A stretch of DNA of 64,000 bases from Schaalia odontolytica (lineage in GTDB: Bacteria; Actinomycetota; Actinomycetes; Actinomycetales; Actinomycetaceae), in contig NZ_CP133472.1 in the NCBI RefSeq assembly GCF_031191545.1, positions 1,860,001-1,924,000 of the forward strand, read 5' to 3'. A program made the position numbers and the translations under genes. Below, piece after piece: positions 1 through 64,000 of this stretch (its first letter is position 1; every line of letters begins with the position of its first letter). The notes under the pieces were generated by a model. It was not told where the DNA came from. It worked only from the letters and a program-made list of their open reading frames with translations, and did not search any database.

Positions 1-187
1 AGCTGCAATTTGGTGCAGGAATATCAGTTTTCGCAGGTAAACGTGCAATTCTCTGGTGAAAAAGCCATCAGACTACTACAATTGTCAACGTGTGAGGTCG
101 CATTCTCGATGTGACTTTGAAAAGTGATCTGATATACCGTTACCCGCTGATGTGATGTTGAGTCGGCCCAACGAGGAGGGACCTGCG

Positions 188-1222
188 ATGGATGAGCGTG
201 CGGCTTCGTCCCCTGCAACTCCCGATGAGCTGACCGCAACTAGCTACGTTCCTCAGCTTCTCGGTGGTCAGCTGCTGTATTCCGCCCGTGAGATCGCAGA
301 GGCGACGGATACGCCCATTGAGCGCGTCTTCCGTTTTTGGATTGCCCTCGGCTTCCAGGCTCCTACTGCCGACGACAAGGTCTTCTCCCAGCGGGACTTG
401 GATGTTTTCAGTCGTTGGCATGACCTCGTCGAATCGGGCGGTATCGATACGTCCACGTCTCGTTCTCTCCTGCGCGCGAATGCTCACCTGGCCGACCGAT
501 TGGCTCTGTGGCAGTTCGAGGCCCTGGTAGAGGACTCGGTGCGTCGCCTCATGCTGGACGACACGACGGCGCGCATGTACGTGCTGGACCATATGCGCGA
601 GTACATCGACGTCTTTCAGGAGATGTTCACCTACGCGTGGCAACGTCAGCTTGAGGCGACTTTGTCTCGTTTTGATCGTGAGGTCTCTCAGCGCGGCCAC
701 GAGGAGCGTCATAACCGTTTCCCGCTCAACCGCTGCCTCGGCTTCGTTGACATGGTGTCCTACACGTCTTCCTCGACGATCCTCGGGGATGCCCTCGTGG
801 GTCTCATTGAGCGCTTCGAGGAGGAGAGTCGTAACGCTGTCATTGAGGAGGGAGGTCGCGTCGTGAAGATGATCGGTGATGCCGTCCTCTACATCGCCGA
901 TGACCTGCCGACCGGCCTGCGCGTTGCCACTGCCCTCGTTGAACGGCTCAACGCCGACGACGAAACGCTTCCCGTGCGAGCTTCCTTCGTGCGAGGCGAC
1001 GTGTTCTCGCGGTCGGGCGATGTGTTCGGTCCTACGGTGAACCTCGCGTCTCGCCTCGTGGACATTGCTCCGGTGGGTAAGATCCTCACCGATCCGACCA
1101 CGGCTGCTGCTATTGCCGCCGGAGAGGTTGGCGACGGGTACGAACTGGAAGAGTTCCCGACCGCGGACTTGCGCGGTTTCGGTCCCGTCTCGCCGTACCT
1201 GCTCTCGAGCGTTGTCAAATAA
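188..1222 (+). CDS. Class III adenylate/guanylate cyclase with N-terminal regulatory domain
   Basis: A soluble protein of 344 residues that should make a cyclic nucleotide, probably cAMP, from the NTP. Residues about 20-150 are helical and resemble the regulatory half of pH-responsive actinobacterial cyclases of the Rv1264 type. Residues 184-300 carry the catalytic core: metal-binding Asp188 (GFVDMVSYT) and Asp231 (KMIGDAVLY), Lys227 for purine recognition, and the transition-state pair Asn285/Arg289 (GPTVNLASR). All expected catalytic residues are present, so it should be active as a homodimer. I chose the ATG at 188 because GAGGAGG lies 8 bases upstream; an in-frame GTG at 152 has no such site. 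It stands alone upstream of a two-component system. Substrate choice (ATP or GTP) is inferred only. Confidence 0.85.
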   Translation: MDERAASSPATPDELTATSYVPQLLGGQLLYSAREIAEATDTPIERVFRFWIALGFQAPTADDKVFSQRDLDVFSRWHDLVESGGIDTSTSRSLLRANAHLADRLALWQFEALVEDSVRRLMLDDTTARMYVLDHMREYIDVFQEMFTYAWQRQLEATLSRFDREVSQRGHEERHNRFPLNRCLGFVDMVSYTSSSTILGDALVGLIERFEEESRNAVIEEGGRVVKMIGDAVLYIADDLPTGLRVATALVERLNADDETLPVRASFVRGDVFSRSGDVFGPTVNLASRLVDIAPVGKILTDPTTAAAIAAGEVGDGYELEEFPTADLRGFGPVSPYLLSSVVK

Positions 1223-1303
1223 TGCTCATCTCGCAGTGTGAACGAGTGCTCGACCGGCCCGCATAATGGGTCAAGAACAGTGCAAGGTTTGGTTCAGAAT
1301 TGC

Positions 1304-1309
1304 TAAGAT
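1304..1309 (+). promoter_or_regulatory. -10 element of leaderless response-regulator mRNA
   Basis: TAAGAT is followed by exactly six bases and then the GTG start. No ribosome-binding site is present, so transcription probably begins at the start codon. Confidence 0.5.
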
Positions 1310-1315
1310 GTAAGC

Positions 1316-1993
1316 GTGACTACAGTTCTCCTCGTTGAAGACGACCCGGCCATCTCCGAGCCCCTCACCCGTGCACTGGGCAGGGAGGGCTACGACGTGC
1401 GTGCGCACGCGACGGGCGCTGAAGCCCTCGCTGATGTTCGCGGCATTGACCTGGTTGTCCTGGACCTCGGCCTACCCGACATGGACGGTCTGGATGTCGC
1501 CCGCGAGATCCGCTCCTCAGGCAACCGAGTTCCGATTCTGATCCTTACTGCGCGCACGGACGAGGTCGACATGGTCGTCGGCCTCGATGCGGGCGCTGAC
1601 GACTACGTGACGAAGCCCTTCCGACTCGCGGAGCTCCTCGCTCGCGTGCGGGCCCTCCTGCGTCGCCAGGCTGCAGAACCCGCCGAAGGCGAGCTGCGCG
1701 CCCAGGACATCCGCATGGATGTCGCTGCGCATCGCGCGTTCGTCGGTGATGCCGAGCTGAGCCTGACCGCCAAGGAGTTTGACCTTCTGCGCGTCCTGCT
1801 GCGCGAGGCCGGTTCGGTCGTCGCCCGCGACACCCTCATGCGCGAGGTGTGGGGCTCGGATCCGACCGGCTCCACGAAGACCCTCGACATGCACGTGTCG
1901 TGGCTGCGCCGCAAGCTCGGGGACGACGCGACCGACCCGCACTACATTACGACCGTGCGCGGCATGGGATTCCGTTTCGAGAACGTGCGCTGA
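1316..1993 (+). CDS. OmpR/PhoB-family response regulator
   Basis: A two-domain regulator of 225 residues. The receiver domain (about 1-115) has the acidic pair Glu8/Asp9 with Asp10, phospho-acceptor Asp50 (VVLDLGLPD) and Lys in YVTKPF. The C-terminal winged helix (about 128-222) has the OmpR-type signature LTAKEFDLLRVL and ends in RGMGFRF. It should bind DNA as a dimer after phosphorylation by the kinase encoded 12 bases downstream. Its GTG start has no Shine-Dalgarno sequence and follows a TAAGAT hexamer by six bases, so the message is probably leaderless. The regulon cannot be told from the sequence. Confidence 0.92.
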   Translation: MTTVLLVEDDPAISEPLTRALGREGYDVRAHATGAEALADVRGIDLVVLDLGLPDMDGLDVAREIRSSGNRVPILILTARTDEVDMVVGLDAGADDYVTKPFRLAELLARVRALLRRQAAEPAEGELRAQDIRMDVAAHRAFVGDAELSLTAKEFDLLRVLLREAGSVVARDTLMREVWGSDPTGSTKTLDMHVSWLRRKLGDDATDPHYITTVRGMGFRFENVR

Positions 1994-2005
1994 GGGAGGC
2001 CCGCC

Positions 2006-3334
2006 ATGCGCGCACGCGCGGTGAGGATGATCGTCTCCATCGTCGCCGTCGTGTGCGTGCTGATGGGGCTGCCCGGGGCTTTCTTCGCGTCGGCGTCCAT
2101 CTGGTCTTCTGAGCAGCGTAGTCTCGACGTTCAAGCGCAGCTGATCCTCCAAAATATCGAGCGCAGGCGTGCCGTTGGGGAGGGGAATGACCCTGCCACT
2201 CTTGCCTCGCTGGTCGCCGATCAGGCGAACAGCCGCGGTGGGGAGCTCAGCTACCGCATTAAGGTGCCCGAGGCGAACCTCGTCACCAGTGGAACGGTGA
2301 TTCCCGGAAGAACAATGACGGCGCTGGCATCATCGCCCAGCGGCGTCTCGGTCCAACTCACGGCGTCGGCCTCGAATGCGATCACCCGCATCACCTGGGC
2401 CTGTGCGCTCTTCGGCGGAGGCATGGTTGCATCCATGCTCATCGGCTGGTTGCTTGCACGTTCGCTATCACGAGAGCTATCCGCCCCGCTCATCTACCTG
2501 GCGGCCCAAGCTGAACAGATCGGCTCGGGCGGTGTGCGCGCCCGCATGGAGAAGTCCGGCATCGAGGAAATCGATCTGGTCTCCGAGGAGCTCGCGCGCA
2601 CGGGCGAGCGGATGGCGGGACGCCTGGCCGCAGAACGCCAGGCAGCCGCCGACGCCTCTCACCAGCTGCGCACACCTTTGACCGCGCTGTCCATGCGCCT
2701 GGAGGAGATCGAGCTGGTCTCCACGGAAGACGAGGTGCGCGCCGAAGCCCGCACGTGCCTCGAACAGGTCGAGCGCATGACGAACGTCGTCACGGAGCTG
2801 CTCGATGTCTCCAAACGTTCGACCAGCCAGACGGAGGCTATTCACATCCTCGAGGTCTTCAACACCGCCCGCGAGGAGTGGGAGGATCAGTTTGAGGCGG
2901 CTGGTCGCCCCCTTGTTTTCCACGACGAGGCTGAGCGACCCATCTTGGCCGATGCCGGAAAACTTGGACAGGTCCTGGCGACCCTCATCGAAAACTCCCT
3001 GCGCTACGGGGCTGGGACCACGCGCGTGTGGGCGCATGCGGGCACGTCAAAGCGCGGCGTCGTCATCGAGGTCACAGACGAAGGCGAGGGAATCGACGAC
3101 GACCTGGCTCCCGACATCTTTGAAAAGGGTGTGTCCGGGCACGGCTCGACGGGCATCGGCCTGGCGCTGGCCCACGACCTGGCTCAGGCGATGGGCGGGC
3201 GCCTCGAACTCAAGACGAACAAGCCTGCGGTGTTCACGGTCTCGGTCGCCGCAATCCCAGCCTCACTTGATCCGGACCGCGTCATGCCTGAAGGGCCGCT
3301 CATGTCTATGGGACGCCGCTCGCGGCGCTTCTAG
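2006..3334 (+). CDS. Membrane sensor histidine kinase
   Basis: A 442-residue partner of the preceding regulator. A first membrane helix (about 8-30), an extracytoplasmic segment of about 100 residues, a second helix (about 132-152) and a HAMP-like linker precede the dimerisation box ADASHQLRTPLTAL with phospho-acceptor His219. The ATPase domain shows the N box (ENSLRYG), G1 box (DEGEGIDDD) and G2 box (GIGLALA). The small extracellular domain gives no clue to the ligand. GGAGG precedes the ATG. The order regulator-then-kinase and the 12-base gap indicate one operon. Confidence 0.92.
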   Translation: MRARAVRMIVSIVAVVCVLMGLPGAFFASASIWSSEQRSLDVQAQLILQNIERRRAVGEGNDPATLASLVADQANSRGGELSYRIKVPEANLVTSGTVIPGRTMTALASSPSGVSVQLTASASNAITRITWACALFGGGMVASMLIGWLLARSLSRELSAPLIYLAAQAEQIGSGGVRARMEKSGIEEIDLVSEELARTGERMAGRLAAERQAAADASHQLRTPLTALSMRLEEIELVSTEDEVRAEARTCLEQVERMTNVVTELLDVSKRSTSQTEAIHILEVFNTAREEWEDQFEAAGRPLVFHDEAERPILADAGKLGQVLATLIENSLRYGAGTTRVWAHAGTSKRGVVIEVTDEGEGIDDDLAPDIFEKGVSGHGSTGIGLALAHDLAQAMGGRLELKTNKPAVFTVSVAAIPASLDPDRVMPEGPLMSMGRRSRRF

Positions 3335-3342
3335 GAGCGGAG

Positions 3343-3348
3343 TAGATT
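3343..3348 (+). promoter_or_regulatory. -10 element of leaderless purK mRNA
   Basis: TAGATT followed by seven bases and then GTG at 3356. This decides the purK start and suggests a promoter overlapping the end of the kinase gene. Confidence 0.45.
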
Positions 3349-3355
3349 GGAAGGC

Positions 3356-4522
3356 GTGGAACACGAGATGTCGACCCCTCCCACCGTTGCCGTGATTGGT
3401 GGCGGGCAACTAGCACGCATGATGCAACAGAGCGCGGTCGCGCTCGGCATTAATCTTCGGGCCCTCGTCGAGGCCTCGGATGGGTCTACCGGGCAGGTGA
3501 CCGTCGACAAAGCGGTGGGCGCACCCGCCGACCTGGACGCAGTCGCTGCGCTCATTGACGGCGCGGATGTCCTCACTTTCGAACACGAGCACATCCCAGC
3601 GGCCACGATGGAGGAGGCCGCACGGCTGGTCTCCGTCCAGCCTCCGGCCAGCGCCCTCCTGTACGCCCAGGACAAGATCGCCATGCGCGAGCGCCTGACC
3701 GAGATGGGGATCCCGTGTCCCGCGTGGGCGCGCGTCGAGGATGAAGGTCAGCTGGAGGAGTTCGCCACGACGATCGGATGGCCCCTCATCGTCAAGACCC
3801 CGCGCGGCGGATACGACGGGCACGGCGTGGCTATCGCCCACAGTGCAGCGGATGTTGAGTCCTGGTGGGGCAATGGGCCCCTCCTTGCCGAGGCCCTGGT
3901 CCCCTTCACCGGCGAGGTCGCGGCCCTGCTGGCGCGCACCCCCTCGGGCGAGGTCGCCTCGTGGCCCGTCGCCTCCACCGTGCAGGTGGACGGCGTGTGC
4001 GCCGAGGTCACTGCTCCCGCAATCGGCATCCGCCCGGAGACTGCCGCCGAGGCGCGACGCATCGGCGAACGCATCGCATCCGAGCTGGGGGTCACCGGCG
4101 TCCTCGCCGTGGAGATGTTCGTCGTCGGGGACGGAGCGGACGAACGCGTTCTCGTCAACGAGCTCGCCATGCGCCCTCACAACACGGGTCACTGGACCAT
4201 CGACGGTGCGGTTACCAGCCAATTCGAGCAGCACCTGCGCGCAGTCCTCGACCTGCCGCTTGGCTCGACTGAGCTGAGGGCACCGGGCACGCACGCAGTC
4301 ATGGTCAACCTGCTGGGTTCCTCCTGCGCTCAACCCGCGCGCGCCCTCGCCGCCGCCTTTGCCGCCGGAGGGGCGGACACGAAGGTCCACCTCTACGGCA
4401 AGGAAGTGCGCCCCGGACGCAAGCTTGGCCACGTCACCGTCGTAGACGCGGATCCCTCCGTTGGCCTTGAGCGAGCCCGGGCCGCAGTGAGCGCCCTCCG
4501 GGGCGAGAACCCCACTGACTGA
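3356..4522 (+). CDS. purK: N5-carboxyaminoimidazole ribonucleotide synthase PurK
   Basis: Catalyses ATP-dependent carboxylation of AIR with bicarbonate to N5-CAIR in purine synthesis. The protein (about 388 residues) opens with the dinucleotide-like loop [11 protein letters not shown]. An ATP-grasp domain follows, with [14 protein letters not shown] as the flexible loop and [15 protein letters not shown] as the metal/ATP site. Possible starts are TTG 3347, GTG 3356 and ATG 3368; the GTG is preferred because a TAGATT hexamer lies seven bases upstream. The next gene is purE, which acts on the product, so the two form a pathway pair. Confidence 0.95.
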
Positions 4523-4589
4523 CCCATCCACCCGTCCGCCGGCGAGGGACCGGATGCCCCGGCCTCGTCCCCTCTCGAAAGGATCGCCC

Positions 4590-5144
4590 GTGACCACCGA
4601 CCTCGACATCCAACTGACCGCCACCGGTGACAACCCACTTGTCGGCGTCGTTATGGGCTCCGACTCCGACTGGCCCACGATGGAGGCCGCCGTCAGTGCC
4701 CTCGCTGAGTTCGGTATTGCCTGCGAGGTTGGTGTCGTCTCAGCGCACCGCATGCCCGAAGACATGGTCGCCTACGGGCGCGCTGCATCGGCGCGCGGAC
4801 TGCGCGTCATCATCGCCGGAGCCGGGGGAGCGGCTCATCTGCCCGGCATGCTCGCCGCCCTCACGGAACTGCCTGTTATCGGTGTCCCCGTCGCCCTCAA
4901 GCACCTCGATGGCGTGGACTCGTTGCACTCTATCGTGCAGATGCCCGCGGGCGTGCCCGTCGCGACCGTGTCGATCGCCGGTGCTCGTAACGCTGGCCTT
5001 CTCGCCGCGCGCATCCTCGGCGCGGGTGAAGGGGAGCGCGCCGAGTCTCTGCGTGCCTCGATGCGCGCCTTCCAGAAGGACTTGCGCGACGTGGCCAGCG
5101 CAAAGGGCGCGGCCCTCGCCCAGCGAGTCTCCGAGGCCCACTGA
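4590..5144 (+). CDS. purE: N5-CAIR mutase PurE
   Basis: Converts N5-CAIR made by PurK into CAIR. The 184-residue protein has the class I PurE hallmarks [11 protein letters not shown] near the N-terminus (phosphate and Ser/Asp substrate contacts), SAHRMPE with the catalytic His, and the [11 protein letters not shown] loop. The GTG start at 4590 is chosen because GAAAGGA lies six bases upstream and the start gives normal family length; an in-frame ATG at 4554 would add an implausible Pro/Arg-rich leader. A 67-base gap separates it from purK. Confidence 0.95.
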
Positions 5145-5197
5145 GCGAGACGCGAACACAAGTCCCGCGTGGGTAGCCGCAGGGACCCTGCGCAGCG

Positions 5198-5203
5198 TAT
5201 CCT
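5198..5203 (+). promoter_or_regulatory. -10 element of leaderless galE mRNA
   Basis: TATCCT then six bases then the ATG of galE, with no ribosome-binding site. Confidence 0.45.
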
Positions 5204-5209
5204 GAACCC

Positions 5210-6205
<996 letters not shown>

Positions 6206-6223
6206 GCGCGCCCGTAGGACGCG

Positions 6224-6268
6224 AAGAACCCGGCCTCGTCCCCGATGGGGAACGGGGCCGGGCTTCTT
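6224..6268. terminator. Bidirectional terminator between galE and the LCP operon
   Basis: A long hairpin with arms close to AAGAACCCGGCCTCGTCCCC and its near complement around a short loop. The AAG..CTT base gives T-rich ends on both strands, as expected between convergent genes. Confidence 0.75.
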
Positions 6269-6302
6269 GTTGAGGCCGGCGCGCGGTCGCGCGGGGCGAG
6301 TC

Positions 6303-7685
6303 CTACACTCCGTCGACCTGGTTGAGGTCCGAGGCAGTGAGCGTGCCCGCGCGGAGCTTGGCGAAAAAGTCGTCTGCGGTCGTGTCACGCAGTAGCACGG
6401 CCGAGGCCCCGGCGTTCGTGGTGAAGTTCAGCGACTCGATCGGGGGAACACCCATCATCTGGTTCGACGATGCGCTGCGCAGCGCCCACACGAGGGAAGC
6501 GACCGAGAGGACCGAAGAATCCTCGTCCACCGTGAATGACCGGGAGCCGGCGCGCTCCACGCGCAGCGTCTTCACGGGGTTAACGAGGGTCGACGGCGAA
6601 GCAGCCGAGGAAATGACCTTCGAAATCACCTGACGCTGGCGCTTTGTACGGCCGATGTCGCCCTCGGGATCCTGGTAGCGCATGCGAGAGAACTGCAGGG
6701 CGGTCGTACCGTCTACCGTGTGGCAGCCGGCGGTCCACTTCAGGCCGGAATACTGGTCGTCCGCGTCGTTGTCGTAGCACAGCTCGACGCCGCCGACGGC
6801 ATCCACCATGTCCGGTACGGCACCCATGCCGATCTGAACGAAGTGATCGACGGTCAGGCCGGTGAGCTTCTCCACGGTCTCCACGAGCAGCTGCGGGCCG
6901 CCGTATGCGTAGGAAGCATTGATCTTGTCCCAGCCCACTCCCGGTATCTGCGCGTAGGTGTCTCGGGGGATTGAGAGGGCGACAGCCTGCCCGTTCGGGG
7001 CAACGTTGACGAGCATGATGGAGTCGGCGCGTTCGGACTCGTCGAAGCCATCCTTGACGGCACCGTCGGCGCGGGAGTCTGATCCGGCCAGCAGGTATGT
7101 CGTTCCCGCGGTGTCGGCTGCTCCGGACAGCGCGCTGACGCGGCCCATGTTGGAATTGGCGTCCCACACGAGGAAACCACCCCAAGCGAGGATGACGACC
7201 AGAATCAGACATAGGGTCTTCAGGATCGGGTGGCGGCGCTTCCTGCGGCGCGCTTTGGCTGCCGGAGCGGAGGGAGCGACGGGCGCGGGTGGTGCCGCAG
7301 GCGTGCTCTGGGAACGATTGATCGTCACCTGGCGAGGTCCGTTTCCGGACGGCGCGTAGGTGTTCGAGCCGGCAGTACGGCCGGATCCCGGCGCATACGA
7401 TGGAGGGTTCGACGCAGAGGCCGGCTGGAACGAGGGCGGCTGCGGTGCCGGAGCGCGGCGCGGGAAAATCGACTGAGGCTCGCGTTGCGGCTGGTCGAGC
7501 GTGCGCGGCATCAACGGACGCGAGGCATCGGCCTCGTGATCGGAGATTCTCCACATCTGTGGCGCCAAGGCTTCAGGAGGGGGAGTAGGAGCGCTGCTTG
7601 GCACCTCTTCACCGACGACGTGAGCGTCGTCGGATCCTGGGCGGCGCCGTTTCGGGTCCGGAGCGAAAGAAGGAGGATTGCTCAT
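6303..7685 (-). CDS. LytR-CpsA-Psr family glycopolymer ligase
   Basis: LCP enzymes move lipid-linked glycopolymers onto peptidoglycan outside the membrane. This 460-residue protein has a Pro/Ala-rich cytoplasmic tail of about 160 residues with a basic RRRKRR patch, one membrane helix, and an LCP domain with LLAGSDSR, ERADSIMLVNV and the Arg-containing SIPRDTYAQIPG motif. The start at 7685 is set by the ATGA overlap with the stop of the upstream LCP gene and an AGGA six bases before it. It is last in a four-gene overlapping operon with a GT2 and a DUF2304 protein, so its substrate is probably a glycan made by this region. Confidence 0.9.
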   Translation of the reverse strand: MSNPPSFAPDPKRRRPGSDDAHVVGEEVPSSAPTPPPEALAPQMWRISDHEADASRPLMPRTLDQPQREPQSIFPRRAPAPQPPSFQPASASNPPSYAPGSGRTAGSNTYAPSGNGPRQVTINRSQSTPAAPPAPVAPSAPAAKARRRKRRHPILKTLCLILVVILAWGGFLVWDANSNMGRVSALSGAADTAGTTYLLAGSDSRADGAVKDGFDESERADSIMLVNVAPNGQAVALSIPRDTYAQIPGVGWDKINASYAYGGPQLLVETVEKLTGLTVDHFVQIGMGAVPDMVDAVGGVELCYDNDADDQYSGLKWTAGCHTVDGTTALQFSRMRYQDPEGDIGRTKRQRQVISKVISSAASPSTLVNPVKTLRVERAGSRSFTVDEDSSVLSVASLVWALRSASSNQMMGVPPIESLNFTTNAGASAVLLRDTTADDFFAKLRAGTLTASDLNQVDGV

Positions 7686-9001
7686 TGGTTCCTCGGCGGA
7701 CAAGTAGCTGCATTCTGCTTGGCAGCTTCCTCGTTGGCAGCGTTATTGTCGACGGAGGCGGACTGCTCGGTGTTGTCCGTGGAGGATGCCTCCGACCCGG
7801 GAGTGGTTGCCGGATCCGTGGCCGATGCGCTCGCAGACGGAGCGGGGGTTGCGGTCGGGTCGGGGACCACGAGCTGCGCGCCGTTGCCATCGGTGTAGGT
7901 CGTGCCCACGGGCAGGGCCTGGTCGTTCTCCAGGGCGCTCCACACGTTGCGGGCCATCGGCTCGGAAGGAATGCGGCGGTTGGGATCCCAGGAGGGCTCC
8001 TCGACCGGCATGGTGACGAACTGGATGTTGGAGCGGTCGACCTTCTGCAGCACGTTGATGAGCAGGGAAGCGTCCGAGCTGGCATTTCCCAGGTTCGAGG
8101 AAACGTTCACGGCGGAAATCGCGGCCTGCAGGAAGTTGATGAGCGAGCCGGGGTCCGTCACGTAGTTCTTCGACTGCAGCTCGCGTAGCATGGCGGAAAT
8201 CAGCTGCTGCTGGCGGCCGATTCGTGAAATATCGGAGCCGTCTCCCTGGGCCTTGCGCGAGCGCATGTAGGCGAGAGCGTGCGTGCCCGACAGCTTCCAG
8301 CAGCCCTCGTCGATGTAGAGCTGGGCGGACTCGTCATCGATGCGTTCGGGAATGTTGAACCAGACGCCGCCGAGAGCGTCGATCATGTTAATAAAGCCCG
8401 CGAAATCAACGACCATGAAGGCGTCGATGGTCATGCCGGAGAGTTTTTCGACGGTCGAGCGGACGCAGGCAATGCCGGGGGCAATATCTTCTGGAGAGTC
8501 GCCGCCGTCCGCGCCGTAGAACATGGCGTTGTTGAACATCTCCTCGCTGACGGGCTCGCTGGTGGAGCCGTCGCGGTGCATGCATGCGGGGATGTCTACC
8601 AGCGTGTCGCGGGGAATAGACACGATTTGCACTCGGGAGCGGTCGGCGCTGACGTGAATCACCATCGTCGAGTCGTTGCGCAGGCCGGGAACGTCCTCCT
8701 CGTCACCTGCGCCGAGTTCACCACTGGCACCGTTACGGGAATCGGTGCCGACCACGAGAATGTTGACGGCGCGGCCATCGAAGGAATCGGGTGTTGCCCT
8801 GTTTTGTTCCTCGGTCGTGTACGCGTTGATGTCGACGACGCGGTCGGCGAACTGAGTGCTCAGCCTGGCGTAGACGAAACCCGCCGAGGACACGACGAAG
8901 AGCACGCCGGCCAGGAGCGCGGCGAGCGAGCCGCGCAGGAGGCCGAAGCGTCCATAGTTGACGGCCGAGTGCTGGATCGGTCGTAGATTCACGTTACTCA
9001 T
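7682..9001 (-). CDS. LytR-CpsA-Psr family glycopolymer ligase
   Basis: A second LCP protein (439 residues) in the same operon. A short cytoplasmic N-terminus and one membrane helix (about 18-45) precede the LCP domain with NILVVGTDSR, RNDSTMVIHV and SIPRDTLVDIP. The C-terminal ~60 residues are Ala/Thr/Ser-rich and likely disordered. ATG at 9001 (or 9004) overlaps the end of the DUF2304 gene by a few bases, pointing to translational coupling. Longer in-frame starts would run through the upstream gene and are rejected. The two LCP copies differ in tail architecture and may serve different polymers. Confidence 0.9.
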   Translation of the reverse strand: MSNVNLRPIQHSAVNYGRFGLLRGSLAALLAGVLFVVSSAGFVYARLSTQFADRVVDINAYTTEEQNRATPDSFDGRAVNILVVGTDSRNGASGELGAGDEEDVPGLRNDSTMVIHVSADRSRVQIVSIPRDTLVDIPACMHRDGSTSEPVSEEMFNNAMFYGADGGDSPEDIAPGIACVRSTVEKLSGMTIDAFMVVDFAGFINMIDALGGVWFNIPERIDDESAQLYIDEGCWKLSGTHALAYMRSRKAQGDGSDISRIGRQQQLISAMLRELQSKNYVTDPGSLINFLQAAISAVNVSSNLGNASSDASLLINVLQKVDRSNIQFVTMPVEEPSWDPNRRIPSEPMARNVWSALENDQALPVGTTYTDGNGAQLVVPDPTATPAPSASASATDPATTPGSEASSTDNTEQSASVDNNAANEEAAKQNAATCPPRNQ

Positions 9002-9464
9002 CATTTGTAACCATATCGTTATCTGACGTATTTGTCGGGAAATCGGGGCCGTTAGCGGCGAGTTCCACTCCGCGTGCATCACGCTTCGAGCTGGTCGCGG
9101 CGCCGTTGCTGTCGACCTGAGTATCGGGCGGAAGCACGTGCGCGAGGGCAAGGGAACGGGCCAGAGTCGCCATGCGTGCCTCTGCCCTCGCCTCGCGTCG
9201 GTAACCGGTCACCATCTGCGCGATAAACGCCACGACCAGGCCGTAGACGATCAGGTTGACCCCTCGCTCCACACCGATGGCACGCGCGACGGTGTTTGCC
9301 AGGGTGGGGACGAGGATAGCCACGACGGCTGCCACTACGAGGAATCCGATACCGATGCGGCGCACCGCCAGCGACGAGGCCGAGGAGACGGGTCGCACCA
9401 GCCACCAAGCGGTGATAGCGAGGGCGATGAGTAACAGGATGCGAATCACGAGGTAAGCGCTCAT
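8994..9464 (-). CDS. DUF2304 membrane protein
   Basis: A 156-residue protein with three predicted membrane helices in its first ~95 residues and a charged cytoplasmic tail. The pattern matches the DUF2304 family, usually found beside polyprenyl-phosphate GT2 enzymes. Its ATG overlaps the GT2 stop (ATGA), so the two are probably translated together and may form a complex. The function is unknown. An assistant role to the transferase is inferred from the repeated pairing (see 27552-28696). Confidence 0.75.
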   Translation of the reverse strand: MSAYLVIRILLLIALAITAWWLVRPVSSASSLAVRRIGIGFLVVAAVVAILVPTLANTVARAIGVERGVNLIVYGLVVAFIAQMVTGYRREARAEARMATLARSLALAHVLPPDTQVDSNGAATSSKRDARGVELAANGPDFPTNTSDNDMVTNDE

Positions 9465-10159
9465 CGTCCCCCCAACGCCAGGTCCACGACGATGTTGACG
9501 GAGTTGAGCAGGGGTTGCCCCTTGGCCCGCGAGTAGTCCGTGTAGGAGATCGACACTGGGTGCTCGGCGCCGGGCAGGTTACTGCCAGCCAGCTGCGAGA
9601 CGATCTGCGAGGCATGTGCCATGCGTGCATGGGTCAGGTGGACGTGGGCCAGGGCGTCGGCGCGGATTACACGCAGCCCGTTGTGGGTGTCCGTGAGGGC
9701 CATGCCCGTGCGCAGGCGCGCGGCGAGTGCCCCCATGCGCAGAATTGCACGCTTGGCGGCACCGACGCGCGCGCTTGCCCCGTCGAGGAAACGGGAACCA
9801 AGGACGAAAGCGAGGTCCTCCTTGCGCGCCCGATCCACCATCGCCGCCGCATCAGTGGGATCGTGCTGACCGTCGGCATCGAAGGTGACGACATAGCGAG
9901 CGCCGCGCGCGAGCGCCGCCTCGAAGCCGGTCTGCAACGCCGCACCCTGACCGAGGTTGACGGGGTGGGAAGCCGTGTATGCACCCGCAGCGCGGGCGCG
10001 GGCCGCCGTGTCGTCGATCGACGCGTCATCGACGACGAGCACCTGCGGGAAAAGGGTAAGCACGCCCGCGACGACACCCCCGATCACGGGTGCCTCGTTA
10101 AACGCGGGGATAACGACCCACGTGTCGGAGCGCATCTGCATTCGATTAGTGTCGCACAT
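9461..10159 (-). CDS. Family 2 glycosyltransferase (polyprenyl-phosphate type)
   Basis: Resembles dolichol/undecaprenyl-phosphate sugar synthases that charge a lipid carrier with one sugar. It has WVVIPAFNEAPVIGGVV at the N-terminus, VVDDASIDDTA (nucleotide binding), the DXD-type VTFDADGQHDP and FVLGSRFLDG. No membrane helices are visible, so its neighbour DUF2304 may give membrane contact. The start is uncertain: ATGs at 10159, 10141 and 10135 are all possible and none has a good ribosome-binding site. It heads the four-gene minus-strand operon and is divergent from the acetyltransferase gene. Confidence 0.85.
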   Translation of the reverse strand: MCDTNRMQMRSDTWVVIPAFNEAPVIGGVVAGVLTLFPQVLVVDDASIDDTAARARAAGAYTASHPVNLGQGAALQTGFEAALARGARYVVTFDADGQHDPTDAAAMVDRARKEDLAFVLGSRFLDGASARVGAAKRAILRMGALAARLRTGMALTDTHNGLRVIRADALAHVHLTHARMAHASQIVSQLAGSNLPGAEHPVSISYTDYSRAKGQPLLNSVNIVVDLALGGR

Positions 10160-10236
10160 CGGGACGGGCGCGCGCCTATAGTGTTGGGTATCCGAGAGCA
10201 CACCCGCGCGTGCAGTGACAACGATAGGGAGACACC

Positions 10237-10893
10237 GTGATCGAGCCCAGCGCCGATGTGGCACCCAGCGCGATTGTCGCGCCCAGCGCCCGCGTGTGGC
10301 ACCTCGCTCAGGTGCGCGAGGAAGCAGTCATCGGGGAGGAGACGATCGTTGGGCGAGGGGCCTACATCGGAGAAGGCGTTCGTGTTGGTAATCGTTGCAA
10401 GATCCAGAACTACGCCCTCGTCTACGAACCCGCGTCCCTGGCGGACGGAGTGTTCGTCGGCCCCGCTGCTGTATTCACGAACGACCATTGCCCCCGCGGG
10501 ATCAACGCCGATGGCACTCTGAAGAGTGCGAGCGACTGGGATCGCGTCGGCGTCACCGTCGAGCGAGGTGCCGCCATCGGCGCGCGTGCCGTCTGCGTGG
10601 CACCCGTGCGAATCGGCGCGTGGGCGTCGGTCGGTGCGGGTGCCGTCGTCACCCGTGATGTGGCCCCCTACGCGCTCGTCGTCGGCGTTCCAGCGCGCCG
10701 CGTCGGGTGGGTCGGCGAGGCCGGCGTGCCCCTCCAGGATGCCGGGAACGAGGCCGCGGAACGCACGTGGGTGTGTCCTGCCTCGGGCCGACGCTACGTC
10801 GAGCGAGACGGTGCCCTCTCGCCGGAGGAACCCCAGGTCTCGTCCCCGAAGAAGACCGTGACGTTCGACCAAACCCGTGAGGAACAGCAGTGA
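10237..10893 (+). CDS. Left-handed beta-helix N-acetyltransferase, WbpD/WlbB-like
   Basis: Likely acetylates the 3-amino group of UDP-2-acetamido-3-amino-uronic acid with acetyl-CoA. Imperfect hexapeptide repeats start at residue 3 (PSADVAPSAIVAPSARV) and resume after an insert that includes FTNDHCPRG, typical of WbpD/WlbB enzymes. The C-terminus has a Cys-containing segment (WVCPASGRRYVERD) that looks like a small add-on. GTG is the start, with GGGAG seven bases upstream. The gene overlaps the aminotransferase by GTGA, so the last step of the pathway is encoded first. Confidence 0.82.
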   Translation: MIEPSADVAPSAIVAPSARVWHLAQVREEAVIGEETIVGRGAYIGEGVRVGNRCKIQNYALVYEPASLADGVFVGPAAVFTNDHCPRGINADGTLKSASDWDRVGVTVERGAAIGARAVCVAPVRIGAWASVGAGAVVTRDVAPYALVVGVPARRVGWVGEAGVPLQDAGNEAAERTWVCPASGRRYVERDGALSPEEPQVSSPKKTVTFDQTREEQQ

Positions 10894-11990
10894 CCCAGCC
10901 GTTCATTCCGCCCGCACGCCCGATCATTGGTGAGGAGGAGATCGACGCGGTCGCGGCCGTCATGCGAACCGGCATGATCGCCCAGGGGCCGCAGGTCGCC
11001 GCCTTCGAGCAAGAGTTCTCCGCCGCCCTCGTCCCCGGAACCCACGCCGTCGCGGTGAACTCGGGAACCTCGGCGCTGCACCTGGGCCTGCTCGCCGCCG
11101 GAATCGGACCGGGGGACGAAGTCATCGTTCCCTCCTTCACCTTCGCTGCTACCGCGAACTCGGTGGCGATCACGGGAGCGAGCCCCGTGTTCGCCGACAT
11201 TGACCCGCTCACGTTCACGCTGTCGCCGGCCGCCGTCGAAGCCGCGATCACGCCGCGCACGCGCGCCATCATGCCCGTCCACCTCTACGGGCACCCCGCG
11301 CCCATGGACGCGCTCCAGGCGATCGCCGACGCACATGGACTCATGGTCTTCGAGGATGCCGCCCAGGCCCACGGTGCGACCCTGCACGGGCGCGCGGTCG
11401 GCTCCTTCGGTACCTTCGCGGCCTTCTCCTTTTACCCGACTAAGAACATGACCAGTGGGGAGGGAGGCATGGTCACCTCCGCCGACCCCGAGGTCATCCG
11501 CAGCGTGAAGCTCGCGCGCAACCAGGGGATGGAGACCCGCTACGCCAACGAGAGGGTGGGCCTGAACAATCGCATGACCGACATCCACGCGGCCATCGGG
11601 CGTGTGCAGCTCACCAAGGTCGGCTCGTGGACGCGCAAGCGCCAGGACAACGCCGCCTTCCTGAGCGCCCACCTGCGCGGCGTCACCGTCCCGCACGTTT
11701 CCCCCGGAGCTACACACGTCTACCACCAGTACACGATCCGCGTGGGACAGGACCGCGACGGATTCGCCACCGCCCTGCGCGAGGAATACGGCGTCGGATC
11801 GGGCGTCTACTACCCGATCCCGAACCACGAGCTGCCCTCCCTCGCTCGCTTCGCCCCCGGCCTGGAGCTGCCGGCTACGCGCGAGGCTGCCGACCAAGTC
11901 CTCTCCCTGCCCGTCTACCCGTCGCTGACAGCCTCCGAGCTCGAACGCATCGTCGAGGCCGTCAACGCGCTCGCGGAAGCGGGGGCCTGA
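10890..11990 (+). CDS. DegT/DnrJ/EryC1/StrS sugar aminotransferase, WbpE-like
   Basis: A PLP enzyme (366 residues) expected to transaminate a UDP-3-keto sugar. It has NSGTSALHLGLLAAGIGPGDEVIVPS, the PLP-contacting FEDAAQAHGA and the Schiff-base Lys in FYPTKNMTSGEGG. Residues ANSVAITGASPVFADID are family-typical. Start and stop overlap the neighbours (GTGA upstream; one base before the oxidoreductase ATG), so it is translationally coupled to the acetyltransferase and oxidoreductase. The substrate is inferred from that context. Confidence 0.88.
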   Translation: MTQPFIPPARPIIGEEEIDAVAAVMRTGMIAQGPQVAAFEQEFSAALVPGTHAVAVNSGTSALHLGLLAAGIGPGDEVIVPSFTFAATANSVAITGASPVFADIDPLTFTLSPAAVEAAITPRTRAIMPVHLYGHPAPMDALQAIADAHGLMVFEDAAQAHGATLHGRAVGSFGTFAAFSFYPTKNMTSGEGGMVTSADPEVIRSVKLARNQGMETRYANERVGLNNRMTDIHAAIGRVQLTKVGSWTRKRQDNAAFLSAHLRGVTVPHVSPGATHVYHQYTIRVGQDRDGFATALREEYGVGSGVYYPIPNHELPSLARFAPGLELPATREAADQVLSLPVYPSLTASELERIVEAVNALAEAGA

Positions 11991-11991
11991 C

Positions 11992-12975
11992 ATGAGCATT
12001 CGCCTGGGAATCCTCGGCATCGGCTCGATGGGCCGACACCACGTGCGCAACGCCCGCGCAACGCGGGGCGTGGACCTCGTTGCCCTCGCGGACCCGGGCG
12101 GCGACCGTTTCGGCGTGGCTGGCGACCTGCCCGTCTTGGGCGGTGTCGAAGAACTCGTCGAGGCTGGCATTGACGCCGCGATCGTCGCCGCCCCGACCGC
12201 TCACCACGAGGCCGCCGCCCTGGCGTTGGCCGAGGCCGGGGTGCACACGCTCGTCGAAAAGCCGCTTGCCATGAGCGTGGAAGCAGGCCAGCGTATCCGC
12301 GACGCCTTCGCCAGTGCAGGCCTCGTGGGTGCCGTCGGCTACGTCGAGCGCTGCAACCCGGCGCTCATCGACATGCGCAGGCGCATCGCGGAGGGACAGC
12401 TCGGGGAGATCGAGCAGATTGCGACGCGTCGCCAGTCGCCATTCCCCGCCCGGATCAGCGATGTTGGCGTGGTTAAGGACCTGGCAACCCACGACGTGGA
12501 CCTGGCCGCGTGGGTGGCCGGTGCCCCCTACGAGAGCATCTACGCGCGCACGTCCGCGCGCTCGGGCAGGCCGCACGAAGACATGATGGTCGCCTCGGGG
12601 GTGCTTGCTGGCGGTATCCTCGTCAACCACCTTGTCAACTGGCTGACCCCCTACAAGGACCGCACGACGATCGTCACGGGCGAGCGGGGTGCGCTCGTCG
12701 CCGACACCGCGATGGGGGACCTGACCTTCTACGAGAACGGACACGCGCCCCTGCAGTGGGACGCCATCGCGGCCTTCCGCGGGGTGAGCGAGGGGCAGGT
12801 CGTACGCTACGCCCTCACCAAGCGCGAGCCCCTCGCCCTCGAGCACGAGCGTTTCCGCGACGCGATCCTCGGAGTGGGAAGCGAGCACGTGACGATGGAA
12901 CAGGCCTTGGACAACCTGCGTGTCGTCGAGGCCATCCTGTCCTCAGCCGCCACCGGCCGCTCCGTCGACCTGTAG
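11992..12975 (+). CDS. Gfo/Idh/MocA oxidoreductase, WbpB/WlbA-like
   Basis: A 327-residue NAD-dependent oxidoreductase. The Rossmann motif GILGIGSMGRHHVRN is followed by VEKPLAM (the EKP motif with catalytic Lys) and DLATHDVDL containing the His of the active site. With the neighbouring aminotransferase and acetyltransferase it fits oxidation at C3 of UDP-N-acetyl-glucuronic acid. The ATG lies one base after the aminotransferase stop, so the three genes form a tight operon. Sugar specificity is inferred. Confidence 0.85.
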   Translation: MSIRLGILGIGSMGRHHVRNARATRGVDLVALADPGGDRFGVAGDLPVLGGVEELVEAGIDAAIVAAPTAHHEAAALALAEAGVHTLVEKPLAMSVEAGQRIRDAFASAGLVGAVGYVERCNPALIDMRRRIAEGQLGEIEQIATRRQSPFPARISDVGVVKDLATHDVDLAAWVAGAPYESIYARTSARSGRPHEDMMVASGVLAGGILVNHLVNWLTPYKDRTTIVTGERGALVADTAMGDLTFYENGHAPLQWDAIAAFRGVSEGQVVRYALTKREPLALEHERFRDAILGVGSEHVTMEQALDNLRVVEAILSSAATGRSVDL

Positions 12976-12984
12976 AGCGCGGCG

Positions 12985-14151
12985 TTAGCGCGTCACGTCG
13001 GCGTAGATTGCGCGCAGCTGATCCACGGATCCTCGCAGCGAGTGCTCGCGTGCTACCCACGCCCGGCACGCCGCTCCTCGATCCGCGCGTTCGTCCTCCG
13101 ACCAGGCCAAGGCCTCGTCGATGGAGCGAGCGAGAGCGTCCGGCGAGTGCTCCTGCGTGAGCAGCGAGGCTCCCGGTGTCACCATCTCCGGCGTGCCTCC
13201 CGTGGAATAGGCGATGACGGGAACGCCGCACGCCTGCGCCTCGAGCAGCACGAGGCCGGCGGCCTCCTGCCGGCCTCGCGTCGGCTTCGTGGGAAGGACG
13301 AGGACATGGGCGCGGCGCATCCACTCGCGCACACCCTCGCGATCCAACGACCCCGCGAACGTGACGTGGGCGGGTGCGTGTGCGCGCAGCCATGTCGCCA
13401 ACGGCCCGTTGCCGACGAGGATGAGGCGATGCGGGCGGCGTCCGACGAGGGCGGTGGATGCGCGGGCCAGGTCGTCTACCCCCTTGAGGCTGCTGAGCGC
13501 GCCCACGAAGAGGACGATGGGTTCCCCGCTCGATTCTGTGCGGTCGGGGGCGCTCGGTGTCCACCAGTGGGTGTCCACGCCCTGATAATGCACATTCAGC
13601 CGCTCCCGAGCGGCCCCGGCGCCCAAGGCGACATCTGCCAGGTAGCGGGAGACCGCCAGCAATCGGCTCGCCCCCTCGAAAGCCACCCGTTGATTGTGGG
13701 CGTTCCACACGCCGCCCGCTCCGCGCCCGAGCCGCGGATACGCGTCCCCGCCGTGCAGCGTCACCACGAGGGGGACCCCCGCGTCCCGCGCGGCACCGAC
13801 GGCAGGCAGCGACCAAGTCGCCTGGTGCTGATGAACGATGTCTGGATGCCACGCGGTGATCGCGCGGCGCATCCGGCCCAGGCCTCGTGCCTGCGCGGCC
13901 ACGCGAAAGGGGAGGGGCGAGCCGAGCGCGCGGGGCGCGGCCTCGTCAACGGGGATCGTCGCCGTCGGATCGCCCAGGCGCGCCGCGAGCGTGAAAGCCC
14001 GCCAATCCAGCTCCGGCATCGCGAGGGCGTGCGAGAGTGCAAAGTACGTCGGGGGAACCAGCAGGGTTCCCTTGGCCAGGGCGACCCTCACGAGAGCCAC
14101 CGGCGGGTGGGAGCGGAGCGGGGAGCGGGCATGCCACCATCCTAGGGGCAA
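12985..14151 (-). CDS. Family 4 glycosyltransferase
   Basis: A retaining GT-B enzyme. The N-terminal half includes IVHQHQATWSLPA and TLHGGDAYPR. The C-terminal nucleotide-sugar domain has LFVGALSSLKGVDDL, LVGNGPLATWL and the EX7E region EAAGLVLLEAQACGVPV, followed by STGGTPEM. It lies convergent to the oxidoreductase, 9 bases apart. The start is unclear: TTG 14151 gives 388 residues, but GTGs at 14100 and 14091 are also possible and no ribosome-binding site marks any of them. It probably adds one sugar in the surface glycan built by this region. Confidence 0.85.
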   Translation of the reverse strand: MPLGWWHARSPLRSHPPVALVRVALAKGTLLVPPTYFALSHALAMPELDWRAFTLAARLGDPTATIPVDEAAPRALGSPLPFRVAAQARGLGRMRRAITAWHPDIVHQHQATWSLPAVGAARDAGVPLVVTLHGGDAYPRLGRGAGGVWNAHNQRVAFEGASRLLAVSRYLADVALGAGAARERLNVHYQGVDTHWWTPSAPDRTESSGEPIVLFVGALSSLKGVDDLARASTALVGRRPHRLILVGNGPLATWLRAHAPAHVTFAGSLDREGVREWMRRAHVLVLPTKPTRGRQEAAGLVLLEAQACGVPVIAYSTGGTPEMVTPGASLLTQEHSPDALARSIDEALAWSEDERADRGAACRAWVAREHSLRGSVDQLRAIYADVTR

Positions 14152-14169
14152 GCCGCGCGCCCCAGGTGA

Positions 14170-14175
14170 TTAAAT
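14170..14175 (+). promoter_or_regulatory. Possible -10 element before the flippase gene
   Basis: TTAAAT lies six bases before the ATG, the same spacing as other leaderless starts here, but its second base departs from the usual A. Confidence 0.3.
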
Positions 14176-14181
14176 GAGTCC

Positions 14182-15453
14182 ATGACGAACGAACCTGCAC
14201 GCCCCGCCCGCTCGGGCGTCCTCGCGCAGGTTCTCACCCTCCTGAGCGGTACGCTCCTGGCCCAGTTCATCGCCTTCGGTGCTCAGATCGGTATCGCCCG
14301 CCTCTACACGGATACGGATCTGGGGTACCTGGGCATCTTCACCTCCGCGGCCACGCTCGGCGCGGCCGTCGCTGGCGCGCGCTTCGACCTCAGCATCGTC
14401 CTGCCCGCACCGGGCGATGAGGCCTCGGCCCGCTCCCTGGCCCGCCTGGCCTCGCTTTGCGTGCTCGTCGCCTCCGCGCTGGCTACCCTGATCGCGGCCG
14501 CCGCCTGGCCGTGGGTATCCGCGCGCTACGGTCATGCGCTCGCGGGCTGGCTGCTCGCCGTCGGCGTCTCCGTCCTATTTCTGGCTCAGGGGCAGGTGTG
14601 CTCCTACTGGCTGACCCGTCGCCGGCGGTTCCGGGCGATCGCAAGCTCATCCGTCGTTCGTTCACTCGCTATCGCTTCTGTGCAGTTGGTCTGCGGTTTC
14701 GCCGCCGGCGGTGGCCTGGGAAGCGCGATTGGGGCGACGATCGCGGGGCAGGGTCTCGCCGTCGCCTACCTGTCGTGGTGTGCCCGAGATGCCCGCGAGC
14801 GCGAGGCTGAGGACCCGCCCCTGCGTGAGGTGGCCTCGAGATACCGGAAAATGGCCCTCGTGGGTGTGCCGAACGTCGTTGTCGACGCGGTGCGCACGAG
14901 CGCGATCCCCATGCTCATCGCCACGTATTCCGTGGCCTCGCTCGGTCAGTTCAACATGGCATGGTTGGCCCTACAGGCACCGGTCGCCCTCATCGCTGGG
15001 GCGCTGTCCCAGGTCTACCTGCCGCGCCTGTCCGATACCCGTCCCGGTGAGATGACCCGTGTTGTCGTGCGCGTTGGGTGTTTCGCGCTTGCCTGCTCGA
15101 TTCCGGTGTTTGCTTTTCTCGCCTGCGTCAGCCCCGCGCTCTTCCCCCTCGTATTTGGGCAGCGTTGGGAGGAGGCCGGATATTTTGCTCGCTCCCTAGC
15201 CCCGTGGCTGGCCCTTACGGTCGCGACCTCCCCGCTGTCCAACGTGTTCGTGGCGACCTATCATCAGCGCCGCATGCTGGCCTTCGCGTGCCTGTATTGC
15301 GTGGCTCCGCTCACGTGGCTTGCCTGCAGTCCCTACGGTGTGGAGACCACGGTCGCCGTGCTTGGTGCCCTCATGGCGGTCTTACTGGTGGGCTTGCTCG
15401 TCATGGCCTGGGCGACGGCGCGCGCTTACGACCGAGGCGAGAATCGATCCTGA
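14182..15453 (+). CDS. Wzx-like polysaccharide flippase (MOP superfamily)
   Basis: An integral membrane protein of 423 residues with about 12 hydrophobic segments, consistent with a lipid-linked oligosaccharide flippase. The N-terminal region SGTLLAQFIAFGAQIGIARLY and the YRKMALVGVPNVVVDAV stretch are typical of this family. It would turn the lipid-linked repeat unit across the membrane before polymerisation and LCP ligation. It is flanked by glycosyltransferases on the opposite strand. No separate Wzy polymerase is recognisable in the window. Confidence 0.85.
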   Translation: MTNEPARPARSGVLAQVLTLLSGTLLAQFIAFGAQIGIARLYTDTDLGYLGIFTSAATLGAAVAGARFDLSIVLPAPGDEASARSLARLASLCVLVASALATLIAAAAWPWVSARYGHALAGWLLAVGVSVLFLAQGQVCSYWLTRRRRFRAIASSSVVRSLAIASVQLVCGFAAGGGLGSAIGATIAGQGLAVAYLSWCARDAREREAEDPPLREVASRYRKMALVGVPNVVVDAVRTSAIPMLIATYSVASLGQFNMAWLALQAPVALIAGALSQVYLPRLSDTRPGEMTRVVVRVGCFALACSIPVFAFLACVSPALFPLVFGQRWEEAGYFARSLAPWLALTVATSPLSNVFVATYHQRRMLAFACLYCVAPLTWLACSPYGVETTVAVLGALMAVLLVGLLVMAWATARAYDRGENRS

Positions 15454-15529
15454 AGGCAATTGCACGCGACATGAGTGGGGAAGTGCCGCTGGTGTGCGAT
15501 GGTCGCGGCGATAGCCCGATAACGGCATG

Positions 15530-16651
15530 CTAGCCGCGGGTGGCTCGCTTGTGAGCGAGAGCCCGGACGTAGGCCTCGCGCAGGCGCGCTGCCCCTTCCT
15601 CCCACGTGGGAATCGCGGGAGCGGTGAAAGCCTCGATGTGTGTCCGCGTGATGCGTTCCAGGGTGCACGCAAGGTCGCGCTCGGGATCCTCCAGCACCCA
15701 CGTGTCGGCCTGATCGCCCAGGTATCGGCGGGCCTCGGAGAGGGGAGAACACAGCGCGGGCACCCCGGCCGCGAAGGCCTCCATCATCTTGTTGGGTGTG
15801 GACATGCGATGCGACAGACACCCGGATTCGATGAGGCACAGTGCCACGTCTGTCCCGCGCGTCAACGCCAGAACCCGGTCCGGCTCTACGGGCGGCAGGT
15901 GGTGGATGTTCGGGTACATTGCGGCCGCCCGTTCGACCTCGGGCAGCAGTGCGCCCGAGCCGACGAAGACGACGTGCGCGCGGCTCACCTGCGCAAAAGC
16001 GCGCAGAATCAAGGGAATATTACGCCCCGGTGCCAAGTAACCCGAATGCAGGTACAGGAGTGATTCCTCCGGAATCCCCAAACGTGCGCGCAGGTCAATG
16101 ACTCCGTCCGCGCCCGTCGGGGCATTCGTCACCACGACCGGATCCACGCCCGGGTAGGCGTTGCGGTACCACTGCGCGATCGACTCGTTGACCACGGACA
16201 CCACGTCCGCCCGGTGGATATAGCGGCGTTCGATTACGCGCTGGAGGCGCTGGCGTAGGCCCGCCGACCCCACCGTCTCCGTCTCGAGCTCGTGGGCGTT
16301 GTAGGCGAACACCGCGCCCGTGCGCCGTGCCAGCGCGTGTGCGAGGGGAAGGAGGAAGAGGTTCTGCGCGGAGACGGCAGCAACGCGCTGCCCTGCGAAC
16401 CGCCGGTACACGCGAGCGCCCCACGCCGCGACGACCCTCGCCCCGCCCAGGGGCGCGCCCAGGGAAGTACCCCGCACGCGCGTCAGGAGGATTGTGGGGG
16501 CCACGGCCTCGTCCGCGGGTAGGCCGCCCTGGTCGATGCCGACGATGTGGGTCTGGGAAAACAGCGGGGCCAGCGAGCGCGCGATCTTCACCAGGCGTCC
16601 GGGCGAGGCCAGGTTCGACGGGTAGAGCAGGAGATTGAGCGCGCGATCCAC
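15530..16651 (-). CDS. Family 4-like glycosyltransferase
   Basis: A GT-B protein of 373 residues. It starts LNLLLYPSNLASPGRLVKIARSL and has FAYNAHELETETVG, RADVVSVVNESIAQWY and the C-terminal YLHSGYLAPGRNIPLILRAF and STPNKMMEAFAAGVPALCS. The HxxE-type segment NAHELE is seen in several polysaccharide transferases. The start is set at GTG 16651 because TACAAT lies six bases before it. A longer frame exists but would extend across the promoter of the divergent dehydrogenase gene. The acceptor and donor are unknown. Confidence 0.82.
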   Translation of the reverse strand: MDRALNLLLYPSNLASPGRLVKIARSLAPLFSQTHIVGIDQGGLPADEAVAPTILLTRVRGTSLGAPLGGARVVAAWGARVYRRFAGQRVAAVSAQNLFLLPLAHALARRTGAVFAYNAHELETETVGSAGLRQRLQRVIERRYIHRADVVSVVNESIAQWYRNAYPGVDPVVVTNAPTGADGVIDLRARLGIPEESLLYLHSGYLAPGRNIPLILRAFAQVSRAHVVFVGSGALLPEVERAAAMYPNIHHLPPVEPDRVLALTRGTDVALCLIESGCLSHRMSTPNKMMEAFAAGVPALCSPLSEARRYLGDQADTWVLEDPERDLACTLERITRTHIEAFTAPAIPTWEEGAARLREAYVRALAHKRATRG

Positions 16652-16657
16652 GCCCCC

Positions 16658-16663
16658 ATTGTA
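16658..16663 (-). promoter_or_regulatory. -10 element of leaderless glycosyltransferase mRNA
   Basis: TACAAT on the minus strand, then GGGGGC, then GTG. No ribosome-binding site is present, so the transcript probably begins at the start codon. Confidence 0.5.
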
Positions 16664-16723
16664 GGAGGCGCGGGGAACTACACTGGAGGGGAACAACGAG
16701 GCCGGAGACGGAAAGGGGGCCCC

Positions 16724-18028
16724 ATGCGCATCGCGGTCGTCGGCATGGGCAAGATCGGTCTGCCGCTGGCGGTGCACTACGCGCGCGGCGGGCATACGGT
16801 CGTTGGCGTCGACGTGAACCCCCGAGTGGTCGCCCTCATCAACGGAGGAGTCGAGCCATTCCCGGGCGAGGCGCACCTGGCGGAGTACCTGCCCCCGCTC
16901 GTCTCATCCGGCGCCCTGCGCGCCACGACCGAGTACGCCGAGGCGATCCCCGGTGCCGACGCCATCGTCATGGTCGTCCCTCTTGTCGTCGATGACCGCA
17001 GTCGCCCCGACTTCACCATGATGGACGCGGCCACCCGCTCCATGGCAGCGTACCTGAGCCCCGGCACCCTCATTTCCTACGAGACGACCCTTCCCGTGGG
17101 CACGACGCGCGGGCGCTACAAGCCCCTCATCGAGGAAGTCTCCGGACTGGCCGAGGGCCGCGACTGTGACATCGTGTTCTCCCCGGAGCGCGTCCTCACC
17201 GGCCGGGTCTTCGCCGACCTGGCGCGCTACCCGAAGCTCGTGGGTGGGCTCAGTGAATCCGGCGAGGCGCGCGGCGTTCGCTTTTATGAAGCTGTCCTCT
17301 CCTTCGATCAGCGCGACGACCTGCCGCGCCCCAACGGCGTGTGGCCGATGGGCGGGGCGGAGGCTGCCGAGATGGCAAAGCTCGCCGAGACGACCTACCG
17401 GGACGTCAACATCGGCTTGGCCAACCAATTCGCTCGCTACGCGGACGCGGCCGGTATCGACGTCGCGCGCGTTATTGAGGCCTGCAATTCCCAGCCCTAC
17501 TCTCACATCCACAGGCCCGGTATCGCGGTAGGCGGCCACTGCATCCCCGTCTACCCGCGCCTGTACCTGGCCGGAGACCCGAACGCGACCGTCGTGGCCG
17601 CCGCGCGCGCCGCCAACGCTGCCATGCCCGCCTACGCGGTCTCCCGCGCCACCTCCCTGATGGGCTCCCTTGAGGGGCTTCGTGTCGCCGTCCTGGGTGC
17701 CGCCTACCGTGGCGGGGTCAAGGAAACAGCGTTCTCTGGCGTCTTCGGCGTCGTCCAGGCGCTGCACGAGGCCGGCGCGCATTCCAGTGTTCACGATCCG
17801 CTGTATTCCGATGACGAACTGGCGGCCTTCGGGTGGGAGGCCTACCACCTTGGTGAGCCGGTAGACGTCGCCATCGTCCAGGCCGACCACGCCACCTACC
17901 GCGACCTGGTCCCCAGCGACCTGCCCGGGCTGCGCCTCCTCGTCGACGGCCGCGCCATCACTTCTCCCGAGGCCTGGATCGGCACCCCGCGCATCACCAT
18001 CGGTGGGGGAGCGGCTCCGGCATGTTAG
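16724..18028 (+). CDS. UDP-N-acetylhexosamine 6-dehydrogenase (WbpA/WecC family)
   Basis: Oxidises C6 of a UDP-N-acetylhexosamine to the uronic acid using two NAD. The 434-residue protein has GMGKIGLPLAVHYARGG, the SYETTLPVGTTR segment, and the catalytic Cys273 in GIAVGGHCIPVYP. The C-terminal UDP-binding domain includes AVLGAAYRGGVKETAFS. ATG 16724 is preceded by GAAAGGGGG; a longer frame to 16547 lacks support. With the acetyltransferase, aminotransferase and oxidoreductase 6 kb away it completes a UDP-2,3-diacetamido-uronate route. It overlaps the next glycosyltransferase by seven bases. Confidence 0.9.
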   Translation: MRIAVVGMGKIGLPLAVHYARGGHTVVGVDVNPRVVALINGGVEPFPGEAHLAEYLPPLVSSGALRATTEYAEAIPGADAIVMVVPLVVDDRSRPDFTMMDAATRSMAAYLSPGTLISYETTLPVGTTRGRYKPLIEEVSGLAEGRDCDIVFSPERVLTGRVFADLARYPKLVGGLSESGEARGVRFYEAVLSFDQRDDLPRPNGVWPMGGAEAAEMAKLAETTYRDVNIGLANQFARYADAAGIDVARVIEACNSQPYSHIHRPGIAVGGHCIPVYPRLYLAGDPNATVVAAARAANAAMPAYAVSRATSLMGSLEGLRVAVLGAAYRGGVKETAFSGVFGVVQALHEAGAHSSVHDPLYSDDELAAFGWEAYHLGEPVDVAIVQADHATYRDLVPSDLPGLRLLVDGRAITSPEAWIGTPRITIGGGAAPAC

Positions 18029-19200
18029 TCACCCTGGCGACACGCACCTTTACACCCGAGCCGACGGCCGCCGCGCTGCGCCTCGGGGCGCTCGCTCGCG
18101 CACTCGCCGCAGGTGGAGATAGGGTTCGGGTCCTCACGTCGCGCCTGGCGCCCACCGTCGCCCGCGACGCGCGAGAAAACGGACAAGCCGGCGATGATGC
18201 TGGCCGCAATCGCGGCCTCGTCGAGGTGCGTCGTGCCCCGGTCCTGCGCGACCCTACGGGAGCGGTGCGCGGCTACCTCTCCTACCTGTCCTTCGATGTC
18301 CCCCTGGTGTTGAGGCTGCTCACGACTCCCCGCCCCGACGTGGTCGTCTGCGAGCCCCCGCCAACGACCGGCGTCGCCGTACGCCTCGCGTGCGCGGCGC
18401 GCCGCGTCCCCTACGTCTACTACTGTGCCGACATCGTCTCGGATGCCGCGGCGCTCGCGGGTGTGCCCGGCATTGTCGTGCGAGCGGTCGTAAGCCTGGA
18501 GTCTTTCGCGCTGAGGGGAGCTCGCCGAGTCATCGCTGTCTCCGACGGGGTCGCTCGTCGCGCGAGGGAGTTGGGGGCCTGCGACGTCGCGGTTGTCCCT
18601 AACGGGGTGGGTGTGCCCGAGGCGGTGGCCTCCGGTGATCCCGACGGCTTCCCCGCCTGCGAAGGTCCCGTCTTCGTCTATGCGGGCACGGTCGCCCAGT
18701 GGCTCGCCCCGGAGGTCTTCGTCGAGGCTTTCGAGCGTGCGCATGGTCGGCTCGGGGATGCCCGACTCGTGTTTGTGGGGCAGGGGAGCGGATGGAATGA
18801 ACTGGCGCAGCGGTCTCGAGGCGTGGTCGGCGTCGAGATGATCCCCGCCGTCAGCGCGGATGAGGCGGATCGGTGGATGGTGCGAGCCACTGCCACACTC
18901 GCCTCGCTGCGGCCGGGTGGGTATGACTATGCCTATCCGACGAAGATCCTTGCCTCCCTCGCGCAGGGGACGCCGGTCATCTATGCGGGTCGGGGCGCGG
19001 CCGCCCGCGATGTCGCAGACAACGGACTTGGGGTGGCGTGCTCTCTCGACTCCGATGCGATCGCCGAGGCAATGGTTGCCCTCGCGTCGGGTACCGCCCC
19101 CTGGGTGGGGGCCGAGGGGGCGCGTTCCTGGGTGCGCACGCACCGGTCGGTTGAGGCCTCGTCGCGCACTGCTGCCTCGGTGGTTCGGTCGGCTTTGTAG
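18022..19200 (+). CDS. Family 4-like glycosyltransferase
   Basis: A 392-residue GT-B enzyme translated from an ATG inside the last codons of the dehydrogenase gene. It has the N-terminal TFTPEPTAAALRLGALARAL, VVVCEPPPTTGVAVRLA, RRVIAVSDGVARRARELG, and FVYAGTVAQWLAPEVFVEAF in the donor half. The last part (YPTKILASLAQGTPVIYAG) is a typical GT4 nucleotide-sugar loop. Because it is coupled to the uronate dehydrogenase it may be the transferase for the uronic acid, but this is inference only. Confidence 0.85.
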   Translation: MLVTLATRTFTPEPTAAALRLGALARALAAGGDRVRVLTSRLAPTVARDARENGQAGDDAGRNRGLVEVRRAPVLRDPTGAVRGYLSYLSFDVPLVLRLLTTPRPDVVVCEPPPTTGVAVRLACAARRVPYVYYCADIVSDAAALAGVPGIVVRAVVSLESFALRGARRVIAVSDGVARRARELGACDVAVVPNGVGVPEAVASGDPDGFPACEGPVFVYAGTVAQWLAPEVFVEAFERAHGRLGDARLVFVGQGSGWNELAQRSRGVVGVEMIPAVSADEADRWMVRATATLASLRPGGYDYAYPTKILASLAQGTPVIYAGRGAAARDVADNGLGVACSLDSDAIAEAMVALASGTAPWVGAEGARSWVRTHRSVEASSRTAASVVRSAL

Positions 19201-19412
19201 CCCTGCTGGGGGATGTTTGTCCCTCGTGAGCCCTCCTCGATGTGCGTGAGGTTTTTCATGCGCGATTTCTTTGCGGCTACGCGTGTTTCGGCGCAGTGCC
19301 AGGGCAGCTCGTCGGAGGTTGCGTGGCGTGGTGGGGTGAGCCGGCCTCGTCTCATAAGAGCGGAAATGATCTTCTAAGTTCGTGGCGGTCTATATATGTA
19401 ACTATTTTCATG
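19201..19412. other. Non-coding gap before the amidase gene
   Basis: About 210 bases with no supported gene. The last 50 are AT-rich and contain TGTAAC (19397) facing GTTACA (19419), a possible operator around the amidase -35 box. Confidence 0.4.
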
Positions 19413-19441
19413 TTTACAGTTACAACATAAGTACCTACAAT
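19413..19441 (+). promoter_or_regulatory. Sigma-70-type promoter of the amidase gene
   Basis: TTTACA, a 17-base spacer and TACAAT. The -35 box lies inside an inverted repeat (TGTAAC ... GTTACA), which may be an operator. The leader is about 28 bases and includes GAAGGA before the ATG. Confidence 0.65.
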
Positions 19442-19475
19442 CACGACTGTCACATTAGCAACTCGAAGGATAACC

Positions 19476-21536
19476 ATGCGCTCCTCGTGGAGGACACTCG
19501 TCGCCGGCCTGTCACTGGCCGTTGGGGCAGCCATTGCTGCCTTTGCGCCGCCGGCCCACGCTGCAGGCATTACCATCGCCATTGATCCCGGGCACGGAGG
19601 CTCTGACCCCGGTGCGGTCGCCAATGGCCTGCGTGAGAAGGACCTGACCCTTGCGGTATCTCTGGCCCTGAAGGAAGAACTCGAAAGTTACGACGGCGTG
19701 CGTGTGGTCATGACCCGCACGACGGACACCCGCCCCTCGGAGAACATCAGCACTGACCTCTCCAGCCGCGTCGACATGGCTGCCGCTGCGAATGCGGACG
19801 CCCTCGTCTCCATCCACTTCAACTCGGGCTCGCCGATCGCGAAGGGTGCCGAGGTCTGGTACGCGAACTCTTCCTCGTACAACTACGGTACCCACACGCA
19901 GGGACGCGCCCTGTCGGACGCGATCCAGAAACAGCTCACCGGCCTCGGACTGGCCGATCGCGGCATCAAGACGCGTGACAACCCCTACTATGACTACCCG
20001 GATGGCTCGACCGGCGACTACTACGCCATCATCCGTCAGTCCCGCGAGGAGAACATGACCGGCATCATCGTCGAGCATGCATTCCTCACGTCGCCCTCGG
20101 ATGCTGCCCTCCTGCGCGACGAAAGCTTCGTGCGCTCCCTCGGTGTCGCCGATGCGACGGGCATCGCCCAGGCATATGGCCTGAGCAAGGGCACCTGGCG
20201 CGTCGCTGGTGACTCCTGGCGATTCATCTCTAACGGCGTAGCCAAGACCGGCTGGTTCTCCACCGGCGGTCGCTGGTACTGGGCTGGCTCCGACGAGCGC
20301 ACCATCCGTGGCTGGTCGACCATCAACGGTCGACGCTACTTCTTTGACAGCTCGACCGCGATGGTCACGGGCTGGAAGAAGGACAATGACAAGTGGTACT
20401 ACCTGCGTTCCGGCGGCGACATGGCCACCGGCTGGGTGAAGGTCGCCGGCTCCTGGTACTACATGGACTCTGAAGGCGTCATGCTCACCGGCTGGCTCAA
20501 GGATGGAAGCAACTGGTACTGGCTTCGTTCCAACGGAGCGGCGGCCACCGGCTGGACCAACGTCGCTGGTGCCTGGTACCTCTTCGAAGATGATGCGCGC
20601 ATGCTCACCGGCTGGCAGCTGACCGAGGATGACAATCGCTGGTACTACATGCGACCCAACGGTCAGATGGTCACCGGATGGCTTCTGGACGGCGGCAAGT
20701 GGTACTACCTGGACGACGAAGGCGCTATGAAGACCGGCTGGACCAAGGTCGGTGACACGTGGTACCACCTGAGCTCCTCCGGCGCGATGAGCACCGGCTG
20801 GCTCCTGGATGGTGCATGGTACTGGCTGGACTCGAACTCGGGCGCCATGGCGACCGGCACGGTCACCGTCGAGGGCCGCGCGTCCACTTTCGCTTCGTCC
20901 GGCGCGTGGCTTGGCTATGCGGACGGCAGCGAGGCTCCGGCGGCCTCCCGTTCGGCCTCGAGCAGCGCGTCTGTCACGAATGCGTCCGGTCAGCGCCTCA
21001 TCATGACCGCGCCCACCGCCTCGCGCGCGGAGCTCATCGACGCGATGGAAGAGGCCTGGGATGAGGCTGGCTACAGCTATCCGAGCGCTCTGAGTGCTGG
21101 CGGAGCCCAGACGATCCGCGAGTTCGCGTCCATCGTCTACGACGAGGCCGTGGCCGAGGGCGTGTCCCCCGAGCTGGTCTTCGTGCAGGCCATGAAGGAG
21201 ACGGGCTGGCTGCGCTTTGGCGGCGACGTGTCCGTCAGCCAGTACAACTTCTCCGGCATCGGTGCAGTCGGTGGAGGCGCGAAGGGTGCCTCCTTCCCGG
21301 ATGTGCGTACCGGCATTCGTGCCCAGGTCCAGCACCTGCGCGCCTACGCGGACTCCTCGGTGACCACGGCGTCGCTCACGAACCAGGTCGTCGACCCGCG
21401 CTTTGCGTACGTGCGCAAGGGTGCCGCGCCCGTGGTCGAACACCTGGGCATTCAGGAGAACCCCAACCACACCGGCTGGGCGGCGGCCAAGAACTATGGC
21501 TACGACCTGGTGTCCATGATGAAGGCCTACTTCTAA
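19476..21536 (+). CDS. Secreted amidase_3/glucosaminidase autolysin with cell-wall-binding repeats
   Basis: A 686-residue exported wall hydrolase. A signal peptide ends near AHAA (residue 30). An N-acetylmuramoyl-L-alanine amidase domain follows, with zinc ligands His40 (DPGHGG), Glu54 and His114 (SIHFNSG) and catalytic Glu200 (IIVEHAF). About ten aromatic repeats of roughly 20 residues (GWxxxxxxWYYL, residues ~240-480) form a wall-binding module. The C-terminal glucosaminidase-like domain shows FVQAMKETGWLRFGG with the likely catalytic Glu and SQYNFSGIGAVGGG. It would therefore cut both the peptide stem bond and the glycan strand. It has its own promoter and a strong terminator, so it is a single transcription unit. 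Confidence 0.92.
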   Translation: MRSSWRTLVAGLSLAVGAAIAAFAPPAHAAGITIAIDPGHGGSDPGAVANGLREKDLTLAVSLALKEELESYDGVRVVMTRTTDTRPSENISTDLSSRVDMAAAANADALVSIHFNSGSPIAKGAEVWYANSSSYNYGTHTQGRALSDAIQKQLTGLGLADRGIKTRDNPYYDYPDGSTGDYYAIIRQSREENMTGIIVEHAFLTSPSDAALLRDESFVRSLGVADATGIAQAYGLSKGTWRVAGDSWRFISNGVAKTGWFSTGGRWYWAGSDERTIRGWSTINGRRYFFDSSTAMVTGWKKDNDKWYYLRSGGDMATGWVKVAGSWYYMDSEGVMLTGWLKDGSNWYWLRSNGAAATGWTNVAGAWYLFEDDARMLTGWQLTEDDNRWYYMRPNGQMVTGWLLDGGKWYYLDDEGAMKTGWTKVGDTWYHLSSSGAMSTGWLLDGAWYWLDSNSGAMATGTVTVEGRASTFASSGAWLGYADGSEAPAASRSASSSASVTNASGQRLIMTAPTASRAELIDAMEEAWDEAGYSYPSALSAGGAQTIREFASIVYDEAVAEGVSPELVFVQAMKETGWLRFGGDVSVSQYNFSGIGAVGGGAKGASFPDVRTGIRAQVQHLRAYADSSVTTASLTNQVVDPRFAYVRKGAAPVVEHLGIQENPNHTGWAAAKNYGYDLVSMMKAYF

Positions 21537-21554
21537 GGCCAATCCTTCAGTGAC

Positions 21555-21605
21555 GAGGCCGGGGCCGGCCGCGCGAGAAAGCGTGGCTGGCCCCGGCTTC
21601 CTTTA
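21555..21605 (+). terminator. Rho-independent-type terminator after the amidase gene
   Basis: A GC-rich hairpin (arms near GGCCGGGGCCGGCCGCGC) around GAGAAA, then CTTCCTTTAT. It contains the recurring word ACGAGGCCGGGGC. Confidence 0.75.
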
Positions 21606-21656
21606 TCTGCGCCGCGCACATATGCTGCGCTCCGGCGCGGTATCTGCGCGAGCGAC

Positions 21657-21662
21657 TACAAT
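21657..21662 (+). promoter_or_regulatory. Possible -10 box of the CorA-like/Nudix/HD operon
   Basis: TACAAT stands 88 bases before the chosen ATG, with no clear -35 box. The leader between them is very GC-rich and could fold. Confidence 0.3.
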
Positions 21663-21750
21663 CTCAAAGAGCGGTAGGTCCCCGCGGCCTCGGGCCGCCT
21701 GCGCTGCGGACGACTAGGTGTCAACGACTTCGAATGGAGGTGCCCGGGCG

Positions 21751-23031
21751 ATGAGCTCCTACAGCAAGACGTACGCGTCTGATCCCCAGCTCTGGGATGA
21801 GGGCCCAAGCTTCCTGCTGAAGTGTCAGTACACGGATGGGGCGCAGGCAGTGATTCTGTCCGGATGGCATCGCCGGGCGATGGAGTTCGAGAATCCGATC
21901 GTCATGCCCCCGCTGGACGACGATGAGGGCTACCGGTACTGCCCCATCGACATCGAATCCCATCGTAAGGACCCGTGGAGTGATATCGACAGGTACGAGC
22001 TCGAAGTGTCGCTCGACGGTGCGCACGACGGCGAGATCTCCTCGCTCCTCGAAATGCTCATGGCGCCGGCCGTCGCTCACGCGCTGATGGCATCCATGCC
22101 CGAGATGATTCAGCGGGTGTCTGCGAACAAAACGAATGTGCCCCTGCAGATCGATGCCGACACGCGGATCGCATACTTTGATCTGCTGACCCAGAACCTA
22201 CCGGCCCGTTCCGGCGATACCTCTGAGCCGCTTCGTGCCCTCCATCGCTGGTGCCGGATCTTCGATATGGGCAACGGCACCGTCACGATCTATCAGCCGG
22301 TCGCGCCGCAGCAGCTCGACAATCTTCGCTGGCCACACAATGGCATCTGGCTGAACCGTGGGCAGGGGTACTTCACCGAACCTTCGGACGTGGGCGACAT
22401 CGTTGAGGCGTTCTCGATCCCGATCAAGTACGAGCAATACAACCTCGAGAACTGGCGGATCGAGTTCGAATTCTGGGAGAACGAGCCCTTCCAGATCATG
22501 ATCAGTGACGATTCTGAGGAAGCCGCCCAGCGCCTCGGGCGGGCGCAGCGAGAAATCGGCGTGCTCTCCCAGTTCGTGACGACGGCGTTCCTCGTGTCTA
22601 GGAACCTTGAACGCCGTTCCAAGGTCAACGAACTCGTGACCGGGAATGAGGCCCTGCAGGGCCTCGCGACGCGTAAGGTCGCCGAACTCAAGGCGACGAT
22701 CGAAGAGTACCGACGGCTGCTCGAGCGGGCGTCCGGCCTGCTCGCGAACACCGCTCAGTCAGTCCAGGCCGTCGCGAACCAGGAGAATGCCGAGGCCGCA
22801 GAACGCACGAACACGTTCCTCACCTTCGCGTCCGCAGTCTTTTTCGTGCCGACGCTCATCATCTCTTTCTTCTCGATGTCCATCATTGGTCTCAACCAGG
22901 GCGAGACTCTTCCCTCGCTGTGGTTCGTGCTTGCCCTGTGCCTGGCGAGCGTGGTCGTCGCGATCGGCGCTCTTGTTGTCTTGAGGCGCCAGCTGAGGAA
23001 GAGTCGACATATGGCCCCAAGGAGGCGATGA
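21751..23031 (+). CDS. CorA-like membrane protein
   Basis: A 426-residue protein with a CorA-type layout: a large soluble N-terminal domain, a long charged helix (about 270-360), and two membrane helices close to the C-terminus (FFVPTLIISFFSMSI and LWFVLALCLASVVVAIGALVV). Between them is GLNQGETLP, which sits where CorA has GMN and ZntB-type proteins have related triplets. The protein ends in a basic tail. ATG 21751 is preferred because GGAGG lies ten bases upstream; GTG 21718 is an alternative. It begins a three-gene operon with a cupin-Nudix protein and an HD protein, an odd setting for a housekeeping Mg channel. A gated ion channel is inferred, not shown. Confidence 0.65.
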   Translation: MSSYSKTYASDPQLWDEGPSFLLKCQYTDGAQAVILSGWHRRAMEFENPIVMPPLDDDEGYRYCPIDIESHRKDPWSDIDRYELEVSLDGAHDGEISSLLEMLMAPAVAHALMASMPEMIQRVSANKTNVPLQIDADTRIAYFDLLTQNLPARSGDTSEPLRALHRWCRIFDMGNGTVTIYQPVAPQQLDNLRWPHNGIWLNRGQGYFTEPSDVGDIVEAFSIPIKYEQYNLENWRIEFEFWENEPFQIMISDDSEEAAQRLGRAQREIGVLSQFVTTAFLVSRNLERRSKVNELVTGNEALQGLATRKVAELKATIEEYRRLLERASGLLANTAQSVQAVANQENAEAAERTNTFLTFASAVFFVPTLIISFFSMSIIGLNQGETLPSLWFVLALCLASVVVAIGALVVLRRQLRKSRHMAPRRR

Positions 23032-23033
23032 GG

Positions 23034-23921
23034 ATGTTCTCCACCATTGCGTCAGATGAGATCCGGCAGGCGCTGGAGCAGGTGTCGCGCCAGTACCTGG
23101 CCGGCAACCTCTCTCGGCCGCAGGCGGTCGCGCACTACGACACGAGCGATCTTGAAATCGGGATCACGTCCTATTCCGACGACGCGTGCGAGCAGCCGCA
23201 CTTCCATACGCGAGCTACCGAGTACCAGTACATGCTGTCCGGCTGGACGCAGTACCTGGATGTGGACACCGGTGAGGAACATGAGTTTCGATCGGGCGAC
23301 TTCTACGTCATCGAACCCGGAACGACGTACGCGCAGCGCTCGAAGCGGGGGACGCAGATCCTCTTCATCAAAGTTCCCTCCACCAACGACAAGAACGTCG
23401 TCACCCCCGGCCCGGATGTCGAGGCCTGGCTGACCTCGGCCCTGACGACGACGCGCGTAGACTACTCCCACGATCCCGATGCACCGGCGGCCAACTCGAT
23501 CGTCCCCGCGGCAGCGGTCGCTATCGAGCACGAGGGTCACATCCTCATGCTCCAGCGCCGGGATAGCGGGAATTGGACGCTCCCTGGCGGCACCCTCGAA
23601 TTCGGCGAAAGCCTCGCCGAATGCGTGGTTCGTGAGCTTCAGGAGGAGACCGGTCTCGACGTGCAGGTGAGCGGGATCGTCGGCACCTACACGGACCCGG
23701 ACGTGCGCATCGCATACTCCGACGGGGAAGTACGACAGGAGTTCACCGTCGTGTTTCACGGGGTGTCCGAGGGCCGCGAGGTGTCCCTCGACTCCGAGTC
23801 CACGGGTTTCCAGTGGGTGCGCAAGGAGAAGCTCCTCGATCTGCGCCTCGCTGACTCTCAGCGCCGCAGACTGGCGGATCTCCTGCGGTATCTGGCCGAC
23901 GGCACGCAAAGGATTGCATGA
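23034..23921 (+). CDS. Cupin-Nudix fusion protein
   Basis: A 295-residue two-domain protein. Residues about 20-125 form a cupin (PHFHTRATEYQYMLSG with His ligands, then GDFYVIEPGTTY). Residues about 155-285 form a Nudix hydrolase with an intact box, GGTLEFGESLAECVVRELQEETGL. Nudix enzymes cleave nucleoside diphosphates linked to another group; the substrate is not evident. GGAGG stands eight bases before ATG 23034 but only two before ATG 23028, which decides the start. It starts two bases after the CorA-like gene and overlaps the HD gene, so the three are co-translated. Confidence 0.82.
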   Translation: MFSTIASDEIRQALEQVSRQYLAGNLSRPQAVAHYDTSDLEIGITSYSDDACEQPHFHTRATEYQYMLSGWTQYLDVDTGEEHEFRSGDFYVIEPGTTYAQRSKRGTQILFIKVPSTNDKNVVTPGPDVEAWLTSALTTTRVDYSHDPDAPAANSIVPAAAVAIEHEGHILMLQRRDSGNWTLPGGTLEFGESLAECVVRELQEETGLDVQVSGIVGTYTDPDVRIAYSDGEVRQEFTVVFHGVSEGREVSLDSESTGFQWVRKEKLLDLRLADSQRRRLADLLRYLADGTQRIA

Positions 23922-24409
23922 TGACTGACTTGACGCCTGAAATCGGCATGGACGAGAACCGGCTGCGCCACTGCCATGGGGTGGGGATGAAAGCCTCCGA
24001 GCTGGGGCGAACCCTGTTTGGCTGGTCGGATGAGAAGTGCCGCGACATGTTCGTGATGGGCTACTTGCACGATGTTGGCTATCAATTTGCCCAGGAACAG
24101 TCCGAGCACGAGGAACTCGGAGGCACCCTGCTGCGTTCCCTGGGGTTCATGTATTGGGCGGAAATCTTCCACCACGGCAACCCCGACAGCGCCTACCAGT
24201 CGGATGAACTCCTGGTGCTCAATTTGGCGGACATGCTGATATCGAAGGACGGCAGTGCTACGACCATACCTGTGCGTCTTGCGGACATCGCGAGCCGCTA
24301 CGGCGTTGAATCAACGCAGTATGTGGCGGCGAAGAAACTCGCAGATGTTCTCATCGCGCAGGTGCGGGAGATCGGCGGGTCGCAGGACGTCCTGAGCCAG
24401 CTGCTCTGA
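23918..24409 (+). CDS. HD-domain phosphohydrolase
   Basis: A small (163 residues) HD-superfamily protein. Metal-binding residues are visible as His20 in RHCHGVG, His51-Asp52 in GYLHDVGY, a His pair in EIFHHGNPDS and Asp in LNLADML. Members of this size often dephosphorylate nucleotides or cleave phosphodiesters. Its ATG overlaps the Nudix stop (ATGA), making it the third gene of the CorA-like operon. The substrate is unknown. Pairing with a Nudix enzyme suggests nucleotide turnover, which is inference. Confidence 0.8.
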   Translation: MMTDLTPEIGMDENRLRHCHGVGMKASELGRTLFGWSDEKCRDMFVMGYLHDVGYQFAQEQSEHEELGGTLLRSLGFMYWAEIFHHGNPDSAYQSDELLVLNLADMLISKDGSATTIPVRLADIASRYGVESTQYVAAKKLADVLIAQVREIGGSQDVLSQLL

Positions 24410-24525
24410 GCGCACGTTTGGGGCGAATCGGCTGCGTGCCTCAACAGTCCTCTGCGGCTCTGCCCACGCGGATAGGTTGTGCTCGCGGTCCGGTGACGAG
24501 CCTGATGTTGGTGGGATGCTCGTAC

Positions 24526-24626
24526 GCGGATAGCTTCTGCGCGTGCGGATAGGTTCTTCGGATGCGGATAGCTTATTAACCTATCCGCATGCTCCTAACC
24601 TATCCGTATCGTCGTAACCTATCCGT
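24526..24626. repeat. Six-arm 101-bp dyad array, copy 1
   Basis: Three direct 11-mers (GCGGATAG[G/C]TT at 24526, 24545, 24564) face three inverted ones (AACCTATCCG[C/T] at 24578, 24597, 24616). The step within each side is exactly 19 bases and the centre is ATT. The innermost left arm reads GCTT instead of GGTT. Confidence 0.9.
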
Positions 24627-24802
24627 GTGCTTTGCGTCCAGTCGCGCTCAGGCTCCGTACCTGAACCTGCGACACGTGCACCTTTGGTTGTCTGAGTTAA
24701 GGACGTGGCATAGCCGCCCGATAGGAGCATCTTGTTTGTGGTCTTGGAGATTTGCCTGACGGGGGTCGTACATGGACTCGTTCGTCTACGCGCAATGATC
24801 GT

Positions 24803-24903
24803 CTGGATAGGTTGTGCGCATGGGGATAGGTTATTCGGATGCGGATAGCTTATTAACCTATCCGCATGCTCCTAACCTATCCGTATCGTCGTAGCCTATC
24901 CGC
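24803..24903. repeat. Six-arm 101-bp dyad array, copy 2
   Basis: Same design: left arms at 24803, 24822 and 24841, centre ATT, right arms at 24855, 24874 and 24893. The right half is nearly identical to copy 1, including spacers ATGCTCCT and ATCGTCGT. Confidence 0.9.
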
Positions 24904-25003
24904 GTGCTCTGCGTCCAGTCGCGCTTCTAGCATCGTCTGTGAGGCCGCGTGACAGGTGGTTCGTGAAGCCAGTGTCTTCAATCCTGCTGCTGGTTCGGCA
25001 TGT

Positions 25004-25044
25004 ACGAGGCCACGAGCGCTCACGAAAAGCAACCGGGGCCTCGT
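25004..25044 (-). terminator. Weak possible terminator after rmlCD
   Basis: ACGAGGCC pairs with GGCCTCGT across a 25-base loop. It lies just beyond the stop of the rmlCD fusion. No clear T-run follows. Confidence 0.35.
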
Positions 25045-25055
25045 TCGTGTGGAAG

Positions 25056-26483
25056 TCAGCCGCGCAGGGAGGCGACGTAGGAGTCGATGTGCTGGGAGGA
25101 ATCCTCGGGGGTGAAGCCCGCGGCCTTGATCTTCGTCAGGTCCAGCACGGAAGACAGGGGGCGCGGAGCTACCTCACGGCCAGCGAAGTACTCTTGCGTC
25201 GTCACCTCGGTGACGTCTTCCGGATCGCGCCCGCACAGCTCGAAGACGCGCTTGGCCACCTGTGCCCAACTCATGATCGGGCCCTCGCCCGACAGGTTGT
25301 AGGTGCCGAACTCGGCTCCGCTGGTCAGCAGGTGAATGATGCCCTTGGCCAGGTCGGAGGTGAAGGTCAGGCGACCCACCTGGTCGGAGACGACCGAGGG
25401 GGAGGCACCCTGATCCGCCAGGGACGCCATGGTCTTCAGGAAGTTCTTGCCGTCGCCCACGACCCAGGAGGTGCGCACGATGTAGTGCTTGGGCGTCGAG
25501 GCCACAGCGGCATCGCCGCCGGCCTTCGACTGACCGTAGGCGCCCAGGGGAGAGGGGGCCTCGTCCTCAACGTGCATGTCCTGCGTGCCATCGAAGACGT
25601 ATTCCGTCGAGATGTGGACCATCGTCGCGTCGTGAGCCGTGGCCTCGCGGGCCAGGATCGCCGGGCCCGTCGAGTTCGCCTGCCAGGTCGCGCGGCGGCC
25701 CTCGGGCGTCTCAGCGCCGTCGACGTTCGTCCACGCGGCCGCGTTGATCACCACGTCGATGTCGTCCCACGGCAGGGCTGCCACCTGCTCGGCGTCGGAA
25801 ATCGACACCTCGGGCAGGTCCACGCCCGTCACAGTGAAGCCGGCCTCGGGCAGCGCGCGCATGAGCTCGCGGCCCAGCTGGCCGTTCGCGCCCGTCACGA
25901 GCGCACGGCGCCCCGCGGTGGCCGGAGCGGGGAAGGGGGTCACGTCCGCCATGCGCGGGTGAGCCTTGTCCTTGTCGGACAGGATGGCGCGCTCGAGCGG
26001 GATCGGCCAATCCACGGCGGCCGTCTCGTCGGCCAGGTTCAGGAAGGTGTAGCGCGCGTCCGGTGACCAGTGGTCGTTGACCAGGTACGTGTAGGCCGTG
26101 TTCGGCTCCAGGGTCTGGTAGGAGTTACCCACGCCCTTGGGGACGAACACCGCCACGCCCGGGTCGATGATCGTCGTGTAGACGGTGCCGAAAGAGGGGC
26201 CTTCGCGCAGGTCCACCCACGCGCCGAACACGCGGCCGGTCGCGACCGACACGAACTTGTCCCACGGCTCCGCGTGAATGCCTCGCGTCACCCCGACCTC
26301 GTCGTTGAAGGAGATGTTGTTCTGCACGGGCTGGAAATCGGGCAGGCCGAGCGCGACCATCTTCTCGCGCTGCCAGTTCTCCTTGAACCAGCCTCGGTTA
26401 TCGCCGTGAACAGTCAGATCAATGCGCAAGAAGCCGGGGATCGGCGTGGTCGTAATCCCCAGGGGCTTAGCGGTGGGCGCCAT
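25056..26483 (-). CDS. rmlCD: Bifunctional dTDP-4-dehydrorhamnose 3,5-epimerase/reductase (RmlC-RmlD fusion)
   Basis: One 475-residue chain performs the last two steps of dTDP-L-rhamnose synthesis. The N-terminal ~185 residues are an RmlC cupin (GDNRGWFKENW, GVTRGIHAEPWDKF with catalytic His, VFVPKGVGNSYQ). After a Pro/Ala linker, residues ~195-475 form RmlD with GANGQLGREL, STEYVFDG and the YGQSK Tyr/Lys pair. Fusions of this order are known from some Actinobacteria. ATG 26483 is preceded by AAGGAAG. It is divergent from rmlA across about 195 bases. No rmlB is recognised in the window. Confidence 0.93.
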   Translation of the reverse strand: MAPTAKPLGITTTPIPGFLRIDLTVHGDNRGWFKENWQREKMVALGLPDFQPVQNNISFNDEVGVTRGIHAEPWDKFVSVATGRVFGAWVDLREGPSFGTVYTTIIDPGVAVFVPKGVGNSYQTLEPNTAYTYLVNDHWSPDARYTFLNLADETAAVDWPIPLERAILSDKDKAHPRMADVTPFPAPATAGRRALVTGANGQLGRELMRALPEAGFTVTGVDLPEVSISDAEQVAALPWDDIDVVINAAAWTNVDGAETPEGRRATWQANSTGPAILAREATAHDATMVHISTEYVFDGTQDMHVEDEAPSPLGAYGQSKAGGDAAVASTPKHYIVRTSWVVGDGKNFLKTMASLADQGASPSVVSDQVGRLTFTSDLAKGIIHLLTSGAEFGTYNLSGEGPIMSWAQVAKRVFELCGRDPEDVTEVTTQEYFAGREVAPRPLSSVLDLTKIKAAGFTPEDSSQHIDSYVASLRG

Positions 26484-26597
26484 GGTTCTTCCTTACGTGC
26501 GTGGTACTTGTGCGGACGCAACATTCCATGTAAATACTATCCGATCTGCACCCCCGCGGCGGTGTGCGCCGCCCCATGGGCGCGCGGAGGTGCAAAG

Positions 26598-26628
26598 TTG
26601 TGGAAAAATACTGTTGTATAGGGATAAT
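26598..26628 (+). promoter_or_regulatory. Possible rmlA promoter
   Basis: TTGTGG and GATAAT with a 19-base spacer, in an AT-rich part of the rmlCD-rmlA divergent region. The long spacer lowers confidence. Confidence 0.35.
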
Positions 26629-26678
26629 TGTCAACGACGCGCGACCCACACGAGGACGCGCCGGGAAGCGGAGGCAAC

Positions 26679-27551
26679 ATGAAAGGCATCATCCTGGCGG
26701 GCGGCTCGGGCACCCGCCTCAACCCGATCACGCTGGGGACATCGAAGCAGCTCGTCCCCGTCTATGACAAGCCGATGATCTACTATCCGCTGTCGACTCT
26801 GATGCTGGCGGGCATTTCCGATGTCCTCGTCATTACCACCCCGCACGATGCGCCTTCCTTCCATCGCCTGCTCGGCGACGGAAGCCAGCTCGGCGTCAAC
26901 ATCTCCTACGCCGTCCAGCATGAACCCAACGGCCTCGCGCAGGCCTTCGTGCTCGGTGCCGACCATGTGGGCGACGACAGTGCCGCCCTGGTCCTGGGTG
27001 ACAACATCTTCTACGGCCCCGGCATGGGTGCCCAGCTGCGCCGCCACGTCGACCCCGACGGCGGTGCCGTCTTCGCCTACCACGTGTCCAACCCGCGTGA
27101 GTACGGCGTCGTGGAATTCGACGAAGACTTCAACGCGCTATCCATCGAGGAAAAGCCCGAGCACCCCAAGTCGAACTACGCGGTGCCCGGCCTGTACTTC
27201 TACGACAACGACGTGGTCGAGATCGCCCGCAATCTCAAGCCGAGTGCGCGCGGCGAGTACGAGATCACCGACGTGAACCGTTCCTACCTCGAGGCAGGCA
27301 AGCTCAAGGTCGAGGTTCTTCCGCGCGGCACCGCGTGGCTCGATACCGGTACCTTCGACTCCCTCGCGGATGCCACGGCCTTCGTGCGCACGGTCGAGGC
27401 CCGCCAAGGCATGAAGATCGGCGCCCCCGAAGAGGTCGCGTGGCGCATGGGCTTTATCGACGACGAGGGGCTGCGCAAGCGCGCCGAGCCCCTGGTCAAG
27501 TCCGGTTACGGTGCCTACCTTCTCGAGCTGCTTGAGCGAGAGGGCCGCTGA
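26679..27551 (+). CDS. rmlA: Glucose-1-phosphate thymidylyltransferase RmlA
   Basis: Makes dTDP-glucose from dTTP and glucose-1-phosphate, the first rhamnose step. The 290-residue protein begins [14 protein letters not shown], the pyrophosphorylase signature, continues with [20 protein letters not shown], and has the metal-site DNIFYG. ATG 26679 is preceded by GGAGG with the right spacing; an upstream in-frame start would add 17 residues with no support. The stop touches the GTG of a GT2 gene, so the two are coupled. Confidence 0.95.
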
Positions 27552-28307
27552 GTGACGCACCCCACTGCTCAGTCGCGCCTCCTTATCATCATCCCCGCGT
27601 GGAACGAGGAGGAGGTACTCGGTGATGTCCTTGAGATGGTGAAGGCCGAAAAGCCATCTCATGCCGACATTCTCGTGGTCTCCGACGGATCGATGGACGC
27701 GACCGCCGACATAGCGCGCGCCGCGGGCGTCGCCGTCCTCGACCTGCCGCTCAACCTGGGGGTCGGCGGTGCGATGCGTGCCGGCTTCCAGTACGCGCGG
27801 CGCATGGGCTACGAGTATGCGTGCCAGCTCGACGCGGACGGCCAGCACGATCCGCGCGAGATTAACACGCTCATCGAGACGGCTTCGAGCGAGCACGCGG
27901 ACGTCGTCATCGGTTCGCGCTTCGCGGGCAAGGGCGACTATCAGGCGCGAGGCCCGCGCAAGTGGGCGATGAACCTCTTTTCGGTCATCCTCTCGCGCGT
28001 GTGCAAGACTCGCCTGAGCGATACGACGAGCGGCTTCAAGCTCTACGGTCCCCGGGCGCTGTCGCTTTTTGCGCACAACTACCCGGCCGAGTATCTGGGC
28101 GACACGATTGGCGCGCTCGTGATCGCTGCGCGATCGCGTCTAGTCGTGCGCGAGGTGGGCGTGCAGATGCACCCGCGTGCGGGCGGGGAGCCCTCCCACA
28201 ATCCGATCAAATCTGCGCTCTTCCTGGTGCGCGCGACGATGGCCCTCGCGGTCTCTCTGTCGCGTCCCGGCGAAAAGGCTGCCCAGGCGTCGGAGGAGGA
28301 CGCATGA
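27552..28307 (+). CDS. Family 2 glycosyltransferase (polyprenyl-phosphate type)
   Basis: A 251-residue GT2 with LLIIIPAWNEEEVLGDVL, VVSDGSMDATADIA, the DXD-type QLDADGQHDP, VVIGSRFAGKGDY and the RKWAMNLFSVILSRV stretch common in lipid-carrier sugar transferases. GTG begins directly after the rmlA stop. Its ATGA overlap with DUF2304 repeats the arrangement at 8994-10159. The sugar could be linked to the rhamnose pathway, but nothing in the protein shows it. Confidence 0.88.
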   Translation: MTHPTAQSRLLIIIPAWNEEEVLGDVLEMVKAEKPSHADILVVSDGSMDATADIARAAGVAVLDLPLNLGVGGAMRAGFQYARRMGYEYACQLDADGQHDPREINTLIETASSEHADVVIGSRFAGKGDYQARGPRKWAMNLFSVILSRVCKTRLSDTTSGFKLYGPRALSLFAHNYPAEYLGDTIGALVIAARSRLVVREVGVQMHPRAGGEPSHNPIKSALFLVRATMALAVSLSRPGEKAAQASEEDA

Positions 28308-28696
28308 GCCCTACGTACGTGCTCGGACTGGTGTTCGCGATCATCATCCTGTTGCTGGTGTTCGTGAAGATGCGTAACTCGGGCCTGAAGGAGCGCTACG
28401 GTCTGTGGTGGTATTGCATCGCCTTCTTTACGGCGTTGCTGTCGATTTTCCCGCAGATCCTGAAGTGGACGGCGTTTCAGCTGGGTGTTGTCGTCCCGCT
28501 GAACCTGGGCTTCTTCCTGGCCGGCGTCGTCCTGCTGATGCTCTCGCTGCGATTCTCGGTGGACCTGTCGCGTTCCGATGAGGATCGTCGACGTCTGACC
28601 GAGGAAGCCGCGATCCTGCGCCTCCAGGTGGAGGATCTGCGCCGTCGAGTCGATACCCTCGAAGCGCCGCGCGAGGGGGAGGGCCAGTCCCACTGA
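28304..28696 (+). CDS. DUF2304 membrane protein
   Basis: A 130-residue protein with three membrane helices (LGLVFAIIILLLVFVKM, YGLWWYCIAFFTALLSIF and VVPLNLGFFLAGVVLLMLSL) and a charged coiled-coil tail (RLTEEAAILRLQVEDLRRRV). ATG 28304 overlaps the GT2 stop and has GGAGGA upstream. It is the second GT2-DUF2304 pair in the window, so a joint job with the transferase is likely. The family has no firmly known activity. Confidence 0.8.
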   Translation: MSPTYVLGLVFAIIILLLVFVKMRNSGLKERYGLWWYCIAFFTALLSIFPQILKWTAFQLGVVVPLNLGFFLAGVVLLMLSLRFSVDLSRSDEDRRRLTEEAAILRLQVEDLRRRVDTLEAPREGEGQSH

Positions 28697-28719
28697 CGTG
28701 CGGGCGCTTGCGCCTGCAG

Positions 28720-28778
28720 CGCAACGAACGAGGCCGGGGCTCGTCGGGTGTGAACCTGACGGGCCCCGCTTCGTTGCG
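28720..28778 (+). terminator. Terminator after the rmlA-GT2-DUF2304 operon
   Basis: Long GC-rich hairpin: CGCAACGAA pairs with TTCGTTGCG at the base, with further pairing inside. It also carries ACGAGGCCGGGGC. There is no long T-run. Confidence 0.55.
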
Positions 28779-28822
28779 TAGGAGCGCCCTCGGGCGGGTG
28801 GGCCGTGGGCGGTGCGAAACCG

Positions 28823-29998
28823 TTAGCGCAGGAGTGTGCCGTCCGGGCCAAGGCTTAGCCGCTCGGTGGGTGCTGCGGGGTCAACCTCGCCCTCGGCGAG
28901 CTTGCGCTTGAGCGCGGATGCGGGGCGCGATACGGGGACGGTGTCCTCGCTGGAGTTGCTGTCGTCGTCTTCATCGGTGTTACTCGGCATCGGAGCCTCG
29001 ACGGGGGAGGCGGAGGGGGACTCGACGGGAGTCAGGGAGATGCGGGCCCCCATCGCGGATGCGTGCGAGGGCAGCAAAGGTTCGCCGTCGAGGTCCTTGG
29101 CTAGGTCGTCGAGCATTGAGCGGGCCTCGTCGATGATGGAGGAGTCTTCGGCGTGGATGCCGTGGACGAGCCAGCGGACCAGGGCGATCTCGCTGAGGAG
29201 CTGGGCGCGCGTGAAAACATGTAGGTCGGTTGCGCGGCGTTCATGTCCGTAGGTCTCGCGGAATCGTTCGAGGAAGGCGTCGGAGGCGCTGGCCTGGATC
29301 CATGCGATGTCGAGGGCTGGGTCGCCCACCTGCGCGCTCGTCCAGCCGCCGATGGCCAGCAGAGAGCCCCGTTTGACGGACAGGCAGCGTTCCTGGATGT
29401 CGCCGTGAATCGGAGCGGAGGGGAAGCGCCACAGGGACACGTCTTCGAGGGCGGCCTCCCACCGGCTCCACAGGGCGGCGGGGATGGTGGCCTCGCGGGC
29501 CGCCTCGTCGAGGAGGGCGAGGTTGCGGTCGCGGCATTCGATGGCCGTGTAGGTGGGCAGGCCGATCGATGAGAACACGGTCTCGGGAAGATTGTGAAGT
29601 GCTGCGAGGGCGCGTCCGAGGGATGCGGGCAGGAGGGGGTCGGTGTCAAGGTCCTCGTCCGTGGGGGCGCAGCCTCCCGGATCCCGGTGAACGTAGACGT
29701 TTTCTCCGTGCTCAAGCCTGGCCTGGCCGGCGAGGCGCGGCACGTCGAAGGGGATGTAGTCGTGGTCGTAGGCCTGCCCGAGGCGGTTGAGGATTCCGGA
29801 GGTTGCCTCAAGGGCGGGGCCCGAGACCTCTTCGTGGTGGCAGGTGACGATCCAGCGGTTGCCCGTGGCGTCTTCGATGCCGGTGACGGTGGAGAGCTCG
29901 TCGCTGTAGGACGGCGGTCGCAGGGCTGTGACGCGCATGCCGGGGACGGCTGCGGTGGCCAGGGCTGCCAGTTCGAGGGGGCTCTTCGCGGAGGTCAT
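28823..29998 (-). CDS. APH-fold phosphotransferase-like protein, probably catalytically altered
   Basis: A 391-residue protein of the aminoglycoside-phosphotransferase/choline kinase-like fold. The Brenner-type motif is present as IHGDIQERCL, followed by LLAIGGWTSAQVGDPALDIAW. In active kinases the first reads HGDxxxxN and the second IDW. Here the Asn is Cys and the metal-binding Asp is Gly, so ATP-dependent phosphorylation is doubtful. The last ~90 residues are acidic and low-complexity (SNTDEDDDSNSSED). ATG 29998 is the likely start; upstream frame runs into the Tad promoter region. It is divergent from the Tad operon. Its role is unknown. Confidence 0.7.
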   Translation of the reverse strand: MTSAKSPLELAALATAAVPGMRVTALRPPSYSDELSTVTGIEDATGNRWIVTCHHEEVSGPALEATSGILNRLGQAYDHDYIPFDVPRLAGQARLEHGENVYVHRDPGGCAPTDEDLDTDPLLPASLGRALAALHNLPETVFSSIGLPTYTAIECRDRNLALLDEAAREATIPAALWSRWEAALEDVSLWRFPSAPIHGDIQERCLSVKRGSLLAIGGWTSAQVGDPALDIAWIQASASDAFLERFRETYGHERRATDLHVFTRAQLLSEIALVRWLVHGIHAEDSSIIDEARSMLDDLAKDLDGEPLLPSHASAMGARISLTPVESPSASPVEAPMPSNTDEDDDSNSSEDTVPVSRPASALKRKLAEGEVDPAAPTERLSLGPDGTLLR

Positions 29999-30083
29999 TG
30001 CCTTAACGTATCGCGCACGAGGCCGGGGCGCGCCTCCCCGCGCGGAGGCGGGTGAGATTGGGCGTGTGTGGGTTTGCTCCTTT

Positions 30084-30112
30084 CTGACAAACTCTGTTAC
30101 TTTCGACACAAT
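30084..30112 (+). promoter_or_regulatory. Tad operon promoter
   Basis: CTGACA, 17 bases, CACAAT, in the divergent region. The leader of ~22 bases carries GAGGAGG. Confidence 0.5.
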
Positions 30113-30141
30113 GGTTCGGTCTGTAGCGAGGAGGCACAGCC

Positions 30142-31356
30142 ATGGAAGCCATGACGCGTTCCCTCGCGTCGCGTGTCCGCGAGGGCTTAGCTGCGGGCGG
30201 CATTGACGCGGCCCGAGACCCCAGGGCGGTGCGCGCCCTGATAGATCGCGCCATCGATCGCTATGCCCCGGATCTGTTGCCTTCGGCCCGAGAGCAGGTT
30301 GAAGCGACACTCATGGACGACATCTGTGGCCTCGGCCCGCTCCAAGCCCTCATGGACGATCCGTCGGTAGAAGAAATCTGGATCAACGCTGCCTCGCGCG
30401 TGTTCGTGGCCAGATCGGGCGTCGCCGAGCTGACCAGCCTTATCCTCACGGACGAAGACGTGAGGGCTCTGGTGGAGAGAATGCTGCATCATTCGGGCCG
30501 CCGACTCGATCTTTCGAGCCCGTTCGTGGACGCGATGCTCGCGGGTGGGGAACGCCTCCATGTCGTCATCCCGCCGGTGACGGGCTCATCGTGGAGCGTC
30601 AACATCCGCAAACACATCCAGCGGGCGCGCACCCTGGAGGATCTACTCGCGGTGGAGATGATCGCTGCGCCGATGTGTGACTTCCTGGCGGCTTCCGTCT
30701 ACTGCGGACTCTCCGTGCTCGTCTCGGGCGGTACTCAGGCGGGAAAGACCACGCTGCTGCGCGCCCTCGCCGGGGAGCTGCCGCGTTCGCGCCGAGTGAT
30801 CTCCTGCGAGGAGGTCTTCGAGCTGGGGCTGGCGAACTGGGATCACGTCGCGATGCAGACACGTCCGGCGGGAGCGGAGGGGACGGGGGAGATTACCCTG
30901 CGTGACCTCGTGCGTGAATCGCTCCGCATGCGTCCGGAGTATCTGATCGTTGGAGAGGTACGAGGGCCCGAAGCCCTCGACCTCCTCGTCGCCCTCAATG
31001 CAGGCGTGCCGGGCATGGCGACCGTGCACGCCAACTCGGCGCGGGAGGCCCTCGATAAACTCTCGATCCTCCCGCTGCTCGCTGGCGAAAACGTGACGAC
31101 GGCGTTCGTCACGCCCACCCTCGCGTCGTCGATCGACCTCGTGTGTCACGTTGAACGAGGCACGGATGGGCGCCGCTACGTCGCCGAGATTCTCGCTGTG
31201 CCTGGGCGCGTCGAAGGACAGAGAATCGAGATGGCGACGCTCTTCACCTACGACGGGATCCGCTGCAAGCGAGGCAGCGGTGGACTTGACTTGCACGACC
31301 GATTCGCGGCCGCAGGCTATGATCTGGCCTCCCTCTTGGAATGGGGGACGCTGTGA
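30142..31356 (+). CDS. tadA: Tad pilus assembly ATPase (TadA/CpaF family)
   Basis: The secretion ATPase that powers Flp pilus assembly. The 404-residue protein has the N-terminal helical domain found in CpaF, VEEIWINAASRVFV, Walker A GGTQAGKTT with Lys202, an Asp/Glu box (ISCEEVFELGL), and the His/Walker B region YLIVGEVRGPEALDLL. GAGGAGG lies seven bases before the ATG. It overlaps TadB by GTGA. No TadZ/CpaE-like gene stands upstream, where one is often found. Confidence 0.92.
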   Translation: MEAMTRSLASRVREGLAAGGIDAARDPRAVRALIDRAIDRYAPDLLPSAREQVEATLMDDICGLGPLQALMDDPSVEEIWINAASRVFVARSGVAELTSLILTDEDVRALVERMLHHSGRRLDLSSPFVDAMLAGGERLHVVIPPVTGSSWSVNIRKHIQRARTLEDLLAVEMIAAPMCDFLAASVYCGLSVLVSGGTQAGKTTLLRALAGELPRSRRVISCEEVFELGLANWDHVAMQTRPAGAEGTGEITLRDLVRESLRMRPEYLIVGEVRGPEALDLLVALNAGVPGMATVHANSAREALDKLSILPLLAGENVTTAFVTPTLASSIDLVCHVERGTDGRRYVAEILAVPGRVEGQRIEMATLFTYDGIRCKRGSGGLDLHDRFAAAGYDLASLLEWGTL

Positions 31357-32219
31357 TAGCGGTTGTCTGCGGGCTCGTGTTCGGAATAGGTCTCGTCTTG
31401 GCCCTTTCTCCGTGGTTCATGGCCGCGCCGGAGTGGAGGCCTTGGGGGCCCTGGAAGCGCGTGTGTGACGATGTTGCTCGTGCCCGCGTACCCGGTCTGA
31501 CCGCGGCGCGCCTCGTGATGCTGAGCGCCGCCATCGGGGTGGTCGTGGCAGCGGTGGTTCTTGCAGTGACCGACGCCTGGCCGGTCGCGCTCATTGTGTC
31601 ACTGGGTGTGGCTTTCCTTCCTCACGCGTGGGTCGTCTCGCGTGTGCGTGCACATGCCAAAACTGTGCGCGCCGCGTGGCCAGAGGTCATCGACGCGATG
31701 GTCTCCGGCGTGCGAGCGGGCACCTCGCTGCCCCAGGTCCTGTGTGATCTCGCCGAGGAAGGCCCCGTCCCCGTGCGCTTCGCCTTCGAGGCGTTTTCGC
31801 GCGACTACAGCGCTAACGGACGTTTCGCTCCCGCATTGGATCGGATGAAGGAAGAGGTCGCAGACCCCGTCGCCGACCGCATCATCGAGGCTCTGCGCAT
31901 CGCGCGCTCCGTGGGTGGCGCTGACCTCACACGACTCCTCCAGGACCTGGCCTCCCTCCTGCGCGAGGACTCGCGCGTGCGCGGCGAGCTAGAGGCCCGT
32001 CAGTCCTGGACGGTGGGGGCGGCTCGCCTGGGAATCGCTGCGCCCTGGGTCGTGCTCCTCCTCCTGTCGGGTGGTGGCGCGAGTGCCAGTGTGTGGAACT
32101 CCCCGGGCGGCATCGCAGTCCTGTGCGCTGGAGCCGGTATCTGCGTCATCGCATACCTGGCAATGAAAGCGGCGAGTCGGCTCAGCTCGGATCCGCGCAA
32201 CCTGGGAGGTGGAATGTGA
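31353..32219 (+). CDS. tadB: Tad secretion inner-membrane platform protein TadB
   Basis: A 288-residue type II secretion F-domain protein. Two membrane helices lie at the N-terminal end (VFGIGLVLALSPWF and LSAAIGVVVAAVVLAVT), the cytoplasmic F domain follows (VIDAMVSGVRAGTSLPQVLCDLAEEGP), and two helices close the protein. GTG 31353 is chosen because it overlaps the TadA stop (GTGA); ATG 31341 is an alternative. It should form the membrane platform with TadC. Confidence 0.85.
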   Translation: MIAVVCGLVFGIGLVLALSPWFMAAPEWRPWGPWKRVCDDVARARVPGLTAARLVMLSAAIGVVVAAVVLAVTDAWPVALIVSLGVAFLPHAWVVSRVRAHAKTVRAAWPEVIDAMVSGVRAGTSLPQVLCDLAEEGPVPVRFAFEAFSRDYSANGRFAPALDRMKEEVADPVADRIIEALRIARSVGGADLTRLLQDLASLLREDSRVRGELEARQSWTVGAARLGIAAPWVVLLLLSGGGASASVWNSPGGIAVLCAGAGICVIAYLAMKAASRLSSDPRNLGGGM

Positions 32220-33112
32220 GTCCCTGGATGTTCTGGGTTCTCGATGTGCTGGTCGGAACCCTGGCCGCGGGAGGCGTCGCTTTCTTGCTCGCTGCGTGGT
32301 TCGCGAGCCGACCCTCCTTCGTAGCGCGCGTCGCCCAAGGGCGCGTCAGCCAGGAGGCGCCCTCGCCCCTGACCGTGTGGGCTCGACGCGCCAGCGCGGC
32401 TGCCCTCGAATCCCTGGGTTCAACCACAGAATCGGTCGCGCGGCGCCTCGCTCTGGCGGGAATGGCGCCGGAGGTCTCCGTCTTTCGGCTGCACCAGGCG
32501 CTCGCGGGGATAGCTGGACTTGTGGTCGCGTGTACGATCGTCGCCGCGCGCCCCTCCTCGTCGCTGCGGGCCTCGATCATCCCCCTGTGTGCCTGCGCGC
32601 TTATTGGATCGCTGCTGGGAGTAGCCGGGATGGACCGCTTCCTTACCCTTCGGGCACACGCCAGGCAGCGCGCCATCGACGCTGCCGTTCCTGACTGCGC
32701 GGAGCTGCTCGCGCTCGCTGTCGCGGCGGGGGAGTCTATCCCCGCCGCTATCGAGCGGGTCGCCGCTTGTGCGGGAGGTTCCCTTGGAATCGAACTCGCG
32801 CTGACCGCCGGGCACATCCGCAACGGCACGCCCTCCGTGCGCGCTCTGGCGGACCTCGACGAGCGCACCGAATCGCCTGCGCTGACGCGACTGAGCCGTA
32901 CGCTCACCACCGCGATCGAGCGTGGTTCGCCCCTGGCCTCGGTCCTGCACGACCAGGCCCGCGACCAGCGGGAGCGCTCGCTCGCTGCCCTCATGGAGGA
33001 GGGCGGGCGCCGCGAGATCGCCATGCTCCTGCCCGTCGTCTTCCTCATCCTGCCTGTCACCGTCATGTTTGCCCTCTATCCGGGCCTTATCGCCCTGGAT
33101 TTCACCCCATGA
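32216..33112 (+). CDS. tadC: Tad secretion inner-membrane platform protein TadC
   Basis: The second F-domain protein (298 residues) of the pilus platform. It has an N-terminal helix (VLDVLVGTLAAGGVAFLLAA), paired helices around 105-150, the F domain (AVPDCAELLALAVAAGESIPAAIERV) and a C-terminal helix ending in FALYPGLIALDF, typical of TadC. GTG 32216 overlaps the TadB stop (GTGA), and GGGAGGTGG precedes it. Confidence 0.88.
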   Translation: MSPWMFWVLDVLVGTLAAGGVAFLLAAWFASRPSFVARVAQGRVSQEAPSPLTVWARRASAAALESLGSTTESVARRLALAGMAPEVSVFRLHQALAGIAGLVVACTIVAARPSSSLRASIIPLCACALIGSLLGVAGMDRFLTLRAHARQRAIDAAVPDCAELLALAVAAGESIPAAIERVAACAGGSLGIELALTAGHIRNGTPSVRALADLDERTESPALTRLSRTLTTAIERGSPLASVLHDQARDQRERSLAALMEEGGRREIAMLLPVVFLILPVTVMFALYPGLIALDFTP

Positions 33113-33127
33113 AGGAAGGAAACCGTC

Positions 33128-33298
33128 ATGAAGAAACTGTTCGCGTGGAAGGATCCCCTCGGGGATCGCGGCGACGTGCCAGGGTGGGTGCTCATCACGC
33201 TGATGACGGCCGCTCTCGTTGTTCTCATCTGGGGCGTTGCCTCGGAACGGCTCGTGGAGATCTTTAATCGTGCGATGGACTCAATTTCGGGCATCTGA
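33128..33298 (+). CDS. Flp-type pilin-like small membrane protein
   Basis: A 56-residue protein placed where actinobacterial Tad loci carry the major pilin. A charged N-terminus (KDPLGDRGDVPGW) precedes a single helix of about 22 residues (VLITLMTAALVVLIWGVA) and a short amphipathic tail ending MDSISGI. GGAAGGAAACC lies just before the ATG. A leader-peptidase site near Gly19 or Gly15 is possible but not certain. No TadV-like prepilin peptidase is recognisable nearby. The pilin role is inferred mainly from size and place. Confidence 0.65.
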   Translation: MKKLFAWKDPLGDRGDVPGWVLITLMTAALVVLIWGVASERLVEIFNRAMDSISGI

Positions 33299-33671
33299 CG
33301 CGCATCCCGAGCGCGGTTCGGAGGTCGTGTCAACGGTCCTCGTTCAGGGCCTCGTAGTCCTCGTGATCCTTCTGCTCGCCCAGTTGGCCTTCGCCTCGCA
33401 CGTGCGCACGATGAGCGTGAGTGCGGCGTCGGAAGGTGCGCGTCGGGGCGGTCTGTTGGGCGGGGACGAAGTCGAGGCGGCCGCGCGCACGAGCGAACTT
33501 CTCGACTCGCTCGTGGGTGCTGCGAGGGACCGCCAGATTGACGTGGTGCGCGAGCGCGATGGGGGAGTAGATATCCTCATCGTCACGGTGCGCACGCGCC
33601 TGCCTCTCGTCGGCGGCTTTGGCCCGCGCTGGCTCACTGTCCACGGTCGCGCCCTCGTGGAGGGGCCGTGA
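33270..33671 (+). CDS. TadE-like pseudopilin
   Basis: A 133-residue protein with a TadE-style start: ERGSEVVSTVLVQGLVVLVILLLAQLAF, where Glu follows the short basic leader and begins the hydrophobic helix. It likely forms a minor pilus component. GTG 33270 is inside the end of the pilin-like gene, with GGAGA about nine bases upstream; this overlap suggests coupling. The extracytoplasmic C-terminal part (DILIVTVRTRLPLVGGFG) is typical of the family. Confidence 0.75.
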   Translation: MRWTQFRASDAHPERGSEVVSTVLVQGLVVLVILLLAQLAFASHVRTMSVSAASEGARRGGLLGGDEVEAAARTSELLDSLVGAARDRQIDVVRERDGGVDILIVTVRTRLPLVGGFGPRWLTVHGRALVEGP

Positions 33672-34066
33672 ACGAGCGTGGGGACGCCAGCGTCGAATTC
33701 CTGGGCATCCTGGTTGTCCTGGTCATCCCGGTCCTCTACATCGTGCTCGCGGTCGGCCAGGTCAGCGCTGGCGCGATGGCGGTGGATGCGGGTGCTCGCG
33801 AAGCAGCGCGCATCCTGGCAGACGATCCGGAGCGCGAAGCCGACGCGTCCCACGCCGTGGCTCTGATCATTGAGGACTTTGGGATCGACGCCCAGGCTGA
33901 TGTGGAATCGACGTGCGTGGGGTGTGAGGCGGATGGGGGAGTCGTTGACGTACAGGTCTCCGTGCGTGTCCCACTTCCCTTCCTGCCCGCGTGGATGGGG
34001 AGCTCCGGTATCGGTGTCTCCTCGAGCGCGCGAGTGCCCGTGCGGGAGGTGGTGGCCCATGGATGA
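33668..34066 (+). CDS. TadE/TadF-like pilus protein
   Basis: A 132-residue protein starting NERGDASVEFLGILVVLVIPVLYIVLAVGQV, a TadE-type leader with Glu at the +5-like position of the helix. A Cys pair (TCVGCEA) in the outer domain could form a disulfide. GTG overlaps the upstream stop (GTGA), and the next gene starts inside its end. It is a minor pilin or assembly factor by context. Confidence 0.75.
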   Translation: MNERGDASVEFLGILVVLVIPVLYIVLAVGQVSAGAMAVDAGAREAARILADDPEREADASHAVALIIEDFGIDAQADVESTCVGCEADGGVVDVQVSVRVPLPFLPAWMGSSGIGVSSSARVPVREVVAHG

Positions 34067-34499
34067 GGAGGGGCGCGTTGGCATTCTCATGTGCGCGGGC
34101 TGTGCGTTCGTGTGTTTGTTCCTCTTCGTGTCCATCGCACTCACCGAGGTCGCGCTGCAGGACCGCAGGCTCGTGTCCTGCGCCGATGCCCTCGCCAGTT
34201 CCGGGGTCGGTTCTGCTTCGTCTGACGACTTCTTCGAGGCGGGGGATCCGATGGGGGTGGACGAGGCCTCGGCTCTCTCTCGGGTTGAGGAGGCTCGCTC
34301 GGCCCTGTCGGACTCCACGTGCAGGGTGGGGGAAGGTGTGGTCGTGACCGAGGTGAGCGTGCGCGGCGTCGAGGTGGAGGTTGCGGTGCGGGCGCGGCCG
34401 ATCGTCTCGCTTGTGCCGCCATTCTTGCGTGCAAGTGCGGTCCCCGAGCTCGAGAGGACGTCGAGTGCGCGCCTGCGCGATGCTCAGCCGAGAGGCTAA
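34059..34499 (+). CDS. Tad-locus Rv3654c-like secreted/membrane protein
   Basis: A 146-residue protein with EEGRVGILMCAGCAFVCLFLFVSIAL at its start and a secreted tail. It matches in place and form the last small gene of actinobacterial tad clusters, often TadG/Rv3654c-like. Cysteines in the tail (VSCADALA, STCRVGEG) could form a disulfide. ATG 34059 overlaps the previous gene by eight bases and has GGAGG upstream. It closes the operon. Confidence 0.6.
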   Translation: MDEEGRVGILMCAGCAFVCLFLFVSIALTEVALQDRRLVSCADALASSGVGSASSDDFFEAGDPMGVDEASALSRVEEARSALSDSTCRVGEGVVVTEVSVRGVEVEVAVRARPIVSLVPPFLRASAVPELERTSSARLRDAQPRG

Positions 34500-34559
34500 A
34501 AGTGGCGTTTGTGACGGTCACATTGTGGGACGAAACCGGAGGTCAGGGTAAACGAAACG

Positions 34560-34565
34560 TAAACT
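34560..34565 (+). promoter_or_regulatory. -10 element of leaderless gdhA mRNA
   Basis: TAAACT, seven bases, ATG of gdhA. No Shine-Dalgarno sequence lies in the interval. Confidence 0.5.
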
Positions 34566-34569
34566 CTAG

Positions 34570-35934
<1,365 letters not shown>

Positions 35935-35946
35935 TCCACCCTTGTC

Positions 35947-35980
35947 GGTGCCCCGGCGTCTCCTTCGGCGCTGGGGCACC
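35947..35980 (+). terminator. Terminator after gdhA
   Basis: GGTGCCCCGGCG pairs with CGCTGGGGCACC around a short loop; no T-run. Confidence 0.6.
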
Positions 35981-36057
35981 GTCGTATCTGTGGTCGATCG
36001 GGGAGTAAGCCCCGCCACCGTAGCCCCCTAGCGTTCCTGGTTGGGCGCGCGATCCGC

Positions 36058-36063
36058 TACCCT
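36058..36063 (+). promoter_or_regulatory. -10 element of leaderless prfB mRNA
   Basis: TACCCT, six bases, GTG of prfB, with no ribosome-binding site between them. Confidence 0.4.
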
Positions 36064-36069
36064 GGATGG

Positions 36070-37191
36070 GTGGCCATTGAATTTTCTGAAGAGATCCCGT
36101 CCCTGCGCACCACGATGGAGAACATCATCGCGGTCGTGCAGCCGGACAAACTGCGCGAGCAGATCGCCGAGCTGAACGAGAAGGCGGCCGCGCCCGACCT
36201 GTGGGACGATCCGAGCGCTGCCCAGGCCGTCACGAGCGCGCTGAGCCACCGCCAGAGCGAGCTGGATCGCATCACGCAGATGAGCGAGCGCATCGACGAC
36301 CTGGAGGCCATGGTGGACATGGCTGCTGAGGATCCGGACGAGAGCGCCGACATTCTCGCCGAGGCGGAGGGTGACCTGGACAAGCTCCGCAAGGACCTTG
36401 GTGACCTAGAGATCCGCACGCTGCTGGACGGCGAATACGACGAGCGCAACGCCGTCATCACCATCCGAAGCGGCGCGGGCGGCGTGGATGCCGCTGACTT
36501 CGCCGAGATCCTCCTGCGCATGTATCTGCGCTGGGCGGAGCGTCACGGCTACCCGACGAAGGTCATGGACACCTCCTACGCGGAAGAAGCCGGCCTGAAG
36601 TCGGCGACCTTCGAGGTCCAGGCCCCCTACGCGTACGGCACGCTGAGTGTCGAGGCCGGCACGCACCGTCTCGTGCGCATCAGCCCCTTTGACAACCAGG
36701 GTCGCCGCCAGACATCCTTCGCTGCCGTCGAGGTCATCCCCCTCATCGAGACGACGGACCACATCGAGATCCCCGAGTCCGAGCTCAAGGTCGACGTCTT
36801 CCGTTCCTCTGGCCCCGGTGGACAGTCCGTCAACACGACCGACTCGGCCGTGCGTATGACCCACATCCCCACGGGCATCGTCGTGTCGATGCAGGATGAG
36901 AAGTCCCAGATCCAGAACCGTGCGGCCGCTCTGCGAGTCCTGCAGTCCCGCCTCCTCGTGCTGCGCCACGAGGAGGAGCAGGCGAAGAAGAAGGAGCTCG
37001 CCGGCGACGTCAAGGCCTCGTGGGGCGACCAGATGCGCTCCTACGTCCTCCAGCCGTATCAGATGGTCAAGGATCTGCGCACCGAGTTCGAGTCCGGCAA
37101 CCCGCAGTCCGTCTTCGATGGCGACATCGACGGCTTTATCAACGCCGGTATCCGCTGGCGCAAGAACGAGCAGAAGGCCGCTCAGGACTGA
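36070..37191 (+). CDS. prfB: Peptide chain release factor 2
   Basis: Terminates translation at UGA and UAA. The 373-residue protein has the RF2 recognition tripeptide SPF ([10 protein letters not shown]) and the GGQ motif at residues 250-252 ([15 protein letters not shown]) that triggers peptide release. The gene reads through in one frame, so it has no autoregulatory frameshift of the E. coli type. GTG 36070 is taken as start because of normal length and the TACCCT box. It precedes ftsE as in many Actinobacteria. Confidence 0.96.
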
Positions 37192-37211
37192 GCCTCGCCT
37201 GCGCGCATCAT

Positions 37212-37253
37212 CCGGCCCCGGCCTCGTCGATTCATGAACGAGGCCGGGGCCGG
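37212..37253. terminator. Perfect-stem terminator after prfB
   Basis: CCGGCCCCGGCCTCGT pairs fully with ACGAGGCCGGGGCCGG around a ten-base loop. Both arms contain the recurring ACGAGGCCGGGGC word. Confidence 0.7.
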
Positions 37254-37382
37254 GCGCATCCCCACGTCCCCTCCGGCGCGGGGCTGAGTGCCACACCGGT
37301 GGTTTTCCGCGTGTCGCAGCCGGGCTGTGACCCGATCGTTACCTAACCTGACAGGGACTATTGACCCCGATCGGACGGTCCC

Positions 37383-38072
37383 ATGATTCGTTTTGATGAT
37401 GTCACCATGGTGTACACGCCAGGTGCCCAGCCCGCGCTGGACCACGTCTCGCTAGAGGTGGAACGCGAAGAATTCGTGTTCCTCGTCGGCAAGTCGGGTT
37501 CCGGCAAGTCCACGTTCCTGCAGCTCGTCATGCGCGAAATGAAGGCGACCAGCGGCAAGGTGTGGGTGCTCGGCAAGGACGTGTCCAAGCTGTCCACGTG
37601 GGCGGTTCCGAAGCTGCGTCGCCAGATCGGCACGGTCTTCCAGGACTTCCGACTGCTGCCCTCCAAGACCGTCTACGAGAACGTTGCGCTGGCCATGCAG
37701 GTCATCGGCAAGCCGCGTCACGCCATCGAGACGTCCGTTCCCGACGCCCTCGAGCTGGTGGGTCTGTCCGGTAAGGAATCTCGCCTGCCGCACGAGCTCT
37801 CCGGTGGCGAGGAGCAACGCGTCGCGATCGCACGCGCCATGGTGAACCGTCCTGAGCTGCTGCTCGCGGACGAGCCCACCGGAAACCTGGACCCGGAGAC
37901 GTCGCTGGGAATCATGCGTCTTCTGGACCGAATCAACCGCACGGGTACGACCGTCGTCATGGCCACTCACGACGCGGACATCGTCAACCAGATGCGTAAG
38001 CGAGTTATCGAGCTTGAGGCCGGCGACGTTATCCGCGATCAGAACCGCGGCGTCTACGGGGCCGGGAGGTAA
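37383..38072 (+). CDS. ftsE: Cell division ABC ATPase FtsE
   Basis: ATPase partner of FtsX at the divisome. The 229 residues contain Walker [10 protein letters not shown] (36-44), the Q-loop in [17 protein letters not shown], signature [15 protein letters not shown], Walker [13 protein letters not shown] and the switch His in MATHDAD. It is followed five bases later by ftsX, then by an M23 hydrolase, the likely target of FtsEX control. Confidence 0.96.
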
Positions 38073-38077
38073 GACCA

Positions 38078-38992
38078 GTGAAGCTTCGTTTTATTCTGTC
38101 GGAGGTCGGCAAGGGCCTGTCGCGTAACCGCGCGATGAGCGTCGCCGTCATCCTCGTCACTTTCGTGTCCCTCCTTTTCGTGGGCATCGCGGGTCTGACC
38201 CAGATGCAGGTGTCCAAGATGAAGTCGGAGTGGTACGACAAGATCGAGGTCACGATCTACATGTGCGCGATCAACGACGCTGCCGCGAACTGCAACGCGA
38301 CCGAGGCGAGCGATGCACAGATCGACGCGGTGCGAACCAAGCTGGCGTCCGCGGAGATGAGCCCGTACGTGGCCAAGGTGTACGAGGAGACGAAAGAAGA
38401 AGCCTACGAGAACTTCAAGCGGCTCAACGGCAACGATGCGCTGACCCAGTGGACCACGCCGGACATGCTCCAGTTCGCGTTCCGCATCAAGCTGGTCAAC
38501 CCCGAGCAGTACTCGGTGGTCAAGGAGGAGTTCTCCGGGACCGCTGGAGTGTCCGAGGTACGCGATCAGCGTGAGGTCGTCGAACCCCTGTTCCGCGTGC
38601 TGGGTGCCGCCCGCACGGCTGCGCTGGGCCTGGGTGCCGTCATGGTCGTCGCGGCGATCCTGTTGATCTCGACGACGATCCGCCTGAGCGCTATGAGCCG
38701 CGAGCAGGAAACGCAGATCATGCGATACGTGGGTGCCTCGAACCTGTTTATCCAGGCTCCCTTCATGATTGAGGGTGCTCTGGCCGCGCTGGTGGGTGCC
38801 GCCTTCGCGATCGGCACTCTGTTCGCCGGTGTTCACTTCGTCGTTCAGGGGTGGATGGCCCCCGCATTTAAGTGGACGAACTTTATTGGCATGGGCGAGG
38901 TGGCGATCATGACGCCGATCCTCGTCCTGGCGGCGGTCGCGTTGGCGGTTATCGCGTCGGCGTTCTCGCTCGCGAAGTACACGAAGGCGTAA
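38078..38992 (+). CDS. ftsX: Cell division membrane protein FtsX
   Basis: A 304-residue membrane partner of FtsE with four helices: one near residues 20-42, a large outer loop of about 120 residues (with the CAINDAAANC Cys pair), then three helices in the last third (TAALGLGAVMVVAAILLI, FAIGTLFAGVHFVV and MTPILVLAAVALAVIA). The outer loop should recruit the M23 hydrolase. GTG is the start. Confidence 0.95.
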   Translation: MKLRFILSEVGKGLSRNRAMSVAVILVTFVSLLFVGIAGLTQMQVSKMKSEWYDKIEVTIYMCAINDAAANCNATEASDAQIDAVRTKLASAEMSPYVAKVYEETKEEAYENFKRLNGNDALTQWTTPDMLQFAFRIKLVNPEQYSVVKEEFSGTAGVSEVRDQREVVEPLFRVLGAARTAALGLGAVMVVAAILLISTTIRLSAMSREQETQIMRYVGASNLFIQAPFMIEGALAALVGAAFAIGTLFAGVHFVVQGWMAPAFKWTNFIGMGEVAIMTPILVLAAVALAVIASAFSLAKYTKA

Positions 38993-38997
38993 GTCTC

Positions 38998-40272
38998 ATG
39001 TCCCGTTTCCTGCATCGTCCCGGCCGTCGCGCGCTGCGTTTCGGTTCGCTGGCCCTTGCGGTCGCCTCCTTCGCGGCGATGAGCCAGGCGCTGCCCGCTC
39101 ACGCCGACGACGAGCGCGATGCGGCCGCGAATGCTGCCGCCGAGGCCGAAGCCACGGTCAAAGCCCTGCAGTCGCAGCTTGAGGGCATCGACGCGTCGCT
39201 GGCTCAGGTCTTCATTGACCTGCAGGCTCTCAACACGCAGATTCCGGTGGCCCAGGCTTCCTACGAGGCTGCGACCGCGACCTACGACGCGAAGTCGCGC
39301 GAGCATGCGACGATCCTCGGTGAGCTGAATGCCGCACAGGGCGAACAGAACCGTATCGATCAGTCGCTCACCGAGGCCACCACGCAGGCTGATGGCGCGC
39401 AGCGCGCGATCGCCGACCTCGTTCGTCGCAAGTACCGCGAGGGTAACGTCGATCCGGTCGCCGTGGCCCTGACGGCGGGTGGCACGGAGTCGATCACCGA
39501 CCGTGCCGCGGCCGCCGATATGGCTCTGCGCACGGAGAGTCAGACGATGACGGCGGCGCTGGATGTGTCCTCGTCTCAGCGCACGAAGGCGACTCGCCAG
39601 AACGCGATCACGGACCGCGTCGCCGATCTTGAGGTGAAGGCCGCGCAGGCCGAGGCCGAGGCCAAGGCCGCGAAGAACGAGGCCGACGCTAAGCTCACCG
39701 AGCTCAACAATCTCAAGGAACAGGCCCAGGCCAAGCAGGCCGAATGGGATGCCCAGAAGGGCAAGGTCGAGGCCTCCCTCAGCCAGGCGGAAGCCGACTA
39801 CCAGGCGCGCAGCGCGGAGCTGTCGGCCATCGACGCGGCCAACCGCGCGTCGGGTGCCTCCTACGTGTCGGCCTCCGGCTTCCGTAACCCCCTCGACATC
39901 CCGATCGTGGTCACGTCCCCCTTCGGCATGCGCTACCACCCTGTGCTGGGCGTCATGAAGGGGCACTCGGGTACCGACATGGCAGCCGACTGCGGCACGG
40001 TGATTCGAGCCGTGGCCTCGGGCTATGTGAACGCGGTGTCTTCGGATGTGTCGGCGGGCAACTACGTGGATATCAACCACGGCCTCGTCGGCGGTAATTC
40101 CGTCATCACCGAGTACCTGCACATGCAGGCCCAGTACGTGTCCCCGGGCCAGTACGTGAACGCGGGCGACGCCCTGGGCGAGGTCGGCTCGACCGGCTAC
40201 GCGACGGGCTGCCACCTGCATTTTGGTGTTCTTCAGAACGGAAGTTATGTTGAACCGATGGATTATCTGTAA
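38998..40272 (+). CDS. FtsEX-associated M23 peptidoglycan endopeptidase
   Basis: A secreted 424-residue protein. The signal peptide ends near AHA (residue 36). Two long coiled-coil segments (about 38-110 and 195-290) precede a LytM/M23 domain. The zinc-site residues are intact: His in YHPVLGVMKGHSGTDMA with its Asp, and HLHF in GYATGCHLHFGV. The layout resembles EnvC and RipC, which respond to FtsEX. ATG 38998 lies five bases after ftsX, so ftsE-ftsX-hydrolase is one operon. It likely splits stem peptides at the septum. Confidence 0.9.
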   Translation: MSRFLHRPGRRALRFGSLALAVASFAAMSQALPAHADDERDAAANAAAEAEATVKALQSQLEGIDASLAQVFIDLQALNTQIPVAQASYEAATATYDAKSREHATILGELNAAQGEQNRIDQSLTEATTQADGAQRAIADLVRRKYREGNVDPVAVALTAGGTESITDRAAAADMALRTESQTMTAALDVSSSQRTKATRQNAITDRVADLEVKAAQAEAEAKAAKNEADAKLTELNNLKEQAQAKQAEWDAQKGKVEASLSQAEADYQARSAELSAIDAANRASGASYVSASGFRNPLDIPIVVTSPFGMRYHPVLGVMKGHSGTDMAADCGTVIRAVASGYVNAVSSDVSAGNYVDINHGLVGGNSVITEYLHMQAQYVSPGQYVNAGDALGEVGSTGYATGCHLHFGVLQNGSYVEPMDYL

Positions 40273-40358
40273 TCCGCGTTAGGATGGACCCTCGTAGCGA
40301 TTGCGCTGCGAGGGTCTTTCCGTGTCCTGAGCGGAAACCGAGTCTGAAGGGAGGCAGC

Positions 40359-40886
40359 ATGCCCAAGGAATGGAAGAAGCCTAAGCCCACCGAGGGGCAG
40401 CGCGCCAAGGCTGCCTCCGACGCGAAGAAGACGATCGCCCGGAACAAGAAGGCGCGTCACGATTACACGATCGAGGACACGTGGGAGGCCGGCCTGGCCC
40501 TCATGGGCACCGAGGTCAAGGCGCTGCGCATGGGCCGCGCGTCCCTCGTGGACGCCTGGGTGGAGATCAACGGGGGAGAGGCATGGCTGTACGGCGCGAA
40601 CATCCCCCTGTACTCGCAGGGGTCGTGGACCAATCACGCTCCGACGCGCAAGCGCAAGCTGCTGCTACACCGCGCGGAGATTAACCGAATGCAGGACCGC
40701 GTGGCGGCGAAGGGCTACACGATCGTTCCCCTGGAGCTGTACTTCATCGGGGGGCGCGTCAAGGTCGAGATCGCCCTGGCCAAGGGCAAGCAGGAATGGG
40801 ACAAGCGTCAGGCCCTGCGCGAGAAGCAGGACCAGCGCGAGGCCGAGCGTGCGATGCGCCGCTACGTGAAGCAGGCGCGCAGGTAG
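40359..40886 (+). CDS. smpB: SsrA-binding protein SmpB
   Basis: Binds tmRNA and brings it to stalled ribosomes. The 175-residue protein has the family hallmarks NKKARHDYTIEDTWEAGLAL, TEVKALRMGRASLVDAW and the basic C-terminal tail ending RYVKQARR. The N-terminal ~25 residues are a Lys-rich extension. AGGGAGG precedes ATG 40359. The tmRNA gene lies about 5 kb downstream after two Pip genes. Confidence 0.95.
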   Translation: MPKEWKKPKPTEGQRAKAASDAKKTIARNKKARHDYTIEDTWEAGLALMGTEVKALRMGRASLVDAWVEINGGEAWLYGANIPLYSQGSWTNHAPTRKRKLLLHRAEINRMQDRVAAKGYTIVPLELYFIGGRVKVEIALAKGKQEWDKRQALREKQDQREAERAMRRYVKQARR

Positions 40887-40904
40887 GGGAAAGAAGGCGA
40901 TTGC

Positions 40905-43604
40905 GTGCGAGGTTCCGTCAGGATTTTTCGTCGTGATCTTCTGAGGCTGGTGCGTGTTCCGGCCGCATGGATTGTCATCATCGGTATGGCGTTCGTGCCC
41001 GCGCTCTACGCGTGGTTCAACATCACGGGATTCTGGGATCCGTACTCGCAGACCTCCCACATCCGCGTCGCCGTCGCGAACGAGGACGAGGGAGCGACCA
41101 AGGATCAGATCGGCACCGTGAATGTGGGTGCGATGCTCGAGACTCAGCTGAAGGGCAACGATCAGCTGGGCTGGCACTTCGTGAGCGCCGACGAGGCGCG
41201 CGCCGAGGTGGAACGCGGAGACTCCTACGCGGCATTCGTGATCCCGGCGTCGTTTTCACGCGACCTGACGGGCATCGTTGATGGCACGTACGTCAAGCCG
41301 AACATCCAGTATTACGTCAACGAGAAGAACAACGCGGTGGCCCCCAAGATCACGGGTGCGGGCGCGACGGCTCTCGACCGCCAGATCAACTCTGCGTTCG
41401 TCTCTTCGGTGGCGAAGGCCTTGACAGACAAGGCGTCCGAGGCCGGTATCAGTATTGCGGACAAGGCCGACCAGAAGCGTTCGGACGTGTCCGCGTCGGT
41501 GTCCGAGGCCTCGGCCAAGTTTGGTAGCGCCTCGCAGACCCTGGACGGCATGGGGGACAAGATCGATGCGGCGAAGGCCTCAGTTGCCTCGGCGCGCACG
41601 ACCCTGAGCGAGCTGGACTCTGCAGCCTCGGAGCTGTCGACGTCCCTGGACCAGGCGGACCAGCTGGTGCGTGACTCGCGCACCTCGCTGGCATCCTTCT
41701 CGAGCGAGATGGGCGGGGCCCTTGACGGCCTGTCATCGAACGCGGCGAGCGCCCTGGCGGGCGTGTCCGGGAACGCGGGAACCCTCGACGGCGCTGTGCA
41801 GGGTGCGTCCGGGCGCGTGGGCGGCCTGCTGGCCGAGGGAGCGTCGATCAACGACTCGGTGGCCGGCGTGCTCGCGGAGCTGAATGCTCTCGGGATCGGG
41901 AATCTGCCCGCGGCGAGCACGGCACTGACCGACCTGACGAATCAAAACGCCGCGCTGTCGACGGCCCTGGGTACCCTGACGACTCTCAACTCTGACCTGT
42001 CGGCCACGTCCACGTCGATGTCGGACGCGCTGACGTCAGCCTCTGACGCGTCCGCGGCCGTGTCGACTGCGGTCACGAATGCGCGCAGCGGAGTATCGTC
42101 CCAGCTGCCCGCGATCTCCTCGGCGCTCGACGACTTCTCGAGTGCATCCTCATCGATGCGTGGCTCTCTGGACACGCTGCGCAGTCAGCGCGACCAGGTG
42201 TCGGGCCTGTTCGACCAGCTCGATTCTCTCCTGGACGGGGCGAAGACGGCGACCCAGACGAGCGCCACGAACGTTGCCGCCATCAAGACTGATCTCGATT
42301 CGGTGGCGACGGACATATCGTCGCTGTCTTCCTCGAATACCCTGCGTGACCTCGCGGACTCCCTGGGGGTCAACGCCGAATCGATCGCCTCTTTCATGGC
42401 CTCGCCGACGCAGATTGAGACGAAGGCCGTGTATCCCGTGGCTGCCTACGGCTCGGCGATGGCTCCGCTGTTCACGAACCTGGCCCTGTGGATCGGCGCG
42501 TTTTCGCTCGTCCTCCTTCTCAAGCTCGACGTGGATGAAGAGGGCATCGGCCCGACCTCGTCGGCCGCCAAGTACATGGGCCGGTGGATGCTGCTCGCCT
42601 TCATGGGTGTCATCCAGGCGCTCGTCGTGTCGATCGGTGACCTTGTCATCGGCGTGCAGGCGGTGTCCCGACTGGGTTTCGTGGGGACATCGATCGCGAT
42701 CTCGCTGGTGTTCGTGTCGATCGTCTATATGCTCTCGACGTGCTTCCAGCACATCGGCAAGGGCCTGTGCGTCATCATCATGGTCGTGCAGATTCCCGGC
42801 TCGGCCGGCCTGTATCCGGTCGAGATGCTACCCTCCTTCTTCCGGTTCCTGCATCCGCTGTTCCCCTTCACCTATGGCATTAACGCGCTGCGTGAAATCG
42901 TCGGGGGATTCTACGGGCGCACCTACCTCTCCTGCCTGGCGGTTCTCGGTGCCGAGGCGCTGGTCGCCTTTGCGATTGGCCTGGCGCTGCGCCCGTTCTT
43001 GGTGAACCTGAACGCGATGATCACTCGCGACCTGTCCTCCTCTGGTCTCTTCCTGGCCGAGGCGACTCGTGTTCCCTCGAACCGTTACCGCCTCACCCAT
43101 ATCGTGGCGGCCCTGGCGGACCACGAGGGCTTCCAGCGCTCGGTGAGCGGCCGGGCCGCGCGCTTCGAGCGCCGCTACCCGAGGATCCGACGCGCGGCGA
43201 TCTTCCTCGGCATTATCGTGCCAGTGGTGCTCGCCGTGCTGTCGGTCGCGAACGTCGCGGAGGTGCCGATCGTGCTGGGCGCGTGGATTGTGTGGGTCCT
43301 CCTCGTAATTTCCTTCCTGATCGGCCTGCAGTACGTGCGCGAGGCTCTCGAGCGTCAGCAGCTCCTCGGCGCTATGGATGAGGGGGACGTGCGCTCGCTG
43401 CTCACCCGCCGCGTTCAGGGTGCGCGCTCGCGCATCGCGCTGGGGGCGGCCGCCGTGAGCGCGTCGATCTCGTCGGCCCTGGAGGCTTCTCTCACCCAGT
43501 ACGATGCTGCGCGCGACGCTGATGAGAGCGCAGCCGCCCCGCCCGTTGACGACACGGCTACCCCCGCGCCTGAGGGTGCGCAGGATGAGGAGGAAGCGAA
43601 GTGA
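40905..43604 (+). CDS. YhgE/Pip-domain membrane protein
   Basis: An 899-residue protein with a Pip/ABC-2 layout. A first helix (AAWIVIIGMAFVPALYAWF), with the typical FNITGFWDPY after it, leads to a Ser/Ala-rich coiled-coil outer region of about 450 residues. A block of about five helices follows (from LFTNLALWIGAFSLVLLL onward). A further helix pair (AAIFLGIIVPVVLAVLSV and IVWVLLVISFLIGLQYV) near residues 760-820 and an acidic tail are extras. Relatives act in membrane transport and as phage-infection proteins. The role here is unknown. It is translationally coupled to a second Pip gene. Confidence 0.88.
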   Translation: MRGSVRIFRRDLLRLVRVPAAWIVIIGMAFVPALYAWFNITGFWDPYSQTSHIRVAVANEDEGATKDQIGTVNVGAMLETQLKGNDQLGWHFVSADEARAEVERGDSYAAFVIPASFSRDLTGIVDGTYVKPNIQYYVNEKNNAVAPKITGAGATALDRQINSAFVSSVAKALTDKASEAGISIADKADQKRSDVSASVSEASAKFGSASQTLDGMGDKIDAAKASVASARTTLSELDSAASELSTSLDQADQLVRDSRTSLASFSSEMGGALDGLSSNAASALAGVSGNAGTLDGAVQGASGRVGGLLAEGASINDSVAGVLAELNALGIGNLPAASTALTDLTNQNAALSTALGTLTTLNSDLSATSTSMSDALTSASDASAAVSTAVTNARSGVSSQLPAISSALDDFSSASSSMRGSLDTLRSQRDQVSGLFDQLDSLLDGAKTATQTSATNVAAIKTDLDSVATDISSLSSSNTLRDLADSLGVNAESIASFMASPTQIETKAVYPVAAYGSAMAPLFTNLALWIGAFSLVLLLKLDVDEEGIGPTSSAAKYMGRWMLLAFMGVIQALVVSIGDLVIGVQAVSRLGFVGTSIAISLVFVSIVYMLSTCFQHIGKGLCVIIMVVQIPGSAGLYPVEMLPSFFRFLHPLFPFTYGINALREIVGGFYGRTYLSCLAVLGAEALVAFAIGLALRPFLVNLNAMITRDLSSSGLFLAEATRVPSNRYRLTHIVAALADHEGFQRSVSGRAARFERRYPRIRRAAIFLGIIVPVVLAVLSVANVAEVPIVLGAWIVWVLLVISFLIGLQYVREALERQQLLGAMDEGDVRSLLTRRVQGARSRIALGAAAVSASISSALEASLTQYDAARDADESAAAPPVDDTATPAPEGAQDEEEAK

Positions 43605-45805
43605 GAATCATCTGGGCCATCTACCGTGCTGACCTGCGTCGCGCTCACCGATCGATCATCGCCAGCGTCGTCGTCTTGGGCCTGGTTGTCATCCCGTCGC
43701 TATTTACGTGGTTTAACGTGGCTGCGTCGTGGGATCCTTTCGGGAACACACGCTCCCTGCGTATCGCGATCGCGAACACGGACGCGGGCTACAAGGCGGA
43801 CCTGGTTCCGCTGCGCATCAACATCGGCGATTCCGTGGTGTCCGCGCTGCGCAAGAACGACAGCTTCGACTGGGTGATCGACTCCGAGGATGCCGCTATC
43901 GAAGGGACGCGCTCGGGCGATTACTACGCGGCCATCGTTATCCCGTCGGACTTTTCGCGAGAGATGCTCACCTTCTTCGACGGGGGAGCATCTTCCGCGC
44001 CGATGACCTACTACGTCAACGAGAAGAAGAACGGTATCTCGCCGAAGATCGCGGGCCAGGGCGCCGAGGCCGTGAGCGCCCAGGTGAATCAGATCTTCGT
44101 GCAGACACTCTCCGAGGTCGCCCTCGATACGGCGACGTCGGTCGGGGGTGCACTGTCGTCTCCGACGGCCGCCAATACGGTGACGGCGCTCGATAACCGC
44201 GTGCAGACCGTGGCCTCGCGCCTGCGCACGGCGGCGGACAGCGCGGACGCCTACGCGTCGCTCGTGGGCTCCTCGGTGACGCTCATCGACTCGACGGCCA
44301 CGCTCGTGGACGGGCTTGGGAGCGCGAAGGGCTCCGCGCAGTCCGCGGCCTCTAGCTCTCAGGCCGGGGCGGATGGACTGGGAGCAGCTGCGTCGGCGGC
44401 GGTCTCTTCGGTGTCCGACGCGATCTCCTCCTCCCAGTCCTCGCTGACCTCCCTGTCAACGGCCGTTGACAATGTGTATGCGAAGGGGGCGACGAGCGGG
44501 TCGGACGCGGCCTCGACGCTGCGCTCCCAGGCCACCGTGTTGGACACGCAGGCGAGCAGCTTCGCGTCGATCAAGTCGACGCTCGAGGGGTTGCCGGGCT
44601 CGCCCGTCTCCCAGTCCTCGCTGGATCGCCTGCAGGCGGCCTCCGACCGGCTGACTGCCGTTGCAAACGGTCTGCGCGCCGCCGCGTCCGAGCTGGACTC
44701 CAAGGTCGCGAATGCCGAAGCTGGGCACGCGACGGTGAACGGCTTGATCGCCCAGGCGCGCTCAGCGGTCGATGGGCTGTCCTCCGACTACGAGAACAAC
44801 CTGCGTCCTCAGCTTGCGTCACTGGGATCCACCCTGGCCTCGGCCCAGTCTTCACTGAACGCTGCCCGCACGTCACTGGAGGGTGCGACGTCCGCTGCCT
44901 CGAACGGCAGTGGGAGCGCGCGTGAGGGGATGACCCAGCTGCGCGACAACCTGACTGGCGCGGCCACGAGCCTGCGCGAGGCGGCCGGAAAGCTTGACTC
45001 CCTGCATGCGTCCGTGAGTGAGGTGCTTTCCGGGGGAGATCTGACGACGCTCGGGACGATCATCGGGAACAATCCCGAGGCCCTGGCTGCGGCCATCGCG
45101 GCGCCCGTGGGCGTGGAGAAGACCCCGGTCTACCCGGTCGCGAACTTCGGTTCCCAGATGGCACCCCTGTACTCGATCCTGGCTCTGTGGGTCGGGTCCG
45201 TGCTCATGGTCGTGTCCATGCGCTCGGACGTCACCAACTCCAACGTTGCTGAAGGCCTACCCGAGGGTGACTTGCTGCGCGCGACCCTCACCGCGAAGCC
45301 CGTCGGCCTGGCCGCCGGCTACCTGGGCCGCTACCTGATTTTCGGGACGATCGCGCTTGCACAGGCGACCCTAGTGGGGCTGGGTGACCTGTACTTCCTG
45401 AAGGTCCAGCACGTCTACCCGCTGCAGTTCATGGGCACCCTCTGGCTGACGGCCATCGTGTTCTCCTTCCTCATGTACACGTTGATCGCGACGTTCGGGA
45501 ACGCAGGCAAGGCGCTGGGGGTGCTCCTCCTCGTCCTGCAGATCTCGGGCGCCGGGGGAGCGTTCCCCCTGGCGATCCTGCCGTCGTTCTTCTCCGCGAT
45601 CTCGCCGTTCCTGCCCGCGACGCACGCGATCACGGCGCTGCGCGCGTCGATCGCAGGATACTCGGGGCACGAGTATGCGGACGCCATGTGGTTCCTCGCT
45701 TCCTTTATCCTGTTCGCTGCATTCCTGGGGCTGGTGCTTCGCCCGCTTCTGGTGGGCAAGAACCGCCGCATGGTGGAAACGTTGGAGGCGACGAAGCTAC
45801 TCTGA
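43601..45805 (+). CDS. YhgE/Pip-domain membrane protein, second copy
   Basis: A 734-residue relative of the upstream gene: first helix (SIIASVVVLGLVVIPSLFTWF), FNVAASWDPFGNTRS, a long Ser/Ala/Thr-rich coiled-coil region, and a C-terminal helix block beginning at YSILALWVGSVLMVVSM. It lacks the extra helix pair of its neighbour. GTG 43601 overlaps the stop of the first gene. Two unequal subunits made together suggest a heteromeric membrane complex, which is inference. Confidence 0.88.
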   Translation: MRIIWAIYRADLRRAHRSIIASVVVLGLVVIPSLFTWFNVAASWDPFGNTRSLRIAIANTDAGYKADLVPLRINIGDSVVSALRKNDSFDWVIDSEDAAIEGTRSGDYYAAIVIPSDFSREMLTFFDGGASSAPMTYYVNEKKNGISPKIAGQGAEAVSAQVNQIFVQTLSEVALDTATSVGGALSSPTAANTVTALDNRVQTVASRLRTAADSADAYASLVGSSVTLIDSTATLVDGLGSAKGSAQSAASSSQAGADGLGAAASAAVSSVSDAISSSQSSLTSLSTAVDNVYAKGATSGSDAASTLRSQATVLDTQASSFASIKSTLEGLPGSPVSQSSLDRLQAASDRLTAVANGLRAAASELDSKVANAEAGHATVNGLIAQARSAVDGLSSDYENNLRPQLASLGSTLASAQSSLNAARTSLEGATSAASNGSGSAREGMTQLRDNLTGAATSLREAAGKLDSLHASVSEVLSGGDLTTLGTIIGNNPEALAAAIAAPVGVEKTPVYPVANFGSQMAPLYSILALWVGSVLMVVSMRSDVTNSNVAEGLPEGDLLRATLTAKPVGLAAGYLGRYLIFGTIALAQATLVGLGDLYFLKVQHVYPLQFMGTLWLTAIVFSFLMYTLIATFGNAGKALGVLLLVLQISGAGGAFPLAILPSFFSAISPFLPATHAITALRASIAGYSGHEYADAMWFLASFILFAAFLGLVLRPLLVGKNRRMVETLEATKLL

Positions 45806-45901
45806 GCCTTCCGTCGTCGGGGCCGTGTAGAGCTTCGGTCCGGGACGAGGCGATGGCCGAGTGTCGGGGTCCATCGATTTTTCGGATGGTCGGGCTTTGC
45901 C

Positions 45902-45930
45902 TTGACGAGCGGTCCGCCCGGGCGTAAACT
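45902..45930 (+). promoter_or_regulatory. tmRNA promoter
   Basis: TTGACG, a 17-base spacer and TAAACT, a near-consensus sigma-70 promoter. The start would be near 45937, so about 48 bases of leader must be removed from the precursor. Confidence 0.75.
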
Positions 45931-45984
45931 GATGTGTCCGACGGTCTGCGGCAACGCGGGCGTCGGTGGGTTGAAAACTCAAGA

Positions 45985-46359
45985 GGGGATGATCGGTTTC
46001 GACAGTGGTCGTCGATCGAAGTGAAGCGAGCCGAGAATGTACGCTCAACTCGTTAACGATGCGTGCAAACCAATAGGTGCCGAACAGAATCGCACCGACT
46101 ACGTTCTCGCTGCCTGATATCGCAGCCTGAACCTTTAGTCCGTCAGCCCGGGAGTTGCTTCCGGCCCGGTGTCTGGCGTCGTCTAGGGAGCCACTGGGAG
46201 TCGCCCATGTTGGTGGGGTGCCTCCGACACTTAATCAACTGAGCCTATCCAGCGGTGAGTCTACGCAATGCTGGGGGCTGAGAAATAAAACCGTAGACTG
46301 CGCTCGGAGAAGAATTCGGGGCCGGCTATTGGACGGGGGTTCGATTCCCCCCATCTCCA
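45985..46359 (+). ncRNA. ssrA: Transfer-messenger RNA
   Basis: Rescues stalled ribosomes with SmpB. The 5' end GGGGATG pairs with CATCTCC at the 3' end (one G-T pair), and the T arm GGGTTCGATTCCCCC is present. The tag frame at 46079-46117 encodes AEQNRTDYVLAA and then TGA, with an extra Ala coming from the charged tmRNA. The 3' sequence reads ACAG after the stem, so CCA is not encoded and must be added. Length is about 375 bases, normal for the family. Confidence 0.95.
46079..46117 (+). other. tmRNA tag-peptide reading frame
   Basis: Twelve codons (AEQNRTDYVLAA) and TGA. The LAA ending is the usual degradation signal for ClpXP-type proteases. Confidence 0.9.
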
Positions 46360-47294
46360 CAGATTCCCACCAATCGTTGCAATTGCAGCGATATCCGCCT
46401 CGAATGGGTACGTGGTGGGTACAACAGAGCGGCCCCGGCCATTGGAAGGTTTTGCTTCCGGTGGACGGGGTCTGCTTGTTAGTGAGATGTCGGGCGTGAT
46501 CTCGCTTGGAGGGTCCGGGACGAGCGGAAGCGTCGTCCCCTTTCGGGAGCGTCAAGAGAAGATCCTCGATGATGCGGCGGAGCTTATGGCCCCAGCCGAG
46601 CGCCGCTCGGTAGCGAGCCTGCGGCTGGTCGAGGTTGAGTGTTGCTGCCTCCAGGTCCTTCTCGAGGCGACGGCAGCCGCTCGAGTTCCGTTTTCATCGC
46701 GTCGAACGCCAGTGTGAGCTCCGCGAGACGGGAGTGTTCGTGCTCGACGTGCCGCTGCTACCGCCCGCTGATGAGGTTGCCGCAGGCGATCCCCACCAGT
46801 CCGATCAGCGCTTAGACGACGATGTTATCGAGTTGGACTCACGGCATGCCGCTCTCCTGACTGCGCATCCCGGTCTCACCCTCGATGTCGGCGCGAGTCA
46901 TGCCGTCAGGCGTCATAACCCCCACCCACTCGAGAAGATTCACCCTGCCGATTCGGATTCTCGCGAGCACCTGGTAGACCGCCCACGCCGTCCCGAGGAA
47001 CGAAGCTCACCAGCGAAGAAGGTAAAGAGATGCGCCCCAGCGGTTGCAACGCAGGGGCGCGAGAGCAGGCGAAAGAATTGCTCGTGAAGAAGGGTATCAC
47101 GTCTTGTCGGCCTTTGTGGCTGTGGCGATCGTTGATCGGTGCGCTGGCTAAGGCCTGGTAGTGCCGCGCCCAGACAGAACGCCACTCCTGAGTGACCGAG
47201 CATACACCCATAACGGGCACTGTTCATGCGCCCAGCGCAAAATGACTCCCTCGAGCGCCCATGTGGGTCTCGCCGGAGTATGGTCTGGGGCGGG
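46360..47294. other. Stretch without intact gene, decayed phage-like DNA
   Basis: About 930 bases between tmRNA and the XRE-ImmA gene. No open frame is convincing. Minus-strand fragments described separately look like remnants of a coding sequence. Confidence 0.5.
46540..46840 (-). pseudogene. Remnant of a phage-like membrane/coiled-coil protein
   Basis: On the minus strand the sequence reads ALIGLVGIACGNLISGR (hydrophobic), then HSRLAELTLAFDAMKTELER, and after a frame change RRLEKDLEAATLNLDQ and LRRIIEDLLLTLPKG. In-frame stops at 46812-46814 and 46758-46760 and one frameshift break it. A short membrane helix followed by a coiled coil is like phage lysis accessory proteins, but the identity is not proven. 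It lies next to tmRNA, a common phage integration site. Confidence 0.4.
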
Positions 47295-48425
47295 TCATCG
47301 TGAGGTAGTTGAGAGTGTCGCTCGTCTAGCGGCGAGGTTGATTACCTCGGCGCCCTGCTGCCGGTGGGCTGTGTTGGAGTTGGTGCCTATCCAAGCGGCG
47401 ATAAGCGTGGTGGGCACGCCTGTTGCTTCGCTGATTCGTTTGAAGGGGGTGCCCGGCCAGGCGCGTTCGGCTGCCTGGGCGAGGAGTGAGGGTCTTTCGG
47501 CGGGGACGTCAACAGGTTCGTTCAGGCGCCAGCCGCGCGCGTTGATCTGTCCGTACATGCTCTTCGCGCGTCCGGGCGAGATCAGGTGTAGCCCTTCGGC
47601 GCGCTTCACGATGGCCATGAGTGACACCCCGAATCGTGCCTTGAGGCGCATGTAATCGGGAATCGTCGACCGCTCGCCAATTGACGCGCGCATGGGGGTT
47701 GCCGGCAGGAGGAGCGCTCCCGCGAATTCGAAGGCCATGCGTTCACGTGGCGACCTCGCACGAGGAGGGGTCACCAGGTCGTGGTCGAAGAGCAGGTGAG
47801 CGAGTTCGTGGGCGATCGTCATACGCTGTACGTCGCCCCGATCGGGTCCCAAGGTTGCTATCACGGGCCGATTCTCGCTGGCAGAGGGGCGCGATACGCC
47901 CGCCATTGTCGTTCCATAGGAACGTTGTGGGTCCAGGTTTGCGACGACCGCAACGCCCATACGCTCCACCATGCGAGTCATCGATGCGACCGGGGCGTCC
48001 GCTCCTAATCCTGCGGCCTCACGGACCGCCGTGGCTGCGTCGTCCGCATCCATGTCCAGAACGTCGGGAGGTGTGAACGGATAGTATCCCGAACGCTGCG
48101 ACGCTGCACGCCACAGATCTCCCGCAAGCTGCGCGAGCGCGCCGATCCTACGCTCCTCGAAGGCTCTCGTTGATACCTTCTTGCGGAACGTCACCGCAGC
48201 AGCATCTGATGGACGCGGCACGCGCGCAAAGAACGAGGGGGGAACGGTGAATTCGGCGGCGAGCCGAACAGCCAGGTCCTCGGAAAGTGGTGATACGCCG
48301 TGGATTACCTTCGAGACAGCTCCCTGCGATACTCCAAGCCGCTCGGCTGCCTGTGCTTGCGTTATCCCCTCCAGGTCAAGGAGAACCCCCAGGCGCCCAC
48401 CGTAGTAGTTAGCCTGCGAAGCCAT
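47295..48425 (-). CDS. XRE-family regulator fused to ImmA/IrrE metallopeptidase
   Basis: A 376-residue protein. Residues ~12-62 are a Cro/C1-type helix-turn-helix (ITQAQAAERLGVSQGAVSKVIHG). Residues ~140-290 are an ImmA/IrrE (DUF955) domain with zinc motif HELAH at 206-210 (MTIAHELAHLLFDHD) and FAGALLLP. Such proteins derepress mobile-element or toxin genes by cutting a repressor. ATG 48425 overlaps the end of the upstream gene by 17 bases, so the two are expressed together. Position after tmRNA fits an accessory island. Confidence 0.88.
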   Translation of the reverse strand: MASQANYYGGRLGVLLDLEGITQAQAAERLGVSQGAVSKVIHGVSPLSEDLAVRLAAEFTVPPSFFARVPRPSDAAAVTFRKKVSTRAFEERRIGALAQLAGDLWRAASQRSGYYPFTPPDVLDMDADDAATAVREAAGLGADAPVASMTRMVERMGVAVVANLDPQRSYGTTMAGVSRPSASENRPVIATLGPDRGDVQRMTIAHELAHLLFDHDLVTPPRARSPRERMAFEFAGALLLPATPMRASIGERSTIPDYMRLKARFGVSLMAIVKRAEGLHLISPGRAKSMYGQINARGWRLNEPVDVPAERPSLLAQAAERAWPGTPFKRISEATGVPTTLIAAWIGTNSNTAHRQQGAEVINLAARRATLSTTSR

Positions 48426-49053
48426 GTCCCTCAGCCTCGTCGGCGTCGATCTGCGCGAAGAAATCCTCCTGCGTGTCCTCTTGCGCATCAGTGAACCGCA
48501 AAGACTTCAGCCAGTTGAGGTCCTCGCTCAGGGGAATGCTCGCATCGATAGGAGTCCTCCCCAGGTATCTACCCGGCCCCTTCGGGTGAACCAGGCGCAG
48601 GGTGAAACCGTCATCCGCGCTGCCAGGGGTGTTGTAGTCCCACAGAAGCAGAAGGTTTAACTGAGGCATCGGGCTGTCGACCTCAAGGAGAGAGGGCTGC
48701 CAAAAGGCCTGTCGTGCCCCATTCCTGCCCGCAGCTGGAACCCCGCCGGGGAAAATAGCCGGCGACTCCTTCAAGAATCGCGCAGTGACATCGTCCGATT
48801 CTATGATCAGTTGCGCCATCTGCTGCGGCCTACCGGCAACACGCCACCCCGGAGGCAGAATCTCATCGGCCATCAGGAACTCGCGCAGACTCGCGCGCGC
48901 GACGAGCGGACGCAGCGCAGGGTATCTCTCGTGCGCGAGGCCGCGCATACGCGAATCGGCGTCCTGAAGCGCTGCCCCATGTGCGGCCCACATGGCAGGG
49001 GAGAGAGCTTCGGCTGCGTGCTGGATAACTGCAATCATGTCCTTTTCGAGCAT
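48409..49053 (-). CDS. Unknown protein paired with XRE-ImmA/IrrE
   Basis: A 214-residue soluble protein I do not recognise. It has a helical first half (IAVIQHAAEALSPAMWAAHG) and a second half with LNLLLLWDYNTPGSADDGFTLRLVHPKGPGRYLG, which looks beta-rich. It ends in an acidic tail (DAQEDTQEDFFAQIDADEAEG). GAGGAGG precedes the ATG. Its 17-base overlap with the regulator-protease gene suggests a toxin-antitoxin-like or substrate-regulator pair. No catalytic motif is visible. Confidence 0.7.
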   Translation of the reverse strand: MLEKDMIAVIQHAAEALSPAMWAAHGAALQDADSRMRGLAHERYPALRPLVARASLREFLMADEILPPGWRVAGRPQQMAQLIIESDDVTARFLKESPAIFPGGVPAAGRNGARQAFWQPSLLEVDSPMPQLNLLLLWDYNTPGSADDGFTLRLVHPKGPGRYLGRTPIDASIPLSEDLNWLKSLRFTDAQEDTQEDFFAQIDADEAEGHGFAG

Positions 49054-49210
49054 AACACTCCTCCTCGTACCTACGGGGAATATTATGCGTCAAAAAAACA
49101 TGTTCCGCCATGGGGTGATGCCCACGTATTCCCACCCCGGGTGTTTGCTGGAAACCCGGGGTCTTGTGTGCTGAGGCGCGATGTCGTGATGGTTGGGCGT
49201 GGAGTTACCG

Positions 49211-49239
49211 TTGCCTCCTAATACCCCCAGGGGTATTAT
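49211..49239 (+). promoter_or_regulatory. Promoter of the persulfide operon
   Basis: TTGCCT, 17 bases, TATTAT. The CstR-type operator fills the spacer and overlaps the -10 box, so bound repressor would block polymerase. Confidence 0.55.
49219..49238. promoter_or_regulatory. CsoR/CstR-type operator
   Basis: A 20-base perfect palindrome TAATACCCCCAGGGGTATTA. The G/C-tract form ATACCCC..GGGGTAT is the known recognition site of CsoR-family repressors. A CstR-like gene is the second gene of the operon. Confidence 0.85.
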
Positions 49240-49291
49240 TGGTCTCGTTGTGGCAGGTGCCTCGGCATTGGAGACAGAAAGTGAGCGGAAC

Positions 49292-50962
49292 ATGCGAGTA
49301 GTCATCGTCGGCGGAGTCGCCGGTGGCATGAGTGCGGCGGCGCGCCTGCGCAGGCGCGACGAGGGCGCCGAGATCATCGTCCTGGAGCGGGGGAACTACG
49401 TGTCCTTTGCGAACTGCGGCCTCCCGTACTACGTCGGCGGCGAGATCGAAGACTCCGCCAAGCTCCTCCTGCACACCCCGCAATCCCTCAAGGCAGCCCT
49501 CAACCTGGACGTGCGCATCAACTCCGAGGTCAGCGGGATCGACCCCGACGGCCACTGCGTCACGGTCTCTAACACGGGCACCGGCGAGGCCTACACGCTT
49601 TCCTACGACTACCTGATCCTCTCACCCGGCGCGCTCGCCGCCCGTCCGCCGATCGACGGCCTCGACTCCCCGCGCGTACACACCCTGCGCACGGTTGACG
49701 ATACCCTCGCCCTGCGCGAAGCCTCGGGCACCCGCGCCATCGTGCTCGGTGCCGGATTCATCGGCATCGAGGCCGCCGAGGCCTTCGCCGCTCGCGGTTT
49801 CGAAACCCACCTCGTCGAGCTCGCCGAGCACGTCCTGCCGCCGCTCGAGGTCGAGATGGCAACGCTGGTTACCCGAGAGTTGCGAAACCTGGGCGTGCAC
49901 GTCCACGCGGGCGTTGCCGCCCAGGCCATCGCCCAGGCTGACAACAACGATGTCGTGACCCTCTCCGACGGCACCGTCCTGCACGCCGACGTCATCGTCC
50001 TGTCCGCCGGCGTCCGCCCAGACACTGCGGTCGTCGAGGCAGCTGGCATCCAGACCCGCCAGGGCTACGTCGTCCTCGACGATCACGGACGCACCAGCGC
50101 CGACGACATCTACGCGATCGGCGACGGCACGATCGGCTGCGACCAGGACCGTCCGGTAGCGCTGGCCGGTCCCGCGAACCGCGGCGGACGCCTCATCGCC
50201 GACGAGATCGCCGACGCCGAACACGGCGAGGCCACCGCCCGACCTATCCCAAGCCCCCAGGGAACGGCCATCGTCCGGATCGGGAGCCTCACCGCCGCCA
50301 TGACCGGTGCCAACCGCCAGGCGCTCGATGCCTCGGGCACTCAGTACTTCACGGTGCACACGCACGCCAATCAGCACGCGGGCTATTTCCCCGGTGCCCA
50401 GCCCGTGCACATCCTCATGCACGTGGGCGCAGGTGGCGAGATCCTTGGCGCGCAGGCCGTGGGCACCGACGGCGTGGATCGCCGCATCGACGTCATCGCG
50501 ACCGCGATGCGTGCGGGACTGAAGGCAGCCGACCTGATCGACCTGGACCTGGCCTACGCGCCGCCCTACGGCCAGGCCAAAGACCCCGTCAACCAGACCG
50601 GCATGGTCGCCCACAACGTGGCGACCGGCGAGCTCATCCTCACCGGCCCGGACGCCCTCACCGAGGACATGCCGGTCCTCGACGTGCGCACGCCCGGCGA
50701 ATACGCTGCCGGGCACATGCCCAACTCCCTGAACATTCCCCACACGCAGCTGCGCGATCGCCTGGACGAGGTGCGCGCCTGGGTCGATGAGAACGCCGGC
50801 GAGCAACCTTTCGTCGTTATGTGCGCAGCCGGCGTGCGCTCCTGGATCGGCTACCGCATCGTGCGCGCGGCAGGCTTTGACGTGACCATGCTGTCGGGCG
50901 GCATTCAAACGTTGCGCGCGTGGCTCGGCGACCGCGCCGCCACGGTGCTCGTTAAAGAATAG
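49292..50962 (+). CDS. CoA-disulfide reductase with C-terminal rhodanese domain
   Basis: An FAD/NAD(P)H enzyme (556 residues) that reduces CoA persulfide or CoA disulfide. The N-terminal FAD motif VVIVGGVAGGMSAAARLRRR is followed by the active-site Cys42 (SFANCGLPYYVGG) and a second dinucleotide motif (VLGAGFIGIEAAEAFAARG). Residues ~465-556 form a rhodanese domain with Cys511 in VMCAAGVRS, which would take or give the sulfane sulfur. This fusion is typical of persulfide detoxification. ATG 49292 gives the canonical N-terminus; the longer frame would include the operator. Confidence 0.9.
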   Translation: MRVVIVGGVAGGMSAAARLRRRDEGAEIIVLERGNYVSFANCGLPYYVGGEIEDSAKLLLHTPQSLKAALNLDVRINSEVSGIDPDGHCVTVSNTGTGEAYTLSYDYLILSPGALAARPPIDGLDSPRVHTLRTVDDTLALREASGTRAIVLGAGFIGIEAAEAFAARGFETHLVELAEHVLPPLEVEMATLVTRELRNLGVHVHAGVAAQAIAQADNNDVVTLSDGTVLHADVIVLSAGVRPDTAVVEAAGIQTRQGYVVLDDHGRTSADDIYAIGDGTIGCDQDRPVALAGPANRGGRLIADEIADAEHGEATARPIPSPQGTAIVRIGSLTAAMTGANRQALDASGTQYFTVHTHANQHAGYFPGAQPVHILMHVGAGGEILGAQAVGTDGVDRRIDVIATAMRAGLKAADLIDLDLAYAPPYGQAKDPVNQTGMVAHNVATGELILTGPDALTEDMPVLDVRTPGEYAAGHMPNSLNIPHTQLRDRLDEVRAWVDENAGEQPFVVMCAAGVRSWIGYRIVRAAGFDVTMLSGGIQTLRAWLGDRAATVLVKE

Positions 50963-50971
50963 GGGAGAGGC

Positions 50972-51277
50972 ATGGCGACGCAGACGCAGATTGTAAACCG
51001 ACTCAAGCGCGCTCGAGGGCAGCTTGACGCCCTCATCGAGCAGCTGGAAAGCGGGGACGGTAACTGCCGGGAGGTCTTGACTCAGTTCGCGGCCGTCAAC
51101 TCCGCGATGAAACGAGCCAGCTACCTCGCGGTAGCGACGATCATGTCGCAGTGCGCGCAGGAGGCTGTCGGCTCGCGAGACGAGGCCCACTCTCGGACGG
51201 CGCACAAGGAATCGTTCGTGGCTGGGGACAGGGTGACGATGGAGGAGCTTGAGCAGCTTTTCCTCCGCCTGACCTAG
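50972..51277 (+). CDS. cstR: CstR-type persulfide-sensing repressor (CsoR family)
   Basis: A 101-residue helical repressor of the CsoR/RcnR family. It has Cys32 and Cys61, the pair that forms the tri- or tetrasulfide link in CstR. The His that copper-sensing CsoR has four residues before the second Cys is replaced by Ile57 (YLAVATIMSQC), arguing against copper. GGGGAGAGG precedes the ATG, ten bases after the reductase stop. It should control its own operon through the palindrome at 49219. Confidence 0.88.
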   Translation: MATQTQIVNRLKRARGQLDALIEQLESGDGNCREVLTQFAAVNSAMKRASYLAVATIMSQCAQEAVGSRDEAHSRTAHKESFVAGDRVTMEELEQLFLRLT

Positions 51278-51369
51278 CGCGGCGACAGATCTACTATCAC
51301 GAATAGAACAACCATCAATGCGCAACGACTCCCCAAAGGATCCGAGGCGCGACTGTCAAGGAGATAATC

Positions 51370-51549
51370 ATGTGTCGACCCACCACCTGCGAAGTATGCG
51401 GAAAGACCACCTGGAAGGGCTGCGGCAAACACATCGACTCGGTGAAGGCTAAGGTGCCCGCGGATCAGTGGTGCAACAAGGAGCACACCGACGAGGAGTA
51501 TGCCGCTGTCCCTAAGAAGCGCGGCCTCTTCGGAAGCTTCTGCGGCTAA
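51370..51549 (+). CDS. Small Cys-rich, probably zinc-binding protein
   Basis: A 59-residue protein with Cys at residues 2, 7, 10, 18, 35 and 58. The core TCEVCGKTTWKGCGKHID, with a downstream WCNKEH, looks like a zinc site. A similar form is familiar from actinobacterial small proteins without known function. AAGGAG lies seven bases before the ATG. It follows the persulfide operon but appears to have its own start; a link to sulfur chemistry is only a guess. Confidence 0.75.
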   Translation: MCRPTTCEVCGKTTWKGCGKHIDSVKAKVPADQWCNKEHTDEEYAAVPKKRGLFGSFCG

Positions 51550-51703
51550 CTGGTGCCCCGAGGCCGTCTCCTCGTGGGGACGCTGAGGGGTGTGCAGCCT
51601 TCATGTCGATGGGGTCCAGCCTTGGTGCTGGCTCCATCGACGCATAGTCATGTCACCGGAGCCACTCGGGTGTTGAATCCCTTCTTCTTTCTGATCATTC
51701 ACG

Positions 51704-51709
51704 TATCAT
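51704..51709 (+). promoter_or_regulatory. -10 element of leaderless membrane-protein mRNA
   Basis: TATCAT, six bases, ATG. No ribosome-binding site lies between them. Confidence 0.45.
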
Positions 51710-51715
51710 TGATTC

Positions 51716-52081
51716 ATGAGATGGGCGACAAGATCAACGTGGATTCGTATCGCCGTGCTGTTCGGCCTCTACATGCTGGTGCCGGCGGCTTGGTTCAGCT
51801 TCATGTCCTTCTCGGACTCGATGGACATCGTCAAGAGCGCCGCGTTCCTGATTCTGCTAGCGATCCTGCCGGTACTCGCGATGGTTTTCGGCACCTGGGA
51901 TGGTGTGAAGGAGGGCTTCAGCTTCCTGTGGCTGCTCGCGCCTCTCGCGTGTTTCCTGGCACCGATGTTCTTGTTCTTCAATGTCAGCGCCCTGTCCTAT
52001 GGGGTGGGCTATAGCCTGCTCGGCTTCGCGGCCCACGGCCTCGGCACGCTGGCCTATCGTGGACGTGCGAGGGGGCAATAG
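51716..52081 (+). CDS. Small membrane protein, unknown
   Basis: A 121-residue protein with four probable helices (IAVLFGLYMLVPAAWFSF, SAAFLILLAILPVLAMVF, FLWLLAPLACFLAPMFLF and VGYSLLGFAAHGLGTLAY). No charged or catalytic motif stands out. The start has the spacing of a leaderless message. It lies alone between the Cys-rich protein and the NADAR gene; I do not recognise it. Confidence 0.65.
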   Translation: MRWATRSTWIRIAVLFGLYMLVPAAWFSFMSFSDSMDIVKSAAFLILLAILPVLAMVFGTWDGVKEGFSFLWLLAPLACFLAPMFLFFNVSALSYGVGYSLLGFAAHGLGTLAYRGRARGQ

Positions 52082-52160
52082 TAGAGCCTGATATCAGGCT
52101 GGCTTTGCAGTGGAACGAGCGATTTGTTCGTGAAGGATAATTTCCTAAAATGAGCGCGCA

Positions 52161-52298
52161 ATGTTGCGGAGTTTGAATAAGTATGAAGGTATTTGTGGTC
52201 AGTGGAAAGTGAAAATTCTCGAGAGTTTGAGCATTTTTGCTTTCCTTGATTGTTTCGATACCGTGTTGAGTGAGAAGGTGGCTCGTCATGGCTCGTAG
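52161..52298 (+). other. Possible 45-codon frame overlapping the NADAR start
   Basis: ATG TTG CGG ... in a clearly AT-richer stretch, reading LNKYEGICGQWKVKILESL and ending KVARHGS at a TAG that lies inside the first codons of the NADAR gene. It could be a coupled leader gene or the remnant of a lost partner. There is no strong ribosome-binding site. Confidence 0.3.
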
Positions 52299-52932
52299 GC
52301 TGGTGTTTGTACCTGACTCTGAGAGTCCGTATGTTTCGGAATTGTCTGTGGATTTTGAGCATTTGTCTGGATCTTCTATTCAGCAGAAGCAGCGTTCGAT
52401 TGCAAGTTTGCATGCGTCGTATGTGGCTAAGTTTCCTTCATCGCGTGTTCTGGAGGTGTCCTCTAAGAGTGCAAGAGACCTTGGAGTTCAGCTAAGCGCG
52501 TTCAATTTGATGATTGCGCATCCAGGACGTGGAAGTTATAGTGTTGAATGTGCTTTCCAGGCTTCAAAAGTGTTTGCGCATGGTGGCCCGTTTGTTGATC
52601 TTTTCGATGTCTCGAGTCGTGCGGCAAAAACAGATCGGCGATTGAGGGAAAGTGGAAAGCTCGTCGGTTTCAAGTATTTTGCACATGAATTCCCATTAGA
52701 GCCGAAGACCTATTTTTACGACTGGTTGTACGCCTCGGCTCTTTGTCGCGATGACAAGCTCGTTGAGCAGGTAATGATGTTCGATGCATTCACCGATATC
52801 GAGCATAATCCTGAGCGGTCGATCAACTGTCAGGCAAGGACTGTGGCCAAAGTGGTGGGTCTTGCCCGCGCGGGGCTTCTGGAGGATGCCCTGCAGTCGC
52901 CTCGAGCGTTTCTGGAACTCGGGTATCAATAG
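52288..52932 (+). CDS. NADAR-family protein, DarT1-antitoxin-like
   Basis: A 214-residue protein resembling the NADAR antitoxins that accompany DarT1 DNA ADP-ribosyltransferases and remove ADP-ribose from guanine in DNA. Segments seen: LEVSSKSARDLGVQLSAFNL, YSVECAFQASKVFAHGGP, LRESGKLVGFKYFAHEFPLE and FTDIEHNPERSINCQART. AAGGTGG precedes the ATG. Codon use and base content are AT-richer than all neighbours (TTT, GTT and AAG common), a sign of recent transfer. No DarT gene is found on either side, so it is an orphan. The function is from recalled family similarity, not a search. Confidence 0.7.
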   Translation: MARRLVFVPDSESPYVSELSVDFEHLSGSSIQQKQRSIASLHASYVAKFPSSRVLEVSSKSARDLGVQLSAFNLMIAHPGRGSYSVECAFQASKVFAHGGPFVDLFDVSSRAAKTDRRLRESGKLVGFKYFAHEFPLEPKTYFYDWLYASALCRDDKLVEQVMMFDAFTDIEHNPERSINCQARTVAKVVGLARAGLLEDALQSPRAFLELGYQ

Positions 52933-53404
52933 GTTCTTGTTGACCTGTCACTTTGTTCGACAGTGGAGGAATAGTGTGATCTCGGATCGGGGTTCCGTGC
53001 TCGCATACGCGGATAGGTTGCGAACATCCGGATAGGTCACGAGCATGTGGATAGCTTATTAACCTATCCGCAAGTGAATAACCTATCCGTATCCGCATAA
53101 CCTATCCGCGTGAGCCGTTTGCTCCACGCGACAGCGGGAGCTAACACCCCTCTCGGACGAGCGTGCCTAGCATTGCCCCGTAGGCGACCGAGTCGCGGCT
53201 CATGTATTCCCAGTGCCCCCACCCCGCCCAGACGCGCAGCCCCGCTTCAGGGTTCAATGGCGGAATCGCTCGTCAGGAGCGCAGGAGCGCAGAAGCGCCC
53301 GTGAACTGAGTCGACAATCGGATCCCTTAGCCGCCCGGATAGGGGAGTGAGGAGAATGACAGATAGCACTTGCGGTACCATTGTCGCGAACGAAGGAGTT
53401 TGAC
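52933..53404. other. Non-coding stretch with the third palindromic array
   Basis: About 470 bases. The first part holds the six-arm array. The rest has no gene I can support. TACCAT at 53376 is a possible -10 box for the next gene. Confidence 0.6.
53009..53109. repeat. Six-arm 101-bp dyad array, copy 3
   Basis: Left arms at 53009, 53028 and 53047, centre ATT, right arms at 53061, 53080 and 53099, all with 19-base steps. Spacers differ from copies 1 and 2 although arm positions are identical, so the arms and their spacing are the conserved part. Confidence 0.9.
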
Positions 53405-54046
53405 ATGGCCTTTGACTTCAAGAAGGAATACAAGGAACTCTACGCCCCCAAGAAGGGGCCGGGCATCATCGAGGTCCCGCCGGTCACCTACGTGGCGGTG
53501 CGCGGCAGCGGCGACCCTAACGAAGAAGGCGGGGCCTACCAGCAGGCGCTCGCCGTCTTGTACGCCATCTCCTACACGATCAAAATGAGCAAGAAAGGTA
53601 GCCGCCAGATCGAGGGCTATACCGACTTCGTCGTCCCGCCGTTGGAAGGCTTCTGGTGGCAGGACGCCGTGGAGGGGGTCGACTACGCCCACAAGGAAGC
53701 CTTCAACTGGATTGCCGTTATCCGTCTACCCGACTTCGTGACACGGGAGGTCTTCGGCTGGGCGGTCGAGGAAGCGACGGCGAAGAAGAAGGTTGACTGC
53801 TCGATCGCGGAATATCTGCGGGTGTGTGAGGGGCTCTGCGTCCAGTGTCTGCACGTCGGTAGTTACGACGACGAGCCTGCCACGGTCGAGGCCATGGATG
53901 CCTTCGCGCGCGAGCAAGGCTACGAGATCGACCTGTCGGAGGAGCGGCGCCACCACGAGGTTTATCTGTCGGACGCTCGCAAGGTTGCAGCTGACAAGCT
54001 GAAGACCATCGTGCGTCATCCGATCAAACCCGCGGGCAAAGGCTGA
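53405..54046 (+). CDS. GyrI-like small-molecule-binding protein
   Basis: A 213-residue protein of the GyrI-like/SBD type, starting MAFDFKKEYKELYAPKKGPGIIEVPPVTYVAVRGSG. It also has YTDFVVPPLEGFWWQ and VQCLHVGSYDDEPATVEAMD, where the Glu/His-lined cavity of the family should lie. There is no DNA-binding domain. Related stand-alone proteins bind or hydrolyse small hydrophobic compounds. GAAGGAG precedes ATG 53405. It is monocistronic. Substrate unknown. Confidence 0.85.
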   Translation: MAFDFKKEYKELYAPKKGPGIIEVPPVTYVAVRGSGDPNEEGGAYQQALAVLYAISYTIKMSKKGSRQIEGYTDFVVPPLEGFWWQDAVEGVDYAHKEAFNWIAVIRLPDFVTREVFGWAVEEATAKKKVDCSIAEYLRVCEGLCVQCLHVGSYDDEPATVEAMDAFAREQGYEIDLSEERRHHEVYLSDARKVAADKLKTIVRHPIKPAGKG

Positions 54047-54178
54047 CAGTCCGAATAGCGGCAGCCTGGCGGGTGTGAGGTGTTAGGAGCTTCGTGCTCG
54101 TGCGGCCAGTGGCCTACTAGCCTTAGCGTGGGAACGCGGGTAGTGTTGACCTGTTAACCCCGTTTCAAGGAGTGAATG

Positions 54179-54496
54179 ATGCTTGTAGTGACGACCCCGA
54201 CCGTTGAAGGCGCGCCGATTCAGCGCTACATCGGCATGGTGTCGGGCGAGACCTTCGCCGGCGTGAACTTTTTCAAGGACTTCGGTGCGAGCCTGTCCAA
54301 CATGTTCGGTGGCCGCGCCTCCCAGTACGAGGAAGAGATCGGTAACGCTTCCGCGACTGCCGTCAATGAAATGTGCGCACGCGCGCAGTCCATGGGTGCG
54401 AACGCGGTCGTCGGCGTGAAGGTCGACTACTTCACCGCCGGTGCCGACAACGGCATGCTTGCCGCCATCGCGACGGGCACCGCGGTCATCCTCTGA
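54179..54496 (+). CDS. YbjQ/DUF74-family protein
   Basis: A 105-residue protein of the YbjQ (heavy-metal-binding DUF74) family, which forms pentameric beta assemblies. Seen: IGMVSGETFAGVNFFKDFGASL and ARAQSMGANAVVGVKVDYF, the most conserved part. AAGGAG lies six bases before ATG 54179 and only three before ATG 54176, deciding the start. A terminator follows. Function in the cell is unknown. Confidence 0.85.
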   Translation: MLVVTTPTVEGAPIQRYIGMVSGETFAGVNFFKDFGASLSNMFGGRASQYEEEIGNASATAVNEMCARAQSMGANAVVGVKVDYFTAGADNGMLAAIATGTAVIL

Positions 54497-54527
54497 CAGT
54501 CGCTCGCGCGGCGCTCGGCTCGCGCAG

Positions 54528-54580
54528 AACAACCCGCCAAAAGGGGCTCGCATGGGCCTACGCTGGCGGGTTCGTTGTTT
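54528..54580 (+). terminator. Terminator after the YbjQ gene
   Basis: AACAACCCGCCA pairs with TGGCGGGTTCGTTGTT, then TTTGCC. The loop is about 22 bases. Confidence 0.65.
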
Positions 54581-54616
54581 TGCCCCCACCAGCACAATTT
54601 ATGCGTGGCTATAGTT

Positions 54617-54635
54617 GCTAAGGTAACCCTAAGGG
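54617..54635. promoter_or_regulatory. Possible DtxR-like metal-regulator box
   Basis: GCTAAGGTAACCCTAAGG lies just after TATAGT, where a repressor would block initiation. It resembles the TTAGG..CCTAA half-sites of DtxR/IdeR boxes with some mismatches. Confidence 0.35.
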
Positions 54636-54715
54636 GGGTCAGTTTACGTCGAAGAAGTGCCTTGGTAAAGCGCTCTTCGGATGGTGAGAAGAACACCGAA
54701 CGGGGCTTCTCGGTC

Positions 54716-54735
54716 AGGATAGGTAACCCTATCCT
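54716..54735. promoter_or_regulatory. Perfect palindrome in the subtilase leader
   Basis: AGGATAGGTAACCCTATCCT: 8-base arms around TAAC. It shares GGTAACCCTA with the site 100 bases upstream, so both may bind one regulator. Confidence 0.45.
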
Positions 54736-54800
54736 AGACTCTGGGTTGTGCCGTATCTGCGGCCTATCCCTGACCCAGTTGTCAACCAAGTGAGCCATAG

Positions 54801-57800
54801 ATGTCCCATCGCAAAACCTCGGCGTTGGTGCTGCTAACCGCGGGCACCCTCGCCATGACCACCGTGAGTATCCCGGCAGCATTCGCCGCGGACGCACGCG
54901 AGGAAAGCCAGTCGGGTGCCCCCGCCTCCTCCGTCGACGCGCGCTCCGGAGCCCCGCAGTCGGGGAGTGCCGACGAGGCCGGTGCGGAGAACCCGACCAC
55001 CACCCCCGAGAGCTTCCCCTCCGACGACACCCCGACGACAATCATCGTCCAGCTCGAAGATGGAGCGGTCGGCATCCCGTGGTACCGCCGCGTCTTCGGG
55101 CTGTCCTCCTCGACCAAGCATGAGACGGTCAAAGACCGCATCGAGACCGCGGTCGAGGCCGTGGTTCCCGGTGCGGACATCACCGACGTGCGGGACTACA
55201 CGCACGTTCTGGACGGCTTCGCGATCCAGGCCCCGGCCTCGTCCCTGGATGCCATCGAGGCGACCGAGGGCGTGAAGGCCGCCTTCATCGAGCGCCACCA
55301 CAAGCCCATGGTCGTCGAGGGCGACGGGGGCACACTGGGTACCGATGCCGTGGATCCCGCCCTGCAGAACGCATCCTCCCTGGAGATGACGCGCGCCAAC
55401 CAGACCACCCAGAAGGGCGACCGCCAGGTCGTCGAGGTCATCGACACCGGCATCGAGGCCACCCACCAGGCCTTCTCCGGTTCCATGGACGGTGTCGACG
55501 TGCGCATGAGCCAGGCCGACGTCGAGGCCCTCGCCGCCACGCTCCCGCACGGCAAGACCGGCAGCTACATCAACAAGAAGATCCCCTTCGTCTTCGACTA
55601 CGCGGACAACGACCCCGACGTGCTGCCCAAGTCCAGCAAGGACCTCTCGCATGGCACCCACGTCGCCGCGATCGCCGCCGCCAACGCAGCCGACCTGCAG
55701 GGCACCGCACCCCACGCGCAGATCATCGTCGCGAAGGTCGCCTCCGACAAGGACGGATCGATCCCGGACAGCACCGTCCTGGCGGCCCTCGACGACGCTG
55801 TCGTCATCAAGCCCGACTCGATCAACCTCTCTCTCGGCGAGGACGCAGGCATGGGCACCGAGGCCGGAACCATGTACGCGGAGGTCTACAAGAACCTCGC
55901 CGCCGCCGGCGTGACCGTCAACGCCGCCGCGGGCAACTCCTACTCGAGCGCCTACTCCAACAAGAGCGGCAAGAACCGCCCCTACGCGACCGACCCCGAC
56001 GCGGGCACGCTCTCCGAACCCGCGTCCTACAGCTCGACCCTGGCCGTTGCCTCGGTCAACAACCAGGACGCGCTGCCCTACCTGACGGTGGGGGATCGCA
56101 AGGTTGTCTACCGCAAGTCCCGCGGCCTCAAGGATGCCGTCGTGCCGAGCCTCACGGACATCGAGGAGGGAACCTACACCCTCGTCTACGCCGGCATTGG
56201 TGACGCGGCAGCCCTCGACAAGCTGGTGGCCGAGCACCCCGGCGACCTCTCGAAGGTCATCGTCCTGGAAGACCGCGGTGGCTCCGACAGCGCCACCGGC
56301 GCGGACATGACCCACGAGGCCAAGGTCAAGGGCCTCACGCAGCTCGCCTCCAAGCCCGCCGCCCTCATCATCGGCGACTCCGAGGTCGCAGAAAACCCGT
56401 ACGTGGCCACCATCGAGGCCACCCACACGATGCCGACCGTGACCATCACCCAGAAGGAGAAGGACGCACTCATCGAGGCCATCAAGGCCAGCGAGTCAGG
56501 CTCCATCACGATTGCGAACCCGCACTCGGGCCTGCAGCTCGCCTCAACCAACCCGTCGATCTCCGACTTCACGTCGTGGGGCGTCACCCCCGACCTCAAG
56601 CTCAAGCCCGAGATCGCCGCCCCCGGCGGCAACATCGTTGCCGCCGTCCTGGGCAACACCTACCGCTCCATGTCGGGAACGTCCATGGCGACCCCGCAGG
56701 TCGCCGGCATCGCCGCCCTCGTTCGCCAGCGCGTGAACGAGGATCCGGCCTTCGCAGGCCTCTCGGAGGCCGATAAGACTGCGGTCGTCACCAACCTCAT
56801 GATGGGCACCGCCCACCCGCTGCTCGACATCGACCAGAACAATGGTGCGTACTACTCGCCTCGCCGCGTGGGTGCCGGCCAGGTGGACGCGCTCGCGGCC
56901 ACGACCACGTTCGTCTACCCCAGCGTCGTGGGCGCGGAAAACCCGTGGCGCCCCAAGGCCGACCTGGGTGAGGGCACGAACGGCTGGACCTTCCAGGTCA
57001 CTCTGACGAACGTCTCCGACACCGCTCGCACCTATACCCTGGGCGGCCAGGCACTCTCCGAGATCGTCGATGGCGGCCTGTTCACGGAGCACTCCAAGAA
57101 CTGGGCGGGGCAGGGCATCGACCTGACCTTCTCCGCGGACTCCGTGACCGTGCCCGCCAAGGGCACCTCCACCGTGAGCGTCACCGTGACCCCGCAGGCA
57201 GCCTTCGCCTCGTACGCGAACGCGAACGCCCCCAAGGGCACCTTCATCGACGGTGCGGTCACCTTCGAGAGCACTGATGGTGCCCCCGACCTCACCGTTC
57301 CCTACATGGGCTTCTACGGCTCCTGGGGCTCACCCTCCGTCTTTGACGCCAAGTGGTTCGACGGCACGACCAACGCGGTCCACTCCTGCGCCTCGACGCT
57401 GCTCAACCCCGCGACCGAGGTGCCCCTCGGCGCGCTGAACCCGCTCGTCGGCCAGGAGATCGACGACGTGCGCGCGGTCGACCCCGCGTACTTCATCATG
57501 TCGCGTTCGGCGCTGCCCGACGCCCCTTCGCGTCTCCTGCCGCGCACCTGCCTGCTGCGTAACTCCCCGAAGGTGACCTACACCTACACGAACGAGGCCG
57601 GCGACGTCGTGCGCGAGTACACCTTCGAGCGCGCCCGCAAGTCCCTGTTCAACTATCACGCCAGCAGGATCGAGCCCATCGAAAGCCAGGAAGGCAACAA
57701 CCCTGTCTTCGACGGATTCGACAAGGACGGCAAGGAGCTGCCCGCGGGCCGCTACAAGCTGACGATCGACGCGGCCTCGGTCGCTCCCTCGAGCGTCTCC

Positions 57801-60800
57801 CAGCAGATGACGTGGGACTTCACCCTGGACACCCAGGCTCCCGTCATCTCCAACCTGGTCGTGACCGGCGAGGGGGATGCGCGCGTCGTCTCCTTCGACG
57901 TCACCGACGACTCGCCGCTGGCGGGCATCGCCTTCTCCGAGTCGCTGACCTCGCGTCGATACTACGACGAGAAGGAGGCCGTGGGTGCCAACCGCCAGGC
58001 CGACGGCACCTACGCCAAGCACTACGAGATCAAGTGGGCAGACCTCATCGACCGCGCGGATTCCTCCGACCCGGCAACCGCCTACCTCTTCGCATGGGAC
58101 TGGGGAAAGAACCAGGCACGTCAGGTGATCCGCTTCCACACGATCCCGATGACCTCCCTGTCTGTGACGCCTGAGTCTTCCTCGGTCGTCGCGGGCGAGA
58201 CGGTCGCGCTGAGCGCCTCCTATGAGCCGACCAACGCCAACGTCACCGACCTCGTGTGGACCTCCTCGAACGAGGGCGTGGCGACCGTGAACGACAACGG
58301 CGAGGTCCAGACGCTGACCGCCGGCGACGCGACGATCACCGCGACCGACGCATCCCAGCCGACACTGTCTGCCAGCGCGCAGGTCCACGTGCGTACCATC
58401 TCCGAAGACGCGGGTATTGAGGCCGCCGAGGCGGCGGTGAGCGTCAAGGTGGGTGAGAGCGCCCCCGTGAAGGTGTACCTGGCTCCCTCGCTCAAGGACC
58501 GCGCTGTGACGTGGAGCGTGGAGCCGGCCGACCTGGCCACGGTTGTCGCCGACACCGACACGCGCAAGGCGACACTGACCGCTGGCGATCACGCGGGTTC
58601 CGGCACGCTGACCGCCACCGTCACCACTGGGGCCGGCGCGGTAAAGACCGCGACTATCCCCGTGACCGTGCGCGCCGCTGACGCCGACGACTTCGAGATC
58701 AACGAGGAAGGCGTCCTCGTGAAGTACAAGGGCTCCGCCACGGACGTGACGATCCCCGAGACCGTGACCTCCATCGGCGAGCGGGCCTTCGCGAGCTCCA
58801 GCGTGGAGAACGTGACGATCCCTGCCTCGGTGCGATCGATCGGCCAGGAGGCCTTCATCTACAGCTCGCTGAAGACGATCAGCTTCGCCGACGACGCGGC
58901 CCGCCCCGCCCAGCTGACCACGATCGCCGACCGCGCGTTTGCGAACACGAGTCTTCAGGCTATTGAGCTGCCGCGTTCCGTCGTGACGATAGGCGCTGGG
59001 GTCTTCGACTACAACTCGGCTCTCACCTCGATCAAGCTGGGCCCGAACGTCGATGTCTCCTCGGTGACCGGCGGCTACGCGGAGACCAGCGCGCTCATGA
59101 GCGTCGAGGTCGACCCTGCGAACCCGAACTTCGACAGCGTGGACGGCGTCCTGTACTCCAAGGACCACTCGAAGCTGTTCATCTACCCGGCGGCGAAGAA
59201 CGCAGGCGGGGCCTACACGGTCCTGGACGGGGTGCAGACGATCGCGTATCGCGCCTTCCAGAAGGCGTCCATCACGAGCGTGACGCTGCCCGACTCCCTG
59301 CGCTCCATCGGCGAAGAGGGCTTCCGCCTCTCCGCGCTAACCGCGGTGGCTCTCCCCGAACGATTCGAGACCCTGGGCGTGTGCGCTTTCTGCTCCGCCG
59401 ACAAGCTTGACAGCATCGACCTGGGCGGCACGATCACGGTGGGCGGTAGCGCCTTCGAAAGCACGAAGGCCAAGGCGGGAATCAATTTCCGCCCCGAGCT
59501 GGGACGACTGGCTACGATCGGCGACTTCGCGTTTAGTCGCACCGCGCCCGCCTCGGTGTCGCTGCCCGACTCAGTGACCACGGTCGGCGAGCAGGCGTTC
59601 TCGGAGAACACGGCCCTGACCTCGTTCCACATCGGTGCGGGCGTCACCTCCTTCGCAGTGACCGCCCTGTACAACGACCGCAAGATCGCGACGCTGACCG
59701 TGTCCACCCATAATCCGGTGTACTCCGCCGAAAACAACGTCCTGTACCGCAAGGTGGACGACGGCCTGCACCTGATGCTCTCCCCGGCTGCCAACACGCT
59801 CACCGACTACACGGTGCACGCGGGCACGGTCGAGATCGGCGCAACGGCCTTCGCCAACAACAAGACGCTCACGCGCGTTGTCTTGCCCGAGGGGTTGAAG
59901 GTGATCGGCGACGATGCGTTCGCAGGCACCAGTGCCTTGACTGAGCTGGTCATCCCGGACTCGGTCGAGCGCTCGACCGGCGTCGTCGGCAACTCCCTGG
60001 AGGTCGTCGAGTACGGCACCAAGGTGAGCTCGATCCGCATGGAAGGCAGCTGGGTTCCGATGCCTCGTCGCATCGTCGTGCGCGGCGGCGTCGACGGCTC
60101 CTTCGTGTACGACGGCCGACCCACCAATGGCCGTCGCCAGAGCGCCTACTTCGGTGAGGGCATGACCCGAGTGTCCTTCGGCGTGGACGTCCCGCGTGTC
60201 CTCGTCCTGCCCTCGACGCTGACCCGCCTCGACCTTGAGCCGGAGCTGAGCGACGAGAAGAAGGCAGACACGCACGTGTACGTCGCCGCGGCCGAGGGAA
60301 CGCCGGCGTGGAACGTCGCCAAGGCCGCTCTTGAGGCCGCGGGCATCGACGCCTCCCACCTGCACACGTTTACGGCAGCATCGATGACCCTGTCCGGCGC
60401 GGGAATCGCCGAGGCCGGGGGAAGCTACACGTATTCGGGCGAGGCCGGGGCATCGGTCGACGTGACAGCGACGGTTGCCGGTGGTATCGCCGCGACCCAG
60501 CAGGTGCGCGCCGTTCAGATCGGCGCGGATGGCACCGAGACGCTCGTGCGTGACTGGACGACGGTGATGGACGGAGGGGACCGCGCGGTGGCCTCCTCGG
60601 TGACCTTCCCATGGACCCCGTCGGCGGCGGACGCGAGCCTGCGTGTTCAGGTGCGCGACGCCTCCTACCTGACGAACACTCTCGTGCTGAAGCAGCCGGG
60701 CACGCCCGAGCCGCAGCCGACCCCGGATCCGACGCCTGCGCCAACCCCTGATCCGACGCCTGCGCCAACCCCTGATCCGACGCCTGCGCCGTCCCCGGAG

Positions 60801-61442
60801 CCTCCTGCTCAGCAGGATGGCCGGTGGGTGAGCGATTCGGCCGGCTGGTGGTACCGCTATGCGGATGGGACCTACCCGGCGGGTCGGAAGGTGCAGATCG
60901 GCAACTCCACCTACCGCTTTGGTGCGGATGGCTACATGCGCACCGGCTGGGCGAGTGAGGATGGTGCGTGGTACTACCATGATGCGTCGGGTGCCCAGGC
61001 GAGTGGCTGGGTCAAGGATGGTTCGTCCTGGTACTACCTGAGCCCGGCGTCCGGTCAGATGGTCACCGGTTGGCTGCTTGAGGGTCCGACCTGGTACTAC
61101 CTGACGCCCGGACGTGGCGCGATGGCGACCGGCTGGGTGAAGGATGGGTCCTCCTGGTACTTCATGCAGCCCAGTGGTGCTCTGACGACCGGATGGGTCA
61201 AGGACGGCGGTGCCTGGTACTACCTGAGCACCGACTCCGGTGCGATGGTCACCGGTTGGCTGCAACTGGGGGTCTCCTGGTACTACCTGTACCCCGCGGG
61301 TGGTGCCATGGCGACCGGCTGGCTGCAGCTGGACGGAGCTTGGTACTACTTCGACCCGAGCAGCGGAGTGATGGCCACCGGCTCCCAGCGGATCGGCTGG
61401 CGTTCCTATCGCTTTGCTGACTCAGGACAGCTGATGAACTGA
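54801..61442 (+). CDS. Secreted subtilase with Ig-like, BspA leucine-rich and cell-wall-binding repeats
   Basis: A 2213-residue surface protease. The signal peptide ends near AFAA (29). The S8 catalytic residues are all present: Asp215 (VVEVIDTGIE), His284 (SHGTHVAAI) and Ser628 (MSGTSMATPQVAG). A ~340-residue His-Ser gap holds a PA-like insert, as in C5a-peptidase/lactocepin relatives. Fn3-like regions follow to ~1110, a Big_2-like domain (SLSVTPESSSVVAGETVALS), LRR_5/BspA repeats (VTIPETVTSIGERAF and kin, ~1320-1780), a Pro-rich linker encoded by a 24-bp repeat, and about nine aromatic wall-binding repeats. It likely cuts host or bacterial proteins at the wall. The next gene repeats its LRR half. 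Confidence 0.92.
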   Translation: MSHRKTSALVLLTAGTLAMTTVSIPAAFAADAREESQSGAPASSVDARSGAPQSGSADEAGAENPTTTPESFPSDDTPTTIIVQLEDGAVGIPWYRRVFGLSSSTKHETVKDRIETAVEAVVPGADITDVRDYTHVLDGFAIQAPASSLDAIEATEGVKAAFIERHHKPMVVEGDGGTLGTDAVDPALQNASSLEMTRANQTTQKGDRQVVEVIDTGIEATHQAFSGSMDGVDVRMSQADVEALAATLPHGKTGSYINKKIPFVFDYADNDPDVLPKSSKDLSHGTHVAAIAAANAADLQGTAPHAQIIVAKVASDKDGSIPDSTVLAALDDAVVIKPDSINLSLGEDAGMGTEAGTMYAEVYKNLAAAGVTVNAAAGNSYSSAYSNKSGKNRPYATDPDAGTLSEPASYSSTLAVASVNNQDALPYLTVGDRKVVYRKSRGLKDAVVPSLTDIEEGTYTLVYAGIGDAAALDKLVAEHPGDLSKVIVLEDRGGSDSATGADMTHEAKVKGLTQLASKPAALIIGDSEVAENPYVATIEATHTMPTVTITQKEKDALIEAIKASESGSITIANPHSGLQLASTNPSISDFTSWGVTPDLKLKPEIAAPGGNIVAAVLGNTYRSMSGTSMATPQVAGIAALVRQRVNEDPAFAGLSEADKTAVVTNLMMGTAHPLLDIDQNNGAYYSPRRVGAGQVDALAATTTFVYPSVVGAENPWRPKADLGEGTNGWTFQVTLTNVSDTARTYTLGGQALSEIVDGGLFTEHSKNWAGQGIDLTFSADSVTVPAKGTSTVSVTVTPQAAFASYANANAPKGTFIDGAVTFESTDGAPDLTVPYMGFYGSWGSPSVFDAKWFDGTTNAVHSCASTLLNPATEVPLGALNPLVGQEIDDVRAVDPAYFIMSRSALPDAPSRLLPRTCLLRNSPKVTYTYTNEAGDVVREYTFERARKSLFNYHASRIEPIESQEGNNPVFDGFDKDGKELPAGRYKLTIDAASVAPSSVSQQMTWDFTLDTQAPVISNLVVTGEGDARVVSFDVTDDSPLAGIAFSESLTSRRYYDEKEAVGANRQADGTYAKHYEIKWADLIDRADSSDPATAYLFAWDWGKNQARQVIRFHTIPMTSLSVTPESSSVVAGETVALSASYEPTNANVTDLVWTSSNEGVATVNDNGEVQTLTAGDATITATDASQPTLSASAQVHVRTISEDAGIEAAEAAVSVKVGESAPVKVYLAPSLKDRAVTWSVEPADLATVVADTDTRKATLTAGDHAGSGTLTATVTTGAGAVKTATIPVTVRAADADDFEINEEGVLVKYKGSATDVTIPETVTSIGERAFASSSVENVTIPASVRSIGQEAFIYSSLKTISFADDAARPAQLTTIADRAFANTSLQAIELPRSVVTIGAGVFDYNSALTSIKLGPNVDVSSVTGGYAETSALMSVEVDPANPNFDSVDGVLYSKDHSKLFIYPAAKNAGGAYTVLDGVQTIAYRAFQKASITSVTLPDSLRSIGEEGFRLSALTAVALPERFETLGVCAFCSADKLDSIDLGGTITVGGSAFESTKAKAGINFRPELGRLATIGDFAFSRTAPASVSLPDSVTTVGEQAFSENTALTSFHIGAGVTSFAVTALYNDRKIATLTVSTHNPVYSAENNVLYRKVDDGLHLMLSPAANTLTDYTVHAGTVEIGATAFANNKTLTRVVLPEGLKVIGDDAFAGTSALTELVIPDSVERSTGVVGNSLEVVEYGTKVSSIRMEGSWVPMPRRIVVRGGVDGSFVYDGRPTNGRRQSAYFGEGMTRVSFGVDVPRVLVLPSTLTRLDLEPELSDEKKADTHVYVAAAEGTPAWNVAKAALEAAGIDASHLHTFTAASMTLSGAGIAEAGGSYTYSGEAGASVDVTATVAGGIAATQQVRAVQIGADGTETLVRDWTTVMDGGDRAVASSVTFPWTPSAADASLRVQVRDASYLTNTLVLKQPGTPEPQPTPDPTPAPTPDPTPAPTPDPTPAPSPEPPAQQDGRWVSDSAGWWYRYADGTYPAGRKVQIGNSTYRFGADGYMRTGWASEDGAWYYHDASGAQASGWVKDGSSWYYLSPASGQMVTGWLLEGPTWYYLTPGRGAMATGWVKDGSSWYFMQPSGALTTGWVKDGGAWYYLSTDSGAMVTGWLQLGVSWYYLYPAGGAMATGWLQLDGAWYYFDPSSGVMATGSQRIGWRSYRFADSGQLMN
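60726..60790 (+). repeat. 24-bp tandem repeat encoding the Pro-rich linker
   Basis: GATCCGACGCCTGCGCCAAC plus CCCT, repeated at 60726, 60750 and partly at 60774. It encodes DPTPAPTP. Copy number could change by slippage. Confidence 0.85.
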
Positions 61443-61460
61443 CCTGTTACCAGGCTTCCC

Positions 61461-61491
61461 ACACGCCCCCGGAGATCATCCGGGGGCGTGT
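61461..61491 (+). terminator. Terminator after the subtilase
   Basis: ACACGCCCCCGG pairs perfectly with CCGGGGGCGTGT around seven bases, followed by GCTTGTCT. Confidence 0.75.
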
Positions 61492-61914
61492 GCTTGTCTC
61501 GCCACCCATTCGTCATTTGTCGCCATGGCGGGTCAACCCAGGGTGCGACGTGCGCATCTTGTTCGACCATTCGGTCGATCATGAAGTAAATCGCCTGCAT
61601 AACGGGCGGTTGAGACCGTTGTCAGATGGGATCAAGATAGGTTGTTGGCATTCTTGACAGATTGAGTGGAAAGATGCAACAAAACCCTAGATAAACTCGA
61701 TGAGAAGGAGGTGAATCAGCTGGGTGATGCCAGGCTTCTATGAAGGGGATAAGTATGCTACTACTTGCGCAGATGCGGGTGAATCGGCCGACATATGTTG
61801 AGAAAAGGGTCGTAGGGGTATCCGAAAACCCTAAAAAGCGATATGTTTGACATCAATGGCCTTGATCGCAATGCGAGGCCTTCTCCTACCGAATGCTAAT
61901 TTAGGGGTTCACAG
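61492..61914. other. Intergenic region before the LRR protein
   Basis: About 420 bases, AT-richer than the rest, with no gene I can support. TTGACA (61653) lacks a -10 at normal spacing. TAGGG and CCCTA form an interrupted inverted repeat near 61814-61834, and a lone GATAGGTT occurs at 61636. Confidence 0.4.
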
Positions 61915-64000
61915 ATGTCCCATTCAAAGTTCGCGGTGCTGGCGTTTGCGCTTGCCGGCACCCTGTCGCTGACTGCGCTTGGCGCGCCTGCTGCCCATGC
62001 GGTCAGTGCTGACGCCGCCGGGCAGGCTAACGCTGCCGCCTCGCTGAGCGCAGACACCGACGGCTTCATCATCAACGCCGACGGCGTGCTCGTGGGCTAC
62101 ACCGGTGGTGCCAGCGAGGTACGCATCCCCGAGAGCGTGACCAAGATTGGCACCAGCGCTTTCGCCAACGCGCATCTGACGAAGATGTGGATTCCTGCGT
62201 CCGTGCGCGAAATCGACGATTATGCCTTCGCTCACCAGCCCCTCGTAGAGATCACCTTCCAGGATGACGATGCCCACCCCTCGCAGTTGACGTACATCGG
62301 AGAGCGCGCCTTCATTGACACGCCGCTGGAGCACATCACGCTGCCCCGCGCCCTCGAGATGGTCGGCACGGAGGCTTTTGCCGAGATGGAGAAGCTGCGT
62401 TCTATCCACGTTGGCCCGAGCATGCAAGAGGGCGCTCTACTGTACGCCTTCGCGCGCTCTCCGCGCCTGGAGCGCATTGACGTCGACACGGCCAACCAGA
62501 GCTACCAGAGCCTCGACGGCGTCCTGTACACAAAGGGCCTGACTCAACTGGCGACCTACCCGCCAGCGAAGAACGCCGGCGGTAACTATGCGCTCGCCGA
62601 AGGGACCCAGACGATCGGCGTGGATGCATTCTCCTACGCTCAGATCACCTCCGTCACCCTGCCCTCGTCCCTGCGCCACGTGGAAAAGACCGCGTTCGCG
62701 GGCGCGCAGATCACCTCCCTGACGCTTCCCGACGGCTTCGAATCCATGGATGACATGGCGTTCTGGTACATGCCCAAGCTCCAGCGTGTCGACCTGGGTG
62801 GAACGACGAAGGTCGCGGACAGTGCTTTCCGTTACGATAGGGCGCTGACCGAGGTGAACTTCCGCCCGGACCTGAAACGCCTCACCGCGGTGTCCGACTA
62901 CGCCTTCGAGGACGCGCCGCTTGCATCTGTCACGGTGCCCGACTCGGTGACGAGCATCGGCAAGAGCGCGTTCTTTGGCAACAGTTCCCTGACCCGCCTG
63001 CACTTGGGTGCGGGGCTGTCCTCGATCGGAGAATCGGCGTTCTTCGGGACAAAGTCTCTGTCTTCGCTGACTGTGTCTTCGGCCAACCCCGTGTTTTCCG
63101 TCGATCGTGGCGTCCTCTACCAGCGCTCCGACGCGGGCCAGATTCTCGTCCTGTCTCTGCCCACGAACGCGGCTACCGAGTTCACGGTGCCCGAAGGCAC
63201 CGTCGAGATCGCTGACTCCGCGTTCTCGAACAACACGTCCCTGCGTCGCGTTGTCCTTCCCGAGGGCTTGACCACCATTGGCTTTGGTGCCTTCGATGGC
63301 TGCGACAACCTGGCCGACATCGTCATTCCCGACTCCGTGCAGGTGGCCCGCGGCCTCGTCAACAACGGCCTGGACATGATCGAACTGGGCTCTCAGGTCA
63401 CGGAACTGTGGATGACTCCGCGTAACACCCCGACCCCGCGTCACGTCATCGTGCGAGGCGGATCCGATGGCGAATTCTACTACGAGGGTAAGGCCACCAA
63501 CGGACGTCCCGACAGCGCCTTCTTCGGCGAGGGGATGACTCGCTTCACCTTCTGGTTTGACACGCCCCGCGTTCTGGTCCTGCCTTCGACCGTGAAGGAG
63601 CTCAAGCTCGCCGAGGATATGGCGGCCGACCTGAAGGCCGACACCGCCGTCTACGTCGCAGCTCCCAGGGGCTCTCAGGCGTGGCAGATCGCTGAGGCTG
63701 CCATGAAGCAAGCTGGGTACAACACGGCCAACCTCTTCGAGTACGCCGAGCCGGCCCTGAGTGTATCGGGCACCGGCATCGACGAGGCCGGGGCCGGGTA
63801 CACGCTCACCTCAGCGGTTGGCGTCCCGACGACGGTGTCTGTCTCCGCTCAGGCCGGTGTCCTGGGCACACGCCAGATGCGTCTCGTCCAGATCGAGTCC
63901 GACGGGCGTGAAACCGTCCTGCAGGACTGGGCCGCGATGTCAGAAAGCTCGGACACCGCCACCTCGACGGGCTCCTTCTCTTGGACCCCGGCCAGCGACG
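61915..64000 (+). CDS. Secreted BspA-like leucine-rich-repeat surface protein (cut by window end)
   Basis: The frame stays open to the last base, so at least 695 residues are present and the C-terminus is missing. The signal peptide ends near AHA (29). LRR_5 repeats fill most of the rest (VRIPESVTKIGTSAF, VTVPDSVTSIGKSAF, VVLPEGLTTIGFGAF). After them the protein follows the subtilase closely (VRGGSDGEFYYEGKATNGR, FFGEGMTRFTF, LVLPSTVKEL, ending in a TFSWTP-like block). It lacks a protease domain. ATGTCCCAT is the start context in both genes. It is a probable adhesin and tandem paralogue; wall-binding repeats probably follow beyond the window. Confidence 0.88.
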   Translation, partial: MSHSKFAVLAFALAGTLSLTALGAPAAHAVSADAAGQANAAASLSADTDGFIINADGVLVGYTGGASEVRIPESVTKIGTSAFANAHLTKMWIPASVREIDDYAFAHQPLVEITFQDDDAHPSQLTYIGERAFIDTPLEHITLPRALEMVGTEAFAEMEKLRSIHVGPSMQEGALLYAFARSPRLERIDVDTANQSYQSLDGVLYTKGLTQLATYPPAKNAGGNYALAEGTQTIGVDAFSYAQITSVTLPSSLRHVEKTAFAGAQITSLTLPDGFESMDDMAFWYMPKLQRVDLGGTTKVADSAFRYDRALTEVNFRPDLKRLTAVSDYAFEDAPLASVTVPDSVTSIGKSAFFGNSSLTRLHLGAGLSSIGESAFFGTKSLSSLTVSSANPVFSVDRGVLYQRSDAGQILVLSLPTNAATEFTVPEGTVEIADSAFSNNTSLRRVVLPEGLTTIGFGAFDGCDNLADIVIPDSVQVARGLVNNGLDMIELGSQVTELWMTPRNTPTPRHVIVRGGSDGEFYYEGKATNGRPDSAFFGEGMTRFTFWFDTPRVLVLPSTVKELKLAEDMAADLKADTAVYVAAPRGSQAWQIAEAAMKQAGYNTANLFEYAEPALSVSGTGIDEAGAGYTLTSAVGVPTTVSVSAQAGVLGTRQMRLVQIESDGRETVLQDWAAMSESSDTATSTGSFSWTPASD

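Follow-up and report, generated by a model that had tools for sequence, protein, structure and literature searches.

Facing arrays of a rigidly stepped DNA site in the Schaalia odontolytica chromosome, candidate platforms for a DNA-binding protein

Several described systems place copies of a short DNA site side by side or scatter them between genes. In the iterons of P1- and F-type plasmids direct copies of a short site are spaced at 19 bp and accompanied by inverted copies. Mycobacteriophage stoperators are asymmetric repressor sites, present in many copies in short intergenic gaps, each as a single site. SlmA and Noc sites are dispersed sites for a single protein and are not known to form six-site arrays. 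Intrinsic terminators combine a paired stem with a run of U residues. The REP and BIME elements of enterobacteria and pseudomonads resemble the arrays described here in being dispersed and intergenic, in lying at 3' ends, and in their dyad symmetry and mosaic structure. In PMC3733652 a REP is a palindrome of 20–40 bp tagged with GTAG or CGTC, and PMC4117426 describes SlmA sites as enriched toward the origin.

The present arrays share the iteron step (direct repeats of about 19–22 bp; 19 in 476 of 488 steps here). They differ from P1/F iterons in that about thirty of them lie in one chromosome with the blocks always facing, and no rep gene or origin was seen beside them. Like stoperators they are many intergenic asymmetric sites, but stoperators belong to a phage genome and form no fixed array. 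Compared with REP/BIME, the array is a 97-bp multi-arm structure with a fixed 19-bp step, its consensus lacks the GTAG or CGTC end tag and its pairing arms are unmatched. The parts of the literature available to us on named elements of this form, the repeats of this organism, actinobacterial REPs, iterons, nucleoid occlusion and Actinomyces uptake sequences yielded no such element. Comparisons with Rfam, plasmids and phages gave the same result, in agreement with the sequence-only reading of this DNA, which knew of no named element of this form.

Geometry of the arrays

The window, i.e. the whole 64,000-nt stretch of DNA that was analysed, corresponds to positions 1,860,001–1,924,000 of a single 2,455,831-bp contig and contains three arrays (Table 1). 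Their plan is three GGATAGSTT arms at 19 bp followed, beyond a short centre, by three in reverse orientation at the same step. The two arrays reported by the sequence-only reading are present, with 19-bp steps, an ATT centre and a length of 101 bp when counted as 11-mers; a third array and a lone arm are added here, and of its 11-mer arms the first of array 2 is preceded by CT and not GC. Arrays 1 and 2 show 93% identity across 121 nt; being local duplicates they are not mutually independent. The pattern GGATAGSTT-N8-12-GGATAGSTT occurs nine times in the window against none in 100 dinucleotide shuffles, and 68 times in the whole genome. Rfam comparison of the window gave a tmRNA (45985–46362) as its sole match, and no described RNA family matched the arrays.

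Table 1. Arrays and neighbouring genes in the window (positions are those of the window)
Feature	Coordinates	Strand	Remarks
Type-A array 1	24526..24626		9-mer arms: + at 24528, 24547, 24566; - at 24578, 24597, 24616
Type-A array 2, local duplicate of array 1	24803..24903		arms: + at 24805, 24824, 24843; - at 24855, 24874, 24893 (24893 with one mismatch)
Type-A array 3, absent from the sequence-only reading	53009..53109		arms: + at 53011, 53030 (one mismatch), 53049; - at 53061, 53080, 53099
Lone extra arm GGATAGGTT	24470..24478	+	upstream of array 1
Gene with 3' end toward arrays 1 and 2	23987..24409	+	ORF list gives 23918-24409
Gene convergent to the preceding gene	25056..26483	-	product resembles a fused dTDP-rhamnose synthesis protein (judged by its sequence)

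In the whole 2.46-Mb genome (G000) 28 arrays were found in the canonical register, in which GGATAGSTT stands at 0, 19 and 38 and its reverse at 50, 69 and 88, with at least 42 of the 54 arm letters matching; all six arms are within one mismatch in 19 of them. Locus surroundings were examined for two lists of pattern matches, one complete and the other comprising the matches listed. A search of the whole genome and of related genomes for stepped GGATAGSTT followed by the inverted set had been proposed in the sequence-only reading; relatives share the arrays.

Steps and turns were counted in 145 clusters of at least two arms from this genome and its relatives, with duplicates removed only partly. 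Same-direction steps are exactly 19 in 476 of 488 cases and 38 in six more; turns from + to - measure 12 in 127 of 141 cases and 31 in ten more, and - to + neighbours occur just twice. The number of arms per cluster runs from two to nine with a mode of six (55 clusters have six, 25 have five and 19 have seven; all others have 2–4, 8 or 9). The arrays are rigid in spacing and fixed in polarity, and variable in arm number. Free variation of arm number or spacing had been named beforehand as a result that would speak against the element; spacing is not free, while arm number does vary. The step said to be exactly 19 is as rigid as these counts indicate, apart from one array of this genome with a 20-bp step.

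Alignment of the units gave the consensus CAYSYGGATAGGTTRYG of about 17 bp, with information flanking the 9-mer on both sides; its core columns are inflated, the cores of relatives having been fetched by the exact core pattern. Spacer sequence is free while the geometry is rigid. The ATT centre of the reported arrays is found in 15 of the 28 arrays of this genome, the others having AAT (10) or ACT or GTT (3). The C variant (GCTT), which had been assigned always to the innermost left arm, marks a real asymmetry, but only the three window arrays are uniformly left-sided: among the 28 arrays it occupies the left inner arm in 11, the right in nine, neither in eight and both in none. For 123 arrays from this genome and its relatives the corresponding counts are 42, 45, 35 and one, whereas independence of the two arms would predict 16 with both.

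Gene context, relatives and sister arrays

Genes were called with a home-made program, which places 30 clusters in 26 gaps, of which 15 are convergent, 11 tandem and none divergent. Among gaps of at least 150 bp at the same loci, 25 of 116 are divergent against 0 of 26 array gaps (P about 0.002); the arrays thus share the 3'-side extragenic position of REP/BIME. One array runs 6 bp into a gene call that is itself weak, and otherwise all are intergenic. The array gaps are long and rich in other repeats, and the neighbouring genes, read by eye, are ordinary housekeeping-like genes with no common theme. Convergent gaps of at least 400 bp number four in 228 kb of array-less terminus stretches of this genome and five in 240 kb elsewhere, the latter being a biased sample picked between known arrays.

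Ten of 35 genomes of the genus have the step pattern, each strand giving between 11 and 55 matches; the remaining 25 have none. Identity of a neighbouring 250-aa protein is at least 92% within this set and does not exceed 73% in the genomes without the pattern, which places the arrays in a single tight clade. Of the relatives of this genome that bear names, several are assigned to Schaalia odontolytica or to species close to it. A scan for the exact core in 84,980 species, one genome each, gave 85 stretches; the 80 listed come from records under the names Schaalia, Actinomyces, Sanguibacter 250_SKED and Xylanimonas 352_XCEL, plus one isolated core in a Bacillales bin. Most array stretches of NZ_JVOJ (Sanguibacter keddieii 250_SKED) and JVKM (Xylanimonas cellulosilytica 352_XCEL) are syntenic with loci of this genome at roughly 82–92%, and these records are therefore probably Schaalia filed under incorrect species names. 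An order-wide pattern search of 149 genomes returned this genome and nine others, the latter with one match each; its reversed control was useless because GGATAGG reads identically backwards.

Among the 80 relative loci listed, 64 align to array loci of this genome, and synteny paired 53 of 91 relative cores with 18 of its arrays. In the 53 pairs the outer arms, which played no part in finding the relative cores, have a mean identity of 0.83, compared with 0.64 in spacers and 0.38 in the outer flanks, and they exceed the spacers in 42 pairs (10 opposite, one tie). The 32 clearest pairs give 0.86 for arms against 0.77 for spacers (21 favouring arms, 10 opposite, one tie; 11 of 14 when counted per array of this genome). 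This fits maintenance of the arms at fixed places, but the test is a weak one with little room, the arms of unrelated arrays being already 0.82 identical.

In the tal-dnaQ gap an array or partial array is present in nine of the ten clade genomes and absent from G034. G028 lacks the main array, with a junction identical to that of G034, and keeps a second array that is one 19-bp unit shorter than the G020 copy; G011 has four arrays in this gap. Since arrays have been lost at some loci (G034; the main array of G028), no single one is indispensable. Two further conserved dyad elements are found at L116 5940-6100 and 5600-5740 and in the tal-dnaQ gaps of relatives (L137-L143). One is built of CACCASTTAG / AAGTGGTG sites and the other has the ends TCGCAYRYAATT around AACGTTGCAATTCCAACG.

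At L131 5962-6929, and likewise at L126, L012, L017 and L071, a two-gene pair lies between two copies of the murB 3' end plus array. By its sequence it looks like a HepT toxin with an HTH-nucleotidyltransferase antitoxin. It was dropped as a candidate array binder, being absent at the same place in this genome (L106). A 12-mer, ACGAGGCCGGGG, occurs in 254 copies in this genome, in genes and gaps, and in none when read backwards; examples in the window are 4557(-), 21553(+), 28728(+) and 30017(+). It is present in 119–426 copies in the ten clade genomes, 185 in G013, 167 in G015 and 0–45 in the rest, and would seem to resemble a DNA-uptake-type signal or a terminator motif.

Sampled stretches of genus members without these (type-A) arrays were searched generically for facing, equally stepped arms. 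In G022 (400 kb sampled) ten matches were obtained against none in its dinucleotide shuffle, eight of them being arrays with the arm CATTGGGGTAGG (type B). Of their 32 same-direction steps 22 are exactly 20, a looser register than that of type A. Their centre, GGKTAGG-N7-CCTAMCC, is 7 bp as in type A. Both types have GGRTAGG flanking the 7-bp centre and look related. Near one type-B array (L257 16814-17040, G022) four extra arms stand at 52 bp within a longer tandem repeat. G013 (180 kb) gave five matches against none shuffled, including four arrays with GTTTGGCGGC, steps of 19 in 9 of 9 and a longer centre. Samples of G005 (180 kb) and G004 (40 kb) contained no sister arrays, and G007, G016, G014 and G021 (100 kb each) yielded one isolated match apiece, with its own arm and step and no recurring family. 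As controls, array-free stretches of the own genome (39, 468 kb) gave 0 matches and its array loci 29. No divergent gap was seen among the 12 sister arrays, one of which lies at a stretch end with a single neighbour visible; the evidence on sister arrays comes from samples of two genomes.

Mobility, terminus and strand pairing

The main rival to a host function is that the arrays are dispersed repeats of the REP/BIME or MITE kind, spread by a putative mobile enzyme or by duplication and tolerated in 3' gaps with no role for the host; we regard this as a serious though less likely account, with perhaps a little over a quarter of the weight. The 3' and convergent location is what would be expected of a tolerated selfish repeat too, and the arrays are clade-restricted, lie in gaps rich in other repeats and can multiply locally, as in the G011 gap. 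Spacer identity above 0.8 was found in 3 of 378 pairs of arrays of this genome, two of these being neighbours. The third pair, at 903 kb and 1,468 kb (L107 6171-6334 and L113 6382-6544), is 565 kb apart and shares all 40 spacer letters and, at one end but not the other, about 50 bp of flank, so that long-range copying or conversion does occur. Against this rival, the spacers of different arrays are mostly unrelated, which indicates no recent burst, and positions are often conserved between species. The Y1/REP transposase (PF01797) was found in none of 24 genus genomes, six of them array-bearing (the own genome and five others; four array-bearing genomes lie outside this set), and a REP served by a RAYT was rejected on this ground. 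Words shared between left and right flanks of the 28 arrays show no excess (mean 3.64 against 3.32 shuffled). The array-less junction of G028 and G034 fits either a 3-bp target-site duplication or a deletion at 3-bp microhomology.

Array 1 had no match in plasmid and phage collections. In viral contigs the step pattern gave three stretches, each with two direct arms only in DNA of 48–50% GC and judged unrelated; the type-B pattern gave no match and the type-C pattern one, again of two direct arms only. A plasmid or phage origin was rejected on these results. Together, the transposase, plasmid/phage and flank tests provide nothing to link the arrays to a known insertion sequence, a fragment of which the sequence-only reading had allowed they might turn out to be.

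The same reading had proposed that copies be mapped relative to origin and terminus. In this genome dnaA is at 1,143,937-1,145,277, and a 690-kb array-free zone contains the point opposite. Of its 25 loci, 2 fall in the third of the chromosome most distant from dnaA (8.3 expected, P 0.004), and depletion is also seen in G011 (3/25, P 0.017) and G028 (2/17, P 0.042). G034 (4/13, P 0.56) and G031 (3/14, P 0.27) show none. These five genomes are related and not independent, the lengths of G011 and G031 are rounded, and the terminus was taken as opposite dnaA since no match to a dif pattern was obtained and GC skew did not give a strong enough signal, skew and gene strand being rough guides only. 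Three of these related genomes therefore hint at avoidance of the terminus, which is not a general property. A function of the arrays as sites that position the chromosome or serve nucleoid occlusion, kept from the terminus like those of SlmA or Noc, would account for the array-free zone and the depletion in three genomes; the two genomes without depletion and the approximate termini make this improbable. The likeness to SlmA/Noc extends to dispersed sites for a single protein, the protein here being putative and the avoidance limited to three of five genomes.

Still less probable is a hairpin formed in RNA or in single-stranded DNA, for instance one that terminates transcription in both directions or stabilises mRNA. 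The arrays are often between convergent genes, and those of the window fold far above shuffled sequence (z -6.6 to -9.1; five folds), but strong folding of a single array follows from its being a dyad. Across the 28 arrays of this genome, facing spacers pair below shuffled combinations (z -2.1 and -2.7) and whole halves more so (-3.8); in the set of 123, Watson-Crick pairing gives z -3.4 and -1.8 for the two spacer pairs and -3.3 for whole halves. An exception is the outermost pair of arms among the 123 arrays, where matching is slightly better than in shuffled combinations (z +1.9; +2.6 with G-U). TTTT within 12 nt of an array end was found at 0 of 56 ends, so that both the U-run and the spacer pairing of an intrinsic terminator are wanting. 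In a crude scan terminator-like hairpins precede the array at 9 of 46 facing gene ends against 6 of 58 convergent ends without arrays, and the arrays are thus not clearly terminator substitutes. A hairpin as the main reading was rejected on the pairing test, despite the folding of single arrays. The earlier preference for repeated protein binding to DNA over an RNA hairpin gains support from the poor dyad pairing, the outermost arms excepted. The low complementarity may reflect selection against long self-complementary stretches in DNA that needs duplex binding.

Iteron-like arrays that bind or titrate an initiator of replication, encoded by a plasmid or by an integrated element, are hardly to be expected, since, although direct repeats of about 19 bp with inverted copies resemble the iterons with a dyad operator of P1 and F, the nearest neighbours read by eye are ordinary chromosomal genes and not rep genes, and array 1 is without a match among plasmids and phages.

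A putative nucleoprotein platform

The reading that we prefer, with a probability of about 0.5, is that the arrays are host-maintained platforms at the ends of transcription units for a putative cooperative DNA-binding protein, with a role in architecture or insulation. An array would offer about six copies of the site CAYSYGGATAGGTTRYG, head to tail in two facing blocks, which a putative sequence-specific protein would most likely fill cooperatively. The fixed 19-bp step, just under two helical turns, would set the contacts between neighbouring protomers and the fixed centre those between the two blocks. The outcome would be one symmetric nucleoprotein complex of fixed shape, with about thirty such complexes per chromosome. 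Because the arrays stand at unit ends, with none in the divergent promoter gaps examined, the role would most likely be chromosome architecture or insulation between neighbouring units, and not regulation of the next promoter.

Support for the platform comes from the rigid geometry combined with free spacers, the consensus extending beyond the 9-mer, the convergent and tandem gaps, and arms that change more slowly than spacers. To these are added the avoidance of complementarity between facing spacers and of the symmetric C-C state between inner arms, the difference of one whole 19-bp unit between G028 and G020, and the recurrence in G022 and G013 of the same plan built from different arms. 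Counting against it are the 10 of 32 clear pairs with spacers above arms, the 0.82 identity of unrelated arms, the loss of an array in G034 and of the main array in G028, and a 3' location that fits a selfish repeat as well.

It is possible, although tentative, that the arrays belong to a genus-wide system of chromosomal addressing. Lineages of the genus would have one plan in common, facing blocks of sites stepped at close to two helical turns; the site sequence, the step (19 or 20) and the centre would be re-specified, presumably together with the binding protein.

If a protein fills the arrays, a genus of common human oral bacteria would have a dispersed chromosomal docking system of fixed nucleoprotein geometry. 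The sister lineages, with the same plan in other letters, would then let a binder and some thirty targets be seen changing specificity together. The arrays are short, can be synthesized as bait and can be deleted, so that the proposal is directly testable.
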